NCBI GenBank assembly: GCA_001789635.1
Contig: MGAF01000004.1
Span: 61,105-125,104 of the forward strand
Direction of reading: 5' to 3'
Length of the DNA stretch: 64,000 nt
From: Candidatus Roizmanbacteria bacterium RIFCSPLOWO2_01_FULL_35_13
GTDB taxonomy: Bacteria > Patescibacteriota > Microgenomatia > UBA1406 > GWC2-37-13
Shown here: positions 1-64,000 of the stretch, piece after piece
Numbering within the stretch: the stretch's first letter is position 1
How the letters are laid out: each line of letters begins with the position of its first letter
Notes under the pieces: model-generated
The model's input: the letters and a program-made list of their open reading frames with translations, nothing else
The model's database searches: none
Told to the model about the DNA's origin: nothing
Translations under genes and position numbers: made by a program

Positions 1-1
1 T

Positions 2-1162
2 ATTTTTTTAATCAGATATTTATCTCCAAATGAGTATGGTTTATATACCCTGGTATGGGCTCAGGTATTGCTTTTTTCTCCCATAGTCGATCTGGGAACT
101 ACTTCTTACGGAATAATAGATTTGCCGACTGAGAATAAAAATAAATTTATTTCCTTATTTAATCTCCGCCTGCTGGTTTCTATCTTAGTTTTTTTCCTGA
201 CGGGTCTGACCGGATTTATAATATTTAAAGACAATACCAGGATTGTAGTTTACGTTCTTCTCACGTCATTTGTAATTTTTTCCAATGTGTTTTCCGGAAG
301 TTATCTGATAAAAAATGCCGTAACCGGCAAATTATACAACTCATCTTTTGTCTCAATTATTTTTAATTTAGTTCTCATTAGCAGTCTGATCATTTCTATT
401 TCAATATCGGGATCTTTACCCGTAATATTTTTGTTAACTTTTATTTTTTACAATCTTTATTCATTTGTCAACTATTTTTTAATAAAAAAAGATATTACGG
501 ATTTAAATTTTAAATTTGAATTTAAAACCTGGATTAATTTTTTAAAGAAATCATACGCATATGTTCTTATCGGTTTTTTGGCAAGTTTATATTTCAGACT
601 CGATATTTTTTTACTGCAGATTTTAAAGAGTGAACGTGAAGTCGGAATCTATTCGGCCGGCTATAAATTTTTTGAAGGCCTTATGTTTATTGCCGCGAGT
701 TATAATATCAGCCGTTTGCCGGTGTTGGCAAAACTGGTTAAAAAAGGAAAAATTTTTTTATTCAGTGAGGTTAAAAAAGATATTTTATTATTGGCGGGTT
801 TGGGTTTTTTGATTTCAGTAATCACTTATTTTTTGGCTCCTTATATTTTACCGGTTTTACTTAAGGGTAATTATAAGGATTCGATAATAGTTGTCAGAAC
901 GGTGATGTTTGCCTTGCCTTTTATTCTCATCAGCTCTGTTTTTCTTAATACAATGTATGTTTTGAATAAAGCCAAAATTGTTATTTTGGTTTTTTCGGTA
1001 CAGGTTATATTTAATTTTGTTTTGAATTTCATTTTTATCCCAAAATATTCCTATATTGCATCCTCCTACGTAACGGTCTTATCGGAAATTGTTAATGTAG
1101 TGATGTTAATTGTTATATATCAATTTATAATTAAGAAAATCAAAAATGAAAATATCACTTGA
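2..1162 (+). CDS. Polysaccharide flippase / MATE-like (Wzx/RfbX type), 5' truncated by window edge
   Basis: Frame stays open upstream of the first listed Met to base 2 (IFLIRYLSPNEYGLYTLVWAQVLLFSPIVDLGTTSYG); multiple TM segments. Confidence 0.75.
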   Translation: MFLIRYLSPNEYGLYTLVWAQVLLFSPIVDLGTTSYGIIDLPTENKNKFISLFNLRLLVSILVFFLTGLTGFIIFKDNTRIVVYVLLTSFVIFSNVFSGSYLIKNAVTGKLYNSSFVSIIFNLVLISSLIISISISGSLPVIFLLTFIFYNLYSFVNYFLIKKDITDLNFKFEFKTWINFLKKSYAYVLIGFLASLYFRLDIFLLQILKSEREVGIYSAGYKFFEGLMFIAASYNISRLPVLAKLVKKGKIFLFSEVKKDILLLAGLGFLISVITYFLAPYILPVLLKGNYKDSIIVVRTVMFALPFILISSVFLNTMYVLNKAKIVILVFSVQVIFNFVLNFIFIPKYSYIASSYVTVLSEIVNVVMLIVIYQFIIKKIKNENIT

Positions 1163-2156
1163 TGCGGGAGCTTTATGCGCGAAAGCTAATTTGCATTTTG
1201 GCAATTACACATTCACACAAAGTCTTATTGACTCGATACAAAAATATGATCAGAATAATGAATATTATACTTACTCTTTCTGTCAAAAACCAAACTGGCT
1301 CGACGTCAGGGATAAATTTCATTACAAGGTCCTGAGACCTTCAGTCCTCTGGCTTTCAACCAGAGTAAGCATAGAAGAAATACAATTCAAAAAGGATATT
1401 TTTTTAGCTTTGAATCAGGCTATACCTATTTCGACAAAAAGTAAAGTAATCTCTTTTTCGCACGGTCTGTCTTTTTATTTTTATCCGCAATTTTACCCTG
1501 ATTCACATTATGTCTTAAACGATCAGCTTGATCCTATGATAAAAAAATCAAATTACATAGTAGTTCCTTCACGTCGTGTAAAAAAGGAAATGGAAAAATT
1601 ATTTCCGGGATATTCCAGAATTAAAATACTAAATTACGGTGTTCCGGTTGATATGATAAATTACCTTCCCGCAAAAAAAAGAAAATATTTTTTATTTGTA
1701 AGTATGAATCACGGAATAAAAAATATTGAATTTTTAATCAAAACTTTTAAATTATTCAGGCAGAACAAAAAATTCTCTGATTATAAATTTTTTCTTGTCG
1801 GTAATTTAGAAAAATTCGAAGATGAAAAAAACGGAATTTACGCCTTTCCTAAAGTCACCCGGAACGAAGTCAGAAAACTTTATTCCGAAGCAACCGCCTA
1901 TCTGACAGCTTCTTTTTACGAAAGTTTCAATTTTCCAGTACTCGAAGCTCTTTCGCAGAATTGTCCTGTAATCGGTCTGGACGGATCTATTATTCCTGAA
2001 TTCAAAGACTTGGTCAATATGGCTTATGATCCAACGAATTTTTTGAATCTGATGTTTACTGTTTCCCAAAATAAAGGGACTAAATTTGAGAGAAGTGAGA
2101 TTTTAAAAAAATTTTCCTGGAAAAAATATGTGGCAAAATTAGTAGAATTGTATTGA
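1146..2156 (+). CDS. Glycosyltransferase family 4-like (group 1)
   Basis: C-terminal 'ATAYLTASFYESFNFPVLEALSQNCPVIGLDGSIIPE' typical of GT4. Confidence 0.85.
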   Translation: MKISLDAGALCAKANLHFGNYTFTQSLIDSIQKYDQNNEYYTYSFCQKPNWLDVRDKFHYKVLRPSVLWLSTRVSIEEIQFKKDIFLALNQAIPISTKSKVISFSHGLSFYFYPQFYPDSHYVLNDQLDPMIKKSNYIVVPSRRVKKEMEKLFPGYSRIKILNYGVPVDMINYLPAKKRKYFLFVSMNHGIKNIEFLIKTFKLFRQNKKFSDYKFFLVGNLEKFEDEKNGIYAFPKVTRNEVRKLYSEATAYLTASFYESFNFPVLEALSQNCPVIGLDGSIIPEFKDLVNMAYDPTNFLNLMFTVSQNKGTKFERSEILKKFSWKKYVAKLVELY

Positions 2157-2162
2157 GATAAT

Positions 2163-3059
2163 ATGAAAATTACTGTTGTAATTTTGACAAAAAATGAGGA
2201 GAAAAATATTGAAAGAGCGATTAAATCCGTTCAATTTTGTAATGAAATAATAATTATCGACGATTACTCATCGGATAAAACTTTAGATATAGTTTATAAA
2301 GTTCTTAAAGTCCATAAAGTATTTCAGAGAAAATTAAATAACGATTTTGCAGGGCAGAGGAATTTTGGAATGACAAAAGCAAAGAATGAATGGGTCTTTT
2401 TCCTGGATGCGGATGAAGAGGTGAGTGATGAATTACAGAACGAGATAAAGTCAATTCATCGCAATTTCCAATTTCCAATTTCTCCTTCGACAAGTTCAGG
2501 ATCCCGAGTAAAGTCGAGGGACAATTTCCAATCAAATCCTGAATCCAAAATCCTAAATTCAAAAGATACTGAAGTAGCAGCTTTTTATATTAAAAGGAGG
2601 GATTTTTTTTGGGGGGAAGAACTAAAGTATGGGGAAACTATGAAACTAAGAAATCAGGGAATTATAAGATTATTTAATAAAGGTTCGGGTAGATGGGAAG
2701 GAAAAGTACACGAGGTTTATAAGCTCAAATCTCAAATTTCAAATGTCAAAACTTTTCACAATTATTTAAATCATTTTCCACATCAAACCGTAAAAGAGTT
2801 TTTGGAAGAAGTTAATTTTTACAGTTCATTGAGAGCTAAAGAATTATTAGTACAGGGAAAGAGTTCAAATATATTTGAAATAATTTTTTATCCGTTGGGC
2901 AAATTTTTATTGACTTATTTTGTCAAACTCGGTTTTTTGGACGGAGTACAGGGGTTTGTCTACGCTTTTTTTATGAGCTTCCACTCTTTTTTAGTCAGGA
3001 CCAAGCATTATCAATACTCAAAACTAAATAATTTAGGTAGTCATTCTGGGGAGCGTTGA
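2163..3059 (+). CDS. Glycosyltransferase family 2 (WaaE/KdtX-like), with in-frame repeat insertion
   Basis: N-terminal 'ITVVILTKNEEKNIERAIKSV...IIIDDYSSDKT...WVFFLDADEEVSDEL'. Confidence 0.85.
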   Translation: MKITVVILTKNEEKNIERAIKSVQFCNEIIIIDDYSSDKTLDIVYKVLKVHKVFQRKLNNDFAGQRNFGMTKAKNEWVFFLDADEEVSDELQNEIKSIHRNFQFPISPSTSSGSRVKSRDNFQSNPESKILNSKDTEVAAFYIKRRDFFWGEELKYGETMKLRNQGIIRLFNKGSGRWEGKVHEVYKLKSQISNVKTFHNYLNHFPHQTVKEFLEEVNFYSSLRAKELLVQGKSSNIFEIIFYPLGKFLLTYFVKLGFLDGVQGFVYAFFMSFHSFLVRTKHYQYSKLNNLGSHSGER

Positions 3060-3134
3060 GTTTTGCAGCAACTCCAGAATCGATTCTGGACCCCACTTCG
3101 CTGAAGCTTCGAGGGGTAAACAAGCCGGAATGAC
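3041..3134. repeat. Family A palindromic repeat (TCATTCTGG...CCGGAATGACAA) overlapping 3' end of GT2 gene
   Basis: ~94 nt, near-identical blocks with 4312-4423 ('CGGACCCCACTTCGCTGAAGCTTCGAGnGGTAAACAAGCCGGAATGACAA'). Confidence 0.85.
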
Positions 3135-3142
3135 AAGCATAT

Positions 3143-4330
3143 ATGCTATTAACAACACTATTCTATCTAACCTTTTTTTTATTCTCCTTTGGGCAGTTGG
3201 GAAGGATTTCGTTTTTCGGCCAGCAGGTGAATATATATCTTTACGAAATTTCTCAATTATTGATTCTTGCGGTTTTATTTATAAAGTACGGATTTAAACC
3301 AAGTAAAGAATTCTATAAAAAATTCAAAGTTATTTACTATTTTTTTGGTTTCTTATTGACCTCTTTTTTAGTAAGTATAAATAGTTTTAAACCCTTTGAA
3401 AATTTTGTCGGTTTCCTCTATTTTTTTAGGCTAATTTTATATTGGACTTATTGGATTTATTTAACTTATTGGACAGATAAGAATAATAGCAATAAAAAAA
3501 TATTAATTAATTCAGTATTAATTTTTGTTTTTTTAACACTATTATCTTCAATTATTCAGTATTTTTTTTACCCTGAACTTAGAAACCTGATTTATGCCGG
3601 ATGGGATCCGCATCTCTACAGATTATTCGGAACTTTTTTTGATACTTCTGTGTCGGGAGCAATATACGGCTTAGTATTCCTGAGGTTTTTCTTAGAGGGT
3701 AAACATATCATGAAAAATAAATTTGTTTTCCTTAGTTTATTACTGATACTTTTGATTTTTAATTTTCTGACTTATTCAAGAAGTTTATATCTGGCTTTAT
3801 TAATTTGTATCATCTTACATGCGGTCGTACAGAGATGGTACAAGGGACTATTTATCATATCTGTTTTATTTTTACTATTTTTGGTTGTTTCACCTGAACG
3901 ACTTGGGGAAGGTGTTAATCTGACCAGGATTTTTTCCATTGAGTCGCGAATGGAGGATTATAGAAATGCGGTTAAAATGTGGAAAAAGCAACCGATATTG
4001 GGAATAGGATATAACCGGATCCGCTATGAAAAAATAAAGATGAATATAATTGAAGAAGTTAATTCTGATATAACCCATTCAGGCGCTTCTTTTCATTCCA
4101 GCTTTTTAATAATTTTAGTCAGCTCCGGAATTATCGGGTTGACACTTTTTGTTTTAGTACTATTTAAAATAGCCGGGATAAATGAATTCAGCAGTTATGC
4201 GGTTATTTTCTTAAGTCTGATGTCATTAAGCGATAATATTCTTCTTCATCCTTTTGTTATGTTCTTATTTTTTTCACTTGTTTCTTTATTTAACTTTAAT
4301 GGGTTTAGACGTAATTCTGGGGAGCGATGA
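3143..4330 (+). CDS. O-antigen ligase/polymerase-like membrane protein
   Basis: Polytopic; 'MEDYRNAVKMWKKQPILGIGYNRIRYE' and 'THSGASFHSSFLIILVSSGIIGL' resemble Wzy/WaaL C-terminal loop. Confidence 0.7.
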   Translation: MLLTTLFYLTFFLFSFGQLGRISFFGQQVNIYLYEISQLLILAVLFIKYGFKPSKEFYKKFKVIYYFFGFLLTSFLVSINSFKPFENFVGFLYFFRLILYWTYWIYLTYWTDKNNSNKKILINSVLIFVFLTLLSSIIQYFFYPELRNLIYAGWDPHLYRLFGTFFDTSVSGAIYGLVFLRFFLEGKHIMKNKFVFLSLLLILLIFNFLTYSRSLYLALLICIILHAVVQRWYKGLFIISVLFLLFLVVSPERLGEGVNLTRIFSIESRMEDYRNAVKMWKKQPILGIGYNRIRYEKIKMNIIEEVNSDITHSGASFHSSFLIILVSSGIIGLTLFVLVLFKIAGINEFSSYAVIFLSLMSLSDNILLHPFVMFLFFSLVSLFNFNGFRRNSGER

Positions 4331-4423
4331 GTTTCGAAGCGACTACAGAATCGTTGTTTAAATAAACTACGATTCCGGACCCCACTTCGCTGAAGCTTCG
4401 AGAGGTAAACAAGCCGGAATGAC
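4312..4423. repeat. Family A palindromic repeat, second copy, overlapping 3' end of O-antigen ligase-like gene
   Basis: Same blocks as 3041-3134. Confidence 0.85.
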
Positions 4424-4431
4424 AACTGTTT

Positions 4432-5139
4432 TTAATCCTTCTCATAGATAACTGTAAGAATTTTTTCTTCTTTATTTTCGGCTACATCCTGAGCAGTTAT
4501 TGTAATTTTATTTTCTCCCTCTTTCAGTCTGACCATTGTCTGAAAAATTCCCTGAGAGTCAACTACAACCGGCAGATCGTTGACTTTGATATAGGTTTCT
4601 TTGTCGGTCTCACCCATAATTTTTATTTCCAGATTGTTAGTCTTGGAGTTGTCCTGCGGCTCTTTGATATCAAGTTTTGGCTTGTCGCTTTTGTAAAAGA
4701 CTGTGAATATATTAGATTTTTTTTCTTCGTCACTGTCTTTTAGCTTTCCGATAACGAAGACTTCGTTTTGCCCCTTAACCAGATCGCCGATTTCTTCAAT
4801 AAAGCTGTCAGAGGATAATAAGGATGATTCTTTGACTAAGTCTCCGTTGAGATAAAATTCCACCTGATCAAAGTTAACCACAGACCCGCCGACAAAAATT
4901 CTTGAACTGTTTGTAGCGATCGGGATGCTGTCAATATCAATGTCTTCAATCAGATTCTGATTTTTTTTAAGCTGGTTGTCGGATTTTTTTTCCGTAACTC
5001 TTGCCACAAAAGAAGAGGCGTTAAGAAGAACTTTTAACCCCACGGTAAATAATAAAATAATTACAATAATCAGAATTGCCAGTGAAAGATAGATTTTATT
5101 ATTGAGTTGTTTCTTTTGATTTTGTTCGAGTCTTGACAT
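4432..5139 (-). CDS. Single-pass membrane protein with Ig-like/bacterial-surface repeats
   Basis: N-terminal TM; two beta-rich repeats ending 'KEGENKITITAQDVAENKEEKILTVIYEKD'. Confidence 0.5.
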   Translation of the reverse strand: MSRLEQNQKKQLNNKIYLSLAILIIVIILLFTVGLKVLLNASSFVARVTEKKSDNQLKKNQNLIEDIDIDSIPIATNSSRIFVGGSVVNFDQVEFYLNGDLVKESSLLSSDSFIEEIGDLVKGQNEVFVIGKLKDSDEEKKSNIFTVFYKSDKPKLDIKEPQDNSKTNNLEIKIMGETDKETYIKVNDLPVVVDSQGIFQTMVRLKEGENKITITAQDVAENKEEKILTVIYEKD

Positions 5140-5140
5140 A

Positions 5141-5215
5141 TGGAGCCGTTGATCGGATTTGAACCGATAATCTGCTGTTTACGATACAGCTGCTCTGCCA
5201 TTGAGCTACAACGGC
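5141..5215 (-). tRNA. tRNA-Thr(CGT)
   Basis: Cloverleaf on - strand GCCGTTG..GCTGT-ATCGTAA-ACAGC..GGTTCAAATCC..CAACGGC-TCCA; CCA encoded. Confidence 0.9.
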
Positions 5216-5268
5216 ATAAATTGCAATTATCAATGGTTAATTTATTAATTATATAATTTTAGCACAAT

Positions 5269-5481
5269 ATGAAACTAAAAAAACGATTATTCCTTTCTTT
5301 CATCAAAATTTGGTCTAATGTATTTGCAAATCTTTGTGCTTCGTTTATCTTGACGTTTTTCATATCGAAAACTATAATGGAATTATTAGGCAGGATTATT
5401 GTTTCTATAGTTTGTTTATATTTATCAGTTTTTTTGGATACCTATTATGACATTAGATCAAATAAACGAACTAATAAATAG
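5269..5481 (+). CDS. Small membrane protein, unknown
   Basis: 70 aa ORF with two hydrophobic segments. Confidence 0.4.
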   Translation: MKLKKRLFLSFIKIWSNVFANLCASFILTFFISKTIMELLGRIIVSIVCLYLSVFLDTYYDIRSNKRTNK

Positions 5482-5560
5482 AGGAGTGGTAGGTCTTGTT
5501 TTGGGAATAATAGCTTTCATTTTAGCCTTCGCAGTATTCAGTAAAAAACTGGAGAAATAA
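5447..5560 (+). CDS. Small (37 aa) single-TM protein overlapping the previous ORF
   Basis: MTLDQINELINRGVVGLVLGIIAFILAFAVFSKKLEK*; possible translational coupling. Confidence 0.4.
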   Translation: MTLDQINELINRGVVGLVLGIIAFILAFAVFSKKLEK

Positions 5561-5716
5561 TTTTAAAATTCTTGTATATTTACTCTCCTAAGGGGACTAT
5601 GGCCTCGGGTGGATTTTATTTTTATCCTAAAATACTTTTTTTGTCAAGTGAAGAGCTTGTAAAATTCTTATTCTCCAGGATCTAATAGTTAAGTATCGAC
5701 GCATTTTTTGAGCTTC

Positions 5717-5845
5717 TTAATGGATCATCATTCCTTTTATACCAGAACCTATTTCCTGCATTTGAATTACTTCTCCTTTTAGGGTAGGAGTAACGCTATT
5801 TTTAGCGTTGGTGTTTCCTGGAAGTTTTGGGAATTCTGTACTCAT
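5717..5845 (-). CDS. Possible 42-aa small protein
   Basis: MSTEFPKLPGNTNAKNSVTPTLKGEVIQMQEIGSGIKGMMIH*; in an otherwise unexplained gap. Confidence 0.25.
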   Translation of the reverse strand: MSTEFPKLPGNTNAKNSVTPTLKGEVIQMQEIGSGIKGMMIH

Positions 5846-5866
5846 AGTTTACTTAATATAAATTTC

Positions 5867-5891
5867 GTGCCTGTCCACCCGCAGGGTGGAC
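5867..5891. repeat. Family F palindrome GTGCCTGTCCACCCGCAGGGTGGAC
   Basis: Recurs at 15272-15296 (gatB) and twice at 57793-57859 (ppsA). Confidence 0.8.
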
Positions 5892-5930
5892 TTCTATTAC
5901 TTCTCATCCTTGTCTCGAAAATTTGCTAAG

Positions 5931-6001
5931 AGCGGGATACCAGAATCGGACTGGCGTCTCATCCTTGGGAAGGATGCATACTGCCATTGTACTAATCCCG
6001 C
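5931..6001 (-). tRNA. tRNA-Gly(CCC)
   Basis: Cloverleaf GCGGGAT..CATCC-TTCCCAA-GGATG..CAGTCCGATTCTG..ATCCCGC-T on - strand. Confidence 0.85.
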
Positions 6002-6089
6002 ACAGTTCATTAATTGAACAACGATTCTGGATGCGCCAGGTACCAGATGGTAACCTGGCTTACCAGAATGACGAGTATATTATAAAATA

Positions 6090-6686
6090 TTATCTGGGAA
6101 TTATTAAGATCATTCCTACTCGGAGGTCGTCGGGGTTGATGAGATTATTGGCTCCGGCGATTTTTACCCAGGCATAGCTGTCACCGTAAGCTTCAAGAGC
6201 AATTTTTGCCAGATCATCGCCTTCTTTGACAACATATTTTTCACTTATTTCCGTAACTTTCCCTGTTTTTGCGGCAGTCTCAGTTATTATCCCTACTGTG
6301 GGAAATCTGGATTTAACATCCGGAATAATTATTTTTTGACCCACTTCTATCTGATCCGGGTTACTAATTTTGTTAGCCTGCATAATGTCCTGCATATTTA
6401 AACCCGAGCCGTATATTTTTTCAGCAATAAGAAATAGTTGATCTCCCGGTTGAATAACATAAGTGCGGATTTTTTTTGTTGGGAAAGTTTTTCCTTTAAT
6501 TTGATTGGATTCATTGGAAGATATTTTTGTAAGTAAAGGTCTCACTTTAGGCAGAACCAGTGATAATCCGAAAGATGTAATTAAAAGAAATATTATTGTT
6601 CCTAATGCAAAAGAATTATAATTTTCTTTTATTTTTGAAAAGAGAAGAGAACGGTAATTTAGATTGGTTGTATTAGTCTTTGGCAT
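6090..6686 (-). CDS. LysM-domain membrane protein (two LysM repeats)
   Basis: 'TYVIQPGDQLFLIAEKIYGSG...QIEVGQKIIIP' and 'YVVKEGDDLAKIALEAYGDS...DDLRVGMILIIP'. Confidence 0.9.
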   Translation of the reverse strand: MPKTNTTNLNYRSLLFSKIKENYNSFALGTIIFLLITSFGLSLVLPKVRPLLTKISSNESNQIKGKTFPTKKIRTYVIQPGDQLFLIAEKIYGSGLNMQDIMQANKISNPDQIEVGQKIIIPDVKSRFPTVGIITETAAKTGKVTEISEKYVVKEGDDLAKIALEAYGDSYAWVKIAGANNLINPDDLRVGMILIIPR

Positions 6687-6758
6687 TTTTCGAGATTATA
6701 CAATAAATTTAATTCAATTTTGGAGATATTGAATTTTAATGCTAATGATAATATAATT

Positions 6759-6954
6759 ATATACGGCACTGGTAGTGAAACTACGACTTTTTAAGCAGAA
6801 AATAAGCATTTATTACGAAGCTAGATTGAGGCTAGAAGTAAATGCAGAAATGGTCAAAATCGATGTTGGGAAGGTGAAAAATAGAGACTTTAGACTATTA
6901 TGACAATCTAAAGTTAATTTAGAAAGTCGGACTTAGAAGACCAGTGCCTTATAT
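6759..6954 (+). ncRNA. Candidate structured RNA, unclassified
   Basis: Closing helix GGCACTGG(6765-6772)/CCAGTGCC(6941-6948), internal hairpins GTAG-TGAAA-CTAC, GCATTTA/TAAATGC and ACTTTAGA/TCTAAAGT; no ORF. Confidence 0.55.
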
Positions 6955-6962
6955 ACGTAAAA

Positions 6963-7036
6963 GCGATCATAGCTCAATTGGTTAGAGCGCTGCCCTGTCA
7001 CGGCAGAGGTTGAGGGTTCGAGCCCCTTTGGTCGCG
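6963..7036 (+). tRNA. tRNA-Asp(GTC)
   Basis: GCGATCA..CTGCC-CTGTCAC-GGCAG..GGTTCGAGCC..TGGTCGC-G. Confidence 0.95.
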
Positions 7037-7041
7037 CAGAT

Positions 7042-8877
7042 ATGAGGCAGGAGCAAAAAAATCTATCCAATAAAGAAATAGCGAGTATTTTAAGAAATAT
7101 TGCGGCAGTTTATCTGCTGACAAATGCAAACAGATTTAAGATTATCGCCTATGATAATGCCGCCGATACAGTTGGGCAATTAACCAGAGAGTTAAAAGAC
7201 ATTTGGCAAGAAGACAAATTATTCAATATTCCTGGTATAGGTAAAACGATTGGTTCAAATCTAGATGAATTATTTAAAACCGGAAAGTCAGAACATTTTA
7301 AAGGAATAATGAAAAAAATCCCATCGACAGTATTTATACTTATGAATTTACCTACAATAGGACCTAAGAAAGCCTATAAATTGGTTCAGGCCTTGAAATT
7401 ACTAAATCCTAAAACTGTTATAAAAGATTTACAAAAAGCCGCAGAACAAAATCATGTTGCTAAGCTTGAAACTTTTGGTGAAAAATCACAGAAGGATATA
7501 CTTGAAGCAATTAAACTATATGAAAAAAGATCTTCAAAATCAGATCGTATGCCTTTACCCTATGCATACGCTTTAGCAAGGGAGATAAGTAATTACTTAG
7601 AAAAATTTCCCGGTGTAAATAGGATACATACGCTTGGTTCTTTAAGAAGGATGGTTTCTACGATCGGTGATGTAGACATTGCAGTACAAGTCGAAAGTCA
7701 TAAAGTCCATAAAGTCAAAAGTTTAGAGAAAGAAATTGTCAATTATTTTTTAAAATTCCCAAAAATTATTTCAGTAGTTAATACAGGAGATAAAAAAGCA
7801 TCGGTAATTGTTTCTCCGAATATCAGAGTTGATTTGAGGGTACAGGGTGAAAAAAGTTACGGAGCAATGCTCCAGTATTTTACCGGCAGCAAAATGCACA
7901 ATATCAGATTAAGGGAATATGGAATTAAAAAAGGACTTTCTCTTAATGAGTATGGTATAAAGTCAATTTCCAATTTCCAACTTCCAACTTCCATTGAAAT
8001 TCCAAATCCTAAATCCAAATTATTTGAATTTAAAGAGGAAAAAGAACTCTATAATTTTCTGGGGTTGCAGTATATTCCACCGGAAATCAGGGAAGGGACA
8101 AATGAAATAGATTTGGCTGAAAAGAATAAGATTCCAAATTTAGTCGAAATTAAAGATATAAAGGGTGATTTGCATATTCATTCGTCTTATGATTTGAAGC
8201 CTTCACATGACTTCGGTGAAAACAGTTATCAGGAAATACTCGAAAAAGCCGAACAGTTAAAGTATGAATACGTCGGATTTACCGATCATAACACAAAAAT
8301 ATCCGGACAGACAGAAAAGGAGATATTAGATATTATGAAATTAAGATATAAAGATATTAGAAAAATTAATTCAAAAGTAAAAAATTTTATCGGCTTGGAA
8401 ATAGATATAATGCCTCATGGAAAATTGGCTCTTCCGGAAAAAGCAATTGATTATGTTGATTTTTTAATAGTCTCAGTGCATAGTGTATTTAATATGGATA
8501 TGAAATCTATGACACAAAGAGTTTTAAGCGCGCTTAGCTATCCAAAAGTTAAGATTTTGGCTCATCCCACAGGCCGCCTATTAGGCAGTCGGGAAGGGTT
8601 TGAATTGGATTGGGCGAAAATTTTTGAGTTTTGTTCGAAAAAAAATATTGCCATTGAAATAAATTCCTTGCCGAAAAGACTAGATTTGCCGGACTCTTTG
8701 GTTAGAGAAGCTTTGCAATATAAAGTTAAATTTGCTATTAATACCGATGCGCATGCTAATTCCCATATGGATGGAATGTTTTATGGAGTCTCGGTTGCCA
8801 GACGGGGTTGGTGTACAAAAAATGATATAATAAATACATTATCCATTTCAGATTTTAGAAAGTGGATAAATAGATAG
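7042..8877 (+). CDS. polX: DNA polymerase X family with C-terminal PHP domain
   Basis: '[22 protein letters not shown]', '[19 protein letters not shown]', PHP '[10 protein letters not shown]'. Confidence 0.92.
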
Positions 8878-8890
8878 GCAGGTGATATTT

Positions 8891-9445
8891 ATGAATTTAC
8901 CATATATTTTAATCGGAGCCGGAGTTTTGTCAGTAATATATTTAATCGCTACTTATAACGGCCTGGTTGTATTAAAAACCAGAATAAAAGAAGCTTTTTC
9001 AGGAATCGATGTTCAATTAAAAAGGAGATCAGATTTGATTCCTAATTTAGTTGAAACGGTTAAGGGATATGCAAAACATGAAAGAGGCGTTTTTAACGAA
9101 GTAACAAAAGCCAGAAGCGCATTGATGACGGCAAAATCCCCGGCTGAAAAAGCCGAGGCAAATAATATGTTAACAGGAGCATTAAAAAGCCTTTTTGCTG
9201 TTGCTGAAGCTTATCCTGATCTAAAAGCCAGCGAAAATTTTAAAGATCTTCAAAGACAACTAGGAGATACAGAAGATAAAATTGCCTATTCGAGACAGTT
9301 TTATAACAGCAATGTGCTGGATTATAATACCAAAGTAAAAATGTTTCCGAGCAATCTGATTGCCAATTTGTTCGGATTTAAGGAAGAGGAATTTTTTGAG
9401 GCAGGTGAAGAAGAAAGGAAAAAGGTCAATGTAAAGTTTGACTAG
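8891..9445 (+). CDS. lemA: LemA family protein
   Basis: '[41 protein letters not shown]'. Confidence 0.93.
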
Positions 9446-9542
9446 TTCAAAGTCTATAAAGTCCATAAAGTTATAAAGTGGAAACACAAGTTTTGCCTTG
9501 CTTTATGGACTTTTGACTTTAAAGACTTTATAAACTTAATTT
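9446..9542. repeat. Family C (AAAGTCcATAAAGT) intergenic hairpin
   Basis: AAAGTCTATAAAGTCCATAAAGTTATAAAG ... CTTTATGGACTTTTGACTTTAAAGACTTTATAAACTT. Confidence 0.8.
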
Positions 9543-9543
9543 T

Positions 9544-10446
9544 ATGACTGTATATCAGCAGATTACAAATAATAAGGCACGTACTTATGCAATTATTGTC
9601 ACATTTATTTTACTGGTGACCGGGTTTTTCTTTGCACTTGGTCAGTATGTCCAGTCTCCCTCGGCTTATTTTTTAATCGGAATAACTTTTTCTTTGGTTT
9701 CAACCGTCGGCAGTTATTTTTATTCGGACAAAATTGTTCTTTTTACAACCGGAGCACAGCCGGCAGAGAAGAAAGATTTTTTTGATTTTTATACAGTGGT
9801 TGAGAATTTATCTATTGCAGCGGGTATTCCTATGCCGAAATTGTATGTTATGCAGGATCCGGCTCCCAATGCTTTTGCAACAGGAAGAGATCCTAAACAT
9901 GCAGTGGTTGCTGCAACGACAGGTTTATTGGAAAAATTAGAGAGGACAGAATTAGAAGGAGTGATCGCCCATGAACTTTCCCATGTTGAAAATTATGATA
10001 TTTTAGTTTCTTCCATTGTTGCTGTTTTAGTCGGAACGGTGGCATTGGTGTCTGATTGGATTATGCGGAGTTTATGGTGGGGAGGTTTGAGAAGAAATGA
10101 GAGTGATAGAGATAATAGAAATCCCTTTATGATGATTTTTATAATTATAGTACTTATATTAACACCGCTCATAGCTACACTTATTCAATTGGCAGTTTCC
10201 AGACGAAGGGAATTCCTAGCAGATGCGTCCGGAGCATTATTGACGAGATATCCGGAGGGACTCGCGCGCGCTTTGGAAAAAATTGCATCGGATAAGAATG
10301 TGTTGAGAACCGCATCATCTTCGACAGCTCATCTATTTATCAGTAATCCATTTAAAAAAATCGGCAAAACAAAATTCATGTTTGCCAATCTGTTTAGCAC
10401 TCACCCGCCGCTGGAAGAGAGAATAAAGATATTAAGAAGTATGTAG
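9544..10446 (+). CDS. htpX: M48 family metalloprotease HtpX
   Basis: 'GVIAHELSHVENYDILVSSIVAVLVG', 'REFLADASGALLT'. Confidence 0.93.
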   Translation: MTVYQQITNNKARTYAIIVTFILLVTGFFFALGQYVQSPSAYFLIGITFSLVSTVGSYFYSDKIVLFTTGAQPAEKKDFFDFYTVVENLSIAAGIPMPKLYVMQDPAPNAFATGRDPKHAVVAATTGLLEKLERTELEGVIAHELSHVENYDILVSSIVAVLVGTVALVSDWIMRSLWWGGLRRNESDRDNRNPFMMIFIIIVLILTPLIATLIQLAVSRRREFLADASGALLTRYPEGLARALEKIASDKNVLRTASSSTAHLFISNPFKKIGKTKFMFANLFSTHPPLEERIKILRSM

Positions 10447-10449
10447 TGA

Positions 10450-10540
10450 GATATCAAGTTCATAAAGTTTTTAAAGTTCATAAAGAAATATCAAATTAAG
10501 ACTTTATAAACTTTTTACTTTACAAACTTTATAAACTAAC
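10450..10540. repeat. Family C intergenic hairpin
   Basis: AAGTTCATAAAGTTTTTAAAGTTCATAAAG ... GACTTTATAAACTTTTTACTTTACAAACTTTATAAACT. Confidence 0.75.
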
Positions 10541-10542
10541 GT

Positions 10543-13278
10543 ATGTGTGGAATAGCAGGATTTTATGGTTTCAAGAATGATGATTTAATAAATAAGTTCT
10601 CCAAAGAATTAGAAAACCGCGGTCCGGACGGTGAAGGATTTTATATTGATGAGAAAGTAACCTTACTTAACCGGCGTCTGGCAATAATTGACCGGGAAGG
10701 CGGAGATCAGCCGATTTATAATGAAGATAAATCTATCATTATTGTCTTTGTCGGTGAAATTTATAACTATCAGGAGCAGACAAAAGAACTTGTTAAATTG
10801 GGACATAAATTCCGCACTAAGTCTGATACCGAAGTTGTTGTTCATGCTTATGAACAATGGGGAGTGAAAAGTTTTGACCGTCACAATGGGATGTTTGTGT
10901 TTGCACTCTACGATAAAAAAAAGGAAAAACTTTTGCTGGTCAGGGATCATTTCGGAATAAAACCATTATATTATTCAATTTTAGATTCTATTCCGACAGT
11001 CAAAATTGTTTTTTCTTCAGAAATTAAGCCTCTTATTTATTCCGGCCTAGTTAAAAAAAAGCCAAATGACAGAATTATCTACCGCTATTTGAAATATAGG
11101 ATTCATGACAATCAAAAAGAAACTTTTTTTGAAGGAGTAAACAGGTTAATGCCGGGCGAGTATATAACAGTTAAGAATTCAGAATTAAGAATTAAGAATT
11201 ATACAAATCTAAAAAATGAACTTTTAAGCTCAAACAACCCTGAGGGTTGGCAGGCACGAAATTTGCAAAATTTGCAAAAAGGTCAGGTAAAGGAATTTAA
11301 AAAGAAATTGATTGAAGCGATTAGACTCCGTTTAATTTCAGAAGTGCCGGTTGGTTCCTGTCTTTCGGGAGGTCTGGATTCTTCAACAGTAGTAGCGGTA
11401 GTAAATAAACTCCTTAAAGAAAAAATAAAAGAGGCAAAGTCGGTCGGTAAAATCCAAAATACATTTTCTGCCGTCTTTCCGGATGAGTCAAATAACGAAG
11501 AAAAATATATTGATGAAGTCTTAAAGTCCGTAAAGTTAGAAAGTCATAAAGTATATCCAAAACCGGAAGAGTTTTTTAAAGAGATGGAGGATTTTGTCAG
11601 GACCCAGGAAGAACCAACCATCTCGACTGGGCCGTATGCACAATACAAAGTGATGCAGGAAGCGCATAAATATGTGACTGTTCTTTTGGATGGTCAGGGG
11701 GCTGACGAGATGCTGGGAGGATATGAACCTTATAATTTTTTCTATCTGATGCAGTTGTGGTATGAAAAAAAGTATTTTTTATATTTTAAGGAATTCGTTT
11801 GCGCTTTTCCCATTATAGCTCATGCGGCAATCGGTCAATTAGCCGAAATTTTTGGTTTCAGAAAAAGCGTAAAAATAGATGAACTCTTGAATCCGCATTA
11901 TAAAAACAGCTATAAAGCAGAAAAATTCAAAATTGAAGTATTTAATTTAAAAAAAAGATTGATTGAAGATATTTTTTCCAATAGTCTACCGGCTCTGCTC
12001 CGTTACGAAGATAAAAACGCGATGCGATTTTCCATCGAAGGCAGAGTACCTTTTCTGGATTTTAATCTGCTGAGATATTTATTTTCACTTCCCGACGAAG
12101 CACTTATAAAAAACAGTTGGAATAAGAATATTTTAAGACAGGTTATTAAAGGTCTGGTTCCGGAAAAAATAAGATTGCGGAAGAATAAAATCGGTTTTAC
12201 AACACCCGAATATCAGTGGTTTTTGCGGATGAAAAATAAAATTTATTCTATTTTTTTAAGCGAATCTTTTGCTGAGAGAAAATATTTTAACCAATCTGAA
12301 GTATTAAAAGCATTTCAGGAATTTATTGAGGGAAAAAATGATGACACTATGCTTTTTTGGCGGTTAATGAATATTGAATTGTGGATGAGAATATTTTTTG
12401 ATGCTAAACCGGTTACCGAGTTACATGGTTACCGCGTTACTTCGTTTGGTAAAGCAAATGCAGGGAAAAAGGTGGAAATAAATGTTGAGGGTAAAGAGTA
12501 TTTGAGATATCCGATTAGGACGGAGTTGTTTAAGAGAAGAGATAATGTAGTAAATAAAATAAATGAATCGGTAATAAAATTTTTATCTCAAGTGAACTCC
12601 TCCTCGTCAGAAACCTCGTCGTCAGACATCCACTTTCGAAAAAATTTCATCACCTCATCATTTTTTAAAAATAAATTTTTTCTTATAGTATCAGAAAAAA
12701 TTGTGGCTATCGCACAAGGCAGGTCGTACTTTATCTGGGATATTAAGACCGGGTTCTGGGCGAAGTTACTCTCGCGCTTTGTGAAGAAAACTCCTTATGG
12801 TATTGGATTAGGCAGTCCGTGGACAATGCAGTTAGCTATAACAGAAATAGGATTGCCGCGGATGCTGTTTGCATCTCTGATTTCACTGATAACAAAACCA
12901 TTCGGAATAAAAGGAATGTTTTATAGAATTGCGGGCGGTGATATCAATGCTATTGATGGGCCGACAGAGTATTCACTATATCCGTCGAATGTGTCGGCGA
13001 AATTGGGACCGAAGGAACCTGAAAAAGTTGCAAACGGTATTCATAACTTTTTAATTTCCAATTTCCAATTTCCAATTTCCAAACAAGCTTCAAATTTCAA
13101 AAAACTAATTTCCAATTTTCTAGGGGTGGTAATTATCGATGCAAATGATCTGGGGCAGAATGTTTTGGGAAATTCGACAGGACTCGAGAATAAATTAATT
13201 GAAAAAATATTTAAAGATAATCCGATGGGTCAGTCAGACGAACAGACTCCATTGGTTTTAGTTGTTAGGAAAAATTAG
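10543..13278 (+). CDS. asnB: Asparagine synthetase (glutamine-hydrolysing) fused to C-terminal CofE/F420-0:gamma-glutamyl ligase-like domain
   Basis: MCGIAGFYG start; 'GSCLSGGLDSSTVVAV'; C-terminal 'LIVSEKIVAIAQGRSY...YSLYPSNVSAKLGP...GVVIIDANDLGQNVLGNSTG'. Confidence 0.88.
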   Translation: MCGIAGFYGFKNDDLINKFSKELENRGPDGEGFYIDEKVTLLNRRLAIIDREGGDQPIYNEDKSIIIVFVGEIYNYQEQTKELVKLGHKFRTKSDTEVVVHAYEQWGVKSFDRHNGMFVFALYDKKKEKLLLVRDHFGIKPLYYSILDSIPTVKIVFSSEIKPLIYSGLVKKKPNDRIIYRYLKYRIHDNQKETFFEGVNRLMPGEYITVKNSELRIKNYTNLKNELLSSNNPEGWQARNLQNLQKGQVKEFKKKLIEAIRLRLISEVPVGSCLSGGLDSSTVVAVVNKLLKEKIKEAKSVGKIQNTFSAVFPDESNNEEKYIDEVLKSVKLESHKVYPKPEEFFKEMEDFVRTQEEPTISTGPYAQYKVMQEAHKYVTVLLDGQGADEMLGGYEPYNFFYLMQLWYEKKYFLYFKEFVCAFPIIAHAAIGQLAEIFGFRKSVKIDELLNPHYKNSYKAEKFKIEVFNLKKRLIEDIFSNSLPALLRYEDKNAMRFSIEGRVPFLDFNLLRYLFSLPDEALIKNSWNKNILRQVIKGLVPEKIRLRKNKIGFTTPEYQWFLRMKNKIYSIFLSESFAERKYFNQSEVLKAFQEFIEGKNDDTMLFWRLMNIELWMRIFFDAKPVTELHGYRVTSFGKANAGKKVEINVEGKEYLRYPIRTELFKRRDNVVNKINESVIKFLSQVNSSSSETSSSDIHFRKNFITSSFFKNKFFLIVSEKIVAIAQGRSYFIWDIKTGFWAKLLSRFVKKTPYGIGLGSPWTMQLAITEIGLPRMLFASLISLITKPFGIKGMFYRIAGGDINAIDGPTEYSLYPSNVSAKLGPKEPEKVANGIHNFLISNFQFPISKQASNFKKLISNFLGVVIIDANDLGQNVLGNSTGLENKLIEKIFKDNPMGQSDEQTPLVLVVRKN

Positions 13279-13291
13279 GTATAATGACTTC

Positions 13292-13561
13292 ATGAAGAAG
13301 AAAGTGTTAACAAAAGAAGACATACTTCATTTGGCTAAATTATCCAATCTAAAGCTCTCCGATGAGGAAATCGAAAAATACCTGAAACAACTCGAAGAAA
13401 CGGTGGAATACGTCAAAAACTTAGACGAATTAAAAACCGATAAAGTTAGTCCCACTTCACAAACTACCAATCTAACCGATGTTTATTTTGCAGACGGAGA
13501 AACTAATGAAAGGGGTTTGAAGCTAAAAGAAAAGTACTTTATTGTTAAAAGAATAATGTAA
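13292..13561 (+). CDS. gatC: Asp-tRNA(Asn)/Glu-tRNA(Gln) amidotransferase subunit C
   Basis: 'LTKEDILHLAKLSNLKLSDEEIEKYLKQLEETVEYVKNLDELKTD'. Confidence 0.92.
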   Translation: MKKKVLTKEDILHLAKLSNLKLSDEEIEKYLKQLEETVEYVKNLDELKTDKVSPTSQTTNLTDVYFADGETNERGLKLKEKYFIVKRIM

Positions 13562-13566
13562 TTAAA

Positions 13567-14934
13567 ATGAATCTACACGGCAAATCCTTACTCGAACTTA
13601 AACAACTGGTGATTGAAAAAAAAATTTCCGAAAAGGAACTAAATCAATATTTCCTGAAAAGAATTAGAAAATTCAACCCTAAGTTAAACGCTTTCATTAC
13701 GGTTCTGGAAAATAATCAATTGGGAATTCCTTATGGTGCAAAGGATATGTTCTGTACAAAAGGAATCAGGACTACTGCAGCTTCCAAAGTTCTGGACAAC
13801 TTTGTTCCACCTTACGAATCCACAGTGACCAAAAAACTTCAGGAAGCGGGAATGTCTGTTTTAGGCAAAACAAATATGGATGCCTGGGCGCACGGCGCAT
13901 CAACAGAAACTTCGGATTATGGAGTTAGTAAAAATCCCTGGGATAATAAGCGCTATCCTGGCGGTTCATCGGGCGGTTCTGCGGCTGCAATATCTGCCTA
14001 TTTAGTTCCGGCGGCAATCGGTACGGATACGGGCGGTTCTATCCGGCATCCGTCTGCCTGGTGCGGAGTTATTGGATTAAAGCCCACCTACGGCAGGGTG
14101 TCGCGCTATGGAGTTATTGCGATGGGTTCTTCCTGGGATTGTCCAGGTCCAATGACTTTAAATGTTGAAGATAATGCATATTTATTAAAACAAATTGCCG
14201 GCAAAGATAAGTATGATGCTACAAGCAGTAGTATTGCCGTACAGGACTACACTAATGAAATTAAAAAAAACAAAAAATTTAAAATCGGAATTGCCGAATC
14301 TTACTTTGCTGGAATTGATGATCAGATAAAAAAACACGTTTATAAGTCTATAGACGTTTTAAAAAAATTAGGCCATGCAGTAAAACCTATCAAGCTTTTG
14401 CCGCCAAAATATTCTATTTCAGTCTATACAATCTTGCAAAGGGCAGAAGTATCTTCCAATTTAGGGAGATATGACGGAATAAGGTATGGGAATGACAGAA
14501 ATTTTTTTGGTCAGGAAGCTAAAAGAAGAATCATGCTCGGGACTTACACACTTTCTTATGGATATTACGATGCTTTTTACAAAAACGCCCAGAAAGTAAG
14601 ATCCATAATAATCGAAAACTTCAAATCAGTCTTTAAAGATGTTGATCTGATAGTCGGACCCAATACACCGGTAACGGCTTTAAATATCGGTGAATTTGAA
14701 AAATATCCTTTTTACGGAGAGCTGATGGATCAGCTTAATGAGCCGGCCTCGACTGCCGGTATTCCGGATCTAAGCATACCGGTGGGCCTTGATAGTAATA
14801 ATTTACCGATCGGTTTTCAAATAATGGGCAACTACTTCGAAGAAGCAAATATTTTAAATTTAGCCTATCAATTTGAAAAAGAAACGGACTTTTTCGGAGT
14901 TATCAAAAAGGGGATTAATAATTATAAAGATTAA
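13567..14934 (+). CDS. gatA: Asp-tRNA(Asn)/Glu-tRNA(Gln) amidotransferase subunit A
   Basis: Amidase signature 'PGGSSGGSAAAISAYLVPAAIGTDTGGSIRHPSAWCGVIGLKPTYGRVSRYG'. Confidence 0.96.
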   Translation: MNLHGKSLLELKQLVIEKKISEKELNQYFLKRIRKFNPKLNAFITVLENNQLGIPYGAKDMFCTKGIRTTAASKVLDNFVPPYESTVTKKLQEAGMSVLGKTNMDAWAHGASTETSDYGVSKNPWDNKRYPGGSSGGSAAAISAYLVPAAIGTDTGGSIRHPSAWCGVIGLKPTYGRVSRYGVIAMGSSWDCPGPMTLNVEDNAYLLKQIAGKDKYDATSSSIAVQDYTNEIKKNKKFKIGIAESYFAGIDDQIKKHVYKSIDVLKKLGHAVKPIKLLPPKYSISVYTILQRAEVSSNLGRYDGIRYGNDRNFFGQEAKRRIMLGTYTLSYGYYDAFYKNAQKVRSIIIENFKSVFKDVDLIVGPNTPVTALNIGEFEKYPFYGELMDQLNEPASTAGIPDLSIPVGLDSNNLPIGFQIMGNYFEEANILNLAYQFEKETDFFGVIKKGINNYKD

Positions 14935-14935
14935 T

Positions 14936-16372
14936 ATGGACAAATATATACCGGTGATTGGATTAGAGATCCACGTGGAGTTGAAGACAAAGTCCAAGAT
15001 GTTTTGTCAATGCACAGCTGATTATTTTGGAAAAGAACCTAATACAAATACATGTCCGGTTTGTCTAGGAATGCCGGGAGCCTTGCCAGTTCCAAATAAA
15101 AAAGCGATTGAATGGACCGCTTTAATTGGAAGAGCTTTAGCCTGCAAAATAAATAGAGTTTCCAAGTTTGACAGAAAGCATTATTTTTACCCGGATCTCC
15201 CCAAAGGTTATCAGATTTCCCAGTACGATCAGCCTATAGCCATAAGAGGAAGTTTAAAAATTACAAAATCTGTGCCTGTCCACCCTGCAGGTGGGATTAA
15301 GACTTTTAGGATCACACGAGTTCACTTGGAAGAAGATACTGGTAAGCTGTTGCATGTAGGCTCTGATACGTTAGTTGACTTTAACCGGTCAGGCGTGCCT
15401 TTGGTTGAGATTGTAACGGAACCGGATTTTGATAATACCGAAGACGTAAAAGTATTTTTGGAAGAACTTCATACTATTATCCGCTATCTTGGAGTATCGG
15501 ATGCTGATATGGAAAAGGGGAGTATGAGAATGGAGCCGAATATATCAGTAAAAAAGATTACAAGTACCAAGAAACAAGATACAAATATATCTCAAAATTC
15601 AAATGATCAACAACGATTCCGGACCCAACTTCGCCAAGGCTACGATGGGCGAGCAAGTCAGTATGACAAGCTACCAAATTATAAAGTTGAGGTGAAGAAT
15701 ATTAATTCATTCAATTATGTAAAAAAAGCAATAGATTACGAAATTGAAAGACAAGTTGATTTATTAGAAAATGGAGAAACTCCAATGCAAGAGACAAGAG
15801 GATATGATGAAAAAAAAGGAATCACTTATAGTCAGAGATCCAAAGAAGAAGCGCATGATTACCGCTACTTTCCTGAACCTGATATTCCGCCGATGACGTT
15901 TTCCAAAGAGTATATTGAAGCAATTAATATCCCGGAACTTCCCCAGGAAAAAGTAAATAAATATGTGAGGTTAGGTTTAAAAATTAATGATGCATTTATA
16001 ATAACAAGAGACAAAGTACTGAATGATCGCTTTGAGAAAATAATATTAAAGATAAAACAACAGGATAATGTAAAAGTGACAGATGTAAGCAACTTCATTA
16101 TAAATAAAAAAGAAACAGCAAGTTTAACAGAAGAGGAGTTATACAGGAAAATAAAGGAATTTAGAAAACCGAAAGAAATAGATGAAAAAGAATTTGATAC
16201 TTCGATTAAACGTTTAATCGAAGTAAATAAAAAGGCGGTGGAAGATTATAAGAAAGGGAAAGTAAACGCCTTAATGTTTCTGGTTGGACAGGTGATGAGA
16301 GAGATGAAGGGGAAAGCGGATCCTAAATTAGTGAAGGATAAATTGATTCAAATCCTAAACTCTAAATCCTAA
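14936..16372 (+). CDS. gatB: Asp-tRNA(Asn)/Glu-tRNA(Gln) amidotransferase subunit B, carrying repeat-derived insert(s)
   Basis: 'PVIGLEIHVELKTKSKMFCQC...NTCPVCLGMPGALPV'. Confidence 0.95.
   Translation: MDKYIPVIGLEIHVELKTKSKMFCQCTADYFGKEPNTNTCPVCLGMPGALPVPNKKAIEWTALIGRALACKINRVSKFDRKHYFYPDLPKGYQISQYDQPIAIRGSLKITKSVPVHPAGGIKTFRITRVHLEEDTGKLLHVGSDTLVDFNRSGVPLVEIVTEPDFDNTEDVKVFLEELHTIIRYLGVSDADMEKGSMRMEPNISVKKITSTKKQDTNISQNSNDQQRFRTQLRQGYDGRASQYDKLPNYKVEVKNINSFNYVKKAIDYEIERQVDLLENGETPMQETRGYDEKKGITYSQRSKEEAHDYRYFPEPDIPPMTFSKEYIEAINIPELPQEKVNKYVRLGLKINDAFIITRDKVLNDRFEKIILKIKQQDNVKVTDVSNFIINKKETASLTEEELYRKIKEFRKPKEIDEKEFDTSIKRLIEVNKKAVEDYKKGKVNALMFLVGQVMREMKGKADPKLVKDKLIQILNSKS
15567..15667. repeat. 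Repeat-derived in-frame insertion in gatB
   Basis: CCAAGAAACAAGATACAAA (19 nt identical to 23S rRNA 61680-61698) followed by family A-like CAACGATTCCGGACCCAACTTCGCC...AGTATGACAAG. Confidence 0.8.
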
Positions 16373-16485
16373 ACTCTAAACAAATCCAAAAATCAAATTT
16401 TCAAATATCTAAATCTTATTTAGTTTGCATTTAGAATTTCTTATTTTGAATTTGTTTAGGATTTAGAAATTAGAATTTAGAGTTT
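16372..16485. repeat. AT-rich intergenic inverted-repeat element between gatB and dnaE
   Basis: CTAAACTCTAAATCCTAAACTCTAAACAAAT ... ATTTGTTTAGGATTTAGAAATTAGAATTTAGAGTTT. Confidence 0.75.
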
Positions 16486-16491
16486 ATTACT

Positions 16492-19400
16492 ATGTCTTTT
16501 GTTCATTTACACAATCACAGTGAGTATTCCTTATTAGACGGAATGTGCAGGGTGGAAGATCTCTTGCTGAAAGCCAGGCAATTTAATATGCCGGCTGTTG
16601 CAATAACCGATCACGGCGGGCTTTACGGGGCATTCCGATTTTTTATCAAAGCCAAAGAAATCGGGATTAAACCGATTATCGGAGTAGAAGTATATAAGGC
16701 AAAAAAAAGCCGGTTAGACAAACAGGCCCATGCTGACCATGATCAGCATCATTTAGTTCTGCTGGCTAAAAATCTTACCGGTTATAAAAATTTGCTTAAA
16801 CTGGTAAGTAAAGCTTATTTGGAGGGATTTTATTATAAACCAAGGGTAGATTTCGAGGTACTTGATCAATACAGTGACGGTATTATTGCCCTTTCCGGTT
16901 GTTTAAGCGGAGAAATACCTTCACTGCTTTTGGAAAATCAGCCTTTATTGGCGGAAAAAACTCTGGAAAGATATGTTAAAACATTCGGCGAAAATTTTTA
17001 TCTGGAGATTCAAAGACATCCAAAAATGGAGCAATTGGACAAAGTAAATAAGGATCTGATAAAACTATCCAGAAAACATGGAGTTCCTTTGGTGGCAACT
17101 AATGACGTGCATTATTTGGAAGGCGAAGACGCTTATGCTCAGGAAGTTCTACTTTGTATTCAGACCGGACGCGCAATTTATGAAAAAAACAGACCTCTTT
17201 CAATGTATGAAAATCCAGATTTTTATTTTAAATCTCCGGAAGAGATGAAAGGTACTTTTCTTGATTTGCCGGAAGCGATTGAAAATTCAATAAAAATAGC
17301 CGATCAGTGCAATCTTGAGATTCCCTACGGGAAGTGGATTTTACCCCATTTTGAAACTCCGGACAAAGAACCTGTAACCGAGTATTTAAAAAGACTGGTC
17401 TATGAAAAAATAGGCAGAATGATAAAAGAAGATGAGGCTTTGATTAAAAAAAGACTGGAATATGAATTGGATATTATAAATAAAAAAGGTTATGCAACAT
17501 ATTTTTTAATTGTGCAGGATTTTGTTAACTGGGCCAAAAAAAACGGAATCGCAGTCGGCCCGGGCAGAGGGTCTGTTGCCGGATCTTTGGTCGCTTACGT
17601 ACTCGGTATTACCGACATTAATCCTATCGAATACAATCTGCCTTTTGAAAGATTTTTAAATCCGGAAAGACCGACTCCACCGGATATTGATATAGATTTT
17701 GCCGATGTCAGACGAGACGAAGTATTAAGGTATGTTACAAAAAAATACGGTGAAGATAAAGTCGCACAGATTATTACTTTCGGTACAATGGAGGCACGTT
17801 TAGCCGTTAGGGATGTTGCAAGAGCTCTTGGAATGTCATATTCCCAAGGAGACAGACTGGCTAAAATGATTCCAGCGGGAAAGCAGGGATTTCCAATGAG
17901 TTTGTCCGGCGCATTGGAAGAATCGGCTCCTTTAAAGTTAGCTTATCAGTCAGAAGAAGACACCAAAAAAGTACTGGATATTGCGAGAAAACTGGAAGGA
18001 CTTCCCCGTCATGCATCGGTTCATGCTGCCGGAGTCGTTATCGCAGATAAAAATCTGACTGAATACGTACCACTGCAAAGAGAGTCAAAAGAAAACCGCG
18101 TCATAACCCAATTTGACATGTACTGTCTTGATTTAAATGCCGTATCAAATAATAAAGCAATTGGACTTCTAAAAGTAGACTTTCTGGGACTTCGGAATCT
18201 AACAATTCTGGAAAAAGCTATAGGTTATGCCCAAAAAACCGGAGAAGTAAAAATTGACATTCATCATGTTCCTCTGGACGATAAAAAATCCTATGAGCTT
18301 ATTGCCAGAGGTGAAACAATCGGAGTGTTTCAGATGGAATCTTCCGGTATGAGGCGGTTGGCCAAAGATCTCAAGCCGACAAAAATGTCAGATTTATCAG
18401 CCATGGTCGCGCTTTACCGTCCCGGACCGATGGACCTGATTCCTTTATTTCTGGAAAATAAAAAAAATCCCAAAAAAGTAAAATATCTGCATCCTGATCT
18501 GCAGTCGATATTGGAAGAAACCTACGGGGTATTGGTTTATCAGGAACAGGTTATGGAGATTGCCAATAAGTTAGCCGGTTATTCGATGAGTAAGGCAGAT
18601 AACCTGCGGATGGCAATGGGCAAGAAAAAAAAAGAACTAATGAAAAAAGAAAAAGAAAAGTTCCTGGAGGGTTGCGTTAATAACGGTTATAAAAAAAGCC
18701 TAGCAGAAAAAATATTTAATTTTATTGAAAAGTTTGCGGCTTACGGATTTAACAAACCGCATTCCGCCTCATACGGGTTAATCGCTTATTGGACAGCTTA
18801 TATGAAAGCCAATTTTCCTGTCGAATTTATGACAGCTCTATTGTCTGCAGAGCTCCAGGGAATGGCAGGCCCCATGCGCGAAATAAAAATGGCACAGGCT
18901 TTGGAAGAATGCAGAAGAATGGAAATACCTGTTTTGCCACCGGATATAAATAAGTCAAAACTAAATTTTTCCATCGAGGGAAAATCCACGTCAAACGTGG
19001 CTAGGGCAATACGGTTTGGTTTGTCCGCTATTAAAAATGTCGGAGCTGCAGCGATTAATGCAATTCTAACTCCGCTTAAAGACGGTCCCTATAGTAGTTT
19101 CAAGGACTTTATTTACCGGGTAGATCTAAGAAGAGTAAATAAAAGGACTGTCGAAAGCCTGATTAAGGCAGGAGCTTTTAAACAATTTGCCAACCGTGCG
19201 ACATTACTTTCCAACTATCCGAAAATAGTTAAAGAAATATCCGACTCGAAAGTTGAAACAGAAAAAGGCCAGTTCAGCCTTTTTGGGCAGGAAAATGCCA
19301 GCTTAAAAATTCTTGATAATTTTACACCGGTTGAAGATTTTGACGAAGATGAAATATTACAGATGGAAAAAGAAGTGATCGGTTTTTTAATCAGCAAGAA

Positions 19401-19743
19401 TCCATTGCTGAAATTCGGAAATTTGATCAGGAAAAAAATAACCAAAAAAATAGGTGATATAAATCAGGAAGACGTAGATAAAACGCATATCCTGGCAGGC
19501 ATTGTCAGCGGCAAAAAAATAATTAAAACCAAAAAAGACAGTTATGAGATGGCTTTTATCAATTTTTTTGACGAGACAGGCTCAATTGAATGTGTCGTTT
19601 TCCCCAAATTATTTATCAGATTAAAAGAAATATTGGCTATAAACAGGGTTATCTTATTAAAAGGAAAAATCAATGACCGCGACGGCAGGTTGAGTGTCCT
19701 GATCGATAATGCAGTGGATTTGGATAAAATCAGCGAGTATTAA
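16492..19743 (+). CDS. dnaE: DNA polymerase III subunit alpha
   Basis: PHP 'FVHLHNHSEYSLLDGMCR', 'GPGRGSVAGSLVAYVLGITDINPIEYNLPFERFLNPERPTPPDIDIDF'. Confidence 0.97.
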   Translation: MSFVHLHNHSEYSLLDGMCRVEDLLLKARQFNMPAVAITDHGGLYGAFRFFIKAKEIGIKPIIGVEVYKAKKSRLDKQAHADHDQHHLVLLAKNLTGYKNLLKLVSKAYLEGFYYKPRVDFEVLDQYSDGIIALSGCLSGEIPSLLLENQPLLAEKTLERYVKTFGENFYLEIQRHPKMEQLDKVNKDLIKLSRKHGVPLVATNDVHYLEGEDAYAQEVLLCIQTGRAIYEKNRPLSMYENPDFYFKSPEEMKGTFLDLPEAIENSIKIADQCNLEIPYGKWILPHFETPDKEPVTEYLKRLVYEKIGRMIKEDEALIKKRLEYELDIINKKGYATYFLIVQDFVNWAKKNGIAVGPGRGSVAGSLVAYVLGITDINPIEYNLPFERFLNPERPTPPDIDIDFADVRRDEVLRYVTKKYGEDKVAQIITFGTMEARLAVRDVARALGMSYSQGDRLAKMIPAGKQGFPMSLSGALEESAPLKLAYQSEEDTKKVLDIARKLEGLPRHASVHAAGVVIADKNLTEYVPLQRESKENRVITQFDMYCLDLNAVSNNKAIGLLKVDFLGLRNLTILEKAIGYAQKTGEVKIDIHHVPLDDKKSYELIARGETIGVFQMESSGMRRLAKDLKPTKMSDLSAMVALYRPGPMDLIPLFLENKKNPKKVKYLHPDLQSILEETYGVLVYQEQVMEIANKLAGYSMSKADNLRMAMGKKKKELMKKEKEKFLEGCVNNGYKKSLAEKIFNFIEKFAAYGFNKPHSASYGLIAYWTAYMKANFPVEFMTALLSAELQGMAGPMREIKMAQALEECRRMEIPVLPPDINKSKLNFSIEGKSTSNVARAIRFGLSAIKNVGAAAINAILTPLKDGPYSSFKDFIYRVDLRRVNKRTVESLIKAGAFKQFANRATLLSNYPKIVKEISDSKVETEKGQFSLFGQENASLKILDNFTPVEDFDEDEILQMEKEVIGFLISKNPLLKFGNLIRKKITKKIGDINQEDVDKTHILAGIVSGKKIIKTKKDSYEMAFINFFDETGSIECVVFPKLFIRLKEILAINRVILLKGKINDRDGRLSVLIDNAVDLDKISEY

Positions 19744-19775
19744 TTGTATTTGAAATTTTATAGAATAATTAAAGA

Positions 19776-20171
19776 ATGAATAATAATCTGTGGTCGATAA
19801 TTTCCAAAAAAAGGCATAAAATCAATGGTGGAGGTCATAAGGAATATGAGGACTATCCGGTGATTTTCAGTCCCTACAGCAGTAAGGATGTGCCAAAGAA
19901 TCTTTTCAAAATTGACCAGAAGTTAAAAATAAAAGAAGTAGAAAATCCCGGACAGTTCAAAAGCAAAAAAAGAAATACAGATGATAAATTGCTGCTTGCA
20001 AGATCGCTTAATCTAGGGTATTATTTGATCATACCACTGCTTTTAGGGTTATTTTTAGGTATTTGGCTTGATAAGCTGTTTTCCAGCCAGCCATTTTTTT
20101 TGTTACTGTTGTTTGCCCTGGGAGTGGTAAGTTCTTTTTACAATCTTTGGAAAGTAGTTAAAATGAAGTAA
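19776..20171 (+). CDS. AtpI/AtpZ-like ATP synthase-associated membrane protein
   Basis: Two C-terminal TM helices 'LIIPLLLGLFLGIWLDKLF'; immediately upstream of atpB. Confidence 0.6.
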   Translation: MNNNLWSIISKKRHKINGGGHKEYEDYPVIFSPYSSKDVPKNLFKIDQKLKIKEVENPGQFKSKKRNTDDKLLLARSLNLGYYLIIPLLLGLFLGIWLDKLFSSQPFFLLLLFALGVVSSFYNLWKVVKMK

Positions 20172-20174
20172 TCT

Positions 20175-20912
20175 ATGCCAGAAATAAGCATTAAGGCCGA
20201 GCCGATTTTCCACTTTCTCAATTTTACTATAACCAATTCACTGCTACTTTCAGCAGTGGTTTTTTTTACTTTTTTTATACTGGCTGTTTTGTATTCAAAT
20301 GAGTCTAAAAAATCCCAAAAAAATTTATATTATTATTTTGTAAATTTTATCCTTAAAAATATTTATCAACTCTTTCAAGCAATTCTGAAGGAAAAGAATG
20401 AATATTTTTTTCCGATTTTAGGTTCGTTCATGATTTTTATTTTATTCCAAAATTGGTTTGGCTTATTACCGGGCGTTGGAAGTATTTTAGTTACGGTAAA
20501 CGAAGGGCAGGAAATTCACCATATTCCGCTTCTTAGAGCGAACAATGCGGATCTGAATGCCACATTGTCACTTGGGATTATTTCGGTATTACTGGTCCAG
20601 ATATTCGGTATCAAATTCCTGGGATTCAAGGATTATATCAGGAAATTTATTAACTTTTCCAATCCGATCTCTTTTTTCACCGGTCTCCTGGAAATAATCT
20701 CGGAATTTTCAAAAGTGATATCATTTTCTTTCCGTCTTTTTGGTAATATATTTGCAGGGGAAGTGTTACTTGCTATAATAGCTTTTTTAATCCCGATTCT
20801 GGCGTCGTTCCCCTTTTTGGTGTTAGAAATTTTTGTAGGCCTGGTTCAGGCATTAGTTTTTTCAATGCTCTCAGCGGTTTTTTTGAGTGTTGCCATAAGC
20901 AAAGAACACTGA
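20175..20912 (+). CDS. atpB: F0F1 ATP synthase subunit a
   Basis: 'SFSFRLFGNIFAGEVLLAII' with conserved Arg. Confidence 0.92.
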   Translation: MPEISIKAEPIFHFLNFTITNSLLLSAVVFFTFFILAVLYSNESKKSQKNLYYYFVNFILKNIYQLFQAILKEKNEYFFPILGSFMIFILFQNWFGLLPGVGSILVTVNEGQEIHHIPLLRANNADLNATLSLGIISVLLVQIFGIKFLGFKDYIRKFINFSNPISFFTGLLEIISEFSKVISFSFRLFGNIFAGEVLLAIIAFLIPILASFPFLVLEIFVGLVQALVFSMLSAVFLSVAISKEH

Positions 20913-20969
20913 TAATAAATTTTAAATAATGTGACCGGTATCACAGTATAAAAAATAGGAAGGTGATAA

Positions 20970-21200
<231 letters not shown>

Positions 21201-21205
21201 TACCA

Positions 21206-21253
21206 CTTCGCTATCAAAAATAAAAGTTTGATAGCTTCGAGGTATTATATGAA
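21206..21253. repeat. Intergenic stem-loop between the two c-subunit genes
   Basis: ACCaCTTCGCTATCAAAaataaaagTTTGATAGCTTCGAGGT. Confidence 0.75.
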
Positions 21254-21341
21254 TAGATTAATAATGTAGGTAATACCTAACGATGCTGTTTATAATTATT
21301 AAAGATTGATTACAGCTTAGTGGTATAACAAAGGATGGTGA

Positions 21342-21575
<234 letters not shown>

Positions 21576-21622
21576 ATTAGTAAATTCGAACTTCGAATTT
21601 AGGTTTTAGTTTCATATTTAAT

Positions 21623-22117
21623 ATGGAAAGTTTGGGAGTTGACATTAAATTATTAATAGCGCAAATCGTGAATTTTGCCTTATTCTATTATATATTTAAA
21701 CGCTATATTGCAAAGCCGTTCTCGCGTTTTTTTAATCTTGAAGTAGAAAAAGAAAAAGAAAAAGAGATGATTCTGCAAAAATTAAAAAAGCAGGAGGAGG
21801 AATTGTTGAATAGGGAAAAGGTAATGAAGCAGAACTTAAAAAAAGAATCTGAAGTAGTTTTAAAAAATGCTAAATCAGAGGCTGAATTATTAAAAAAAGA
21901 TATTTTATTAACGGCAAAGAAAGAAGCTGAGGAAGTAATTAATAAGGGAAGAAGACAGATAGAGGAAGAGCAGAATAAAATGCTGAATGAATTAAATGAA
22001 AGAGCCCTCAAGATTGCTCTAGTCAGTGTAGAAAAAGGTTTGACTCAATTTTTGACTGAAAATATGCAAAAAGAAGTAACAATTAATATTCTTAAAAATT
22101 TTAAGGTTAAAAAATGA
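21623..22117 (+). CDS. atpF: F0F1 ATP synthase subunit b
   Basis: N-terminal TM then long charged coiled coil; position in operon. Confidence 0.88.
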   Translation: MESLGVDIKLLIAQIVNFALFYYIFKRYIAKPFSRFFNLEVEKEKEKEMILQKLKKQEEELLNREKVMKQNLKKESEVVLKNAKSEAELLKKDILLTAKKEAEEVINKGRRQIEEEQNKMLNELNERALKIALVSVEKGLTQFLTENMQKEVTINILKNFKVKK

Positions 22118-22404
22118 TAGCGACAATCAGCGCCGATATCAAGGAAGAAATTGATAATTATTTAAAAACAAAAACTAATCAGGAAAAGATAAGAGCAACC
22201 GTTATCTCTTCGTATAAGCTGTCGGCTGAAGAAATAGCCAAAATCAAAGCGTCTTTTGCGGTAATTAATAACCTTGAAGTTGAAAATCAAGTTGACAGAT
22301 CGATCATGTCAGGAGTGATAATTAAGTATGGATCGTATGTCATTGACCTTTCGATCGCAGGCCAGTTAAATAAGTTCAAAAAATTATTTTATGAAATTGC
22401 TTGA
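22114..22404 (+). CDS. atpH: F0F1 ATP synthase subunit delta, short (C-terminal part only)
   Basis: 96 aa; 'EVENQVDRSIMSGVIIKYGSYVIDLSIAGQLNKFKKL' matches delta C-terminus. Confidence 0.8.
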   Translation: MIATISADIKEEIDNYLKTKTNQEKIRATVISSYKLSAEEIAKIKASFAVINNLEVENQVDRSIMSGVIIKYGSYVIDLSIAGQLNKFKKLFYEIA

Positions 22405-23896
22405 TCAATATTTAAGGGCGATTGAAAAAGATTCCAGATTTGCGCAGCTTAAAGGCAAGCCGGAAGAATTCGGGACAGTATCCGAAGTTAAAGACGGAGT
22501 AGCTGTGCTTTTCGGTCTCGATAAGATTGCGTATGGTGAACTTGTGGAATTCGAGTCCGGTTCTTTAGGCTACGTGATTGATCTTCCAGAAGACGAAGTA
22601 GGTGTGGTAGTTCTGGGAGATTATTTAAAGATCCGGGCGGGTGAACAGGTAAAAGCTTTGGGAAACACCTTATCGGTTCCGGTCAGCGAAGCACTTCTTG
22701 GCAGAGTTGTCAATCCTCTGGGTGAAGTGATTGACGGTAAGGATAAAATAAAAACGGATAAATTTTATCCCATCGAAAAAGTTGCCCCGTCAGTTGTTAA
22801 AAGAAAATCGGTCAACGAACCTTTGCATACCGGAATTAAGGCAATTGATGCGCTGATTCCGATTGGGAGAGGTCAAAGGGAATTAATAATCGGCGACCGT
22901 GGTACCGGAAAGACTACCGTCGCTCTGGATTCCATCATCAGTCAGAAAAACGAAAAAGTGGTTTGTATTTACTGCGGCATCGGCCAAAAAAATTCTAAAG
23001 TCGCAGCAGTTATAGAATTACTGAGAAAACACGAAGCTCTAAAATATACCGTAGTTGTCAACGCTTCGGCTGCGGATCCTGTGTCTTTGCAGTATCTTGC
23101 TCCCTATGCGGCCTGCGCTATCGCTGAATATTTTATGGATAAAGGCAAGGACGTCTTAATTATTTATGACGATTTAACTAAGCACGCCTGGTCCTACCGG
23201 CAAATTTCCTTAATTTTACGCCGGCCGGCCGGCCGCGAGGCTTATCCCGGAGATATCTTTTATTTACATTCCAGACTTTTGGAAAGGGCTTGCCGGCTTG
23301 ATGAAAAATACGGTGGCGGATCGATAACCGCGCTTCCGATTGTCGAAACTCTGGAGGGTGATATTTCTTCCTATATTCCGACCAATATTATTTCTATTAC
23401 CGACGGACAGATGTTTCTGGAAACGGATCTGTTCAATGCCGGTATCAGACCGGCTATTAATGTCGGTATTTCGGTTTCAAGAGTTGGGGGAAATGCGCAA
23501 TCGAAGGCTATGAAAAAAATTGCGAGCAAATTAAAGTTGGAACTGGCACAATATCGGGAGATGGCGGCTTTTTCGCAATTTGAGTCTGAACTGGATGAAG
23601 AAACAAAAAAATTCCTAAACAGGGGCTCTAAATTAACCCACGTCTTAATCCAGAAACAAAATAAACCATATTCTTTAGCAGAAGAGATAGGGATTATCTG
23701 GGCAGGCAGCCGGGGATTTTTAGATACGGTATCCCTTAAGGATGTGGAAAATTTTGAAATCAGACTGCAATCCCTTCTTAAATCAAAAGGAAAAAAATTA
23801 ATGGAGAAGTTAAACCGGGAAAAAGTTATCGGAGATGAAGACGAGAAAGAATTGGAGAAATTGGTTAAAGACACTTTAGGATATTTTAAAGCTTAG
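22391..23896 (+). CDS. atpA: F0F1 ATP synthase subunit alpha
   Basis: 'GDRGTGKTTVALDSIISQ', 'GIRPAINVGISVSRVGGNAQSKAMKK'. Confidence 0.97.
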   Translation: MKLLDQYLRAIEKDSRFAQLKGKPEEFGTVSEVKDGVAVLFGLDKIAYGELVEFESGSLGYVIDLPEDEVGVVVLGDYLKIRAGEQVKALGNTLSVPVSEALLGRVVNPLGEVIDGKDKIKTDKFYPIEKVAPSVVKRKSVNEPLHTGIKAIDALIPIGRGQRELIIGDRGTGKTTVALDSIISQKNEKVVCIYCGIGQKNSKVAAVIELLRKHEALKYTVVVNASAADPVSLQYLAPYAACAIAEYFMDKGKDVLIIYDDLTKHAWSYRQISLILRRPAGREAYPGDIFYLHSRLLERACRLDEKYGGGSITALPIVETLEGDISSYIPTNIISITDGQMFLETDLFNAGIRPAINVGISVSRVGGNAQSKAMKKIASKLKLELAQYREMAAFSQFESELDEETKKFLNRGSKLTHVLIQKQNKPYSLAEEIGIIWAGSRGFLDTVSLKDVENFEIRLQSLLKSKGKKLMEKLNREKVIGDEDEKELEKLVKDTLGYFKA

Positions 23897-24032
23897 TAAT
23901 TATAAATGATCGCTTGATATGACGTTTTTCGCACACCGATACCCTCTGAAGAGGGTCACCCTCGGTGATTTGCTCAAAACGTATATCTTCGCTTTTCTTT
24001 AACACGAATTTTTTATCGCAATAGAATAAAAT

Positions 24033-24887
24033 ATGAATATACGTCAGGTCAGGAAAAAAATAAAATCGATTTCCAATGTCAAAAAAATAACCAAAGCCAT
24101 GCAGATGGTGTCAGCTATCAAAATGAAAAAAGCTCAACAATATGCGCTGGAAGGTAAACCCTACAGGGAAAATCTGGAAAAAATAATCAAAAAGATGGTT
24201 GATAGCCTGGATGTGAAATATTCCTCTCTTCTCACAGCCGAAGGTGTCGATACCGATAAAAAACTGGTTATCGTAATCAGTTCCAATAAGGGTCTATGCG
24301 GTGCTTTTCATTTTAATCTGTTCAGGCATATTCTGAGAAATATAGATATCCGGAAGTCGGATTTTATAACTTTAGGCAGAAAAGGTGCTTTATTTGTCAA
24401 CCGGGCGGGCGGAACCATACTGGCTGATTTTTCTCAGTCCGATCAAATGGAGACGGTTTCAGCGGTATTCAGAACAGCTTTGGTAGCTTTTCTCGACGGT
24501 AAATATAAAGAAATAGTGCTTGTTCACAATAAATTCATCAATACTTTACGTTACGATCCGCTGGTAAAGGTAATTTTACCGGTGAAAATTGAAAATGTGC
24601 TGGGAGGAATAGTGAAAATCAGAACGGAATATATCATTGAACCGTCACCAGAGACAATTATCGATGCGCTTCTCAGGAGTTTTGTTGAAGAAGAAATCAG
24701 GGGAGCCATTAGCGAAAGCCTGGCAGCTGAACACTCGGCCAGAATGATCGCTATGAAAAGCGCAACGGAAAATGCCGAAGATGTGATTTATAACCTGACT
24801 TTTCTTAGAAATAAATTAAGACAGGAAAAAATTACCTATGAACTTTTAGATATGGTAACGGCCAAAGAGTCAGTAGAAACTGTGTAA
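24033..24887 (+). CDS. atpG: F0F1 ATP synthase subunit gamma
   Basis: 'IRQVRKKIKSISNVKKITKAMQMVSAIKMKKAQ' and C-terminal 'ATENAEDVIYNLTFLRNKLRQEKITYELLDMV'. Confidence 0.95.
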   Translation: MNIRQVRKKIKSISNVKKITKAMQMVSAIKMKKAQQYALEGKPYRENLEKIIKKMVDSLDVKYSSLLTAEGVDTDKKLVIVISSNKGLCGAFHFNLFRHILRNIDIRKSDFITLGRKGALFVNRAGGTILADFSQSDQMETVSAVFRTALVAFLDGKYKEIVLVHNKFINTLRYDPLVKVILPVKIENVLGGIVKIRTEYIIEPSPETIIDALLRSFVEEEIRGAISESLAAEHSARMIAMKSATENAEDVIYNLTFLRNKLRQEKITYELLDMVTAKESVETV

Positions 24888-25022
24888 TACCGATCTACAG
24901 ATGAAATGCGGATCTACCTGCCCGCAATGCTACGCATAGCGTTGCAGGCGGGCGGATATGCGGATAAATCCGTAAAATCCGAATATCCGCATCATCCGAA
25001 TAAGATCCGTGGATCAGTATTA
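24888..25022. repeat. Family D intergenic inverted-repeat element between atpG and atpD
   Basis: AATACCGATCTACAGAT...CTGCCCGCAATGCTACGCATAGCGTTGCAGGCGGGCGGAT...AAGATCCGTGGATCAGTATTAT. Confidence 0.8.
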
Positions 25023-25037
25023 TATTTTTTTATTTAA

Positions 25038-26411
<1,374 letters not shown>

Positions 26412-26412
26412 G

Positions 26413-26835
26413 ATGGACAATTTAAATCTTAAAATAATCACTCCGCAAAAAGTAATTTTAGCTGAAATGGTTGAGTCGGTCAGCATTCCAACCTACAGGG
26501 GAGAAATTACAATACTACCGCACCACGTAAATCTTTTTTCCTTGCTTGTTGCGGGAATTGTCCGAATCAAATCAAGCAGTAAAGAAGATCATCTGGCAAT
26601 CGGCGGCGGTTATCTGGAAACAGACGGAGAAGAGGTGAATGTATTGGTTTCTAAAGCTTACGGGCAGGACGAAATAGATCATGACATTATTTTCAGGGCG
26701 ATAGAAAATGCAAAAAATATTCTCAAAATCTCCAAGGATAAAAAAGAAAGGGCAGAGGCCTCTATGTTACTTCGTCATTCGATAGTTAGTCTGAAACTTC
26801 TTAAGAAAAGAAGACACCGCACAACTACTGTATAA
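26413..26835 (+). CDS. atpC: F0F1 ATP synthase subunit epsilon
   Basis: 'LNLKIITPQKVILAEMVESVSIPTYRGEITILPHHVNLFSLL'. Confidence 0.95.
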   Translation: MDNLNLKIITPQKVILAEMVESVSIPTYRGEITILPHHVNLFSLLVAGIVRIKSSSKEDHLAIGGGYLETDGEEVNVLVSKAYGQDEIDHDIIFRAIENAKNILKISKDKKERAEASMLLRHSIVSLKLLKKRRHRTTTV

Positions 26836-26842
26836 TAAACCC

Positions 26843-29032
26843 ATGCCTCTGATTATTGTTGAGTCGCCGACAAAAGCTCGAACGTTCAATCGTATCTTGA
26901 AAATAGCAAAAAAGGATGACTATTATGTTTTTGCAACAATGGGTCATGTCAGGGATCTTCCCGGAAATGAAATGGCTATCGATTTCAAAAATCACTTCAA
27001 ACCTTCATATCAGATTATCGAGAAGAAAAAAAAAGTAGTCGGCGATCTTAAAGAGTTGGGGAAAAAATATAAAGAAATAATTCTGGCAACAGATCCGGAT
27101 CGGGAAGGTGAGGCAATTGGTTATCATGCCGCTTATATATTGGGATTAATAAAAGAAAAATGGCCTACTTTTAGCCTAAAAAATGAATTAGGCTTAAAGA
27201 GAATAGTGTTTCATGAGATTACTCCACGGGCGTTAAACGAAGCATTAGAGAAGCCTGAACATTTGAGATTGTCTCTTGTTGCAGCTCAACAGGCACGGCG
27301 AATTTTAGATAGAATGGTGGGATACGAACTATCTCCGCTCTTATGGAAAAAAATGGGCAAAAACTGGTTATCTGCGGGAAGAGTCCAGTCGGTGGCTTTA
27401 AGAATAATTGTCGAGAGGGAAAAAGAAATCAGGAAGTTTAAGATTGAAGATTATTTTCAAATCATAGGCCATTTTTTAGATTCTGTTTCGGATTCCCTCC
27501 CTTCGGTACTTGAACCAGAAGAAACTGGAAAAATTCTGCGCGCTGAAGGGAGTCCTTCCTCCTCAACACCTAAAAAAAAAGAACCAATAAGGGCTAAATT
27601 AGTCAGCAAAGATAATATTCCTTATGAGCAAAAATTTATTTTAAAGTTGTTTGCCGGTGATTATCAATATACTAAAACCACAATTACATCCGAAGAAGTT
27701 GAGAGTTTAAAAAAGGATTTGCAATCGGATACATATGAAGTCAGTAATTTAAAAGAAGATATTGTTAGCAGGTTTCCGCCACCGCCGCACACGACTTCCC
27801 TGCTTTCACAGGATGCTTTTTACCGGTACGGCTACTCTTCAAAGCTGACAATGCGATTGGCTCAGGATCTGTACGAAAGAGGAATGATAACATATCATCG
27901 CACTGATTCATTTAATTTATCCACACAATTTGTCTTTAAAGCCAAGGATTATATTGCTAAGGAATTCGGTAAGAAGTATGCACTGGAAAAACCAAGGGGG
28001 TATAGGACAAAGTCTAAGATGGCTCAGGAAGCTCATGAAGCAATAAGGCCGACTAAACTTGACCCGAAAGCGGCTGAAAAATCCGGGGATAAAAGAATAA
28101 CAATTAATCACAAACGGCTGTACAGTCTTATTTTCAATCGCGCCGTGGCTACGCAGATGAAAGAGGCTTCGATTAAAAATTTCACTATCTCATTAATGGG
28201 TAAAAAGAGTTATGTATTTCAATCCGAACTACAGCAAATTATGTTTGACGGTTTTTTGAAATTATTAAATCCGAATTTTGTGGAAAAAAATAATGAACTG
28301 CCCGACCTTAAAAAAGGAGATAGATTAAAGCTAAAAGAAATAGAAACCTCAGAAAATAAGACAAAGCCGCCGCCACGCTATAATGAAGCTTCCTTAATTA
28401 AAATTCTGGAGGAAAAAGGCATCGGACGGCCTTCTACCTATGCTCCAATAATAACTTTGATTCAGATTAAAAACTATGTAGAGAAAGATTTCAGACATTT
28501 TCTTCCGACTAAATTAGGGGAAGCAATATCTGACTATCTTTCGAGTTCGTTTGCGGATCTTTTTAGTCTGGATTTTACCGCCCAGATGGAGGGGGATTTG
28601 GATAATGTAGCCGAAGATAAACTGGATTTTATCAAACTTCTGGAGGAATTTTATGATCCTTTTCAGAAAGAATTGAAACTGAGGAAAGCAGATAAATCCG
28701 TAATTGACGTGGAAGAGGAAATCAAAGAAAAATGTCCAAAGTGCGGCTCAGCTTTAATAGTCAGATTTTCCCGGTTCGGTAAATTTATAGCCTGCAGTGC
28801 TTATCCGAAATGCAAATTTACCAAACCGTTTTTATATTTTGTGGCAGGAAAGATTTGCCCAAAAGACGGTGGAAAAATAGTGGTTCGCTTTACAAAATCC
28901 CGGAAAAAATTCTATGGCTGCGAGAATTATCCGAAGTGTGATTATTCGGCCTGGAAATGGTCGGATATTAAAAATCTAAATAATTCTAATGTCATTCCCG
29001 CGAAGGCGGGAATCCAGAAAAAAACACTATGA
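26843..29032 (+). CDS. topA: DNA topoisomerase I
   Basis: 'LIIVESPTKARTFNRIL', 'ILATDPDREGEAIGYH', 'ITYHRTDS', two C-terminal zinc fingers. Confidence 0.97.
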   Translation: MPLIIVESPTKARTFNRILKIAKKDDYYVFATMGHVRDLPGNEMAIDFKNHFKPSYQIIEKKKKVVGDLKELGKKYKEIILATDPDREGEAIGYHAAYILGLIKEKWPTFSLKNELGLKRIVFHEITPRALNEALEKPEHLRLSLVAAQQARRILDRMVGYELSPLLWKKMGKNWLSAGRVQSVALRIIVEREKEIRKFKIEDYFQIIGHFLDSVSDSLPSVLEPEETGKILRAEGSPSSSTPKKKEPIRAKLVSKDNIPYEQKFILKLFAGDYQYTKTTITSEEVESLKKDLQSDTYEVSNLKEDIVSRFPPPPHTTSLLSQDAFYRYGYSSKLTMRLAQDLYERGMITYHRTDSFNLSTQFVFKAKDYIAKEFGKKYALEKPRGYRTKSKMAQEAHEAIRPTKLDPKAAEKSGDKRITINHKRLYSLIFNRAVATQMKEASIKNFTISLMGKKSYVFQSELQQIMFDGFLKLLNPNFVEKNNELPDLKKGDRLKLKEIETSENKTKPPPRYNEASLIKILEEKGIGRPSTYAPIITLIQIKNYVEKDFRHFLPTKLGEAISDYLSSSFADLFSLDFTAQMEGDLDNVAEDKLDFIKLLEEFYDPFQKELKLRKADKSVIDVEEEIKEKCPKCGSALIVRFSRFGKFIACSAYPKCKFTKPFLYFVAGKICPKDGGKIVVRFTKSRKKFYGCENYPKCDYSAWKWSDIKNLNNSNVIPAKAGIQKKTL

Positions 29033-29610
29033 TAGGGAGAATAAAAGGAAAAATAGTGGAAGTAGAAGAAAATATTGCTTTAATTGAGACAAACAGCGGT
29101 GTTTTTTATCAGGTTTTCATTACTCCCAGTCTACTAACAAAAAATAAACTTCCCTTTGAAATAACTATCTACACTTATCTTCAAGTCAGGGACGATGCCT
29201 TAGTACTCTTCGGATTTGAGACGAAAAAAGAGCACGATTTTTTCAAACTGCTTCTTTCGGTATCGGGAGTAGGACCAAAAACTGCTTTTTCAGTTATTTC
29301 TTTCTCCAAAGTGGATGAATTAATAAAAGCGGTTAAAGAAAATGAAAGCGGTTACTTTACCAGAGTTCCTGGTTTAGGAAAAAAAACCGCCATGAAAATT
29401 ATTCTGGAACTGTCGCAAAGACTACAAAGCGAATTTAAACTGGAAAAAATGTATCTTTCAGACGATGATAAAACCGTAGTCGACGCATTAGTTTCTTTGG
29501 GATTTAAATCTAATGAAGCAAGAAATATTTTGTCAAAATTGCCTAAAAACTTAAGTCTGGAGGAAAAAATTAAGGCAGGATTAAAGTTGGGCATGAAACC
29601 TAGTATCTAG
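29029..29610 (+). CDS. ruvA: Holliday junction branch migration protein RuvA
   Basis: 'MIGRIKGKIVEVEENIALIETNSGVFYQV', 'SVSGVGPKTAFSVIS'. Confidence 0.95.
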   Translation: MIGRIKGKIVEVEENIALIETNSGVFYQVFITPSLLTKNKLPFEITIYTYLQVRDDALVLFGFETKKEHDFFKLLLSVSGVGPKTAFSVISFSKVDELIKAVKENESGYFTRVPGLGKKTAMKIILELSQRLQSEFKLEKMYLSDDDKTVVDALVSLGFKSNEARNILSKLPKNLSLEEKIKAGLKLGMKPSI

Positions 29611-29690
29611 TATTTAGTATAAAGTATTTAGTATTAATCGCATTTCTTCTTTATACTAGATACTTAATACTTTATACTTCATTAAATTTT
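29606..29690. repeat. Family E inverted repeat (TAGTATCTAGTATTTAGTATAAAGTATTTAGTATT)
   Basis: Left arm re-appears inverted as TATACTAGATACTTAATACTTTATACTT. Confidence 0.75.
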
Positions 29691-29695
29691 AAACT

Positions 29696-30688
29696 ATGGC
29701 AAAAAAGAAACTAGTACTTACAGAAACAGAACTTAGGCCGAGTAAACTAACTGAATACATCGGTCATAAAAATATAGTCAAAACCCTTCGTTTATTTATT
29801 GATGCGGTTAAAAACAGAGGAACATCTACGGAGCACTTGCTTTTTTATGGCCCTCCCGGTATCGGTAAAACAACTTTGGCATATATTATTGCTCATGAAC
29901 TTTCAGGTGACCTTAAAATAACTTCCGGCGCAGCAATAACTAAAGCCGGAGATTTAGCCGCAATCCTCACCAATTTGAAAGATAATGACGTTCTTTTTAT
30001 TGATGAAATTCATAGGCTGCCAAAGCCGGTTGAGGAAATGCTTTATCCGGTGATGGAAGATTTTTCTTTGGACTTGATTATCGGTAAAGGACCGGCGGCA
30101 AGAACAGTCAGATTATCTGTTCCTCATATTACAATAGTTGGAGCAACAACTAAACTGGCATTATTATCAGCCCCTTTAAGAGACCGCTTTGGTCTTGTTT
30201 TAAGAATTGATTTTTATGAATTTAATGAAATTGTTGAGATTGTAACGCGGTCGAGTAAAATACTTAACATTCCGATAACTAAAGAAGCTGCTCAGGAAAT
30301 TGCTAAAAGATCGCGCAAAACCCCCAGATTTGCAAATAGAATTCTAAAGAGGGCCAGGGATATGTTTGAGGTCGATAAACATAAAGTATTGGATGAAGAT
30401 CTGCTTAAAAAATTATTCAGTTTATTGGAAATTGATAATAACGGTCTCACTCCGGTTGATAGGAAATATCTAAAATTAATTACAGAGAAATTTCAGAATT
30501 CGGCAGTTGGATTGGATACTATTGCTTTGTCGATGTCAGAAGATAAAAGAACTATCGAAGAATTCGTCGAACCATATCTGATGCAGATTGGTTTTATCAA
30601 AAAAACTTCAAGGGGGAGAGTGGTAACTACAAAAGGTCTGCAATATTTAGGTGTAAAATCTTCTGTTAAGCAACAAAAACTGGTATAA
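29696..30688 (+). CDS. ruvB: Holliday junction branch migration helicase RuvB
   Basis: 'LRPSKLTEYIGHKNIVKTLRLFI', 'LLFYGPPGIGKTTLAYIIAHEL', 'IDEIHRL'. Confidence 0.95.
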   Translation: MAKKKLVLTETELRPSKLTEYIGHKNIVKTLRLFIDAVKNRGTSTEHLLFYGPPGIGKTTLAYIIAHELSGDLKITSGAAITKAGDLAAILTNLKDNDVLFIDEIHRLPKPVEEMLYPVMEDFSLDLIIGKGPAARTVRLSVPHITIVGATTKLALLSAPLRDRFGLVLRIDFYEFNEIVEIVTRSSKILNIPITKEAAQEIAKRSRKTPRFANRILKRARDMFEVDKHKVLDEDLLKKLFSLLEIDNNGLTPVDRKYLKLITEKFQNSAVGLDTIALSMSEDKRTIEEFVEPYLMQIGFIKKTSRGRVVTTKGLQYLGVKSSVKQQKLV

Positions 30689-30778
30689 TTCTTCAGTATA
30701 AAGTATCCGTTCTTTATAGTTCGAGTTTGTCGAGAACTTCTCGACTAATCGCTCGAAGAATAAATACAAAAGCTGATT

Positions 30779-30866
30779 GCCGCGGTGCTGAAATTTGGTA
30801 TACAGGCAAGACTTAAAATCTTGTGGCGGCTAATCCGTCATGAGGGTCCGAGTCCCTCCCGCGGCA
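30779..30866 (+). tRNA. tRNA-Leu(TAA)
   Basis: GCCGCGG..CAAGA-CTTAAAA-TCTTG..variable arm..GGGTCCGAGTCCC..CCGCGGC-A. Confidence 0.92.
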
Positions 30867-30874
30867 CAAACAAT

Positions 30875-31948
30875 TTATGAAAATAATGGAATAATATATT
30901 TTTTAATTAATTTTTTATCCAGATTAATAAGATCGTCTCCGAGAAATTTTACTCCTTGTGCTAACTTTATTAAATTTGATAATTTATTAATGTGTTGTTC
31001 CTTTAAACCAAAAGATTTATCACAAATAAAAGCATCAGGATCTAACTGCCAAATTGGTCGTGTAGCAGACCTTTTACTCAAATTTAATTCTAGTTGTTCA
31101 ATCCGTTTCTTATGGATTATGGAATTTAAAATTGAAATATTTCTTAATTGGGGATTAACAATGTCTTCACTTATTCGCATTGCATCAACATTTCCAATTG
31201 CCGGTATTAAGGGGCACCCGGATGCAATTTTATAAACCTTTGGATATCACTTACTTATTAACAAGAGAAATTCAGATAATAAATTATCGGGTATTTTTGA
31301 ATTTGAGTAAAACGGATTAAAATGTTGAGCATAAAGAAAATCTAATTTTATAAGCTCAAATCCCCAGTCACTAATTATGACATCAAAGATGTTAAATAAG
31401 TATTCATTAACTTTTTTTATTTGTAGATTCAATACCCATCTTTTCCTCAAAAATAGATTATCAAAAGGGGAGATTCTAGTACCTTCAAGCAACTTTCCCT
31501 TTTTATTTGAAATTAGCCATTCCGGATGGTTTTTTGCCAGAAGTGAATCAGCTTGGACTAAAAAAGGGGCGATCCAAATACCGGGCTTTAAGCCAAGTTT
31601 TTTAATACGCATTGCAACTTTTTTCATTCCATCAGGGAATTTTTGCTTACTTGAGGTTAACCAGTCTCCCATTTTAGTCCAACCGTCATCTATTAAAACA
31701 TAATCCAATGGAATGCTTTTTCTATTTTTAGCAATCCAACAAGCATGATTTATTATAATTTTTGAATTAATATTTGTACCAAATGCATGCCAGGAACACC
31801 AACCCAATGGAGCCCTTTTTAACTTATTTTTGGGATTTATTATGGAAGATGTTTCTTTATTTTTAAAAGGGGAATAATTTCTGATTGGAATTTTATTTCT
31901 TGTTGAAATAACAGGGCTCCAGGATTGCCAACCTATCACTTTTATCAT
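30875..31948 (-). pseudogene. GH36-like alpha-galactosidase split by one in-frame TGA (31247-31249)
   Basis: N-terminal ORF 31247..31948 (GWQSWSPV, APLGWCSWHAFG, DYVLIDDGW, IKLDFLYA); reading on after TGA: YPKVYKIASGCPLIPAIGNVDAMRISEDI...WQLDPDAFIC...GVKFLGDDL in the same frame. Confidence 0.8.
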
Positions 31949-31975
31949 CTTTGTTATTTAAAATCTAATATTTCT

Positions 31976-33130
31976 TTAATCCTTAATATTATAAGAAGAA
32001 ATTACTTCTTTAAATAGTCTTTCCAAAGAATCAATAGAATCCCTAAGAGAGTATTTTTTGGAATTGCTTAAAGCTTCATGACCTAATTTCAGGCAGAGAT
32101 TTTCATTTTCGATTAATAAATTTAATTTATTGGAAAATCCATTATTTGAATTAACCAAATAACCGTTTTGATTATTATTTATGAAATCCTTTGGTCCCGG
32201 AGAATTAAAGGCAATGATTGGTAATCCGGCAGACATTGCTTCCAGAATTACAATGGCTTGCGTATCCATCTTACAAGGATAGGCAAAAATATCTGCCAAA
32301 GAATATATTTCCGGCAGCAATTCGTTTTCTACGCTTCCTAAAAATCTGCATTGATCATAAATTTTTAGGTTTTGTGCAAGCTTTTTTAGATTCTTTTTCT
32401 CCGGTCCGTCACCGGTGAGAACTAAGGTAACCGTGATATTAGATTTTAACTGACTAAATATTCTTAGTAATGAAGTTAGATTCTTTTCCTTAGATAATCT
32501 GGCGACACATAAAATAATTAAATCGTTTTTCCTTAGTCCATATTTTTTCCGTAATTCGCTTTTTGTTTTAGTATTAAATAACATTGATCTTCCGGCCGAC
32601 CGTATGACTGTTATTTCAGTTTTTATTTTTTGTCTCTCCAGCAATTTTTTAATACTGGGAGTTTCTACAATCAGATGACTTGATTTATTTGCCAAAATCC
32701 TGACACTTCCTTTAATTAATAAAGGTAATAAGAGGAATTTTAATAATTTAGGAATATAAAATTGCGCGGTTTTTTCATATCTTGAATGATAAAAAAAAAC
32801 GGCCGGACAATTAAAATATTTTGCAAGATTTAAGGCTAAATCTCCGATATATAAAGGATGATGAAAGTAAACAATATCATATTTTTTTGCAAGAATTTTA
32901 AGATTGTGAATTGTGGGAATAGGTAAAATAATCGGGTAATCCGGGGTTAGCGGGTTTGGCAGCGAAGGTATCCTGATGATTCCTGCTTCTTCTGTTTGAT
33001 TTGGATGTTTTGGTGCGAGAACGGTAATCTGATGGCCTCTTTTTTCCAGTTCTTTTTTCTGCAATTCCAGGGTTAAAGCAACGCCGTTGATACTGGGAGA
33101 ATAAGTTGCAGTGACAATTAATATGCGCAT
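31976..33130 (-). CDS. Glycosyltransferase family 4
   Basis: 'MRILIVTATYSPSINGVALTLELQKKELEKRGHQITVLAP', 'ADIFAYPCKMDTQAIVILEAMSAGLPIIAFNSPGPKDFI'. Confidence 0.92.
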   Translation of the reverse strand: MRILIVTATYSPSINGVALTLELQKKELEKRGHQITVLAPKHPNQTEEAGIIRIPSLPNPLTPDYPIILPIPTIHNLKILAKKYDIVYFHHPLYIGDLALNLAKYFNCPAVFFYHSRYEKTAQFYIPKLLKFLLLPLLIKGSVRILANKSSHLIVETPSIKKLLERQKIKTEITVIRSAGRSMLFNTKTKSELRKKYGLRKNDLIILCVARLSKEKNLTSLLRIFSQLKSNITVTLVLTGDGPEKKNLKKLAQNLKIYDQCRFLGSVENELLPEIYSLADIFAYPCKMDTQAIVILEAMSAGLPIIAFNSPGPKDFINNNQNGYLVNSNNGFSNKLNLLIENENLCLKLGHEALSNSKKYSLRDSIDSLERLFKEVISSYNIKD

Positions 33131-33171
33131 TTCACTACATTATAACTATTTTTGGTAAAATAAGAGAAACT

Positions 33172-33243
33172 GCCGTCCTAGCTCAATGGTTGAGCAGCGC
33201 TTTTGTAAAGCGAAGGTTGGAGGTTCGAGCCCTCTGGACGGCT
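33172..33243 (+). tRNA. tRNA-Thr(TGT)
   Basis: GCCGTCC..anticodon loop TTGTAAA..GGTTCGAGCC..GGACGGC-T. Confidence 0.9.
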
Positions 33244-33257
33244 CAAGTTGAAACCTT

Positions 33258-33329
33258 GAGGCCATAGTTCAACGGATAGAATGGGGACCTTCTAAGTCTC
33301 GGATGGCAGTTCGATTCTGCCTGGCCTCA
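33258..33329 (+). tRNA. tRNA-Arg(TCT)
   Basis: GAGGCCA..GGGAC-CTTCTAA-GTCTC..AGTTCGATTCT..TGGCCTC-A. Confidence 0.9.
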
Positions 33330-33333
33330 CTTT

Positions 33334-33801
33334 TTAAGAACTGTATTCTCCGCGAGAATTTAATGGTCTGTATAGTCGTGAATTATAATTAAACCTTCCA
33401 GCTTTCACCTCAACATTCCATTCCACATTTTTATTATGAGGCCCTTTGGTTGTGATTTTAGTTATTCCTTTATCTTTAAGTTTATTTTTAATCATGATTA
33501 TTTTGTCAGAAGAAATACCTTTAACTCCACCAGCTATAATTGCCTGATCATAATCTGATATAGTTCCAAATTCTAAAAATAAATTAGACATAAGTTCATC
33601 AAAATTGCTTGTTTTAGTTATGTTTCCATAATCGTCAAAGATACAAAATGAATCTATTATAGGTACATGTGCGCCCGTTGATCTAGCTTCGTTCATTAAA
33701 GCTACTGCAAGACAAACATAAAGTCCAACAAATTCTATTGTGTCTTTTCTATTAATGGTTCTAACTTGTCCATAAGGGACTAAAACTGATTCACCTTTCA
33801 T
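33334..33801 (-). CDS. Unknown, possibly CheD-like fold
   Basis: 'DYDQAIIAGGVKGISSDKIIMIKNKLKDKGITKITTKGPHNKNVEWNVEVKAG' loosely resembles CheD. Confidence 0.3.
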   Translation of the reverse strand: MKGESVLVPYGQVRTINRKDTIEFVGLYVCLAVALMNEARSTGAHVPIIDSFCIFDDYGNITKTSNFDELMSNLFLEFGTISDYDQAIIAGGVKGISSDKIIMIKNKLKDKGITKITTKGPHNKNVEWNVEVKAGRFNYNSRLYRPLNSRGEYSS

Positions 33802-33884
33802 ATCTCATATTATATCTGTCGTTTTGGTATATTTGGTATTAAGAGAAAGTAGATATAAAGTATAGACACAAACTTAAATTTTAA

Positions 33885-33904
33885 CTACACCTGTGAGGTG
33901 TAAA
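33885..33904. repeat. REP-like palindrome, divergent copy (CTACACCTGTGAGGTGTAAA)
   Basis: Related to CCGTTACACCTGAAAGGTGTAACGG. Confidence 0.65.
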
Positions 33905-33910
33905 TATTAA

Positions 33911-34207
33911 TTAGTTTTCGTAGACTAATTTAAATGAAGAATTTTTAATATTAAAGGTAACTTCCTCAAAAAAATTGAAAAAACCTGTCCGACCTAATAA
34001 TGGTGTTTTTTGTTGTTCAGAGAATTGAATTTCAGTAGAAAAACTTAGTCCATCTGGTAAAATAATTTCAATATTGCGATGTAAAAATGAAGGGATTTCA
34101 ACTCCTCCAATGCCAAAAACTCTTCTAGGCTCTCCTTTCTTAAAATTGATACCGACACTCTTAGCCATATCTACAGGAAATAAATTTACATCAGAACCTG
34201 AATCCAC
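33911..34207 (-). CDS. Retropepsin-like aspartyl protease family protein; true start may be upstream of listed Met
   Basis: '(ISCLV)DSGSDVNLFPVDMAKSVGI...PLLGRTGFFNFFEEVTFN': DSGS catalytic motif and later LLGR. Confidence 0.65.
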   Translation of the reverse strand: MDSGSDVNLFPVDMAKSVGINFKKGEPRRVFGIGGVEIPSFLHRNIEIILPDGLSFSTEIQFSEQQKTPLLGRTGFFNFFEEVTFNIKNSSFKLVYEN

Positions 34208-34272
34208 AAGGCAGCTAATATTATATGGACTTGTTTTGTGGCTAGGGAGATATTTAATTTTAAGTGATGACT

Positions 34273-34296
34273 AATTACACATTTCAGGTGTAACGG
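34273..34296. repeat. REP-like palindrome upstream of the RAYT, inverted copy
   Basis: AATTACACATTTCAGGTGTAACGG; reverse complement CCGTTACACCTGAAATGTGTAATT. Confidence 0.8.
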
Positions 34297-34377
34297 ATTA
34301 TCAGAATAGTCTAAACAAAAATTTTGTAGCATATAAGCCATTGATATCTTTTTTGACATTAGAGAGAATTTTCAAAT

Positions 34378-35058
34378 ATGCCCGGTAGAGATATCAAATT
34401 CGTGAATGGCGGAATATATCACATTTTTAATAAAACTATTGATAAAAGCAGAATCTTTGATGATGAATCCCTTACTTACTTATTTCTTGACCTTTTGAAG
34501 TACTATCGTTCAAGTAAGTCTGTTATTCGCTATTCAAACTATAAAAAGATGCCATCTGATTTAAAAGAATTTTACAATCAACAAATCATAATCAGAAAAT
34601 ATTTTTTTATTGATCTCTATTGTTTCAATATAATGCCGACTCATTTTCATTTGCTAATTAAACAAAATAATGAGGGAGGTATTTCACATTTCATGTCGGA
34701 CTTAATAAATTCATTTACGCGTTTTTATAATATTAAATTTGATCATCATGGATCACTTTTTTTTAAGCCATTTAGAGCCGTACATGTTCGGACAGAGGAG
34801 CAATGTAAGCATGTTACCAGATATATACATTTAAATCGGTATTCGTCGGGATTGGTTAAAATAATTGGTGATATTTTCATTCGTCCAGACTCATCACTTC
34901 CTCGTTATAGCAGTATTGATAAAGATGATTTAATCGAAAAAAAATTTATGCTTAGTTTATTTGGTAATGATATATTAAGATACAAAAAATTTATACTTGA
35001 TCAAGCCGATTATCAAAGGTCCTTAGAAAGGCTCAAATATATTAAAAAATGGCTTTAG
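34378..35058 (+). mobile_element. RAYT: REP-associated tyrosine (Y1/IS200-like) transposase
   Basis: HUH motif 'NIMPTHFHLLIKQ', candidate catalytic Tyr 'SFTRFYNIKFDHHGSLFFKPFRAVHV', 'VTRYIHLNRYSSG'. Confidence 0.9.
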
Positions 35059-35082
35059 ACATTTTTGAGATGTTCCTATGCT

Positions 35083-35106
35083 CCGTTACACCTGAAAGGT
35101 GTAAAA
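35083..35106. repeat. REP-like palindrome downstream of the RAYT
   Basis: CCGTTACACCTGAAAGGTGTAAAA; with flanks TGCTCCGTTACACCTGAAAGGTGTAA is identical to the uvrB copy. Confidence 0.85.
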
Positions 35107-35145
35107 TGGTGGAGGTATACATTCAACCTTAAATTAAAAAAATAT

Positions 35146-35529
35146 ATGGCAAACCGTGTAGAGATACAGAATATTACAAGGTATTTACAGTCAAAAATTC
35201 TGCAAACATATTCTACGTTAAAACTTTCATGCGGATATGCGGAAGATGCGGCAAGGTTATTACGGGGATGGTTGTACCGTACTGGTGAAGAGTCATCGGA
35301 ATGGGGATCGTGTTATAATGTTGCTGTTGCCCGTTTAGAAAAATCTCGAAGCGGTCTAATTATTGATGTAACTTCACAAGAATTCATTGCTGGTAAAGTT
35401 AGTATTGTATTTAATACAAAACAAACAGCATACGAAATAGAACTAAAATTCGGCATTCCCGGTTGGAAACTTATTCAAACTTATTACAAAAAAGGCGGTC
35501 TCTATGTACCTGACAGAATTACTTTCTAA
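35146..35529 (+). CDS. Unknown protein adjacent to RAYT
   Basis: ORF MANRVEIQNITRYLQSKILQTYSTLKLSCGYAEDAARLLRGW...; earlier listed start lies in the palindrome. Confidence 0.55.
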   Translation: MANRVEIQNITRYLQSKILQTYSTLKLSCGYAEDAARLLRGWLYRTGEESSEWGSCYNVAVARLEKSRSGLIIDVTSQEFIAGKVSIVFNTKQTAYEIELKFGIPGWKLIQTYYKKGGLYVPDRITF

Positions 35530-35619
35530 ACAAAATCATTTCTGTCACTCAAAAATAAACTACAAATTAATTCCATTCCGGGATGTCTGGACTTACTGCT
35601 GTAAAAGAGGTTTCACAAA

Positions 35620-35739
35620 ATGAAAAAAATAATAACCCCATTTATCCTTGCTGTAATTAGAAAAAATAAGAAATATCTTTTAACTAAAAGGCTTGAGATT
35701 GATAAAGAAGATTATAAGGAATTTCTTGGAAGGTGGTAA
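35620..35739 (+). pseudogene. Probable Nudix hydrolase N-terminal remnant
   Basis: MKKIITPFILAVIRKNKKYLLTKRLEIDKEDYKEFLGRW* ends before a Nudix box. Confidence 0.35.
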
Positions 35740-35891
35740 AGAAGCTATAAAACCTTCTCTTTAATAGAGAATTAGTTGTACCCTCCTAATCTTACTTCTC
35801 GCCTTTTTAGTTATATTCGAACACGGCTCGAAGAGCGATTTAAGGACGACACAAGAATCGCTAATCCTCATTCTTCGGAAAGCGATTCTAG

Positions 35892-35978
35892 TGTCGGGGA
35901 GAGGATTTGAACCTCCAATCCTTTTTAAAGGGAACTGGCACCTCAAGCCAGCGCGTCTGCCAATTTCGCCACCCCGAC
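35892..35978 (-). tRNA. tRNA-Leu(GAG)
   Basis: GTCGGGG..CTGGC-TTGAGGT-GCCAG..long variable arm..GGTTCAAATCC..CCCCGAC-A. Confidence 0.92.
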
Positions 35979-35991
35979 TGAATCTAATTGA

Positions 35992-36140
35992 CTAGTCTAT
36001 AAAGTTAGAAAGTTGCAAAGTTAATAAAGCACTAAACTACGATTCTGGATGCGCTTCTCGACAAGCTCGAAGCTTACCAGAATGAGACTAATTACCGATC
36101 TAAACTTTATAGACTTTCGACTTTAGACTTGATGGACTTA
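35992..36140. repeat. Composite family C / family A inverted repeat
   Basis: AGTCTATAAAGTTAGAAAGT...CGATTCTGGATGCGCTTCTCGACAAGCTCGAAGCTTACCAGAATGAG...AAACTTTATAGACTTTCGACTTTAGACTT. Confidence 0.75.
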
Positions 36141-36145
36141 TTATA

Positions 36146-37507
36146 CTATTTCCGTTTAATTGTGTAAATGTAGGGGAAATATAAGAAAGCGGCGGGCGGG
36201 TCGTCGACTATGATCTTCTGGAATTCCAGATAGAATTTTTTTCTTTCATCAATAACACTCGTATTTCTGGCTTGTTCCAACAGTAAATCAATCTTGACAT
36301 TTTTATAATTTCCGAGATTTCCCTGAGGCTGGGTAGAGTGCCAGAAAAAGTACTGGTCAGGATCAACAGGAACATTCCAGAAGGCTAAGAACAGATCAAA
36401 ATTATTTGGTTTTTCGGACGACACCAGTTTCAACTTAACCGGAAGACCTGCTGCATCAAGGTTTTTTGAGATCTCCTCTGCATTATCTAAATAATCATAG
36501 TACGTAAATAAATTTAATTCGGCTGAATTTGATGAGTTTCGCGATTTTTTTAATATTTTTTCAGCTGCAACCGGATCAAAAACCGGATTTTTAAGATTAG
36601 AATTATAAGCCCAGGAAATAGGAGTAACCGGTCCGAAAGCAACTTCTCCAAATTCATCTAATTTACTTCCATCCACTGCCATGATTATTGCTTGTCTGAC
36701 GTCTTTATCCCTAAGAAATTCATTGTCAAAGTTAAAAAATAAGGTCATGAGTCTCGAGTAATCAACTGTTTTGGATAAGGTTGAATTTCTCCAGTTCTTA
36801 AAATTGTCGGCAACACTTTTTTTACTGACAGTCATCTTATTGATTTCACCTCTTTTATAAGCATTTGTTATTTCGGCTTCGTCCTTATAAAATTTATAGA
36901 CTAATAAAGGCAGATCTTTTTTGTTGGGATTCAAGGTTATCTCGGAAATATTGCCGAAATTCAATTTTAACCTGTCTACTTTGTATAGTCCCGCAATACC
37001 CTGTAATGGAGTTTGAATAATGGCTTTTTTTAAATAAGTCGGGAAAATTGGCAAAGCCTTGCTAAGTTTAAAGTAAATTGTTTTGTCATCGATCACTTCG
37101 GTCTTAATATCTTTAAAATCATAGTTAATATCATGCGCGCTGAATTTTTTCCCATTAGACCAGATTAAATTGTCCCTCAGATGAAAGCGGTATTCTTTAC
37201 CGTCTTCTGACACTTCCCAATTGGACGCTATTGCCGGAATAAATTCACCTTTTTCATTAATATATAAAAGTCCGTTGGAAATTTTTGACGTAATTTCATC
37301 TGGGAGATTATTAAAATCATACACTCCAAGTAAACCAATCACTTCTTTTTTAGTCAGAAAAAAAGTTGAGATATAAGGAGCAAAAGATATTAAAGTTATT
37401 ATAAGTAAAAAACTTAAAAAAAAACTTAAGGCAATTATCCGTAAATTTTTTTTTATAAATTCTGCAGTTAGCCAATAATAGTACCGGAAAGTTTTCTTTA
37501 GGAACAT
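36146..37507 (-). CDS. ABC transporter substrate-binding protein, family 5 (peptide/nickel)
   Basis: 'NLPDEITSKISNGLLYINEKGEFIPAIASNWEVSEDGKEYRFHLRDNLIWSNGKKFSAHDINYDF'. Confidence 0.88.
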   Translation of the reverse strand: MFLKKTFRYYYWLTAEFIKKNLRIIALSFFLSFLLIITLISFAPYISTFFLTKKEVIGLLGVYDFNNLPDEITSKISNGLLYINEKGEFIPAIASNWEVSEDGKEYRFHLRDNLIWSNGKKFSAHDINYDFKDIKTEVIDDKTIYFKLSKALPIFPTYLKKAIIQTPLQGIAGLYKVDRLKLNFGNISEITLNPNKKDLPLLVYKFYKDEAEITNAYKRGEINKMTVSKKSVADNFKNWRNSTLSKTVDYSRLMTLFFNFDNEFLRDKDVRQAIIMAVDGSKLDEFGEVAFGPVTPISWAYNSNLKNPVFDPVAAEKILKKSRNSSNSAELNLFTYYDYLDNAEEISKNLDAAGLPVKLKLVSSEKPNNFDLFLAFWNVPVDPDQYFFWHSTQPQGNLGNYKNVKIDLLLEQARNTSVIDERKKFYLEFQKIIVDDPPAAFLYFPYIYTIKRK

Positions 37508-37728
37508 TATTTAACAAACAAGTTAATGATTGAAACCAGGAAGAAAAGAACAATAAATAAAACAGTAAGTCTCAGAGTTATTTTTTCAATCCCCCTGCGG
37601 GTTTGAAACATTTCGCCGCCGCCGCCGCCCCAAGCGCTGCCAAGACCGGCTCCGCGTCCCTGTATAAGAATTAAAACGACTACTAAGATGCTAAGTATAA
37701 TATTTGCGATTAAGAGAACATTTTTCAT
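37507..37728 (-). CDS. secG: Preprotein translocase subunit SecG
   Basis: 'VLILIQGRGAGLGSAWGGGGGEMFQTRRGIEKITLRLTV'. Confidence 0.9.
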   Translation of the reverse strand: MKNVLLIANIILSILVVVLILIQGRGAGLGSAWGGGGGEMFQTRRGIEKITLRLTVLFIVLFFLVSIINLFVK

Positions 37729-37769
37729 AGTTCGAGTACCCTCACTATGATCCTGAGTTTATCGAAGGA

Positions 37770-38168
37770 TCATATTAACAATTCCAACAGTTTAATTATA
37801 ATCGATAAAGAGACGGAAGACAGCGCAATATTCAAAAGATAATTAACATGAAAAGACTTTAAAGTTAAACCATAGAGAACAATTCCCTGGAAGTCCCAGG
37901 GTTTAATCTGAACGAGTGAGAAACGGGTAATAAAAACATAAAAAAGAATAAAGTATAAGATCGAAGATAATAGGCCTAAAGTAAGAAAGTTAATCGGCAG
38001 GAAAATAATCTTGCTGATTGGTACAACGAGGTAGTAGAAAAGCGCCACAAGTAAGACAGTTTTTACAAAAATATCCGGATTAAAGTTAACCTTAAAACCA
38101 TCATTCCAAAAAGAGGTTAAAAAAAGTGCTACTGCGGAAAAAATAAGCATTCTTGTAATTCTCTTCAT
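37770..38168 (-). CDS. Phage holin family (4-TMS) protein
   Basis: Four TM segments in the arrangement of this family. Confidence 0.55.
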   Translation of the reverse strand: MKRITRMLIFSAVALFLTSFWNDGFKVNFNPDIFVKTVLLVALFYYLVVPISKIIFLPINFLTLGLLSSILYFILFYVFITRFSLVQIKPWDFQGIVLYGLTLKSFHVNYLLNIALSSVSLSIIIKLLELLI

Positions 38169-38241
38169 AGATTCTGGACGCGCTCCTTCGTCGCTTGCCA
38201 GAATGACGTCACTCTGGGGAGCGAAGCGACTCCAGAATCTA

Positions 38242-39546
38242 TTATAACATTAGGTATTTGTGTCTTAAAAGAAGGTGATATTTGCGCGCGAAGCGGTGAG
38301 CTTCATCCCTCAGCGCCCGGACTAAATTAAAACCTAAATTGTTAAATGACGGGCGAATTATTACAAGTCTGTCCGGGGAATCAATTACAAGACGGTCAGG
38401 ATGTTTGGCTATACCGATTAAAGGAATTGACTGGTGCACCCTGAGAGTGTAAAGGACTTTTTTTACAGTTAAGACTTGGGGAGTTCCGCCGTCGACAATT
38501 ATTAAATCTGGTATAGGCCAATTCTGATTGAATCTTCTGTAAAAAATTTCCCCAAGCATTTCAAAATCGGATTTTATTGTCAGACTTTTAATCTTAAAAC
38601 GCCTGTATTGGGAGTTATCAGGCATACCATCAGTAAAAACTACCATCGAAGCAGTCGCATCCTTTTGCAAGAGATTGCTTACGTCATAACACTCAATTCT
38701 CTGAAGACTTTGTAAAGAGCCAAAGTACACCTTTAAGGTGTCTTTTAGCTTGTTGACAGACTCTGAAGACCGATTATAACTTTTAGCAATATCTGAGGAA
38801 AACTGGGTTTGATTGATGAGCTGTTCAAAACGTTGGATATGATTCCGTAATAATAATGCCTCTTCAAATTTTTGTTCTAAAGAAAGCCTTCTTAATAATT
38901 TGTACGAATCTTTTAGAACTAATTCTACGTTTCCGCGTAAAATTCTTATTAACTGTTTAATATTAAATCTGTATAATTTTTTTAACTCTGATTTACGGAT
39001 TGTATCTTCAATTTTAGAAATCTCATTGGGGCAAGGTTTGCATAATCCTATTTTAGAATAAAAACATGGCCTTCCGGTAATTTTTGTCTGCCGGCAAAAA
39101 GGAAAAAGTTTTCTGGCTGTGCTCAGAATTTTTTCGGCATCATGTTTGGAAGGGAAAGGTCCGAAATAAAGGGATTTTTTGTCGTTTTCCCTTCTAATAG
39201 TAAAGACTTTCGGAAAATCTTCTTTTACTGTAATTTTTATATAAAGATAACTTTTGTTATCTTTCCAGCGGGCGTTATATTTGGGTTGATATTTTTGAAT
39301 CAGGGTTGATTCAAGAAGGAGTGCTTTAAATTCCGAGTCTGTAAGAATATATTCCAACTGATTGCTGTTTTGAACAATTAGAGCTTCTTTAGGATCAAGT
39401 TTGGCATTTTCAAGGTGAGAAAGAATTCTTGATTTAATTGAGATAGCCTTACCCACATAGAGAATCTCGTCGTATTTTTTAAAAAAATACACTCCGGTTG
39501 AAGGAGGAAGGGAGAGTGCTTCTTTTTTAGTCAGGTTGATAGTCAT
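38242..39546 (-). CDS. uvrC: Excinuclease ABC subunit C, short (ends after endonuclease domain)
   Basis: GIY-YIG 'LPPSTGVYFFKKYDEILYVGKAISIKSRI', 'IECYDVSNL', 'DLIIVDGGTPQ', ends 'LRDEAHRFARKYHLLLRHKYLML'. Confidence 0.92.
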   Translation of the reverse strand: MTINLTKKEALSLPPSTGVYFFKKYDEILYVGKAISIKSRILSHLENAKLDPKEALIVQNSNQLEYILTDSEFKALLLESTLIQKYQPKYNARWKDNKSYLYIKITVKEDFPKVFTIRRENDKKSLYFGPFPSKHDAEKILSTARKLFPFCRQTKITGRPCFYSKIGLCKPCPNEISKIEDTIRKSELKKLYRFNIKQLIRILRGNVELVLKDSYKLLRRLSLEQKFEEALLLRNHIQRFEQLINQTQFSSDIAKSYNRSSESVNKLKDTLKVYFGSLQSLQRIECYDVSNLLQKDATASMVVFTDGMPDNSQYRRFKIKSLTIKSDFEMLGEIFYRRFNQNWPIPDLIIVDGGTPQVLTVKKVLYTLRVHQSIPLIGIAKHPDRLVIDSPDRLVIIRPSFNNLGFNLVRALRDEAHRFARKYHLLLRHKYLML

Positions 39547-39576
39547 AAATTGTTCTCTACAAGCTCGAACAACAAG

Positions 39577-41415
39577 TCATTTAGTTAGTTTTCTTGTTTT
39601 ACGAATGATAATTATAAGAAAAGCAACACCTGTTACAAAAGCAAGAGATAGGCCGATCACTAACGAAAGTTCATAATAAAACGGTATTATTGTAAATTGT
39701 ACATCTGTTACTTTGTTACGGGGAAATTCTATGCTAATTGCTCCCTGAGATTTTTTGTTTTTTTCTCTGGCGTTATAAGTAAACTCAAATTCTTTTTTTT
39801 CGTATGGCGCAAGCACTCGTAAATCTAAAATTGAAGGATTTATATCTATATTAGTACCTTCAATTTTTAGCGGTTTTAACCATAAAAAAACATTACCCGT
39901 GTTAGTTAATTTAAACTTGGCTTTATAAACCCGGTTATCATTAATTTTGGTTGGCATGGGATCATTCTCAACCTTTAAAGACTCTATTTCCTCCGGTATT
40001 TTATTGCTGGCCGTAATTGAAACATCCCGCGAGTCGCCGACCTTATACGTTCCGGCAGGCAAAGGATATTCAGGATCTTTTCCATGGATAGCAAAAGTTA
40101 TATGGTTCAGATCGAACGAGGAAAAATAATCTATTCCTGATGTATTTTCCCAGGTCGGATCCACCTGTTTCCAGAGCTCGGATTGGGTGTCGTAATACTC
40201 TGGCCAGGAATGGAGAATATCTGACACAAGCGAGATCGGTCTTAACTTGGGATCCTGGGAAAAACCAAAGCCTTCTATTTCTCTAGCATAAATTTTTTTA
40301 TTTCGAGCTAATGCTACAAATAAGTCAGTAAATTCCATGCAAACTGCATTGGAGGGATTTTTTAAAACTGCATCAGCTCCGAGTCTTTTATTTTCAGACT
40401 CAATTTTTTTGTAGTTATACTTTAATTTATAATTAACCATGTCGTATATCGTTTTCGGCTGTGCTTCAATAATACTAAGTAATTTTTCATCCGAAACTTT
40501 CCAGTATTTTGTCTCAGAAAGAAGGTAATTTTTTTGCAGTTCGAACGCATTCCTGATCTGTGGAATTATTTCTTCACGCGGTTTGGAAAAAACCGAGATC
40601 ACACCGCTGAAAAGAACTGTCTTAGCTTCTTTAGGATTTAAAAAATACCTCCCCATATAGTTTCCGTCTACATCAGTAAAAACTTTGGCAGGAATGGGAT
40701 CTATATTATCCAAATAAATTTTTTGGTAGAGAGTATCGGGCGGAAATGCAATATCCGTATAGACGGGAATCAATTTGTCGTTTTTAAGATTATATGTCAA
40801 ATCAGTCTTGTAGTACTGTATATCCCCGAAGACAGCATAAATTGTTTTGGTTGTCGGGTTTGTCCAGGTTATAGTTCCGGAAGAAAGGGAGTCGGGCTTG
40901 GGTTTGGCTATCGAGATTTTTTTATCTGTGCCTGCAGGTAAATGAACATTAATTGTATAGTTGCCATTCTGCCTATTTTCAACTGTCGGAATAATGACTT
41001 CCCAGACATTACCGTTGACATTAAAAAGATTTTCCTGAGTAAACTCCAGGTAGAAATTATTTATACTGTTTTTACCCACATTCGGGTTGGAAAAGTCCAG
41101 AGTAATTTTAGTGGTTGAATTGACGGAATCAATTTCAGGTTTTATACTTCCCTTATCGTCTGAAGCTTTTACATCACGGATTGTGAAACTTTTGGGAAAG
41201 CCGATGGAAAATTGTTTTACATAGACATCGGTCCGAAAATTAGTTACTGAAACGGTAAATTTGACCTTAGTATTGAGCCGGTTTTCTGTCTCGCTCAGAT
41301 AGTAATCAACCGTGTAGTCGCTGCTGTAATCGGCAGCGATTACGTTAGTAGTTAATAGTAAGTAGTTAGTAGCTAATAGAAAAAAACAAAAAAATTTAAA
41401 AAAAAAGGTCTTCAT
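39577..41415 (-). CDS. Transglutaminase-like membrane-anchored extracellular protein
   Basis: Signal peptide; 'NAVCMEFTDLFVALARNKKIYAREIEGF...ILHSWPEYYDTQSELWKQVDPTWENTSG'; C-terminal TM. Confidence 0.85.
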   Translation of the reverse strand: MKTFFFKFFCFFLLATNYLLLTTNVIAADYSSDYTVDYYLSETENRLNTKVKFTVSVTNFRTDVYVKQFSIGFPKSFTIRDVKASDDKGSIKPEIDSVNSTTKITLDFSNPNVGKNSINNFYLEFTQENLFNVNGNVWEVIIPTVENRQNGNYTINVHLPAGTDKKISIAKPKPDSLSSGTITWTNPTTKTIYAVFGDIQYYKTDLTYNLKNDKLIPVYTDIAFPPDTLYQKIYLDNIDPIPAKVFTDVDGNYMGRYFLNPKEAKTVLFSGVISVFSKPREEIIPQIRNAFELQKNYLLSETKYWKVSDEKLLSIIEAQPKTIYDMVNYKLKYNYKKIESENKRLGADAVLKNPSNAVCMEFTDLFVALARNKKIYAREIEGFGFSQDPKLRPISLVSDILHSWPEYYDTQSELWKQVDPTWENTSGIDYFSSFDLNHITFAIHGKDPEYPLPAGTYKVGDSRDVSITASNKIPEEIESLKVENDPMPTKINDNRVYKAKFKLTNTGNVFLWLKPLKIEGTNIDINPSILDLRVLAPYEKKEFEFTYNAREKNKKSQGAISIEFPRNKVTDVQFTIIPFYYELSLVIGLSLAFVTGVAFLIIIIRKTRKLTK

Positions 41416-41517
41416 TTATTTATTTTACTCAATTAGTTCTGTTATTTTAAACGATGATTTTTGGAGTGAAGAATCCAGTGAAACGTAATACGCTAAGCTA
41501 GATCCTTCGCTAATCGC

Positions 41518-44388
41518 TCAGGATGACAAACGCTTTAAATATTGGCCGGTATAAGATTTTTCTTCTTTCAGGATCCCGTTTTTTTCTCCCTGGTAGACAA
41601 TATGTCCACCTTTGTCCCCACCCTCAGGCCCGAGGTCAACGATAAACTGGCAGTTTTTAATAATATCGATATTGTGTTCGATTACCAGGACCGTATTTCC
41701 GCGGTTCACTAATTCTCTAAGAGCACGAAGAAGAATTTCAATATCATAAAAATGCAGACCTGTTGTCGGTTCATCCAAAATATACATGGTATTACCTGTT
41801 TCGCGCTTTGAAAGTTCGTGCGCCAGTTTTATTCTCTGCGCTTCTCCTCCGGAAAGAGTTGTTGCAGGTTGTCCCAGCTCCAGATAACCAAGACCGACAT
41901 TTTTCAGAAATATTAATTTTTGATGAATTTTGGGATGATTGCTGAAAAAATCGTTGGCTTCCTCGATGGTCATTTTTAAAATGTCATATATTGTTTTGTC
42001 TTTAAATTTAACCTCTAATGTTTCATTGTTGTAACGGTGCCCTACACAAATGTCACATGTTACATAGACATCGGGTAGAAATTGCATCTCTATTTTGACA
42101 ACTCCCGCTCCCTGGCATTTTTCACAGCGTCCCCCTTTCAAATTAAAAGAAAATCGACCTTTTTTATAGCCCTTCATTTTTGCATCTACTGTCATGGCAA
42201 AAATTTCCCTGATTTCGTCAAAAAACCCCACATAGGTAGCCGGATTTGACCTGGGTGTCCGGCCAATCGGTGACTGATCGACCAAGTAAACCCTATCAAG
42301 GTATTGATGACCTTCCAAACGTTCAAAATACCCCATTTTATCCTGATAAAAACCGTCCAGATAATATTTAAGAGCGGGATAAAGAGTTTCAACTATCAAA
42401 GTTGATTTGCCTGAACCGGAAACACCGGTAACCGCTATCATATTGCCGAGCGGAAAACGGGCCGTAATTTTTTTGAGATTATATTCGGATGCGCCTACTA
42501 ATTTAAGTTCACCTTTTTGTTTATTGAGAGGCTTAGCTTCAAAATGAATCCGTTTTTTTCCGGAAAGAAACTGTCCGGTTAAGGATTTAGATGAGGCTAT
42601 TAAATGTGGTAAAGATCCGGAAAAAGTAACCCTGCCTCCATGTTTCCCGGCAAATGGACCAAGTTCAACCAGATAATCAGCCGCTTCTATTGATTCCCTA
42701 TCGTGTTCAACTACTAAAATAGTATTTCCCAATTCTTTGAGATTTAACAGAGTTTTGATTAGGGCATTTACATCTTTAGGATGAAGACCGATAGACGGTT
42801 CATCGAGCACATAGAGTACGCCGGTCAGACCCGTGCCTATTTGTGAGGCGAGTCTGATCCGCTGCAGCTCTCCACCGGAAAGTGATTTGGCCTGACGGGC
42901 CACTGTCAGATAGGCAAGACCAACATTTTGCAGGAAAGTAAGCCTGACAATTATTTCTTTGAAAATGGACACTGAAATTTGTTTTTCATATTCGTTTAAT
43001 TTGAGTTTTGTTTGATCAGAATAATATTGAATAAGTTGTTCGACAGACATATTGGTAATATCGGAAATACTCCTTTCATTTATTGTTATCGCAAGAACTT
43101 CGGGTTTTAATTTGTAGCCTTTGCAGCTGGAGCAAATTTCCTCCTTCATATATTTCTGAATTTCCAGCGAGGAAAATTCTCCTTTGGCGTCAAAGTATCT
43201 CCGTTCCAACTCGCCGACAATTCCGGAAAAATTTTCATAGATAGCGGTTTCTCTTCCGAATCTGTTAGTTCCCATAACGCGATAAATCTTATCCGTTCCA
43301 TAGAGCAGATGTTTTAGTTGTTTCTCATTTAATTGTAAAATTGGTACATCTAAATCGATTCCCGCTTCGACAGCAACCTGCTTTATCAGACGGACATACC
43401 AGGTTTCGGCAAAAAAGAATTTGGAAAAAGGAACGATTCCGCCTTCATTAATACTCAGGTTTTTGCTGAGAACTCTTTCAGGGTCTACCTTATAAAGTGT
43501 TCCAAGTCCCTTGCAGGTTTCACAGGCACCCAGGGGAGAGTTAAAAGAAAAAGAGCGGGGTTCGATTTCCGGTAACGAGAGGTTGCAGTTTGGACAGGAA
43601 AACTTTTCCGAAAAAAGATGTTCATTAAAAATGACTAGTCCATCGGATAAATTAGTGGCCTGCTCAACATCGTTAGTCAGCCGGCTTTTAATATTGGCCT
43701 TAAAAATAGCATTTTTAAAATCTTTGTAAGAGAGTGAAACCGAATCGATGGCAACATCGATAGAATGTTTATTTGTCTTAATAAGACTTATTTCTTCATT
43801 TAAATTAATAATTTTTCTGTCAATTCTTGCCTGATTAAAACCCTTGGATCGCAGATTATCCAGCAAATCCCTGAATTCACCTTTTTTTTGTCTGACAATA
43901 GGGGAGAGCAATATAAACTTGTGAGGCTTTATTTTGTCGGATGATAAAGTCTCTTGTATTAAGGTAATTATTTTTTGTACTATCTCATCGACTGATAATT
44001 TTGTAACTTCCCGGCCGCAGTTGGGACAATGCGGATGTCCGATTCTGGCAAAAAGCAAACGCAGATAATCGTAGATTTCTGTGATAGTGCCGACAGTTGA
44101 ACGGGGATTGTGGGAAGCGGTCTTCTGATCGATGGAAATGGAAGGAGAGAGTCCTTCGATCAAATCTACATCCGGTTTATCCATTACACCTAAAAACTGT
44201 CTTGCGTAAGCGGATAAAGATTCAACATACCTTCTTTGTCCCTCGGCATAGATTGTGTCAAAGGCCAGGGAAGATTTTCCTGAACCAGAAACACCGGTTA
44301 TTACAACAAATTTATTCTTGGGAATGTCAAGATTAATATTCTGGAGATTGTGTTGGCGGGCACCGCGGATTTTAATAAAATCATTCAT
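41518..44388 (-). CDS. uvrA: Excinuclease ABC subunit A
   Basis: '[62 protein letters not shown]'. Confidence 0.98.
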
Positions 44389-44444
44389 AAAGTGTTGTTT
44401 GATTCTGGAGCCGCTTCGAAATTCATCGCTCCCCAGAATGACGA

Positions 44445-46517
44445 TTAGGATTCTTTCAATTCATTAACTTTGTCCCTTATTTTAATGGCAAACTCGAAGT
44501 TAAGATCTTCCGCCTGTCTTTTCATTTCAAGCTCCAGTTTTTTTACAGTTCTTTTTTTGTCGTAAGGTGTCAGTGATTCGGTTTTAATATCTTCCAGAAC
44601 TTTTGACGTGTATTCGGTTTTTCTGTCATTAAACATAGAAGCCCGTTCTCCCTCAATAATTTTCTCTCTCACAGGTTTATAAATAGTTTTAGGTTCGATA
44701 TGGTGTTCTTGGTTATATTTGTTTTGGTAGGAGCGTCTGCGGTCTATCTCTTCGACCGCGCCTTTAATTGATTTGGTGATTACATCCGCATACATTATTA
44801 CTTCACCGGTTATATTCCTCGAAGCTCTTCCCATTGTCTGTATCAGCGAAGTTTTTGATCTTAAAAATCCTTCCTTATCAGCATCCAGAATAGCAACCAG
44901 AGAGACTTCCGGCAAATCCAATCCTTCTCGCAAAAGATTAACTCCGATTAAAACGTCAAATTCATTTTTTCTCAGATTATCCAGAATGTCGGATCGTTCT
45001 AGAGTTTGAATATCCGAATGTAAATAACAGGCGCGGATTTTTCTCTCCTTTAAGTATTCGGTTAAGTCCTCGGCAATTTTTTTCGTTAAGGTTGTAACTA
45101 ATATTTTCTCCTTGTTTTTTACACGCTCCTCAACTTCCTTAATAAGATCCTGTACTTCGTTTTTCGCCGGTCTTATAATAATTTGAGGGTCCACGATGCC
45201 AGTTGGACGAACAAGTTGCTCCGTTACACCTGAAAGGTGTAACGGATTGCTACTGCCTGCTAATTTTGTTTCCCACTCATTTGGTGTTGCCGAAACATAT
45301 ATTAAATGCGGTACTGAAGGATAAAATTCGTCAAATCTCAATGGCCGGTTGTCATAAGCTGCATTTAATCTAAAGCCAAAATCGATTAAAGTTTTTTTTC
45401 TGGCATGGTCTCCGTTATACATTCCTCTCAACTGGGGAACAGTCATATGGGATTCGTCAATAAAAACCAGAAAATTGTCTCCGTAAGCCTGTTTAAAATA
45501 ATTAAGCAGGGAATTAGGCGGATCTCCAGGCTTTCTTCCGTCAAAGTAGCGGGAGTAGTTTTCTATTCCATTGACATATCCGACTTCCTTGATCATTTCC
45601 AGATCATAATTGACTTTTCTGATTAATCTTTCGGCCTCGATGGTTTTATTTTGGGCTTTAAGAATTGCAGATTCTTTTTTTAAATCAGTTCGAATCTGCG
45701 CTTCGGCTGATTTGAAAAGATCCGGATTCATTAGATAGTGCTTAGCAGGATAAATAATAATATATTTTAATTGGGTCGATATGGTAGCCAATTCAACACC
45801 CGAGGTTGAATTGCCTTTTGTGACGATCACTTTGCCACTTAGTGGCTCAAATTTAATTATTTCGTTTATTTTTCCTTTTTTTTCGGTCAATCTGTAACCG
45901 AAGTCTTCATAAGCCGGGTAGATGTCCATGTAGTTACCGCGGATGCGGAAAGTTCCTCTTTTAAATTCAAATTCAGACCGGTCATAAAGCAGTTCAATCA
46001 TTCTTCTTGCAATTTTATTCCAATCGGCTGTTTCTCCGATTTTTATTTCTGCAATGAACTTACCATATTCGACAGGTGAGCCGATGTTATAAATGCAAGA
46101 AACAGAAGCAACCACGATAACATCCTTTTGAATAAGAATATTGGTCGTTGCTCTTAATCTTAATTTGTCGATTAGTTCATTAATCTCTGCCTCTTTTTCG
46201 ATATATGTGTCAGTAGTCGGAATATAGGCCTCGGGCTGGTAAAAATCATAGTAGGAGACAAAGTAGGAAACTTCATTTGTCGGGAAAAAATCCCGCATTT
46301 CCTGGTAAAGCTGACCGGCCAAAGTTTTATTATGGGAAATAATCAATGCCGGCATATTAAGATTCTGGATGACATTTGCCATGGTAAAAGTTTTTCCGGA
46401 TCCTGTGACACCAAGCAAAACCTGATTTTTTAGATTGGATTTAATTCCCTGAGTGAGTTTTTCTATTGCCTGTGGCTGATCTCCGGTTGGTTTAAATCGG
46501 GATGAAAGTTTGAACAT
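44445..46517 (-). CDS. uvrB: Excinuclease ABC subunit B, carrying REP-derived codons
   Basis: '[18 protein letters not shown]', '[18 protein letters not shown]', C-terminal UVR motif. Confidence 0.98.
45221..45245. repeat. REP-like palindrome inside uvrB (CCGTTACACCTGAAAGGTGTAACGG)
   Basis: Perfect 11-bp arms; same as RAYT-flanking copy at 35083. Confidence 0.9.
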
Positions 46518-46642
46518 AGTCTGAATGTCATTCTAAACCCGTTCGACAAGCTCAGGGTAAACTGAGTGAAGAATCTAGTTTCGCGTTTCTAATTTGATTA
46601 GAATCACTTCGTTAGATCCTTCGCTAATCACTCAGGATGACA
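46510..46642. repeat. Family G intergenic repeat (GTCATTCT...GATCCTTCGCTAATCACTCAGGATGACAAA)
   Basis: Right half matches 41499-41529 (GATCCTTCGCTAATCGCTCAGGATGACAAA). Confidence 0.75.
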
Positions 46643-46920
46643 AAAAAGCAACCTTACATTTTAGCACTATTTTTTACGAAAGTCACTCGCACAAGATGAT
46701 TCTGTCCAAGTAGAAGAGTTTTCTGCGTTACCATTCAGATATCGATCGATACCAATATGGTTAGATAAGCTAAGAAAAATCTGCATGTCAACTATGAGTG
46801 GAATATAAATAACCTATGTTGCTCGGCCGTGATCGAATAGATTACACTTGAATCATATACATTTAACTAAATGTTGCGATCGTAACATATGATTAAATGA
46901 TAAAGTAAATTTACAAATCC

Positions 46921-46946
46921 GCTTTAATCTATTAATAGATTAAAGC
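46921..46946. terminator. Candidate terminator palindrome GCTTTAATCTATTAATAGATTAAAGC
   Basis: Perfect 26-nt palindrome downstream of the - strand gene 46974..47315. Confidence 0.5.
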
Positions 46947-46973
46947 AAGAAGTAAAATATCATTATAACGATA

Positions 46974-47315
46974 TTACAGGGTTTCTTTGAAGAAATTATT
47001 CCAAACGTCAGTATCTAAATCCTTTTTTAATTCATCGCGAAACTGATCTACAGCAGACTTAAGTTCTTCTAATGTTTTAAAATTATAAGCTCTCAATCTT
47101 TTCTGCAACATGTCTTCGGACACTCTTTTTCCTTCACCCTCCCCTTTCAAACCATTGAAATACGTATACAGAAAAACTAACGAATTTGCCAAAGAAAAAG
47201 CAACTCTCTCACGAGGTAAAATAGAGTACACCTCAGGCGAAGTAGTTCTATCTTCATGTATAAAGTAGTATTCTAAACGCTTAGTCGGAGACATTTTTTT
47301 AGGATTTTCTTTCAT
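46974..47315 (-). CDS. Unknown protein, overlaps dedA gene end
   Basis: 113 aa ORF overlapping the preceding gene by 17 nt. Confidence 0.5.
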   Translation of the reverse strand: MKENPKKMSPTKRLEYYFIHEDRTTSPEVYSILPRERVAFSLANSLVFLYTYFNGLKGEGEGKRVSEDMLQKRLRAYNFKTLEELKSAVDQFRDELKKDLDTDVWNNFFKETL

Positions 47316-47940
47316 TAAACGGTTTAAGAATTAAACTAATAAGTTGTTTGCGGTGGTTCGGATCTTTTAGTACATGGTAAGCAGGGGGAGCAATAGAAAC
47401 AATTATAATTCCAAGCACTATTGGTAATAAATATTTATCGACGTCGGGGATGAGGTTGCCAAGATAGTAGCCAGCTAGCGTTAAACCAACTCCCCAGATT
47501 AATCCTCCAAAAACGTTGTAGGAAATAAAGGTTTTGTAATTCATACTTCCGATTCCGGCAACGATAGGGGCGAATGTGCGAATCATCGGCATAAATCTGG
47601 CAATAACAATCGTTTTCTTTCCGTATTTTTCGTAAAATTTTTCCGCCTTCATCAGATTATCTTTATGAAAAAGTAGAGAGTCTTTTTTCTGAAAAAGATT
47701 TCTGCCGACTTTATGACCGAACCAATACCCGACAGTGTCACCGGCTACTGCTCCAATAAAGCAGAGAACTGCCAGAATTTTTATATTAAATATGCCCTGC
47801 GATGCCAGGAAGCCAGCGGTAAACAGCAGACTGTCACCCGGTAAAAAAAAACCGATGAACAATCCTGATTCCGCGAAAACAATTGCAAAAATTCCCAAGT
47901 ATCCTATCGCGGGAAGCAGTTCCAATAAATCAAAATGCAT
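47299..47940 (-). CDS. DedA family membrane protein (SNARE-associated)
   Basis: 'AIVFAESGLFIGFFLPGDSLLFTAGFLAS', 'IARFMPMIRTFAPIVAGIGSM'. Confidence 0.93.
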   Translation of the reverse strand: MHFDLLELLPAIGYLGIFAIVFAESGLFIGFFLPGDSLLFTAGFLASQGIFNIKILAVLCFIGAVAGDTVGYWFGHKVGRNLFQKKDSLLFHKDNLMKAEKFYEKYGKKTIVIARFMPMIRTFAPIVAGIGSMNYKTFISYNVFGGLIWGVGLTLAGYYLGNLIPDVDKYLLPIVLGIIIVSIAPPAYHVLKDPNHRKQLISLILKPFNERKS

Positions 47941-47969
47941 AATATATTTTATACTAAAATAGCTTGTTG

Positions 47970-48042
47970 TGACCCCAAGCGGATTCGAACCGCTGTAGAC
48001 AGGCTGAAAACCTGCCGTCCTAGGCCACTAGACGATGGGGCC
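47970..48042 (-). tRNA. tRNA-Glu(TTC)
   Basis: GGCCCCA..GCAGG-TTTTCAG-CCTGT..GGTTCGAATCC..TGGGGTC-A. Confidence 0.93.
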
Positions 48043-48155
48043 AGTATAAATATTAAATGTTAAAGATTAAATATTAAAAATAAAGACAGAGTTATTTTAG
48101 CAAAATTATATCGAAATAACAACGATTCTGGGCAGGCCAGAATGACGAAGAAGAT

Positions 48156-48821
48156 TTATTTAAATTTATTACGGAGTTCTTCGAGGATGTCGCGGGCGAT
48201 GTCTTTACCGCCGAGGCCGAAGGCAAGGCCACCTGCCAGGGCTAGCATTACTACTATTCCCGTAAATAAAATCCTGACAAGATCCTGCGCCACGCCCAGC
48301 TGGTTCAAAACAACAAGAACGGTAAAAAAAACTATTACCCATTTAGTAAAGACAGAAAGAGTGTTAGCGGAAGTTGTCCCGATTGTCTTGACGCTATGTT
48401 TAACCAGATCGTAGCCAAGATTGGAGGCAAGCAGGCCGACAAAACCGATTACAACCGCAACCAAAACATTGGGTAGATAAAATAAAAACTGATTAATAAC
48501 TAATGTTGCTCTTGAAAGATTCCAGACTTCGAGGGTCGGGATTAAAAACAGAATTACTACAGTCCACTTGAGAATTTCCGAGAGAACCTCTAACCATATT
48601 TTCACTTCTGTACGTTTCATTAATTTCATCTTTTCCAGCACTCCGTCGATCCGTGCAAAAGACAGAATAGACAGAAGAGTCCTTTTAAGTAGGGTAGATA
48701 ATAAAAGTCCTACAATTAAAATTCCCAAACCGGTAAAAAAATTGGGCAGGAAAACAAAAATATTTTGTAAAAAATTCCAAATGATACTATTTATTAATAT
48801 AAGCATATTTAGATTCTTCAC
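48156..48821 (-). CDS. Conserved TM-helix / MscS-like small mechanosensitive channel protein
   Basis: 'VLVAVVIGFVGLLASNLGYDLVKHSV...LALAGGLAFGLGGKDIARDILEELR'. Confidence 0.85.
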   Translation of the reverse strand: MKNLNMLILINSIIWNFLQNIFVFLPNFFTGLGILIVGLLLSTLLKRTLLSILSFARIDGVLEKMKLMKRTEVKIWLEVLSEILKWTVVILFLIPTLEVWNLSRATLVINQFLFYLPNVLVAVVIGFVGLLASNLGYDLVKHSVKTIGTTSANTLSVFTKWVIVFFTVLVVLNQLGVAQDLVRILFTGIVVMLALAGGLAFGLGGKDIARDILEELRNKFK

Positions 48822-48836
48822 TCCGGTTCACTCCGT

Positions 48837-49211
48837 TCAGAATGACGGAGGGAACGCAACATTTTCAAAATGCTTTAAATTGTTAACTGTTAAATCACCA
48901 TTAATTACTATAGATATTACGTCTAAGGAAAGTTTATAATTTTTATAATCATTTTTCAAGAGAAAATATTGTACAGGCCTTCTGAGATGATTTATTTTAT
49001 GAATTGTCATTGATTCATAAGGTTTGCCGAAATGATTATTTGACCTGGTTTTAACCTCTATAAATGAAAGTTTACTATCTTTAACAGCTATAAGATCGAT
49101 TTCACCCCAGTGGGTATGAAAATTTTGTTCAATGATTCTATAACCTTTAGATTTTAGAAATTTGGAAGCTTCCTGTTCACCTTTTTTTCCTATGTCTTGA
49201 TTGTGGGGCAT
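48837..49211 (-). CDS. YraN/UPF0102 family endonuclease-like protein
   Basis: 'DIGKKGEQEASKFLKSKGYRIIEQNFHTHWGEIDLIAVKDSKLSFIEVKTR'. Confidence 0.93.
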   Translation of the reverse strand: MPHNQDIGKKGEQEASKFLKSKGYRIIEQNFHTHWGEIDLIAVKDSKLSFIEVKTRSNNHFGKPYESMTIHKINHLRRPVQYFLLKNDYKNYKLSLDVISIVINGDLTVNNLKHFENVAFPPSF

Positions 49212-49273
49212 TGGGCTGAATGAGATCCCTCGACTTCGCTCGGGATGACAAACGAATTAATGTGTTATGTTTG

Positions 49274-49597
49274 TCATTTAATTTTGGCTTTGACCTGTTT
49301 TTCGTGGAGATTTCTTATATAGTAGAGTTTGGCTTTTTGTTGAGCAGCTTTTTTTACCAGTGAAATGTTGTCAAGAAACGGAGAAATAAGAGGAATTATT
49401 CTTTCTACACCAATGCCTGAGCGGGAAATTTTTCTCACAGTAAACATCCTGGTCTGAGGAGAGTTGCCTTTAACTTTGATTAAAATTCCCTTGAAAATTT
49501 GTTTTCTTTCTTTTTCACCCTCTTTAAATTTATAGGTAATACCTAAGGTACTTCCGACTGTGAAAGTTTTGTCTTTGTAGGATAGAGAGTTAGCCAT
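49274..49597 (-). CDS. rplS: 50S ribosomal protein L19
   Basis: 'FTVGSTLGITYKFKEGEKERKQIFKGILIKVKGNSPQTRMFTVRKISRSGIGVERIIPLISP'. Confidence 0.92.
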   Translation of the reverse strand: MANSLSYKDKTFTVGSTLGITYKFKEGEKERKQIFKGILIKVKGNSPQTRMFTVRKISRSGIGVERIIPLISPFLDNISLVKKAAQQKAKLYYIRNLHEKQVKAKIK

Positions 49598-49607
49598 AAA
49601 TGTGATA

Positions 49608-49708
49608 CTGATACGAATCTTATTCGGATGCCGCGGATATATGGATTTTACGAATGTTTTAATCAGCATATCCGTGGATCCGCATAGAATCCGTAGATCA
49701 GTATTTCA
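49608..49708. repeat. Family D inverted repeat upstream of rplS
   Basis: Shares ATCCGTGGATC / GATCAGTATT with 24888-25022. Confidence 0.75.
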
Positions 49709-49757
49709 TTCTATCATCCCAAACTCTATTTGACAAGAAGATGTTTATTTTTTATAC

Positions 49758-51431
49758 TTGAAAGGCGTGAAGACAAAGTACGTTTTTATTTCCGGAGGTG
49801 TGATTTCGGGTATTGGGAAAGGCACAGTTGCCGCATCCATCGCGCTCATTCTTCAACGCTTAGGCTTCAAAGTTGCTCCCATCAAATGTGAAAACTATCT
49901 TAATGTTGATTCGGGAACCATAAATCCGATAGAACATGGCGATCCTTTTTTGTGTGAAGACGGAACCGAAGCCGATATGGATCTTGGGACTTATGAAAAA
50001 TTCCTGGGAGTTGATGTCGGTAAGAGCAATTTTATTACCATGGGCCAAATTTATCAGACTGTAATAAATCGCGAAAGAAGGTTTGAATATAAGGGAGAAG
50101 ACGTCGAAGCTATTCCCCACATAACAGACGAAATCCAAAAAAGAATTACCGAAGCCGGAAGAAAAACCAATGCCGATGTTGTTGTCGTCGAACTCGGAGG
50201 AACAGCGGGAGAATATCAAAATGTTTTTTATTATGAGGCTTCAAGAATTTTGTCTTTCAAAAACCCGGGCAATGTGATACACATTCACGTCGGATACATG
50301 CCTACACCTAATCATCTGGGTGAACCAAAAACAAAACCAACTCAGTTGTCGGTAAGGACTTTAAACGGCATGGGAATACAACCAGACTTTATAATCTCGA
50401 GATCGGAAAAACAAATGGACCAGAGAAGAAAAAACCGTTTTGCCTTATTTTGTAACGTTCACCCTGAAGATATTTTTTCTGTTCCCGATACAAAAAATAT
50501 ATATGAAATACCGCTGACTTTAAAGCATCAGAATTTTCCCGATAGACTGATGACAAAATTAAATCTAAAAAAATCTAGGGAAGATTTTACCGAATGGGAA
50601 AAATTTGTAAAAAAAGTTGATTCGGTTAATAAGTCTAACAAAGAAATTAGAGTTGCAATTGTAGGGAAATATTTTTCTACCGGTGAATATCAACTACGCG
50701 ATTCTTATGCGGCTTTGTTTGATGCGCTTCAACATTCAGGTTGGTTTCACAACGTAATTGTAAAAACTATTTGGATCGATGCAGAAAGAGTCGAGTCTCA
50801 CGGAATTAATTTATTAAAGCAAAAATATAATGGCCTAATTGTTCCTATTGGTTGGGGTGAAAGAGGAGCTGAAGGAATGATTACTGCCGCGGGTTATGCC
50901 AGAGACAATAAAATTCCCTATCTCGGACTATGTTATGGAATGCAGTTGGCGGCTGTTTCTTTTGCAAGGGATGTAATCGGATTAAAGGATGCAAATAGCA
51001 CGGAAAAAAATCCAGGTACAAAAAACCCGATTATTCATCTAAATCCCAGGCAGAAAGAGAATGTAAAAAGACGAGCCTATGGGGGAACAATGCGGTTGGG
51101 AGCTTGGGATGCAGTTGTAAAAAAAAGAACGATAGCTTGGGATGCGTATGAAAAATATGGGGGTTTTTTAAATAAAGAAACCGGATTAACAAGTGAACGG
51201 CATAGACACCGCTATGAATTTAATAATAAATATTTAAAAGATTTTGAGAAGAAAGGTATGATTTTTTCAGCCACATCAACAGTTGAGAATTTGGTAGAGA
51301 TTATTGAATTACCAAAATCTGTTCATCCATTTTATCTGGGAACTCAGGGTCATCCTGAATATAAATCACGCCCACTGAATCCTCATCCTATTTTTCTGGA
51401 ATTTATTGCGGCTTGCTTGAAGAAAAGCTAA
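49758..51431 (+). CDS. pyrG: CTP synthase
   Basis: 'KYVFISGGVISGIGKGTVAASIALILQ', 'IPYLGLCYGMQLAAVSFARDV'; TTG or GTG start. Confidence 0.97.
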   Translation: MKGVKTKYVFISGGVISGIGKGTVAASIALILQRLGFKVAPIKCENYLNVDSGTINPIEHGDPFLCEDGTEADMDLGTYEKFLGVDVGKSNFITMGQIYQTVINRERRFEYKGEDVEAIPHITDEIQKRITEAGRKTNADVVVVELGGTAGEYQNVFYYEASRILSFKNPGNVIHIHVGYMPTPNHLGEPKTKPTQLSVRTLNGMGIQPDFIISRSEKQMDQRRKNRFALFCNVHPEDIFSVPDTKNIYEIPLTLKHQNFPDRLMTKLNLKKSREDFTEWEKFVKKVDSVNKSNKEIRVAIVGKYFSTGEYQLRDSYAALFDALQHSGWFHNVIVKTIWIDAERVESHGINLLKQKYNGLIVPIGWGERGAEGMITAAGYARDNKIPYLGLCYGMQLAAVSFARDVIGLKDANSTEKNPGTKNPIIHLNPRQKENVKRRAYGGTMRLGAWDAVVKKRTIAWDAYEKYGGFLNKETGLTSERHRHRYEFNNKYLKDFEKKGMIFSATSTVENLVEIIELPKSVHPFYLGTQGHPEYKSRPLNPHPIFLEFIAACLKKS

Positions 51432-51460
51432 AGGATTTTTAAAGGAAGTAAGAGGCAATT

Positions 51461-51555
51461 ACTTTTTTAGTTTTTCGCGTTCGATCTGCTAAAGGCGGTT
51501 GTATTTGGTAAGACGTTCTCCACGGGCAGACACGCCGAATTTGACAAAGTCAATT
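51461..51555 (-). pseudogene. Degenerate copy of enolase 3' end
   Basis: Aligns with eno terminus at 55539-55633 ('GGCGGTTGTATTTnGnnAGnCnTTC.CCACGGGCAGAnnCGCCGAATTTGACAAAGTC'). Confidence 0.85.
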
Positions 51556-51590
51556 TTGGAAAGCTACTTAAAAATTTGCGGAAATTTAAT

Positions 51591-51674
51591 CTCGGAAGTC
51601 AGGGTCACCCTGAGGACAAATCACGCCCCCTCAAACCGCCGCTCTTGTTTTTGGAATTTATTGAGGCCTGTTAA
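51591..51674 (+). pseudogene. Degenerate copy of pyrG 3' end
   Basis: LGSQGHPEDKSRPLKPPLLFLEFIEAC* versus intact LGTQGHPEYKSRPLNPHPIFLEFIAACLKKS. Confidence 0.9.
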
Positions 51675-51710
51675 ATAAAAAACTCGGAATTACAAAATAA
51701 GATCGTGGTA

Positions 51711-53216
51711 CTAGTAATCTCTATACAGAAAAGTCCCTGATTTTTTTAGTAATAACATCTCTCCATTTATAGTGTTTGGTTCTTCCGTAACTGGATTCCA
51801 CTGATCAAATAAAATAAGAATTTTAATTAACGATTCTATGTCATTTATTGTAAATGAAATACCAGATACTTCGAAGGCTTTTTTTAGTTTCAAATTCAAT
51901 TCCTTTTTAGATAAGCCGGTTTTTTTAACAATATCTGAAGCGAGTTTATTTAGAGAAGAAAAGCCGGGATTCTTAGCAACCAATCCTAATTGGTCTAAAA
52001 CTTGTACTATGTCATCGATATTTTTATTTCTAATTGCTGTAGAAAGTGCTGAAACTTCATTAGGATTCAAATCTCTAACTTGAAAATATCTACTTGCAGC
52101 AAATGCATATGATCTGGTTTTTAGTGCTAAAGCGAAAAATTCCGGATTTAGCAACATTAGAACTAAATTGCTGCTAATAAAGGTTATTCTATCAAAGTTG
52201 TCTGTTACTGGTCGAATATTTTCATAACCCATTTTATCTATTTGTCCCTCGTATGACAGCCTAGCGTTTATTGCACTCAGTGGTTCAGTAATATTATGTT
52301 CATGTTTAATTGTCAATTGAGCCTGTTCTGAGCTTAGAGCGCAGCCCCAGTAACGATTTTGACGAGCGAGGGTAGAAAGTTGCTGGCCAACCGGTATATA
52401 TTCGTCAACTAGTGCCATATCAGGTTCAGTATGATTAATCAATATTTCTGCATTTTCTGAAGATAAGGATGCTGTAGTTTTTCCAGTGTCATCTTTTTTT
52501 AATTCAGCCTTTACATCCATTTTTTTCGAAACAGCAAACCTTCGATCCTGACGTCCTTCATAGAAATCGAAGTCTCTGACTAAATGGTCAAATAGTGAAA
52601 TTTCGTTACCACGACGGGCTAATTCGTAAAGATTAATAACATTGATAAAAATTCCGGACATCCCCGGAATAGTAAACTGGGTTAAATAAGGACGAGCAAC
52701 ACGTTTTTTTAAATATGGATTTTTTTCCACGAGTGATACTACACTATTTAATTCCTCTGGTGATTCAACTTCTATATCAATATCTGCATTGTGTCTAAAA
52801 ACTGTCGGTGACAACTGTAAGGCTGAGAAAAGCTCAGGTATTGCGTTATTAACCACTTCTATCATCTTTGTTATTCCTGTATTATTTCTTTTTTTTTGCC
52901 TTTCACGATTTTTAGATGGAAGAGTGTTTAGGTGAGTGCCACGAGAGGTAATTTTAAAGCCATGCTCACTCTTTATTTTTAGTCTCTGAATTTTAAAAAT
53001 ATGATCCAAAACGGTTGAACTAAATTTTTTGGTCTCAGTTTGCGATAAAACAGAACCAAATAGTTCAGTTATTGAAAACCTAATTTCAGGACTGCCTTTT
53101 TCTTTTTTTCGATTTTTTTCTTCAGCAGTAACAAGTAAGCCTTGCCAAACAGCACAAGGAGTAGTATCTAAACTTGGATTGGAATTAATTGATCCTGTTT
53201 CACCAGCTAATACCAT
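51711..53216 (-). CDS. Unknown 501-aa protein in accessory island
   Basis: Long ORF overlapping upstream regulator gene by 17 nt; 'HNADIDIEVES' hints at an MNT-like strand, not established. Confidence 0.7.
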   Translation of the reverse strand: MVLAGETGSINSNPSLDTTPCAVWQGLLVTAEEKNRKKEKGSPEIRFSITELFGSVLSQTETKKFSSTVLDHIFKIQRLKIKSEHGFKITSRGTHLNTLPSKNRERQKKRNNTGITKMIEVVNNAIPELFSALQLSPTVFRHNADIDIEVESPEELNSVVSLVEKNPYLKKRVARPYLTQFTIPGMSGIFINVINLYELARRGNEISLFDHLVRDFDFYEGRQDRRFAVSKKMDVKAELKKDDTGKTTASLSSENAEILINHTEPDMALVDEYIPVGQQLSTLARQNRYWGCALSSEQAQLTIKHEHNITEPLSAINARLSYEGQIDKMGYENIRPVTDNFDRITFISSNLVLMLLNPEFFALALKTRSYAFAASRYFQVRDLNPNEVSALSTAIRNKNIDDIVQVLDQLGLVAKNPGFSSLNKLASDIVKKTGLSKKELNLKLKKAFEVSGISFTINDIESLIKILILFDQWNPVTEEPNTINGEMLLLKKSGTFLYRDY

Positions 53217-54342
53217 ACCCTTTTTTTCTGTAGGAACTTATAATAATTGTATTATCAAGTGAATGGATTTTTCTTTTTAACCTATACATTGCCTGATCTA
53301 TAGCCCAGTCGGAATATTGATCCGGCCAGTTATCTCCCCAACGGACTTTGGCTAACTCATCACGGTTTACAATTGAATTTCTTTTTGATATTAAAAGAGT
53401 TAACATTTTCCTTTCATAAATAGAAAAATGAGTTGTAATGTCAATATTGTTCAAATAAACATGCAAACTTCGTATTTCTAATTTTGAAGCTAGATTTTCT
53501 TTTAATAATCTTATTAGAAAATCGGGAAATTGATTCTTACATTCTGAATTTAAAAATCTGGTATCGGTTAGATATTTAAGTAGTTCCTTATTAGTGCCCA
53601 GTTGCTTTTTGTAAAATTCTGCCAATGTATCTTTTATAGATTGTGACAGACGATCCCAAATCATCTTAATCCGATATCTGTAAGTTTCTGAATTAAATAT
53701 TTCGCTCAGGGTCTTTTTATCGTTATTTATTTGTCTGATAATTTCCCTGATTAACCAGAGATAACCTCCGGTTTCCTTAAAAATTGGAGTGTTAAGTGCT
53801 TTAGGTATCCTAATGTTAAGTAACTTTTCCAAAAATCTCAAAAAAGTGTTGACACTTTTTTTATCATGAAGAGGGTAATTTATCAGATTTTTATAATATG
53901 AAGTGGTGCCAAACTTTGCTACATATTTTTTGAATTCAAAAGGTGAAATTTCTGCAAAAAGTATCAGAGGAGTTTCATTAATTCTTGAATAATTTATCAG
54001 ATCGTATAATAATCTGTCCTTGTCAGGTGTAAAAAGTAACTCTGCATTATCCACCAAAATTCCCGTTTTCTTATCCGAATCTAACAAGTTAAAGTCAGAA
54101 AAATCCTCACTGGAAGGTAGGATAGAAATAACCTTAGGCTTCATAATCTTTTGAGTTGATACCCATTCTAAAAAGTAGTTTATCTGGTATGTATGCTCAG
54201 TAAACGGGTGAAAGAAGACAAAGCCGCACTCTTTAAGCAATAAAACATTTTTCCAGGCTTTAAATCTATCTATCATATCCTCAGGATGTAAAGGCCAGTG
54301 TTTATATTGTTGCATGGCTGTATTATAACATATTTCTATCAA
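53200..54342 (-). CDS. Winged-helix (OmpR/PhoB type) regulator with N-terminal NTPase-like domain lacking an evident P-loop
   Basis: C-terminal 'THFSIYERKMLTLLISKRNSIVNRDELAKVRWGDNWPDQYSDWAIDQAMYRLKRKIHSLDNTIIISSYRKKGYGISW'. Confidence 0.8.
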   Translation of the reverse strand: MIEICYNTAMQQYKHWPLHPEDMIDRFKAWKNVLLLKECGFVFFHPFTEHTYQINYFLEWVSTQKIMKPKVISILPSSEDFSDFNLLDSDKKTGILVDNAELLFTPDKDRLLYDLINYSRINETPLILFAEISPFEFKKYVAKFGTTSYYKNLINYPLHDKKSVNTFLRFLEKLLNIRIPKALNTPIFKETGGYLWLIREIIRQINNDKKTLSEIFNSETYRYRIKMIWDRLSQSIKDTLAEFYKKQLGTNKELLKYLTDTRFLNSECKNQFPDFLIRLLKENLASKLEIRSLHVYLNNIDITTHFSIYERKMLTLLISKRNSIVNRDELAKVRWGDNWPDQYSDWAIDQAMYRLKRKIHSLDNTIIISSYRKKGYGISW

Positions 54343-54380
54343 ACTAACAAGTAGCTGTTAGATAAACTGTCAAGTAATAG

Positions 54381-54399
54381 TAATAACTCTAGGTTATTA
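54381..54399. promoter_or_regulatory. Candidate operator TAATAAC-TCTAG-GTTATTA between divergent genes
   Basis: Perfect 7-bp inverted repeat in the divergent promoter gap. Confidence 0.5.
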
Positions 54400-54435
54400 T
54401 AGGGCTGTTATAAAGTTTTTTTACGAGTATAAATT

Positions 54436-54738
54436 ATGGCAGAATTTCCTAATTGGAATTTAAAGAATAAGCATGATGTTATTGATCTAATATATTTAAA
54501 AGCCCGTGATATAGATCCAGATGAAATATTAACTATACAGATGCGCACCCCATTAGGTGATAAGGATGTGCAAACTACAAAAGGAGAGCTTTTTATAACA
54601 GGATTATCTACGTTAGTAAACAGTCCATCCAGGAATCTAGGATATAAATGGGGCGGATTAACACCGAATGAACTAGATAATATTGTAAAAAATGTAAAAA
54701 AAATTTGGAGTAAGGCTATGAAAGATAAAGCGAAATAA
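54436..54738 (+). CDS. Unknown small protein
   Basis: 100 aa ORF, good coding composition. Confidence 0.6.
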   Translation: MAEFPNWNLKNKHDVIDLIYLKARDIDPDEILTIQMRTPLGDKDVQTTKGELFITGLSTLVNSPSRNLGYKWGGLTPNELDNIVKNVKKIWSKAMKDKAK

Positions 54739-54772
54739 AGCTACAGGTTTAAGTATTTTAAAAAGTTGCAAC

Positions 54773-55090
54773 TTGGTGTCAAATGAAAAATTTTCACTTT
54801 TAACTATGACCGATCAACTTGAAGCAAAAAGAGGTAAAAAAGTTACAAATATGAGAGAAGAACAAATGGCGACGCTTCCATGTGTGCTGGGTTTCAATAT
54901 GTTTGGTGAACGACTAGAGTCACAACTATATCAGCATTATGTATCTTTACTTGCCTTAGCCGATGAAAATGGATATTTAGCGAAAGAAATTGATCAAAAC
55001 AACGAGCAAGTTCCAGGGAGGGAAAGACATGTTGAACCCGGAAAACATCAGGAAGTAGTTCTAGTTGATTATGTAGTTAAGGCTACTTAA
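54773..55090 (+). CDS. Unknown small protein
   Basis: 105 aa ORF; start may be a downstream Met. Confidence 0.5.
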   Translation: MVSNEKFSLLTMTDQLEAKRGKKVTNMREEQMATLPCVLGFNMFGERLESQLYQHYVSLLALADENGYLAKEIDQNNEQVPGRERHVEPGKHQEVVLVDYVVKAT

Positions 55091-55145
55091 GTAAAAAAAG
55101 ATTGTAATAAGCTAGGGCACGTTAGAAGTTTTAATAAATTTTGAT

Positions 55146-55514
55146 ATGTCTACAAAACATGAATTACCAGAAAGTATTTTTGGTTCGGGAAGACGTAATC
55201 TAAACACTATTAATTTTGCCAATATTGCAGCGTTGGGATTAAATCCTATGTTACCAAATTTAAGATTTCGAGGTCAAGGAGGTGGTAGAAATGATCATGA
55301 CGCACGAGTAGATAAGGCACAAGCAGAATTAGATGCTGAAATAGCAAGAGGGGAAGTTATTAGAACAGAAAATGCAAAAACCGTAGCAATTATTAAGGAA
55401 ACTCAAGCTCGTTTAGATAAATCTACTAAAGATTCGCTGGCTTATTTAAAAAAAACCACGGAGGATTCGATTAAAGCAACGAATGAATATTTAAGAGAAC
55501 GAGGGTTAAAGTAA
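55146..55514 (+). CDS. Unknown small coiled-coil protein
   Basis: 122 aa ORF; C-terminal half strongly helical/charged. Confidence 0.6.
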   Translation: MSTKHELPESIFGSGRRNLNTINFANIAALGLNPMLPNLRFRGQGGGRNDHDARVDKAQAELDAEIARGEVIRTENAKTVAIIKETQARLDKSTKDSLAYLKKTTEDSIKATNEYLRERGLK

Positions 55515-55534
55515 ATAAGAATTAAACTTTAAAA

Positions 55535-56806
55535 TTACTTTTTTAACTCTTCTCTTTCAATCTGCCACAGGCGGTTGTATTTAGCCAGTCTTTCGCCACG
55601 GGCAGAAGCGCCGAATTTGACAAAGTCGGCTTGGACTGCCACGGCGAAGTCGGCGATAAAACTATCGTTAGTTTCACCGGAACGGTGTGAAACTATGTAG
55701 TTAAAATTATTTTTTCTGGCCAGATCGATTACCTGGAGAGTTTCGGTTATTGTTCCGATTTGGTTTGGCTTAACTAAAACTGTCGTGCAGGCCTTTTCAC
55801 GAATGGCTCTTTCCAGTCTTTCCTTATTGGTTGTCAACAAATCATCACCGACCAGATAAATATTCTTGGGAATTTTTTGGTTAAATTTGATCCATTCTGA
55901 CCAATCATCCTCATTTAGAGGATCCTCCAGAACCAATATTGAATAACTTGTTACAAGCTTATTTATAAACTCCATGTATTCATCTACTTTCATTGGATGA
56001 GCTTTATCTTTTATATGATACTTTCCATCAGTGTAAAAATGAGAAGCTGCAACATCAAGTCCTAAAAATACATCAAGTCCAATTTTCAGATTTTTTTGCG
56101 CAATTGTTTCATTTATAATTTCTATCGCATCCAAATTTGTCGGGAAGTCCGGGGCAAAACCGCCTTCTTCTCCGACTGAAATATTTGCATTCCTGTAGGC
56201 TAATACTTTTTGCAGTTCATGATAGACTTCGATTCCGATTTTATACGCTTCAGTAAAAGAATAAGAGGATGACGGGATTACCTGAAATTCCTGGAACTCC
56301 AGATTATTATTGGCATGTTTTCCGCCGTTAATAATGTTGAAAATCGGATCGGGCAGTCGTTCGAGAGGTATTGTGGAGTTAAACATCGATTGGTAAAGAC
56401 TGTTAATATATTTAAAGAGATAGACGTTAAGATCGGCAGCAGCAGCTTTAACCAATAGCTGAGAAATTGTCAGCAGAGTATTTCCACCCAGTTTACTTTT
56501 GTTTTTGGTTCCGTCGGCTTTTATCAACCACATATCAATTTCTTCCTGTTTCAGAGGGGATACACCAATTAACTTGGGTCCAATGAGATCATTAATATAG
56601 GAAACTGATTTTAAAACGCCCATTCCGTTAAAACGGTTCTCATCTTTGTCTCTTAATTCCAAAGCTTCACTTTTACCAATTGAAGTGCCTGAAGGAATTG
56701 AAGTCGTAACGGAAATACCGTTATCAAGGATCAGTTTACCCTCAACAGTCGGATAACCGCGGGAATCGATAATTTCGTATGCGTAAATTTTTTTAATCTT
56801 AGCCAT
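55535..56806 (-). CDS. eno: Enolase
   Basis: 'AYEIIDSRGYPTVEGKLIL', 'INGGKHANNNLEFQEFQVIP', 'VSHRSGETNDSFIADFAVA'. Confidence 0.97.
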   Translation of the reverse strand: MAKIKKIYAYEIIDSRGYPTVEGKLILDNGISVTTSIPSGTSIGKSEALELRDKDENRFNGMGVLKSVSYINDLIGPKLIGVSPLKQEEIDMWLIKADGTKNKSKLGGNTLLTISQLLVKAAAADLNVYLFKYINSLYQSMFNSTIPLERLPDPIFNIINGGKHANNNLEFQEFQVIPSSSYSFTEAYKIGIEVYHELQKVLAYRNANISVGEEGGFAPDFPTNLDAIEIINETIAQKNLKIGLDVFLGLDVAASHFYTDGKYHIKDKAHPMKVDEYMEFINKLVTSYSILVLEDPLNEDDWSEWIKFNQKIPKNIYLVGDDLLTTNKERLERAIREKACTTVLVKPNQIGTITETLQVIDLARKNNFNYIVSHRSGETNDSFIADFAVAVQADFVKFGASARGERLAKYNRLWQIEREELKK

Positions 56807-56902
56807 ATAATTAATACGAATACCACTAATATACTAATTCAGATTTCTAGGTTTAGTATTAGTATATTCGTATCATTTGCATAAAGATTCGCATCATTCG
56901 TA
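56807..56902. repeat. Family E-like inverted repeat between eno and ppsA
   Basis: AATACGAATACCACTAATATACTAATT ... AGTATTAGTATATTCGTATCATT ... GCATCATTCGTATTAA. Confidence 0.75.
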
Positions 56903-59278
56903 TTAAAGTTTTAGTTTTTTTTCAATATTATGTATGCTTTCTCTTGTTCTATCTATTGCATCGGGATTAATTGAGACGCTTGTAATGCCGGCCTTGACTA
57001 ATTCTTCTACCAAATCAGGATAATCCGAGGCAGCCTGACCGCAGATTGAAGAAGTCACATTGTATTTGGTAGCAGTAGTAACAATTTCTTTTAATACTTT
57101 TATTATCACCGGATTTCTTTCATCATAGAGTTGTGAAATATTTTCATTATCGCGGTCCACTCCTAACAGCATCATGGTCAAATCATTTGTTCCAACCGAT
57201 ACACCGCTGACTCCTATTTTTAAAAATTCTTCCAGATACAAGGCGCAGGCAGGAACCTCTACCATGATCAAAAGTTTAAATCCCGGAAGTTCATAGAGTC
57301 CTGACTTTTTCACCATCTCTTTTATTTTTATTAATTCCCAGGGAACTCTGACAAAGGGGATCATCAGATGTAAATTCTGGTACCCTAAAACAAATACTTT
57401 TTTTATTGCTTCCAACTCCAATTCGAAGACATCAGGATTAGCGATATAACGGTAAGCGCCGCGAAATCCTAACATGGGATTTTCTTCATGCGGTTCGAAT
57501 TCTTTCCCGCCTTTCAAGTGATCATATTCATTTGTCTTAAAATCTGTCGCCCGATAAATCACCGGTCTTGGCGAAAATGCTTTAGCAAAAGTTGTTAAAT
57601 CCTTAGCCAATCTATTAATAAATATTTCTTGTTTCTTTAAACGGATAAATTCTTTTGGATGAGTTCCGATTTGAGCAATCATAAACTCTGCCCGTAAAAG
57701 ACCCACACCGTCAACATTCATCAGTGCAATTTTGTGAGCCTGTTCAGGCTCGGCCAAATTAACATAAGCATGTGTTCTAGTTTTTATTTTTTGTGCCTGC
57801 CCACCCGCAGGGTGGGACGAATTGTCATCAACTCGTGCCTGTCCACCCTGCGGGTGGACTGAGATTTTACCTTTGAAGATTTCACCTGTTGCACCGTTTA
57901 CCGTAACGAACATATCGTTTTTGAGAATTTTAGTAGCATTTTCCGCGCCTACAACTGCCGGAACTCCCAGTTCGCGGGAGACAATGGCCGCGTGAGAAGT
58001 TCTTCCACCTCTATCGGTGACAATTGCGGCGGCTTTTTTCATGGCAGGAACATAGTCGGGATTTGTTAAGGGAGCAACAAGAATATCACCCGGTTTAATT
58101 TTGTCAATTTCTTTGGGTGTGTAGATAATCTTTACGGGGCCGGTGGCAATTCCAGGAGAAGCAGGAGAACCAGTTAAAATTGGAATCCGGTTTTCAGTGA
58201 TTAATTGATCGGCTTTGGACTGGCTACCGGCAACTGAAGATTGAGTGCTTTTCATAGTTGTGATTGGTCTGGACTGGACTATAAATACCTGATCGTCTTC
58301 AATCGCCCATTCAATATCCTGGGGGAAAAAATAATGTTTCTCGATGTCTTTAACCAGCATTGCTACTTTAGTTATTTCTTCATCCGAAATTTTTTGTCGG
58401 TTACCTCTTTCTTTAGATAATCTTTCTTCTGTATTGCTGATGCCGGCTCTTTTCATTAATATCTTCTGTTCCTTAATTTCTTTTTTTAAGAATACAAAAG
58501 ATCTTTTGTCTACTTCGTAATGATCCGGAGTTACTTTACCGCCAACAATATATTCCCCCAGTCCGAAAATTGCTTCGATTACAATCTTTCCTTTGTCGTT
58601 GGTTAAAGGATCGATGCTAAAGGCTATTCCTGATTTATCCGATTGGGCCATTCTTTGGACAACGACAGCTAATCCCACTTTAATATTGTCAAAGCCCTGC
58701 TGGTGACGGTAATAAATAGCTCTAGGGGTAAAAAGCGAAGCCCAACAATCCTTAACTTTAACTAATAATCTGGAGTCACCCTGGACATTAAGATATGTTT
58801 CCTGTTGACCTGCGAAAGAGGCTGACGGTAAATCTTCGGCAGTAGCTGAAGAACGGACAGCAACTATTTCCGGTTTATAGAGTTGTTTCAAACTTTTATT
58901 TGCTTTTTTAAGAATTCCCTCGGTTCGGATTTGCCTGTCATGCTCTCTTGCATGAATCTGTTCATAATAGGAAATTATTGTGTGGGATAATTTTACCGGC
59001 ATATCCGAATCAATAATCAGTTTTTTAATATGAGCAGAAGCCTGCTGAAGCTCATTTGGATTGTCATAATTAATGATAGATATAACTTCTTTAATTTTAT
59101 GTTCAAGGTTTGATTTCTTAATAAAGTCAAAATATGCATTCGAAGTTACTATAAAACCGTAGGGAACAGGCAAATTTGCATTTGTCATCTCCCCCAGATT
59201 AGCACCTTTACCGCCTACCAGCCCGACATCTCCTTTGTTTACCTCATCAAACCAAACTATTGCTTTTTTAGGAGTCAT
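56903..59278 (-). CDS. ppsA: Phosphoenolpyruvate synthase, with repeat-derived insert
   Basis: 'AIVWFDEVNKGDVGLVGGKGANLGEM', 'AIVTDRGGRTSHAAIVSRELGVPAVVG', 'ICGQAASDYPDLVEELVKAGI'. Confidence 0.96.
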   Translation of the reverse strand: MTPKKAIVWFDEVNKGDVGLVGGKGANLGEMTNANLPVPYGFIVTSNAYFDFIKKSNLEHKIKEVISIINYDNPNELQQASAHIKKLIIDSDMPVKLSHTIISYYEQIHAREHDRQIRTEGILKKANKSLKQLYKPEIVAVRSSATAEDLPSASFAGQQETYLNVQGDSRLLVKVKDCWASLFTPRAIYYRHQQGFDNIKVGLAVVVQRMAQSDKSGIAFSIDPLTNDKGKIVIEAIFGLGEYIVGGKVTPDHYEVDKRSFVFLKKEIKEQKILMKRAGISNTEERLSKERGNRQKISDEEITKVAMLVKDIEKHYFFPQDIEWAIEDDQVFIVQSRPITTMKSTQSSVAGSQSKADQLITENRIPILTGSPASPGIATGPVKIIYTPKEIDKIKPGDILVAPLTNPDYVPAMKKAAAIVTDRGGRTSHAAIVSRELGVPAVVGAENATKILKNDMFVTVNGATGEIFKGKISVHPQGGQARVDDNSSHPAGGQAQKIKTRTHAYVNLAEPEQAHKIALMNVDGVGLLRAEFMIAQIGTHPKEFIRLKKQEIFINRLAKDLTTFAKAFSPRPVIYRATDFKTNEYDHLKGGKEFEPHEENPMLGFRGAYRYIANPDVFELELEAIKKVFVLGYQNLHLMIPFVRVPWELIKIKEMVKKSGLYELPGFKLLIMVEVPACALYLEEFLKIGVSGVSVGTNDLTMMLLGVDRDNENISQLYDERNPVIIKVLKEIVTTATKYNVTSSICGQAASDYPDLVEELVKAGITSVSINPDAIDRTRESIHNIEKKLKL
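57793..57859. repeat. Two tandem family F palindromes in ppsA
   Basis: GTGCCTGCCCACCCGCAGGGTGGGAC ... GTGCCTGTCCACCCTGCGGGTGGAC. Confidence 0.88.
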
Positions 59279-59321
59279 ATATATAATATAAACAATTTCT
59301 AAAAGAATTAGCAAGACTATT

Positions 59322-59639
59322 ATGATTTTAAAAAATATCGAGCTTCCTGAAAGTGTCTATTCATTTTTACAGAATGAATTTATGAAAATAAGATTTGTTG
59401 GAGTTATAGTTCCTGCTTTTTTTGGATTTCACAGTGCTCAATGGTTAAAACCAAATCATAAAGAATTAATGATACGTAAAAATTTATTGGAACAAATTAG
59501 TTCCGGGCAAGTACGTGCAGGATATTTAGGAATGAAAGACAGTTTTATAATGCTGGCTGAATCTGTCGAATATAAATTGTTAATTCCTACAGAAGAAGAA
59601 TTAAAAAAAATGTTATCTGGTCAATTAGAAGAAATGTAA
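59322..59639 (+). CDS. Unknown small protein (module copy 1)
   Basis: 105 aa ORF; weak by-eye similarity to 60619..60930. Confidence 0.55.
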   Translation: MILKNIELPESVYSFLQNEFMKIRFVGVIVPAFFGFHSAQWLKPNHKELMIRKNLLEQISSGQVRAGYLGMKDSFIMLAESVEYKLLIPTEEELKKMLSGQLEEM

Positions 59640-59653
59640 GGAAAATGATGCAT

Positions 59654-59671
59654 TTTGTTATAGTTGACAAA
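59654..59671 (+). promoter_or_regulatory. Conserved element TTTGTTATAGTTGACAAA (candidate -35 region)
   Basis: 18 nt identical to 60945-60962. Confidence 0.6.
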
Positions 59672-59767
59672 AGAAAACTACTTTGCTCATTATTTAGTTC
59701 ATAAAAAAACTTCAGTTAACAAGATATTTAAGATACAATTCCTCATTGGAACTTTTATTAAATTAAT

Positions 59768-60349
59768 ATGGTAATGTATGAACCTGGAAGAATCCATCAG
59801 GTAATTGAGAGACAACTGGAAAGGCGAAAATTTAGAACCGAAGCTGAAAGAATGCTGTTCGAAACTATGGCAGAATCTTTCGGACTTAATATTGGAGAAG
59901 ATGATTTTAGATCAGAATATTTATTAAGAGCTTTAGAAAAAGACGAAATAGGATTACGGAAAATAGAAGTTAAAACAACAAGAAATATTCAGATACCCTT
60001 TTATGTTATTTCTGATAGAAATGGTGAAAATAAGTTGTATGAGTATACTAGTAGAAGAGTCTATACTCTTTTAAATAGTTATGAAGGACCTTTTTACAAC
60101 TTTCAATTTTACCCCGATTCATATCTGCTAAACTCTGACAAGAACTATAAAGATAATTTTTATGCTGTTAATTTGAGAATTAATTCAGTAAGCCCTAAAA
60201 TACTTCAGTTTGCGAGAGATTGCCATAATGAATTCAAGCAAAGCAGAAGAGATATGGATTTAATTCGACCCAGTAGAAAACTTACAGATCATTTAATCGA
60301 AGCTTCCTTAGGACTTGCAAATTTAGCCATTAGGAAAAATCTAATTTAA
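59768..60349 (+). CDS. Unknown protein
   Basis: 193 aa ORF with good coding composition. Confidence 0.6.
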   Translation: MVMYEPGRIHQVIERQLERRKFRTEAERMLFETMAESFGLNIGEDDFRSEYLLRALEKDEIGLRKIEVKTTRNIQIPFYVISDRNGENKLYEYTSRRVYTLLNSYEGPFYNFQFYPDSYLLNSDKNYKDNFYAVNLRINSVSPKILQFARDCHNEFKQSRRDMDLIRPSRKLTDHLIEASLGLANLAIRKNLI

Positions 60350-60442
60350 TTTATCATGTAGGTAATCTATTCTTTGAATGATCTCGCTACGGCGGGAGAA
60401 TCGGAAAGTTCTCGACTTCGCCAGGTACAAGACTGCACCTGG

Positions 60443-60559
60443 CTACGCTCGAACAATAAACCTGTAGGGAACCGACAGATTGGTTACTTTTCCGTCTACC
60501 AATCCGACATCACCCTTCCCAACCTCATCAAACCAGACTATTGCTTTTTTCGAAGTCAT
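60443..60559 (-). pseudogene. Degenerate copy of ppsA 5' end
   Basis: MTSKKAIVWFDEVGKGDVGLVDGKVTNLSVPYRFIVRA* versus MTPKKAIVWFDEVNKGDVGLVGGKGANLGEMTNANLPVPYGFIV. Confidence 0.92.
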
Positions 60560-60618
60560 GTATATAATATACAGATTATTATGAAGTTAAAGCAAGAGCA
60601 ATTTAAAAATAAATAACA

Positions 60619-60930
60619 ATGAAAGCAGAATTATTACCACAAGAAGTTTTACAAGCATTAGAAAAGGGATATAAAAATAGAATAAGAATTATACTTCAAC
60701 TTACTCCACCAGTATTTTATTGGGCAAATGCAAATCCCAGAGCAACAAGTCATAATGAATTATTGGGTGAACTAAATTTAAAAGAAGATGATGCAAATTT
60801 AAGAGGAGAGTATTTATCGAGACCTCTTGCTAGCGTAAATATAAGTGAACCAACTGTAGCACTACTCACTCCACCAACAGATGAGGAAGTAATTCTAATT
60901 GCTACAACAGGAAAAATAGTCGCTTTGTGA
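60619..60930 (+). CDS. Unknown small protein (module copy 2)
   Basis: 103 aa ORF. Confidence 0.55.
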   Translation: MKAELLPQEVLQALEKGYKNRIRIILQLTPPVFYWANANPRATSHNELLGELNLKEDDANLRGEYLSRPLASVNISEPTVALLTPPTDEEVILIATTGKIVAL

Positions 60931-60944
60931 AATTTTTGACACAC

Positions 60945-60962
60945 TTTGTTATAGTTGACAAA
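60945..60962 (+). promoter_or_regulatory. Conserved element TTTGTTATAGTTGACAAA; TTGACA-17 nt-TAAACT
   Basis: Identical to 59654-59671; plausible sigma70 promoter toward tRNA-Ala/23S. Confidence 0.55.
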
Positions 60963-61153
60963 GATAAAAAGCTTTGTTAAACTTTCCTTTACCAATGAAA
61001 ATAACATTTTCATAACGGCAGCATTGGAGACTCCCAGTTAGTTCTCCTAACAGCCTCCTAGAAATATAAAAAATAAAAGATAGAATATAAAATATCTATT
61101 TTGTCTTTTTAATAATTTTTTATATTTAATTTTTAATATTTCAAATTCCTGTC

Positions 61154-61227
61154 GGGCCTGTAGTTCAGCTGGCTAGAACATCGCATTTGCAATGCGAAGG
61201 TCACCGGTTCGAGCCCGGTCAGGTCCA
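61154..61227 (+). tRNA. tRNA-Ala(TGC)
   Basis: GGGCCTG..TCGCA-TTTGCAA-TGCGA..GGTTCGAGCC..CAGGTCC-A. Confidence 0.95.
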
Positions 61228-61652
61228 CTCTTCGCTCTTTAAATATAAAGAGCTTCGGTGTGGCAGGCCACCCTTTGATTTCCTGAGTAAGAATTTAAAC
61301 TTTAAAATCTTATTCAGAAATTCAAACCCGGCAAGTTCAGGATAAATAAAAGTTTACCCTGAGCGAAGTCGAAGGGCACTTTAACAATTAACTAGGTAGG
61401 TCTAAATAAGATCCTTCACCCAAAATAATTTGTAAGATAAATTTTATTTTTGGGTTCAGGACAATTTATTTAGCCATAAATTGATTATTAACAATAAAGA
61501 TGGGAGAATTAAAGCTAATGGTGGATGCCTAGGTAGTTTGAGCCGAAGAAGGACGCGTGTATGAGCGCGATAACAACGGTTAGTCCTCTAACAGACATTA
61601 TCAACCGTTGGTTTCCAAATGGAGTAATCCTTGCTTGCGCAAGCAAGCAGAG

Positions 61653-61778
61653 TCCCTGTTTCGCAAGAAATTTCAAATTCCAAGAAACAAGATACAAAAA
61701 AATTTCAAAAATTCAATTTTCAAATATTCAATGTTTGTTTCTTGTGGGTTGGTTATTGGAGCTTCCTGCGAAGCAGGG
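61653..61778. repeat. 23S rRNA insertion 1, stem-loop
   Basis: Outer arms TCCCTGTTTCGCA / TGCGAAGCAGGGA; inner CAAGAAACAAGATACAAA / TTTGTTTCTTG. Confidence 0.85.
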
Positions 61779-61876
61779 ATGGGGAACCTGGTGAACTGAA
61801 ACATCTAAGTAACCAGAGGAAAATAAAACACATGTGATTTCGTTAGTAGCGGCGAGCGAAAGCGAAACAGTCTAAA

Positions 61877-61984
61877 CTTGTGCGCAGCACAAGAGTTAAA
61901 TAGATAATTAGTTATGAGTTACTTAGTCCAAAAACTAAGCAACTAATTAACTAAAAAACTAATAACTCTCGCGCTGCGCGCGAG
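61877..61984. repeat. 23S rRNA insertion 2
   Basis: CTTGTGCGCAGCACAAG hairpin, AATTAGTTATGAGTTACTTAGT..ACTAAGCAACTAATTAACTAA, CTCGCGCTGCGCGCGAG hairpin. Confidence 0.8.
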
Positions 61985-62171
61985 GGTTGTAGGGCAGATA
62001 ATATGGGATTGATTGCGGATAGGAGAATGATCTGGAAAGATCAATCATAGAAAGTGATAATCTTGTATCCTAAATCCAAAATCACCCTATTCTGTTCCTA
62101 AGTACCACGAGTCACGGCAAACCTTGTGGGAAGCCGGGTCGGTCACGATCCAAGACTAAACACTCAAACTA

Positions 62172-62211
<40 letters not shown>

Positions 62212-62284
62212 CCCCCGAGAGGGGAGTGAAATAGAACCTGAAACCATTAGCTAACAAACAATGAGAGCTCGTGCGTGGAACAAG

Positions 62285-62382
62285 GCTAAATTTCTAATTT
62301 CTAATTGCTCTAATTTATCTAATTTTTTAGATTAATTGGTAATTAAGTTAATTAGGTTAATTTATCCTCGCGCTGCGCGCGA
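62285..62382. repeat. 23S rRNA insertion 3
   Basis: CTAAATTTCTAATTTCTAATTGCTCTAATTTATCTAA .. TTAGATTAATTGGTAATTAAGTTAATTAG, then CTCGCGCTGCGCGCGAG. Confidence 0.8.
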
Positions 62383-63020
62383 GTGATCATGTGCCTATTG
62401 AAGAATGAGCCAGCGAGTATTCCAACGTGCGCTACGCTTAAGCCCGATACAATCGGGTGGAGGCAGAGCGAAAGCGAGTCCTAATAGGGCGTTTTTGTGC
62501 CGTTGGTATGACCCGAAACTGGGTGAGCTAACCTTGAGCAGGATGAACCCCGATCACAATCGGGGGGAGGTCCGTACCCGTTGTTGGTGAAATAGCATGG
62601 GACGACTTGAGGTTAGGGGTTATATGCCTATCGAACCCAGAGATAGCTGGTTCTCCCCGAAATATATTTAGGTATAGCCTTCCGTTAATTTTTTGTGGGA
62701 TAGAGCTACTAGATGTCCCGCCAAGCGTAAGCAAGGCGGGACAACTAAACTCCGAATACGCAAAAATTACTACGGAGGAGTCAGTCTTGCCCGGATAAGC
62801 GGGTATAGGCGAAAGGGAAACATCCCAGATTCCCGTCTAAGGTTCTAAAATGTTTTTTAAGTGGAGAAGGCCGTTGAATTTCCAACACAGTAGGGAGGTT
62901 GGCTCAGAAGCAGCCATCCTTTAAAGAGTGCGTAACAGCTCACCTAAATAGCCCTCCGATTCGGAGGGGAAATTCTGCGCCTAAAATGAACGGAGCTAAA
63001 AAAACTACCGAAGACGGAGA

Positions 63021-63242
63021 CTTGTGCAAAGCACAAGAAATTTCAATAACCAAGATACAAGATACAAACAATAATCAAATACTACAAATTATTCAAATAA
63101 GCAAATAAAATAACAAATTATTGAATGATTTAATCATTAAATCTTTATTAAATTTATTTGTCGGATTTGTTTATTTGTAATTTTAAATTTGTTTGGAATA
63201 CTTGTTGATTGTAATTTGGAGCTTCTTGAGCTTTGCTCAAGT
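63021..63242. repeat. 23S rRNA insertion 4
   Basis: CTTGTGCAAAGCACAAG (63021-63037) and CTTGAGCTTTGCTCAAG (63225-63241) bracket ~190 nt of AT-rich inverted repeat including ACCAAGATACAAGATACAAA. Confidence 0.85.
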
Positions 63243-64000
63243 GGTAGGGGAGCGTCCCGACAACAATGAAGGTGAACCGTAAGGTTTGCTGGAGTGGTCG
63301 GGAGCGAGAATGCTGGCATAAGTAGTGTATCTCTCGATGAAAACTCGAGATGCCGAAAACCCAAGGTTTCCTCAGCAATGTCTATCATCTGAGGGTTAGT
63401 CGGATCTAAGTGATATGCAGTTTTGTATATCGCGACGTATAAGCAGTTAAAATTCTGCTACTTTGATATTTTCGTTATTACTTGCATTTTGACGAAGTTT
63501 GATACCCCGACCCTTATTTATAGGGGTCAAGTTATAAGCTTTTGCGAATAACAAATACAATTCTAATGTAATGTTGGGAAAGTCGGGGGACTTAAGTTTC
63601 CAAGAAAAAAGATGCAAGGAGAAGATATTGAATCCGTACCGATAACCGACACTGGTGGGTTGGTCGAGTAGACCAAGGCATACGGGTAATGATGATTTAA
63701 GGAACTCGGCAAAAAAACTGAGCGTAAGTTTTCGATATGCTCTGTCCCGATTTAATCGGGATCACAGCAAATGTTTGTCAACCGACTGTTTAGCAAAAAC
63801 ACAGGCCCCTGCTAACCTGAATAAGGGATGTATAGGGGCTGAAATCTGTCCGGTACTGGTAAGTCAATCGTTGCGGCTGACTTTAAGCAATTAGAGAAGG
63901 TTGCGATGCAAGCTCCAGTGAACGACAGCTCTAACCCTGAGAGTTCTAAGGTAGCGTAACCCCTTGCCGGGTAAGTTCCGGCCCGCATGAAAGGTCTAAC

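Follow-up and report, generated by a model that had tools for sequence, protein, structure and literature searches.

The locus and its palindromes

The window analysed here is a 64,000-nucleotide stretch of one contig from a genome (G000) of 1.45 Mb in 61 contigs that is ~90% complete. The nearest named genomes are those of Candidatus Roizmanbacteria and other Microgenomates, and the first-pass annotation, made from the letters alone, was therefore right in its guess of a CPR-like host. The window carries a gene for a RAYT-like transposase with a short palindrome on either side, a retropepsin-like ORF beside it, and further copies of the palindrome, one of which lies within uvrB. The features are as follows (window coordinates):

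33885–33904, plus strand: variant palindrome, 3′ of the retropepsin-like ORF, with the loop GTG and not GAA
33911–34267, minus strand: retropepsin-like ORF (LVDSGSD), its frame opened by a TAG that adjoins the 34273 palindrome
34273–34296, minus strand: upstream REP-like hairpin, inverted relative to the downstream hairpin, with one stem mismatch
34378–35058, plus strand: RAYT-like Y1/HUH transposase of 226 aa (HUH, H89-F-H91; catalytic residue, Tyr149)
35083–35107, plus strand: downstream REP-like hairpin, direct copy CCGTTACACCTGAAAGGTGTAAAAT, 24 nt past the RAYT stop codon
44445–46517, minus strand: uvrB, host of a palindrome (Pfam UvrB and UvrB_inter)
45221–45245, plus strand: perfect 25-nt palindrome copy, read in frame within uvrB as NPLHLSGVT

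The three copies at 33885, 34273 and 35083 are real where the first-pass annotation had placed them, the one at 33885 with a different loop in a conserved 17-nt frame, TACACCT-NNN-AGGTGTA. The 34273 hairpin aligns with the downstream-flank hairpin at a local alignment score of 21. The only perfect (25/25) copy in the window, at 45221–45245, had been overlooked. Chance is expected to yield 0.00 matches to the 25-mer in the window at up to 3 mismatches, and 0.07 matches to the 17-mer frame with no more than 2 mismatches, for which we found 5. The weak fifth match (38726) was discounted as native coding sequence of uvrC, because relatives encode similar residues there without an insertion. A search against Rfam returned only tRNAs above threshold.

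The transposase is nearer to TnpA-REP than to IS200/IS605 transposases

The window transposase matches the Pfam Y1_Tnp family above its cut-off (E = 9.9e-6), and its best NCBIfam model is REP_Tyr_transpos (40.5 bits, under the equivalog cut-off of 80), a model that is matched by all 50 of the relatives that we aligned. H15, H89, H91, G125, R148, Y149, N153, S173, F205 and Q213 are invariant in this alignment. The Y1/HUH motifs noted in the first-pass annotation are thus real, but the catalytic tyrosine is Y149 in TRYIHLN (invariant in 50/50) and does not lie in the SFTRFYN stretch quoted there. In the Y---N(P) motif the residue after N153 is a proline in the majority of the relatives and an arginine in the window protein.

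Searching the PDB with the single transposase sequence gave nothing useful, whereas the profile of the alignment succeeded and ranked E. coli TnpA-REP (4er8) first (6.9e-9) and ISDra2 next (1.6e-3). In the 4er8 alignment H89 and H91 fall on the two histidines of the TnpA-REP HMH, and Y149 falls on the YIYINP motif. A Foldseek search with the AlphaFold model of the protein (pLDDT 94.7) likewise returned 4ER8, the REP-associated tyrosine transposase, as the best match (E = 3.8e-8), with ISDra2 next (3.0e-5). By profile, fold and catalytic residues the transposase is nearer to TnpA-REP than to the IS200/IS605 transposases. Y1_Tnp genes are present in 45 of 57 genomes; the eight in G000 are divergent, at 33–78% identity to the window protein, and no near-identical IS copies of the whole unit were seen among them.

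The hairpin is dispersed and specific to its genome

Genome-wide palindrome counts were obtained by pattern searches, with the reversed pattern as control. The palindrome, whose presence elsewhere in the genome the first-pass annotation had proposed as a check on its own reading, is indeed dispersed: the 20-mer GTTACACCTNAAAGGTGTAA gave 11 strand-matches in G000 at up to 2 mismatches (site 45221 being counted on both strands) against 0 in the control, and loose matches to the 17-mer frame were found at 30 sites against 2. Close copies of the palindrome in G000 number about 11. Some of the repeats form close doublets, 28–29 nt apart (C1:8696/8724, C1:10146/10174 and C28:3863/3892), and hairpin doublets are found on contigs C1, C28 and C31. 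A separate 20-kb contig of the same genome, C43 (L036), carries seven TACACCT-type palindromes together with genes that, on a reading of their ORFs, we name as a DDE-type transposase and toxin-antitoxin-like genes.

The exact 17-mer frame is present in 15 of the 57 genomes, and its loop is genome-specific among them: GAA occurs only in G000, GTC/GAC mainly in G003, and TTA and ATT in G002. The loops of the dispersed frames agree with the RAYT flanks of the same genomes; in G003, for example, GTC/GAC loops are found at the RAYT flank and in 4 dispersed copies. Two genomes of the same genus, G001 and G005, have Y1 genes, none of them flanked by a perfect TACACCT-type hairpin, and contain zero exact sites. 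Genus members that are without a RAYT of this hairpin type are therefore also without the exact 17-mer frame, in keeping with the expectation that relatives lacking the RAYT should not carry the palindrome. No exact match to the 19-mer TTACACCTGAAAGGTGTAA occurs in the genome_contigs collection (~85,000 other genomes, G000 itself left out). A second RAYT of G000 (C1:1262) is flanked by a different repeat, TTCCACCCGTCGGGTGGAA, which has 12 sites against 0 in the control.

A palindrome copy in uvrB and other in-gene matches

The uvrB gene that hosts the perfect palindrome copy has full-length homologues in most relatives, at up to 79% identity. The loop between SATP and RPTG varies widely in length in the relatives, and the NPLHLSGVT sequence is without trace there. 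From this comparison the palindrome would be an insertion that added NPLHLSGVT to a variable loop whose ancestral sequence is uncertain. In another Roizmanbacteria genome, G030, an unrelated palindrome, GGAACGCAGATCTGCGTTCC, stands in the same uvrB loop. This repeat has 8 sites in G030 and is missing from five genomes that belong to the same genus as the window; its presence in the loop argues that the loop accepts palindromes independently. The dispersed palindrome recorded in G030 (CP066689.1) at C1:610356 and 7 other sites, GGNACGCAGATCTGCGTNCC, with one copy in the uvrB loop, has no match to the flanks of the three G030 Y1 genes that were read.

Among protein genes uvrB is the one firm case of an in-frame palindrome. 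A match in mutM (C52:8790) was rejected as an insertion since relatives natively encode similar residues, and those in a peptide deformylase (C19), a MiaA-like gene (C50) and C53 have two mismatches and were judged to be chance from the surrounding residues, not from an alignment. In a membrane-protein gene the palindrome frame stands at the same place in three genomes (G000:C58:9819, G002:C2:5844 and G006:C16:3243) and is missing in others; the site is ambiguous between an old shared insertion and a native HLKGV motif. The window also contains another dispersed repeat, ~50 nt long and of the form GATTCYGG...CCRGAATGA, at 4340–4425, 36041–36090 and 44401–44447; in a membrane-protein gene (G000:C58:8777–10186) a related copy appears to contribute the in-frame peptide PHSAEASRGKQAGMT. 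As REP insertions in coding genes have been reported previously (PMC3733652, PMC6006769), the uvrB copy is a new case and not a new phenomenon.

Most related transposase loci have matching flanks of differing sequence

For each transposase gene, the sequence upstream was locally aligned, in both possible orientations, to the sequence that follows the stop codon; this unbiased procedure was used in place of a strict test for pairing of perfect hairpins. A repeat common to both flanks, at a score of at least 13, was found in 44 of 50 units compared with 108 of 2450 swapped pairings (4%), and 0 of 5000 permutations reached the observed sum; 6 of the 50 units have no shared flank repeat at score 13. 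The same holds for 66 further loci, most of them belonging to other CPR lineages and a few to Omnitrophota and Elusimicrobia: 55 have a shared flank repeat against 99 of 4290 swapped pairings (2%), with 0 of 5000 permutations as high. Taken together, 99 of the 116 related loci have matching flanks, with repeat sequences that differ from one locus to another. In the 50 units the usual spacing is ~100 nt between the upstream repeat and the start codon and 20–35 nt between the stop codon and the downstream repeat; the positions are more variable in the 66 further loci. Hairpins with arms of at least 8 occur at both flanks in 10 of the 50 units, compared with 0 in shuffles and 0 inside genes. The flank hairpins have a common apical ACC/GGT stem and a variable outer stem, and the GT[AG]G foot of the canonical REP is present at 5 of 220 hairpin feet.

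Because hairpin sequences vary from unit to unit and are found again at other sites of the genome concerned, the cognate REP/RAYT pairing put forward in the first-pass annotation is well supported, with matching flanks, a dispersed hairpin and an exact form that is found in no other scanned genome. We conclude that the locus is very probably a REPtron, that is, a RAYT (a TnpA-REP-type HUH transposase) together with its own short hairpin repeats.

Alternatives to a REPtron

Among the other explanations the one that survives best, although we consider it unlikely, is an ordinary IS200/IS605-like insertion sequence, in which the hairpins are the subterminal ends and the scattered ones derive from solo ends or from copies that have decayed. 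The fixed positions of the hairpins on both sides of the gene would fit such an element, as would a motif near AYARTCTA that 9 of 29 flank tails carry on the side facing the gene (0.2 expected) and that is reminiscent of element ends. Pair orientation cuts both ways: in one clade the pairs are mostly direct (10 direct, 4 inverted, 2 ambiguous), like IS200 ends, whereas in the clade of the window gene they are mostly inverted (15 inverted, 4 direct, 4 ambiguous). Against an insertion sequence, the dispersed hairpins recur without the gene, the protein is closer to TnpA-REP in profile and fold, and the divergence of the eight G000 copies is unlike that of an active IS.

The second alternative, a composite element whose RAYT mobilises the retropepsin as cargo along with the palindromes, concerns the genes around the transposase. 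These lie between tRNA-Arg(TCT) and tRNA-Leu(GAG) (window 33330–35891), an interval that adjoins the same binding-protein gene in relatives and is a hot spot, its gene content often differing among the relatives examined. It holds a NUDIX gene alone in G002 and G006, and a NUDIX gene with other genes in G003, G004 and G005. Since the interval in the relatives holds only NUDIX or other genes, something has been gained in the window, namely the ORF at 33334–33801, the retropepsin-like ORF, the RAYT and the ORF at 35146–35529, the last of which is in no other of 37 genomes searched. The empty site is not placeable to the base, because the gene content of the interval varies between relatives. The NUDIX hydrolase gene, of which five relatives have an intact version in this tRNA-bounded position, is a relic in the window (35621–35740), where the N-terminal 39 residues and a stop are followed by a fragment that matches the C-terminus.

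The gain at this site and the position of the retropepsin-like ORF between the 33885 and 34273 palindromes are what a cargo gene would lead one to expect, as the first-pass annotation had suggested. However, the lineage-specific block begins before 33885 and ends past 35107, reaching ORFs outside the palindromes on both sides; it is wider than the palindromes, which thus do not mark its edges. The palindrome at 33885 moreover differs in its loop, and no retropepsin homologue was found near any other RAYT locus examined. With a block that outruns the palindromes and no retropepsin at the other loci, the cargo claim is unsupported, and a composite element is very improbable. The retropepsin-like ORF, which matches Asp_protease_2 under the cut-off (E = 0.0028; 18.8 bits against 24.3), is probably a neighbour of the RAYT and not its cargo.

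It is hardly credible that the hairpins terminate or attenuate transcription of the transposase and other genes, for although one of them lies just past a stop codon, this downstream hairpin has no following T-run, and the same hairpin, which is specific to gene and genome, also stands upstream of the gene and, in perfect form, inside uvrB.

Proposed mechanism and comparison with known systems

By analogy with the biochemistry of TnpA-REP (PMC8266576), the RAYT of the proposed REPtron would recognise the hairpin as a folded single strand, along with unpaired bases near it, and would cut beside the hairpin via a tyrosine-DNA bond. Such cutting could infrequently move or copy short hairpin units, with the lagging strand as the probable site, and the copies would persist where they are tolerated, mostly in intergenic DNA and once as an in-frame peptide in the variable UvrB loop. 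Divergence of the RAYT lineages may in turn give rise to new hairpin sequences.

Systems of the REP/RAYT kind are already known. REPtrons consist of a RAYT/TnpA-REP with REP/REPIN repeats (Quentin et al. 2018, PMC6006769; Corneloup et al. 2021, PMC8266576; Bertels and Rainey 2011, PMC3116915). The version of hairpin and transposase found here, in Roizmanbacteria-type bacteria, seems to be undescribed so far; a literature search for RAYT and Patescibacteria returned unrelated papers only. Like REPtrons, it has a divergent, low-copy HUH/Y1 transposase with its own flanking hairpins and dispersed copies. That each transposase has a private hairpin is in line with the rule set out in PMC6006769, and the close doublets among the repeats of the window's genome are like REPINs. 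Unlike textbook REPs, the hairpins are without the GT[AG]G foot (also missing in subclass 2.6 and class 3; PMC6006769), combine the common apical stem with a variable outer stem, and form direct or inverted pairs by clade; at about ten close copies they are also scarce compared with classical REPs, for which high copy numbers are reported. A protein of ~226 aa with a helical C-terminal extension and a CPR host further distinguish the system from known REPtrons.

In protein length, 'SS' residues and the Y[IV]HLNP signature the transposase is like subclass 2.1 TnpA-Y1, a putative membership that amounts to a resemblance in signature residues and length. No REP-like hairpins were found alongside subclass 2.1 (Quentin et al. 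2018, PMC6006769), whereas each repeat here is itself a hairpin, and is dispersed. The TIRtrons, or TIRYTs, are RAYT-like genes without GTAG repeats and with inverted repeats on their flanks (Di Nocera group 2013, PMC3733652), and our locus is like them in both respects; the terminal inverted repeats of TIRtrons feature a GGGGWSAS motif. IS200/IS605 elements (IS608, ISDra2) share the HUH/Y1 fold and the hairpins on either side of the gene, and differ in their weaker structural and profile match and in the divergent gene copies and dispersed solo hairpins seen here. Like the Rickettsia palindromic elements (RPE), which insert in frame into many protein genes, the palindrome is tolerated in frame within a protein-coding gene; it differs from them in its length of 25 nt, in its link to a transposase that could be identified and in having uvrB as the single firm case within a gene. 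What is novel is that the GTAG foot is missing and that the protein resembles subclass 2.1, for which REP-like structures were reported to be lacking.

More broadly, the CPR/Microgenomates may have a REPtron class of their own, a proposal for which we see the chances as even. Such a class would combine subclass-2.1-like RAYTs with private hairpin families that are built on a common ACC/GGT apical stem, have no GTAG foot and are still mobile, the hairpins occasionally entering tolerant loops of essential proteins and adding short in-frame peptides.

These findings extend REP/RAYT systems to the very small genomes of the CPR, where dispensable DNA is scarce. With more than 100 transposase loci, most of which have matching flank repeats of differing sequence, the locus set can be used to learn how enzyme and hairpin co-evolve without the guide of a GTAG, and uvrB provides a concrete example of a repeat with a link to a transposase being taken into a conserved protein.

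Follow-up and report, generated by a model that had tools for sequence, protein, structure and literature searches.

How does a palindrome that flanks a transposase gene come to be translated as part of a DNA repair protein? The question is raised by a stretch of 64,000 nucleotides, hereafter the window, from the genome of a Candidatus Roizmanbacteria bacterium (Patescibacteria; the relatives named below are likewise Candidatus Roizmanbacteria). In it, uvrB (44445..46517, minus strand) encodes 690 amino acids in an intact frame, scores 911.9 bits against NF003673 and 902.2 bits against TIGR00631 (cut-offs about 750), and carries palindromes of two repeat families, A and B, within its coding sequence. 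We consider it likely that RAYT-linked REPs of both families inserted into tolerant loops of uvrB, and that they were kept only where the reading frame survived.

The first palindrome lies in loop S1, a length-variable stretch of UvrB that runs from SATP to EQLxRPTG (45213..45281, minus strand). The first-pass annotation had reported a REP palindrome at 45221-45245, in frame and with 26 nt in common with a RAYT-flanking copy, and each part of that description holds: CCGTTACACCTGAAAGGTGTAACGG is located exactly there, the minus strand of the gene reads NPLHLSGV(TE), and TGCTCCGTTACACCTGAAAGGTGTAA, exactly 26 nt long, occurs at about 35079-35104 and again at 45217-45242. The full perfect palindrome is slightly longer, 27 nt (45220..45246, minus strand), with arms of 12 bp and a loop of 3 nt (TCCGTTACACCT-TTC-AGGTGTAACGGA). 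A TCCG/CGGA extension (45220-45223, 45243-45246) lengthens the arms from 8 to 12 bp; the other family A copies lack it on one side, and its left CCG is found in none of them. Throughout the genome the family A core is present in five places without a mismatch and in 17 copies with at most two, and the reversed-pattern control gives none.

Family A REPs stand on both sides of a RAYT-like Y1 transposase gene in the window (34378..35058, plus strand; PF01797, 26.1 bits, cut-off 23): one 5' of the gene, with one mismatch in its core (34275..34293, plus strand), and one 3' of it, which has the 26 nt identical to the uvrB copy (35079..35107, plus strand). A diverged family A-like palindrome lies nearby (33885..33903, plus strand), and the gene is adjoined by a short ORF (33911-34207) whose DSGSDVNLFP, to judge from the residues, recalls the retropepsin-like aspartic proteases. 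A second RAYT-like gene, on contig C46, has family B (AACCTCGGGTGTT) on either side, with copies about 806 bp apart, and family B-related pairs flank RAYT-like genes at 808 bp in two relatives, G003 and G005. The repeats thus have the features of RAYT-linked REPs, in that a short palindrome is repeated in the genome, copies flank a RAYT-type Y1 gene, and placement is predominantly extragenic. The RAYT-like proteins lie above the PF01797 cut-off; against NF047646, the NCBI RAYT model, they score 40.5-50.3 bits (40.5 for the protein of 34378-35058), under its curated cut-off of 80, and this is one of the weak points of our reading.

The clearest case of a REP insertion in the gene, clearer than S1, is a second in-frame palindrome that the first-pass annotation had missed. 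Loop S2, also length-variable (45759..45836, minus strand; 10-45 aa), comes directly after the UvrB interaction domain, whose PF17757 match ends at residue 231. Within it the family B palindrome CAATTCAACACCCGAGGTTGAATTG (45789-45813, minus strand; coding strand CAATTCAACCTCGGGTGTTGAATTG) codes for NSTSGVEL, and together with a 24-nt 3' tail ending CCAA it forms a complete family B REP (45771..45813, minus strand). In an alignment of 26 family B copies from five congeneric genomes this tail, with the consensus ending CTAA, is common to all, and the uvrB copies have the same spacing. The complete element spans about 43-48 nt and UvrB has 16 residues more here than the solved UvrB structures, which fits a complete REP element. 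The arms and centre of family B are genome-specific, and each uvrB copy follows the variant of its own genome: AATTC..GGGTGTT..GAATT in the window's genome (G000), GGGAGTT in G003 and TCTTT..AAAGA in G002. About six true copies of family B are present in the window's genome, three of them around the C46 RAYT-like gene and one each in miaA and an ORF for a membrane protein.

To what extent S1 is also an insertion can be judged from the UvrB of relatives, for which we aligned 111 distinct sequences and surveyed 110 S1 and 109 S2 loops. Between WE and EQ the window's protein has 16 residues and that of the nearest relative, G003 (UvrB 79% identical), has 9, so that the G003 loop is seven residues shorter; in alignment, the Geobacillus and Bacillus structures have eight residues fewer. 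The in-frame surplus at S1, seven or eight residues where S2 has 16, corresponds to the NPLHLSGV codons (45225..45248, minus strand). NPLHLS is found in none of the 110 relatives' UvrB, and a search of the same 110 sequences for relatives that agree with the window in S1 length and residues, the result named beforehand as telling against an insertion, found none. At the same time, the earlier claim that the SATP-VEQ link is usually short stands for G003 and the solved structures, but not across the 110 UvrB, in which the loop ranges from 14 to 71 residues (counted from the first residue past SATP up to EQL). Because S1 is length-variable in UvrB, the polarity of the S1 event is not certain; in a tree built with the loops masked, the window's UvrB falls in a six-member clade (support 0.998) in which both short and long loops are present, and the ancestral S1 length is therefore uncertain. 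The gene had also been called essential, which goes too far: UvrB is important in repair but generally dispensable for viability.

Perhaps, then, the S1 palindrome was not inserted at all, but arose on the spot through snap-back (quasi-palindrome) repair that copied the native GVTEQ codons, or is the remnant of an older long loop ending HxGVxEQ, its likeness to family A being partly coincidence. Long-loop relatives do have an S1 that ends HxGVVEQ (for example GGTGTAGTGGAGCAG in L018), and the palindrome's right half encodes GVTE, which coincides with the GVxEQ motif native to them; only part of the palindrome need therefore be inserted. The absence of the arm extension from other family A copies points the same way, as does the absence of the conserved REP tail after the S1 palindrome, which, with a net gain of only 21 nt, is another weak point of our reading. 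A complete REP at S1, as at S2, was considered and rejected, the tail position being occupied by native coding sequence. Nonetheless, the 26 nucleotides identical to the RAYT-flanking copy span the loop and a whole arm, the TTTC loop and the CGG that starts the tail match family A in its canonical orientation, and the short loops of the nearest relatives (G003, G006 and G015) lack GV. Formation in place is, on this evidence, improbable. The original proposal, that a REP landed in uvrB without breaking the frame, is thus supported, with the qualifications that the polarity is uncertain and that the palindrome was perhaps inserted only in part. What we envisage at S1 is capture of REP sequence, possibly by way of short homology with native GGTGTNNNGGAGCA-like codons, by which the palindrome may have come in without its tail. 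No two strains were found of which one has the insert and the other lacks it, and the UvrB of the nearest relative is different at 21% of its residues.

Regardless of how the palindromes arrived, both S1 and S2 are placed in loops by an AlphaFold2 model of the window's UvrB and by alignments to PDB structures. In the model, whose mean pLDDT is 83.8, residues 421-430 (S1) are predicted to be coil with a pLDDT of 64, and residues 231-250 (S2) coil with a pLDDT of 48-49. The first-pass annotation had proposed to see whether the S1 residues fall on a surface loop; to this the model and the PDB alignments give a partial answer, lower-confidence predicted coil in the one and a loop in the other.

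The same loops are filled in other members of the group. S2 is occupied by the genome's own family B variant in G002 and in G003, by nested hairpins in G004, by degraded palindromes in G001 and G015, and by a different, longer palindromic element in G040; S1 palindromes are also present in G008, G040 and G013. Inverted repeats scoring at least 9 are found in 3 of 110 S1 loops and 4 of 109 S2 loops, against 1 of 1110 control windows elsewhere in the gene, and those scoring at least 10 in 4 of the 219 UvrB loops against none of the 1110 control windows, counts that give no formal probability because the sequences are related. In the uvrB of G008 (L174), several CCCCGTACC/GGTACGGGG hairpins code for an S1 region of 71 residues and leave the frame intact, and the uvrB of G040 (L057) has palindromic elements in both loops, GTAGGGAACGCAGATCTGCGTTCCGTAC at S1 and a GCGAAGCAATCTC-type element at S2. 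One might go further and regard S2 as a recurrent landing site of this clade, at which resident REPs are exchanged or updated in concert with each genome's own variant and a RAYT thereby goes on rewriting a part of a repair protein, an idea that we find conceivable but doubtful.

Could the inserts have been retained because they alter UvrB, for example its repair rate or its contact with UvrA, and so produce a mutator or regulated phenotype? The repeated filling of both loops by different palindromes in related genomes would be consistent with this, as would the many intragenic REPs in repair genes (PMC3733652). Yet the loop sequences decay and are unrelated between species, both insert sites are predicted to be low-confidence coil, and loops of MiaA and RdgB are filled likewise, so that UvrB is not special. 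We considered selection on UvrB function and found no support for it, and we give retention for an altered UvrB little credence. In the MiaA loop (C50:11359 in G000; L053, L176-L180), a family B REP is present in G000 and G001 and decayed in G002 and G005, while G003 and G004 have unrelated palindromic elements. In the RdgB loop after YLxTCxxFY (L181-L186), congeners have different palindromic elements, of the PESNNDSGQARMT, IDSRFRGNDK and NPEG types.

Codon choice might also make a palindrome by chance in an ordinary variable loop, and native palindromes do exist. The RdgB/HAM1 palindrome at C48:14704 (LLHLKGV), a candidate for a further in-frame family A REP, proved native, since relatives match it in length and nearly in codons, and coincidence therefore does occur; an enolase palindrome (55669-55695), likewise rejected as a REP, is the conserved SHRSGET motif. 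For the S1 palindrome, however, dinucleotide shuffles of the 64-kb window contain no match to CCGTTACACCTGAAAGGTGTAACGG with up to three mismatches, random synonymous recoding of the S1 peptide yields all 12 complementary positions in only 4 of 200,000 trials, and in 400 synonymous recodings of the whole uvrB the longest arm is 10, against 12 observed. Given also the exact family match to RAYT-flanking copies and the presence in uvrB of a second, independent REP, chance is a highly improbable explanation. An assembly or binning artefact that put the repeat into uvrB is scarcely credible even in a fragmented metagenome assembly of 61 contigs, given that a repeat of 26 nt is rather short to cause assembly errors, that the reading frame continues intact to either side at 70-79% identity to relatives, and that the relatives' independent assemblies have the same kind of S2 insert.

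The general course of RAYT-linked REP insertion can thus be sketched as follows. RAYT-like enzymes, if they behave as RAYT biology suggests, would copy single-stranded hairpin DNA. Insertions that fell in a loop, kept the frame and brought no stop would survive, and all others would be purged; the added residues would be disordered loop extensions, roughly neutral for UvrB. If most insertions in genes are lost, strong palindromes should be scarcer in coding DNA. Counted over all families, the 340 kb of coding sequence hold 8 and the 66 kb of non-coding sequence 18, a density about 12 times lower in coding DNA, in a 406-kb genome sample that includes the window, itself chosen for its palindromes. 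One further palindrome, CTTCGATTAAACGTTTAATCGAAG, occurs twice in this sample (window 16198-16225 and L195:15884-15913), one of the two within an ORF (STSIKRLIEV). More broadly, length differences in conserved proteins of Patescibacteria can be mobile-element sequence.

How do these elements compare with known systems? The right end of IS608-type elements has a hairpin with a TCAA tetranucleotide at a fixed 3' distance. The family B hairpin, with its own 3' tetranucleotide at a fixed distance, appears to resemble this IS200/IS605 arrangement; families A and B differ in that no autonomous element is present here, and the role of the tetranucleotide is one that we infer. The resemblance to GTAG REPs and REPINs (RAYT/TnpA-REP) extends to short imperfect palindromes that flank RAYT-type Y1 genes, to genome-specific variants, and to a placement that is mostly intergenic and sometimes intragenic (PMC3733652, PMC8049555). 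Unlike GTAG REPs, however, neither the 26 family B copies nor the family A copies have a conserved GTAG beside the palindrome, family B has the fixed-distance 3' tail ending CTAA, and the RAYT-like proteins of the window's genome fall under the NF047646 cut-off. Among the open-licence literature we found no paper on RAYT in Patescibacteria/CPR.

In-frame palindromes in conserved protein genes are well documented for the RPE of Rickettsia, and Gmk is active as a protein that contains an RPE insert (PMC2229807). According to Di Nocera et al. (2013), REPs lie within genes in many species and repair genes are frequently among these, the uvrB of R. conorii being one, with two single REPs at different sites; the authors speculated on a mutator or regulated phenotype for REP-tagged repair proteins (PMC3733652). 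Rickettsia RPE-1 and RPE-4/RPE-6 (CGTC REPs) are like the repeats of the window in being in-frame palindromes in conserved genes including uvrB, so that an in-frame REP, or a REP in uvrB, is in itself nothing new (PMC2229807, PMC3733652). The CGTC/RPE elements are of other sequence and from another phylum, and they are listed without transposase genes, whereas families A and B flank RAYT-like genes. What is new here is that the phenomenon is found in another lineage, that each inserted family is linked with a RAYT-like gene of its own genome, that the inserted copy matches its genome's own variant, and that the same loops are repeatedly filled in relatives. In-frame palindromes, best known from Rickettsia, are in this way extended to Patescibacteria and tied to RAYT-like genes of the same genome, and with that tie the origin and the possible neutrality of the inserts become testable.
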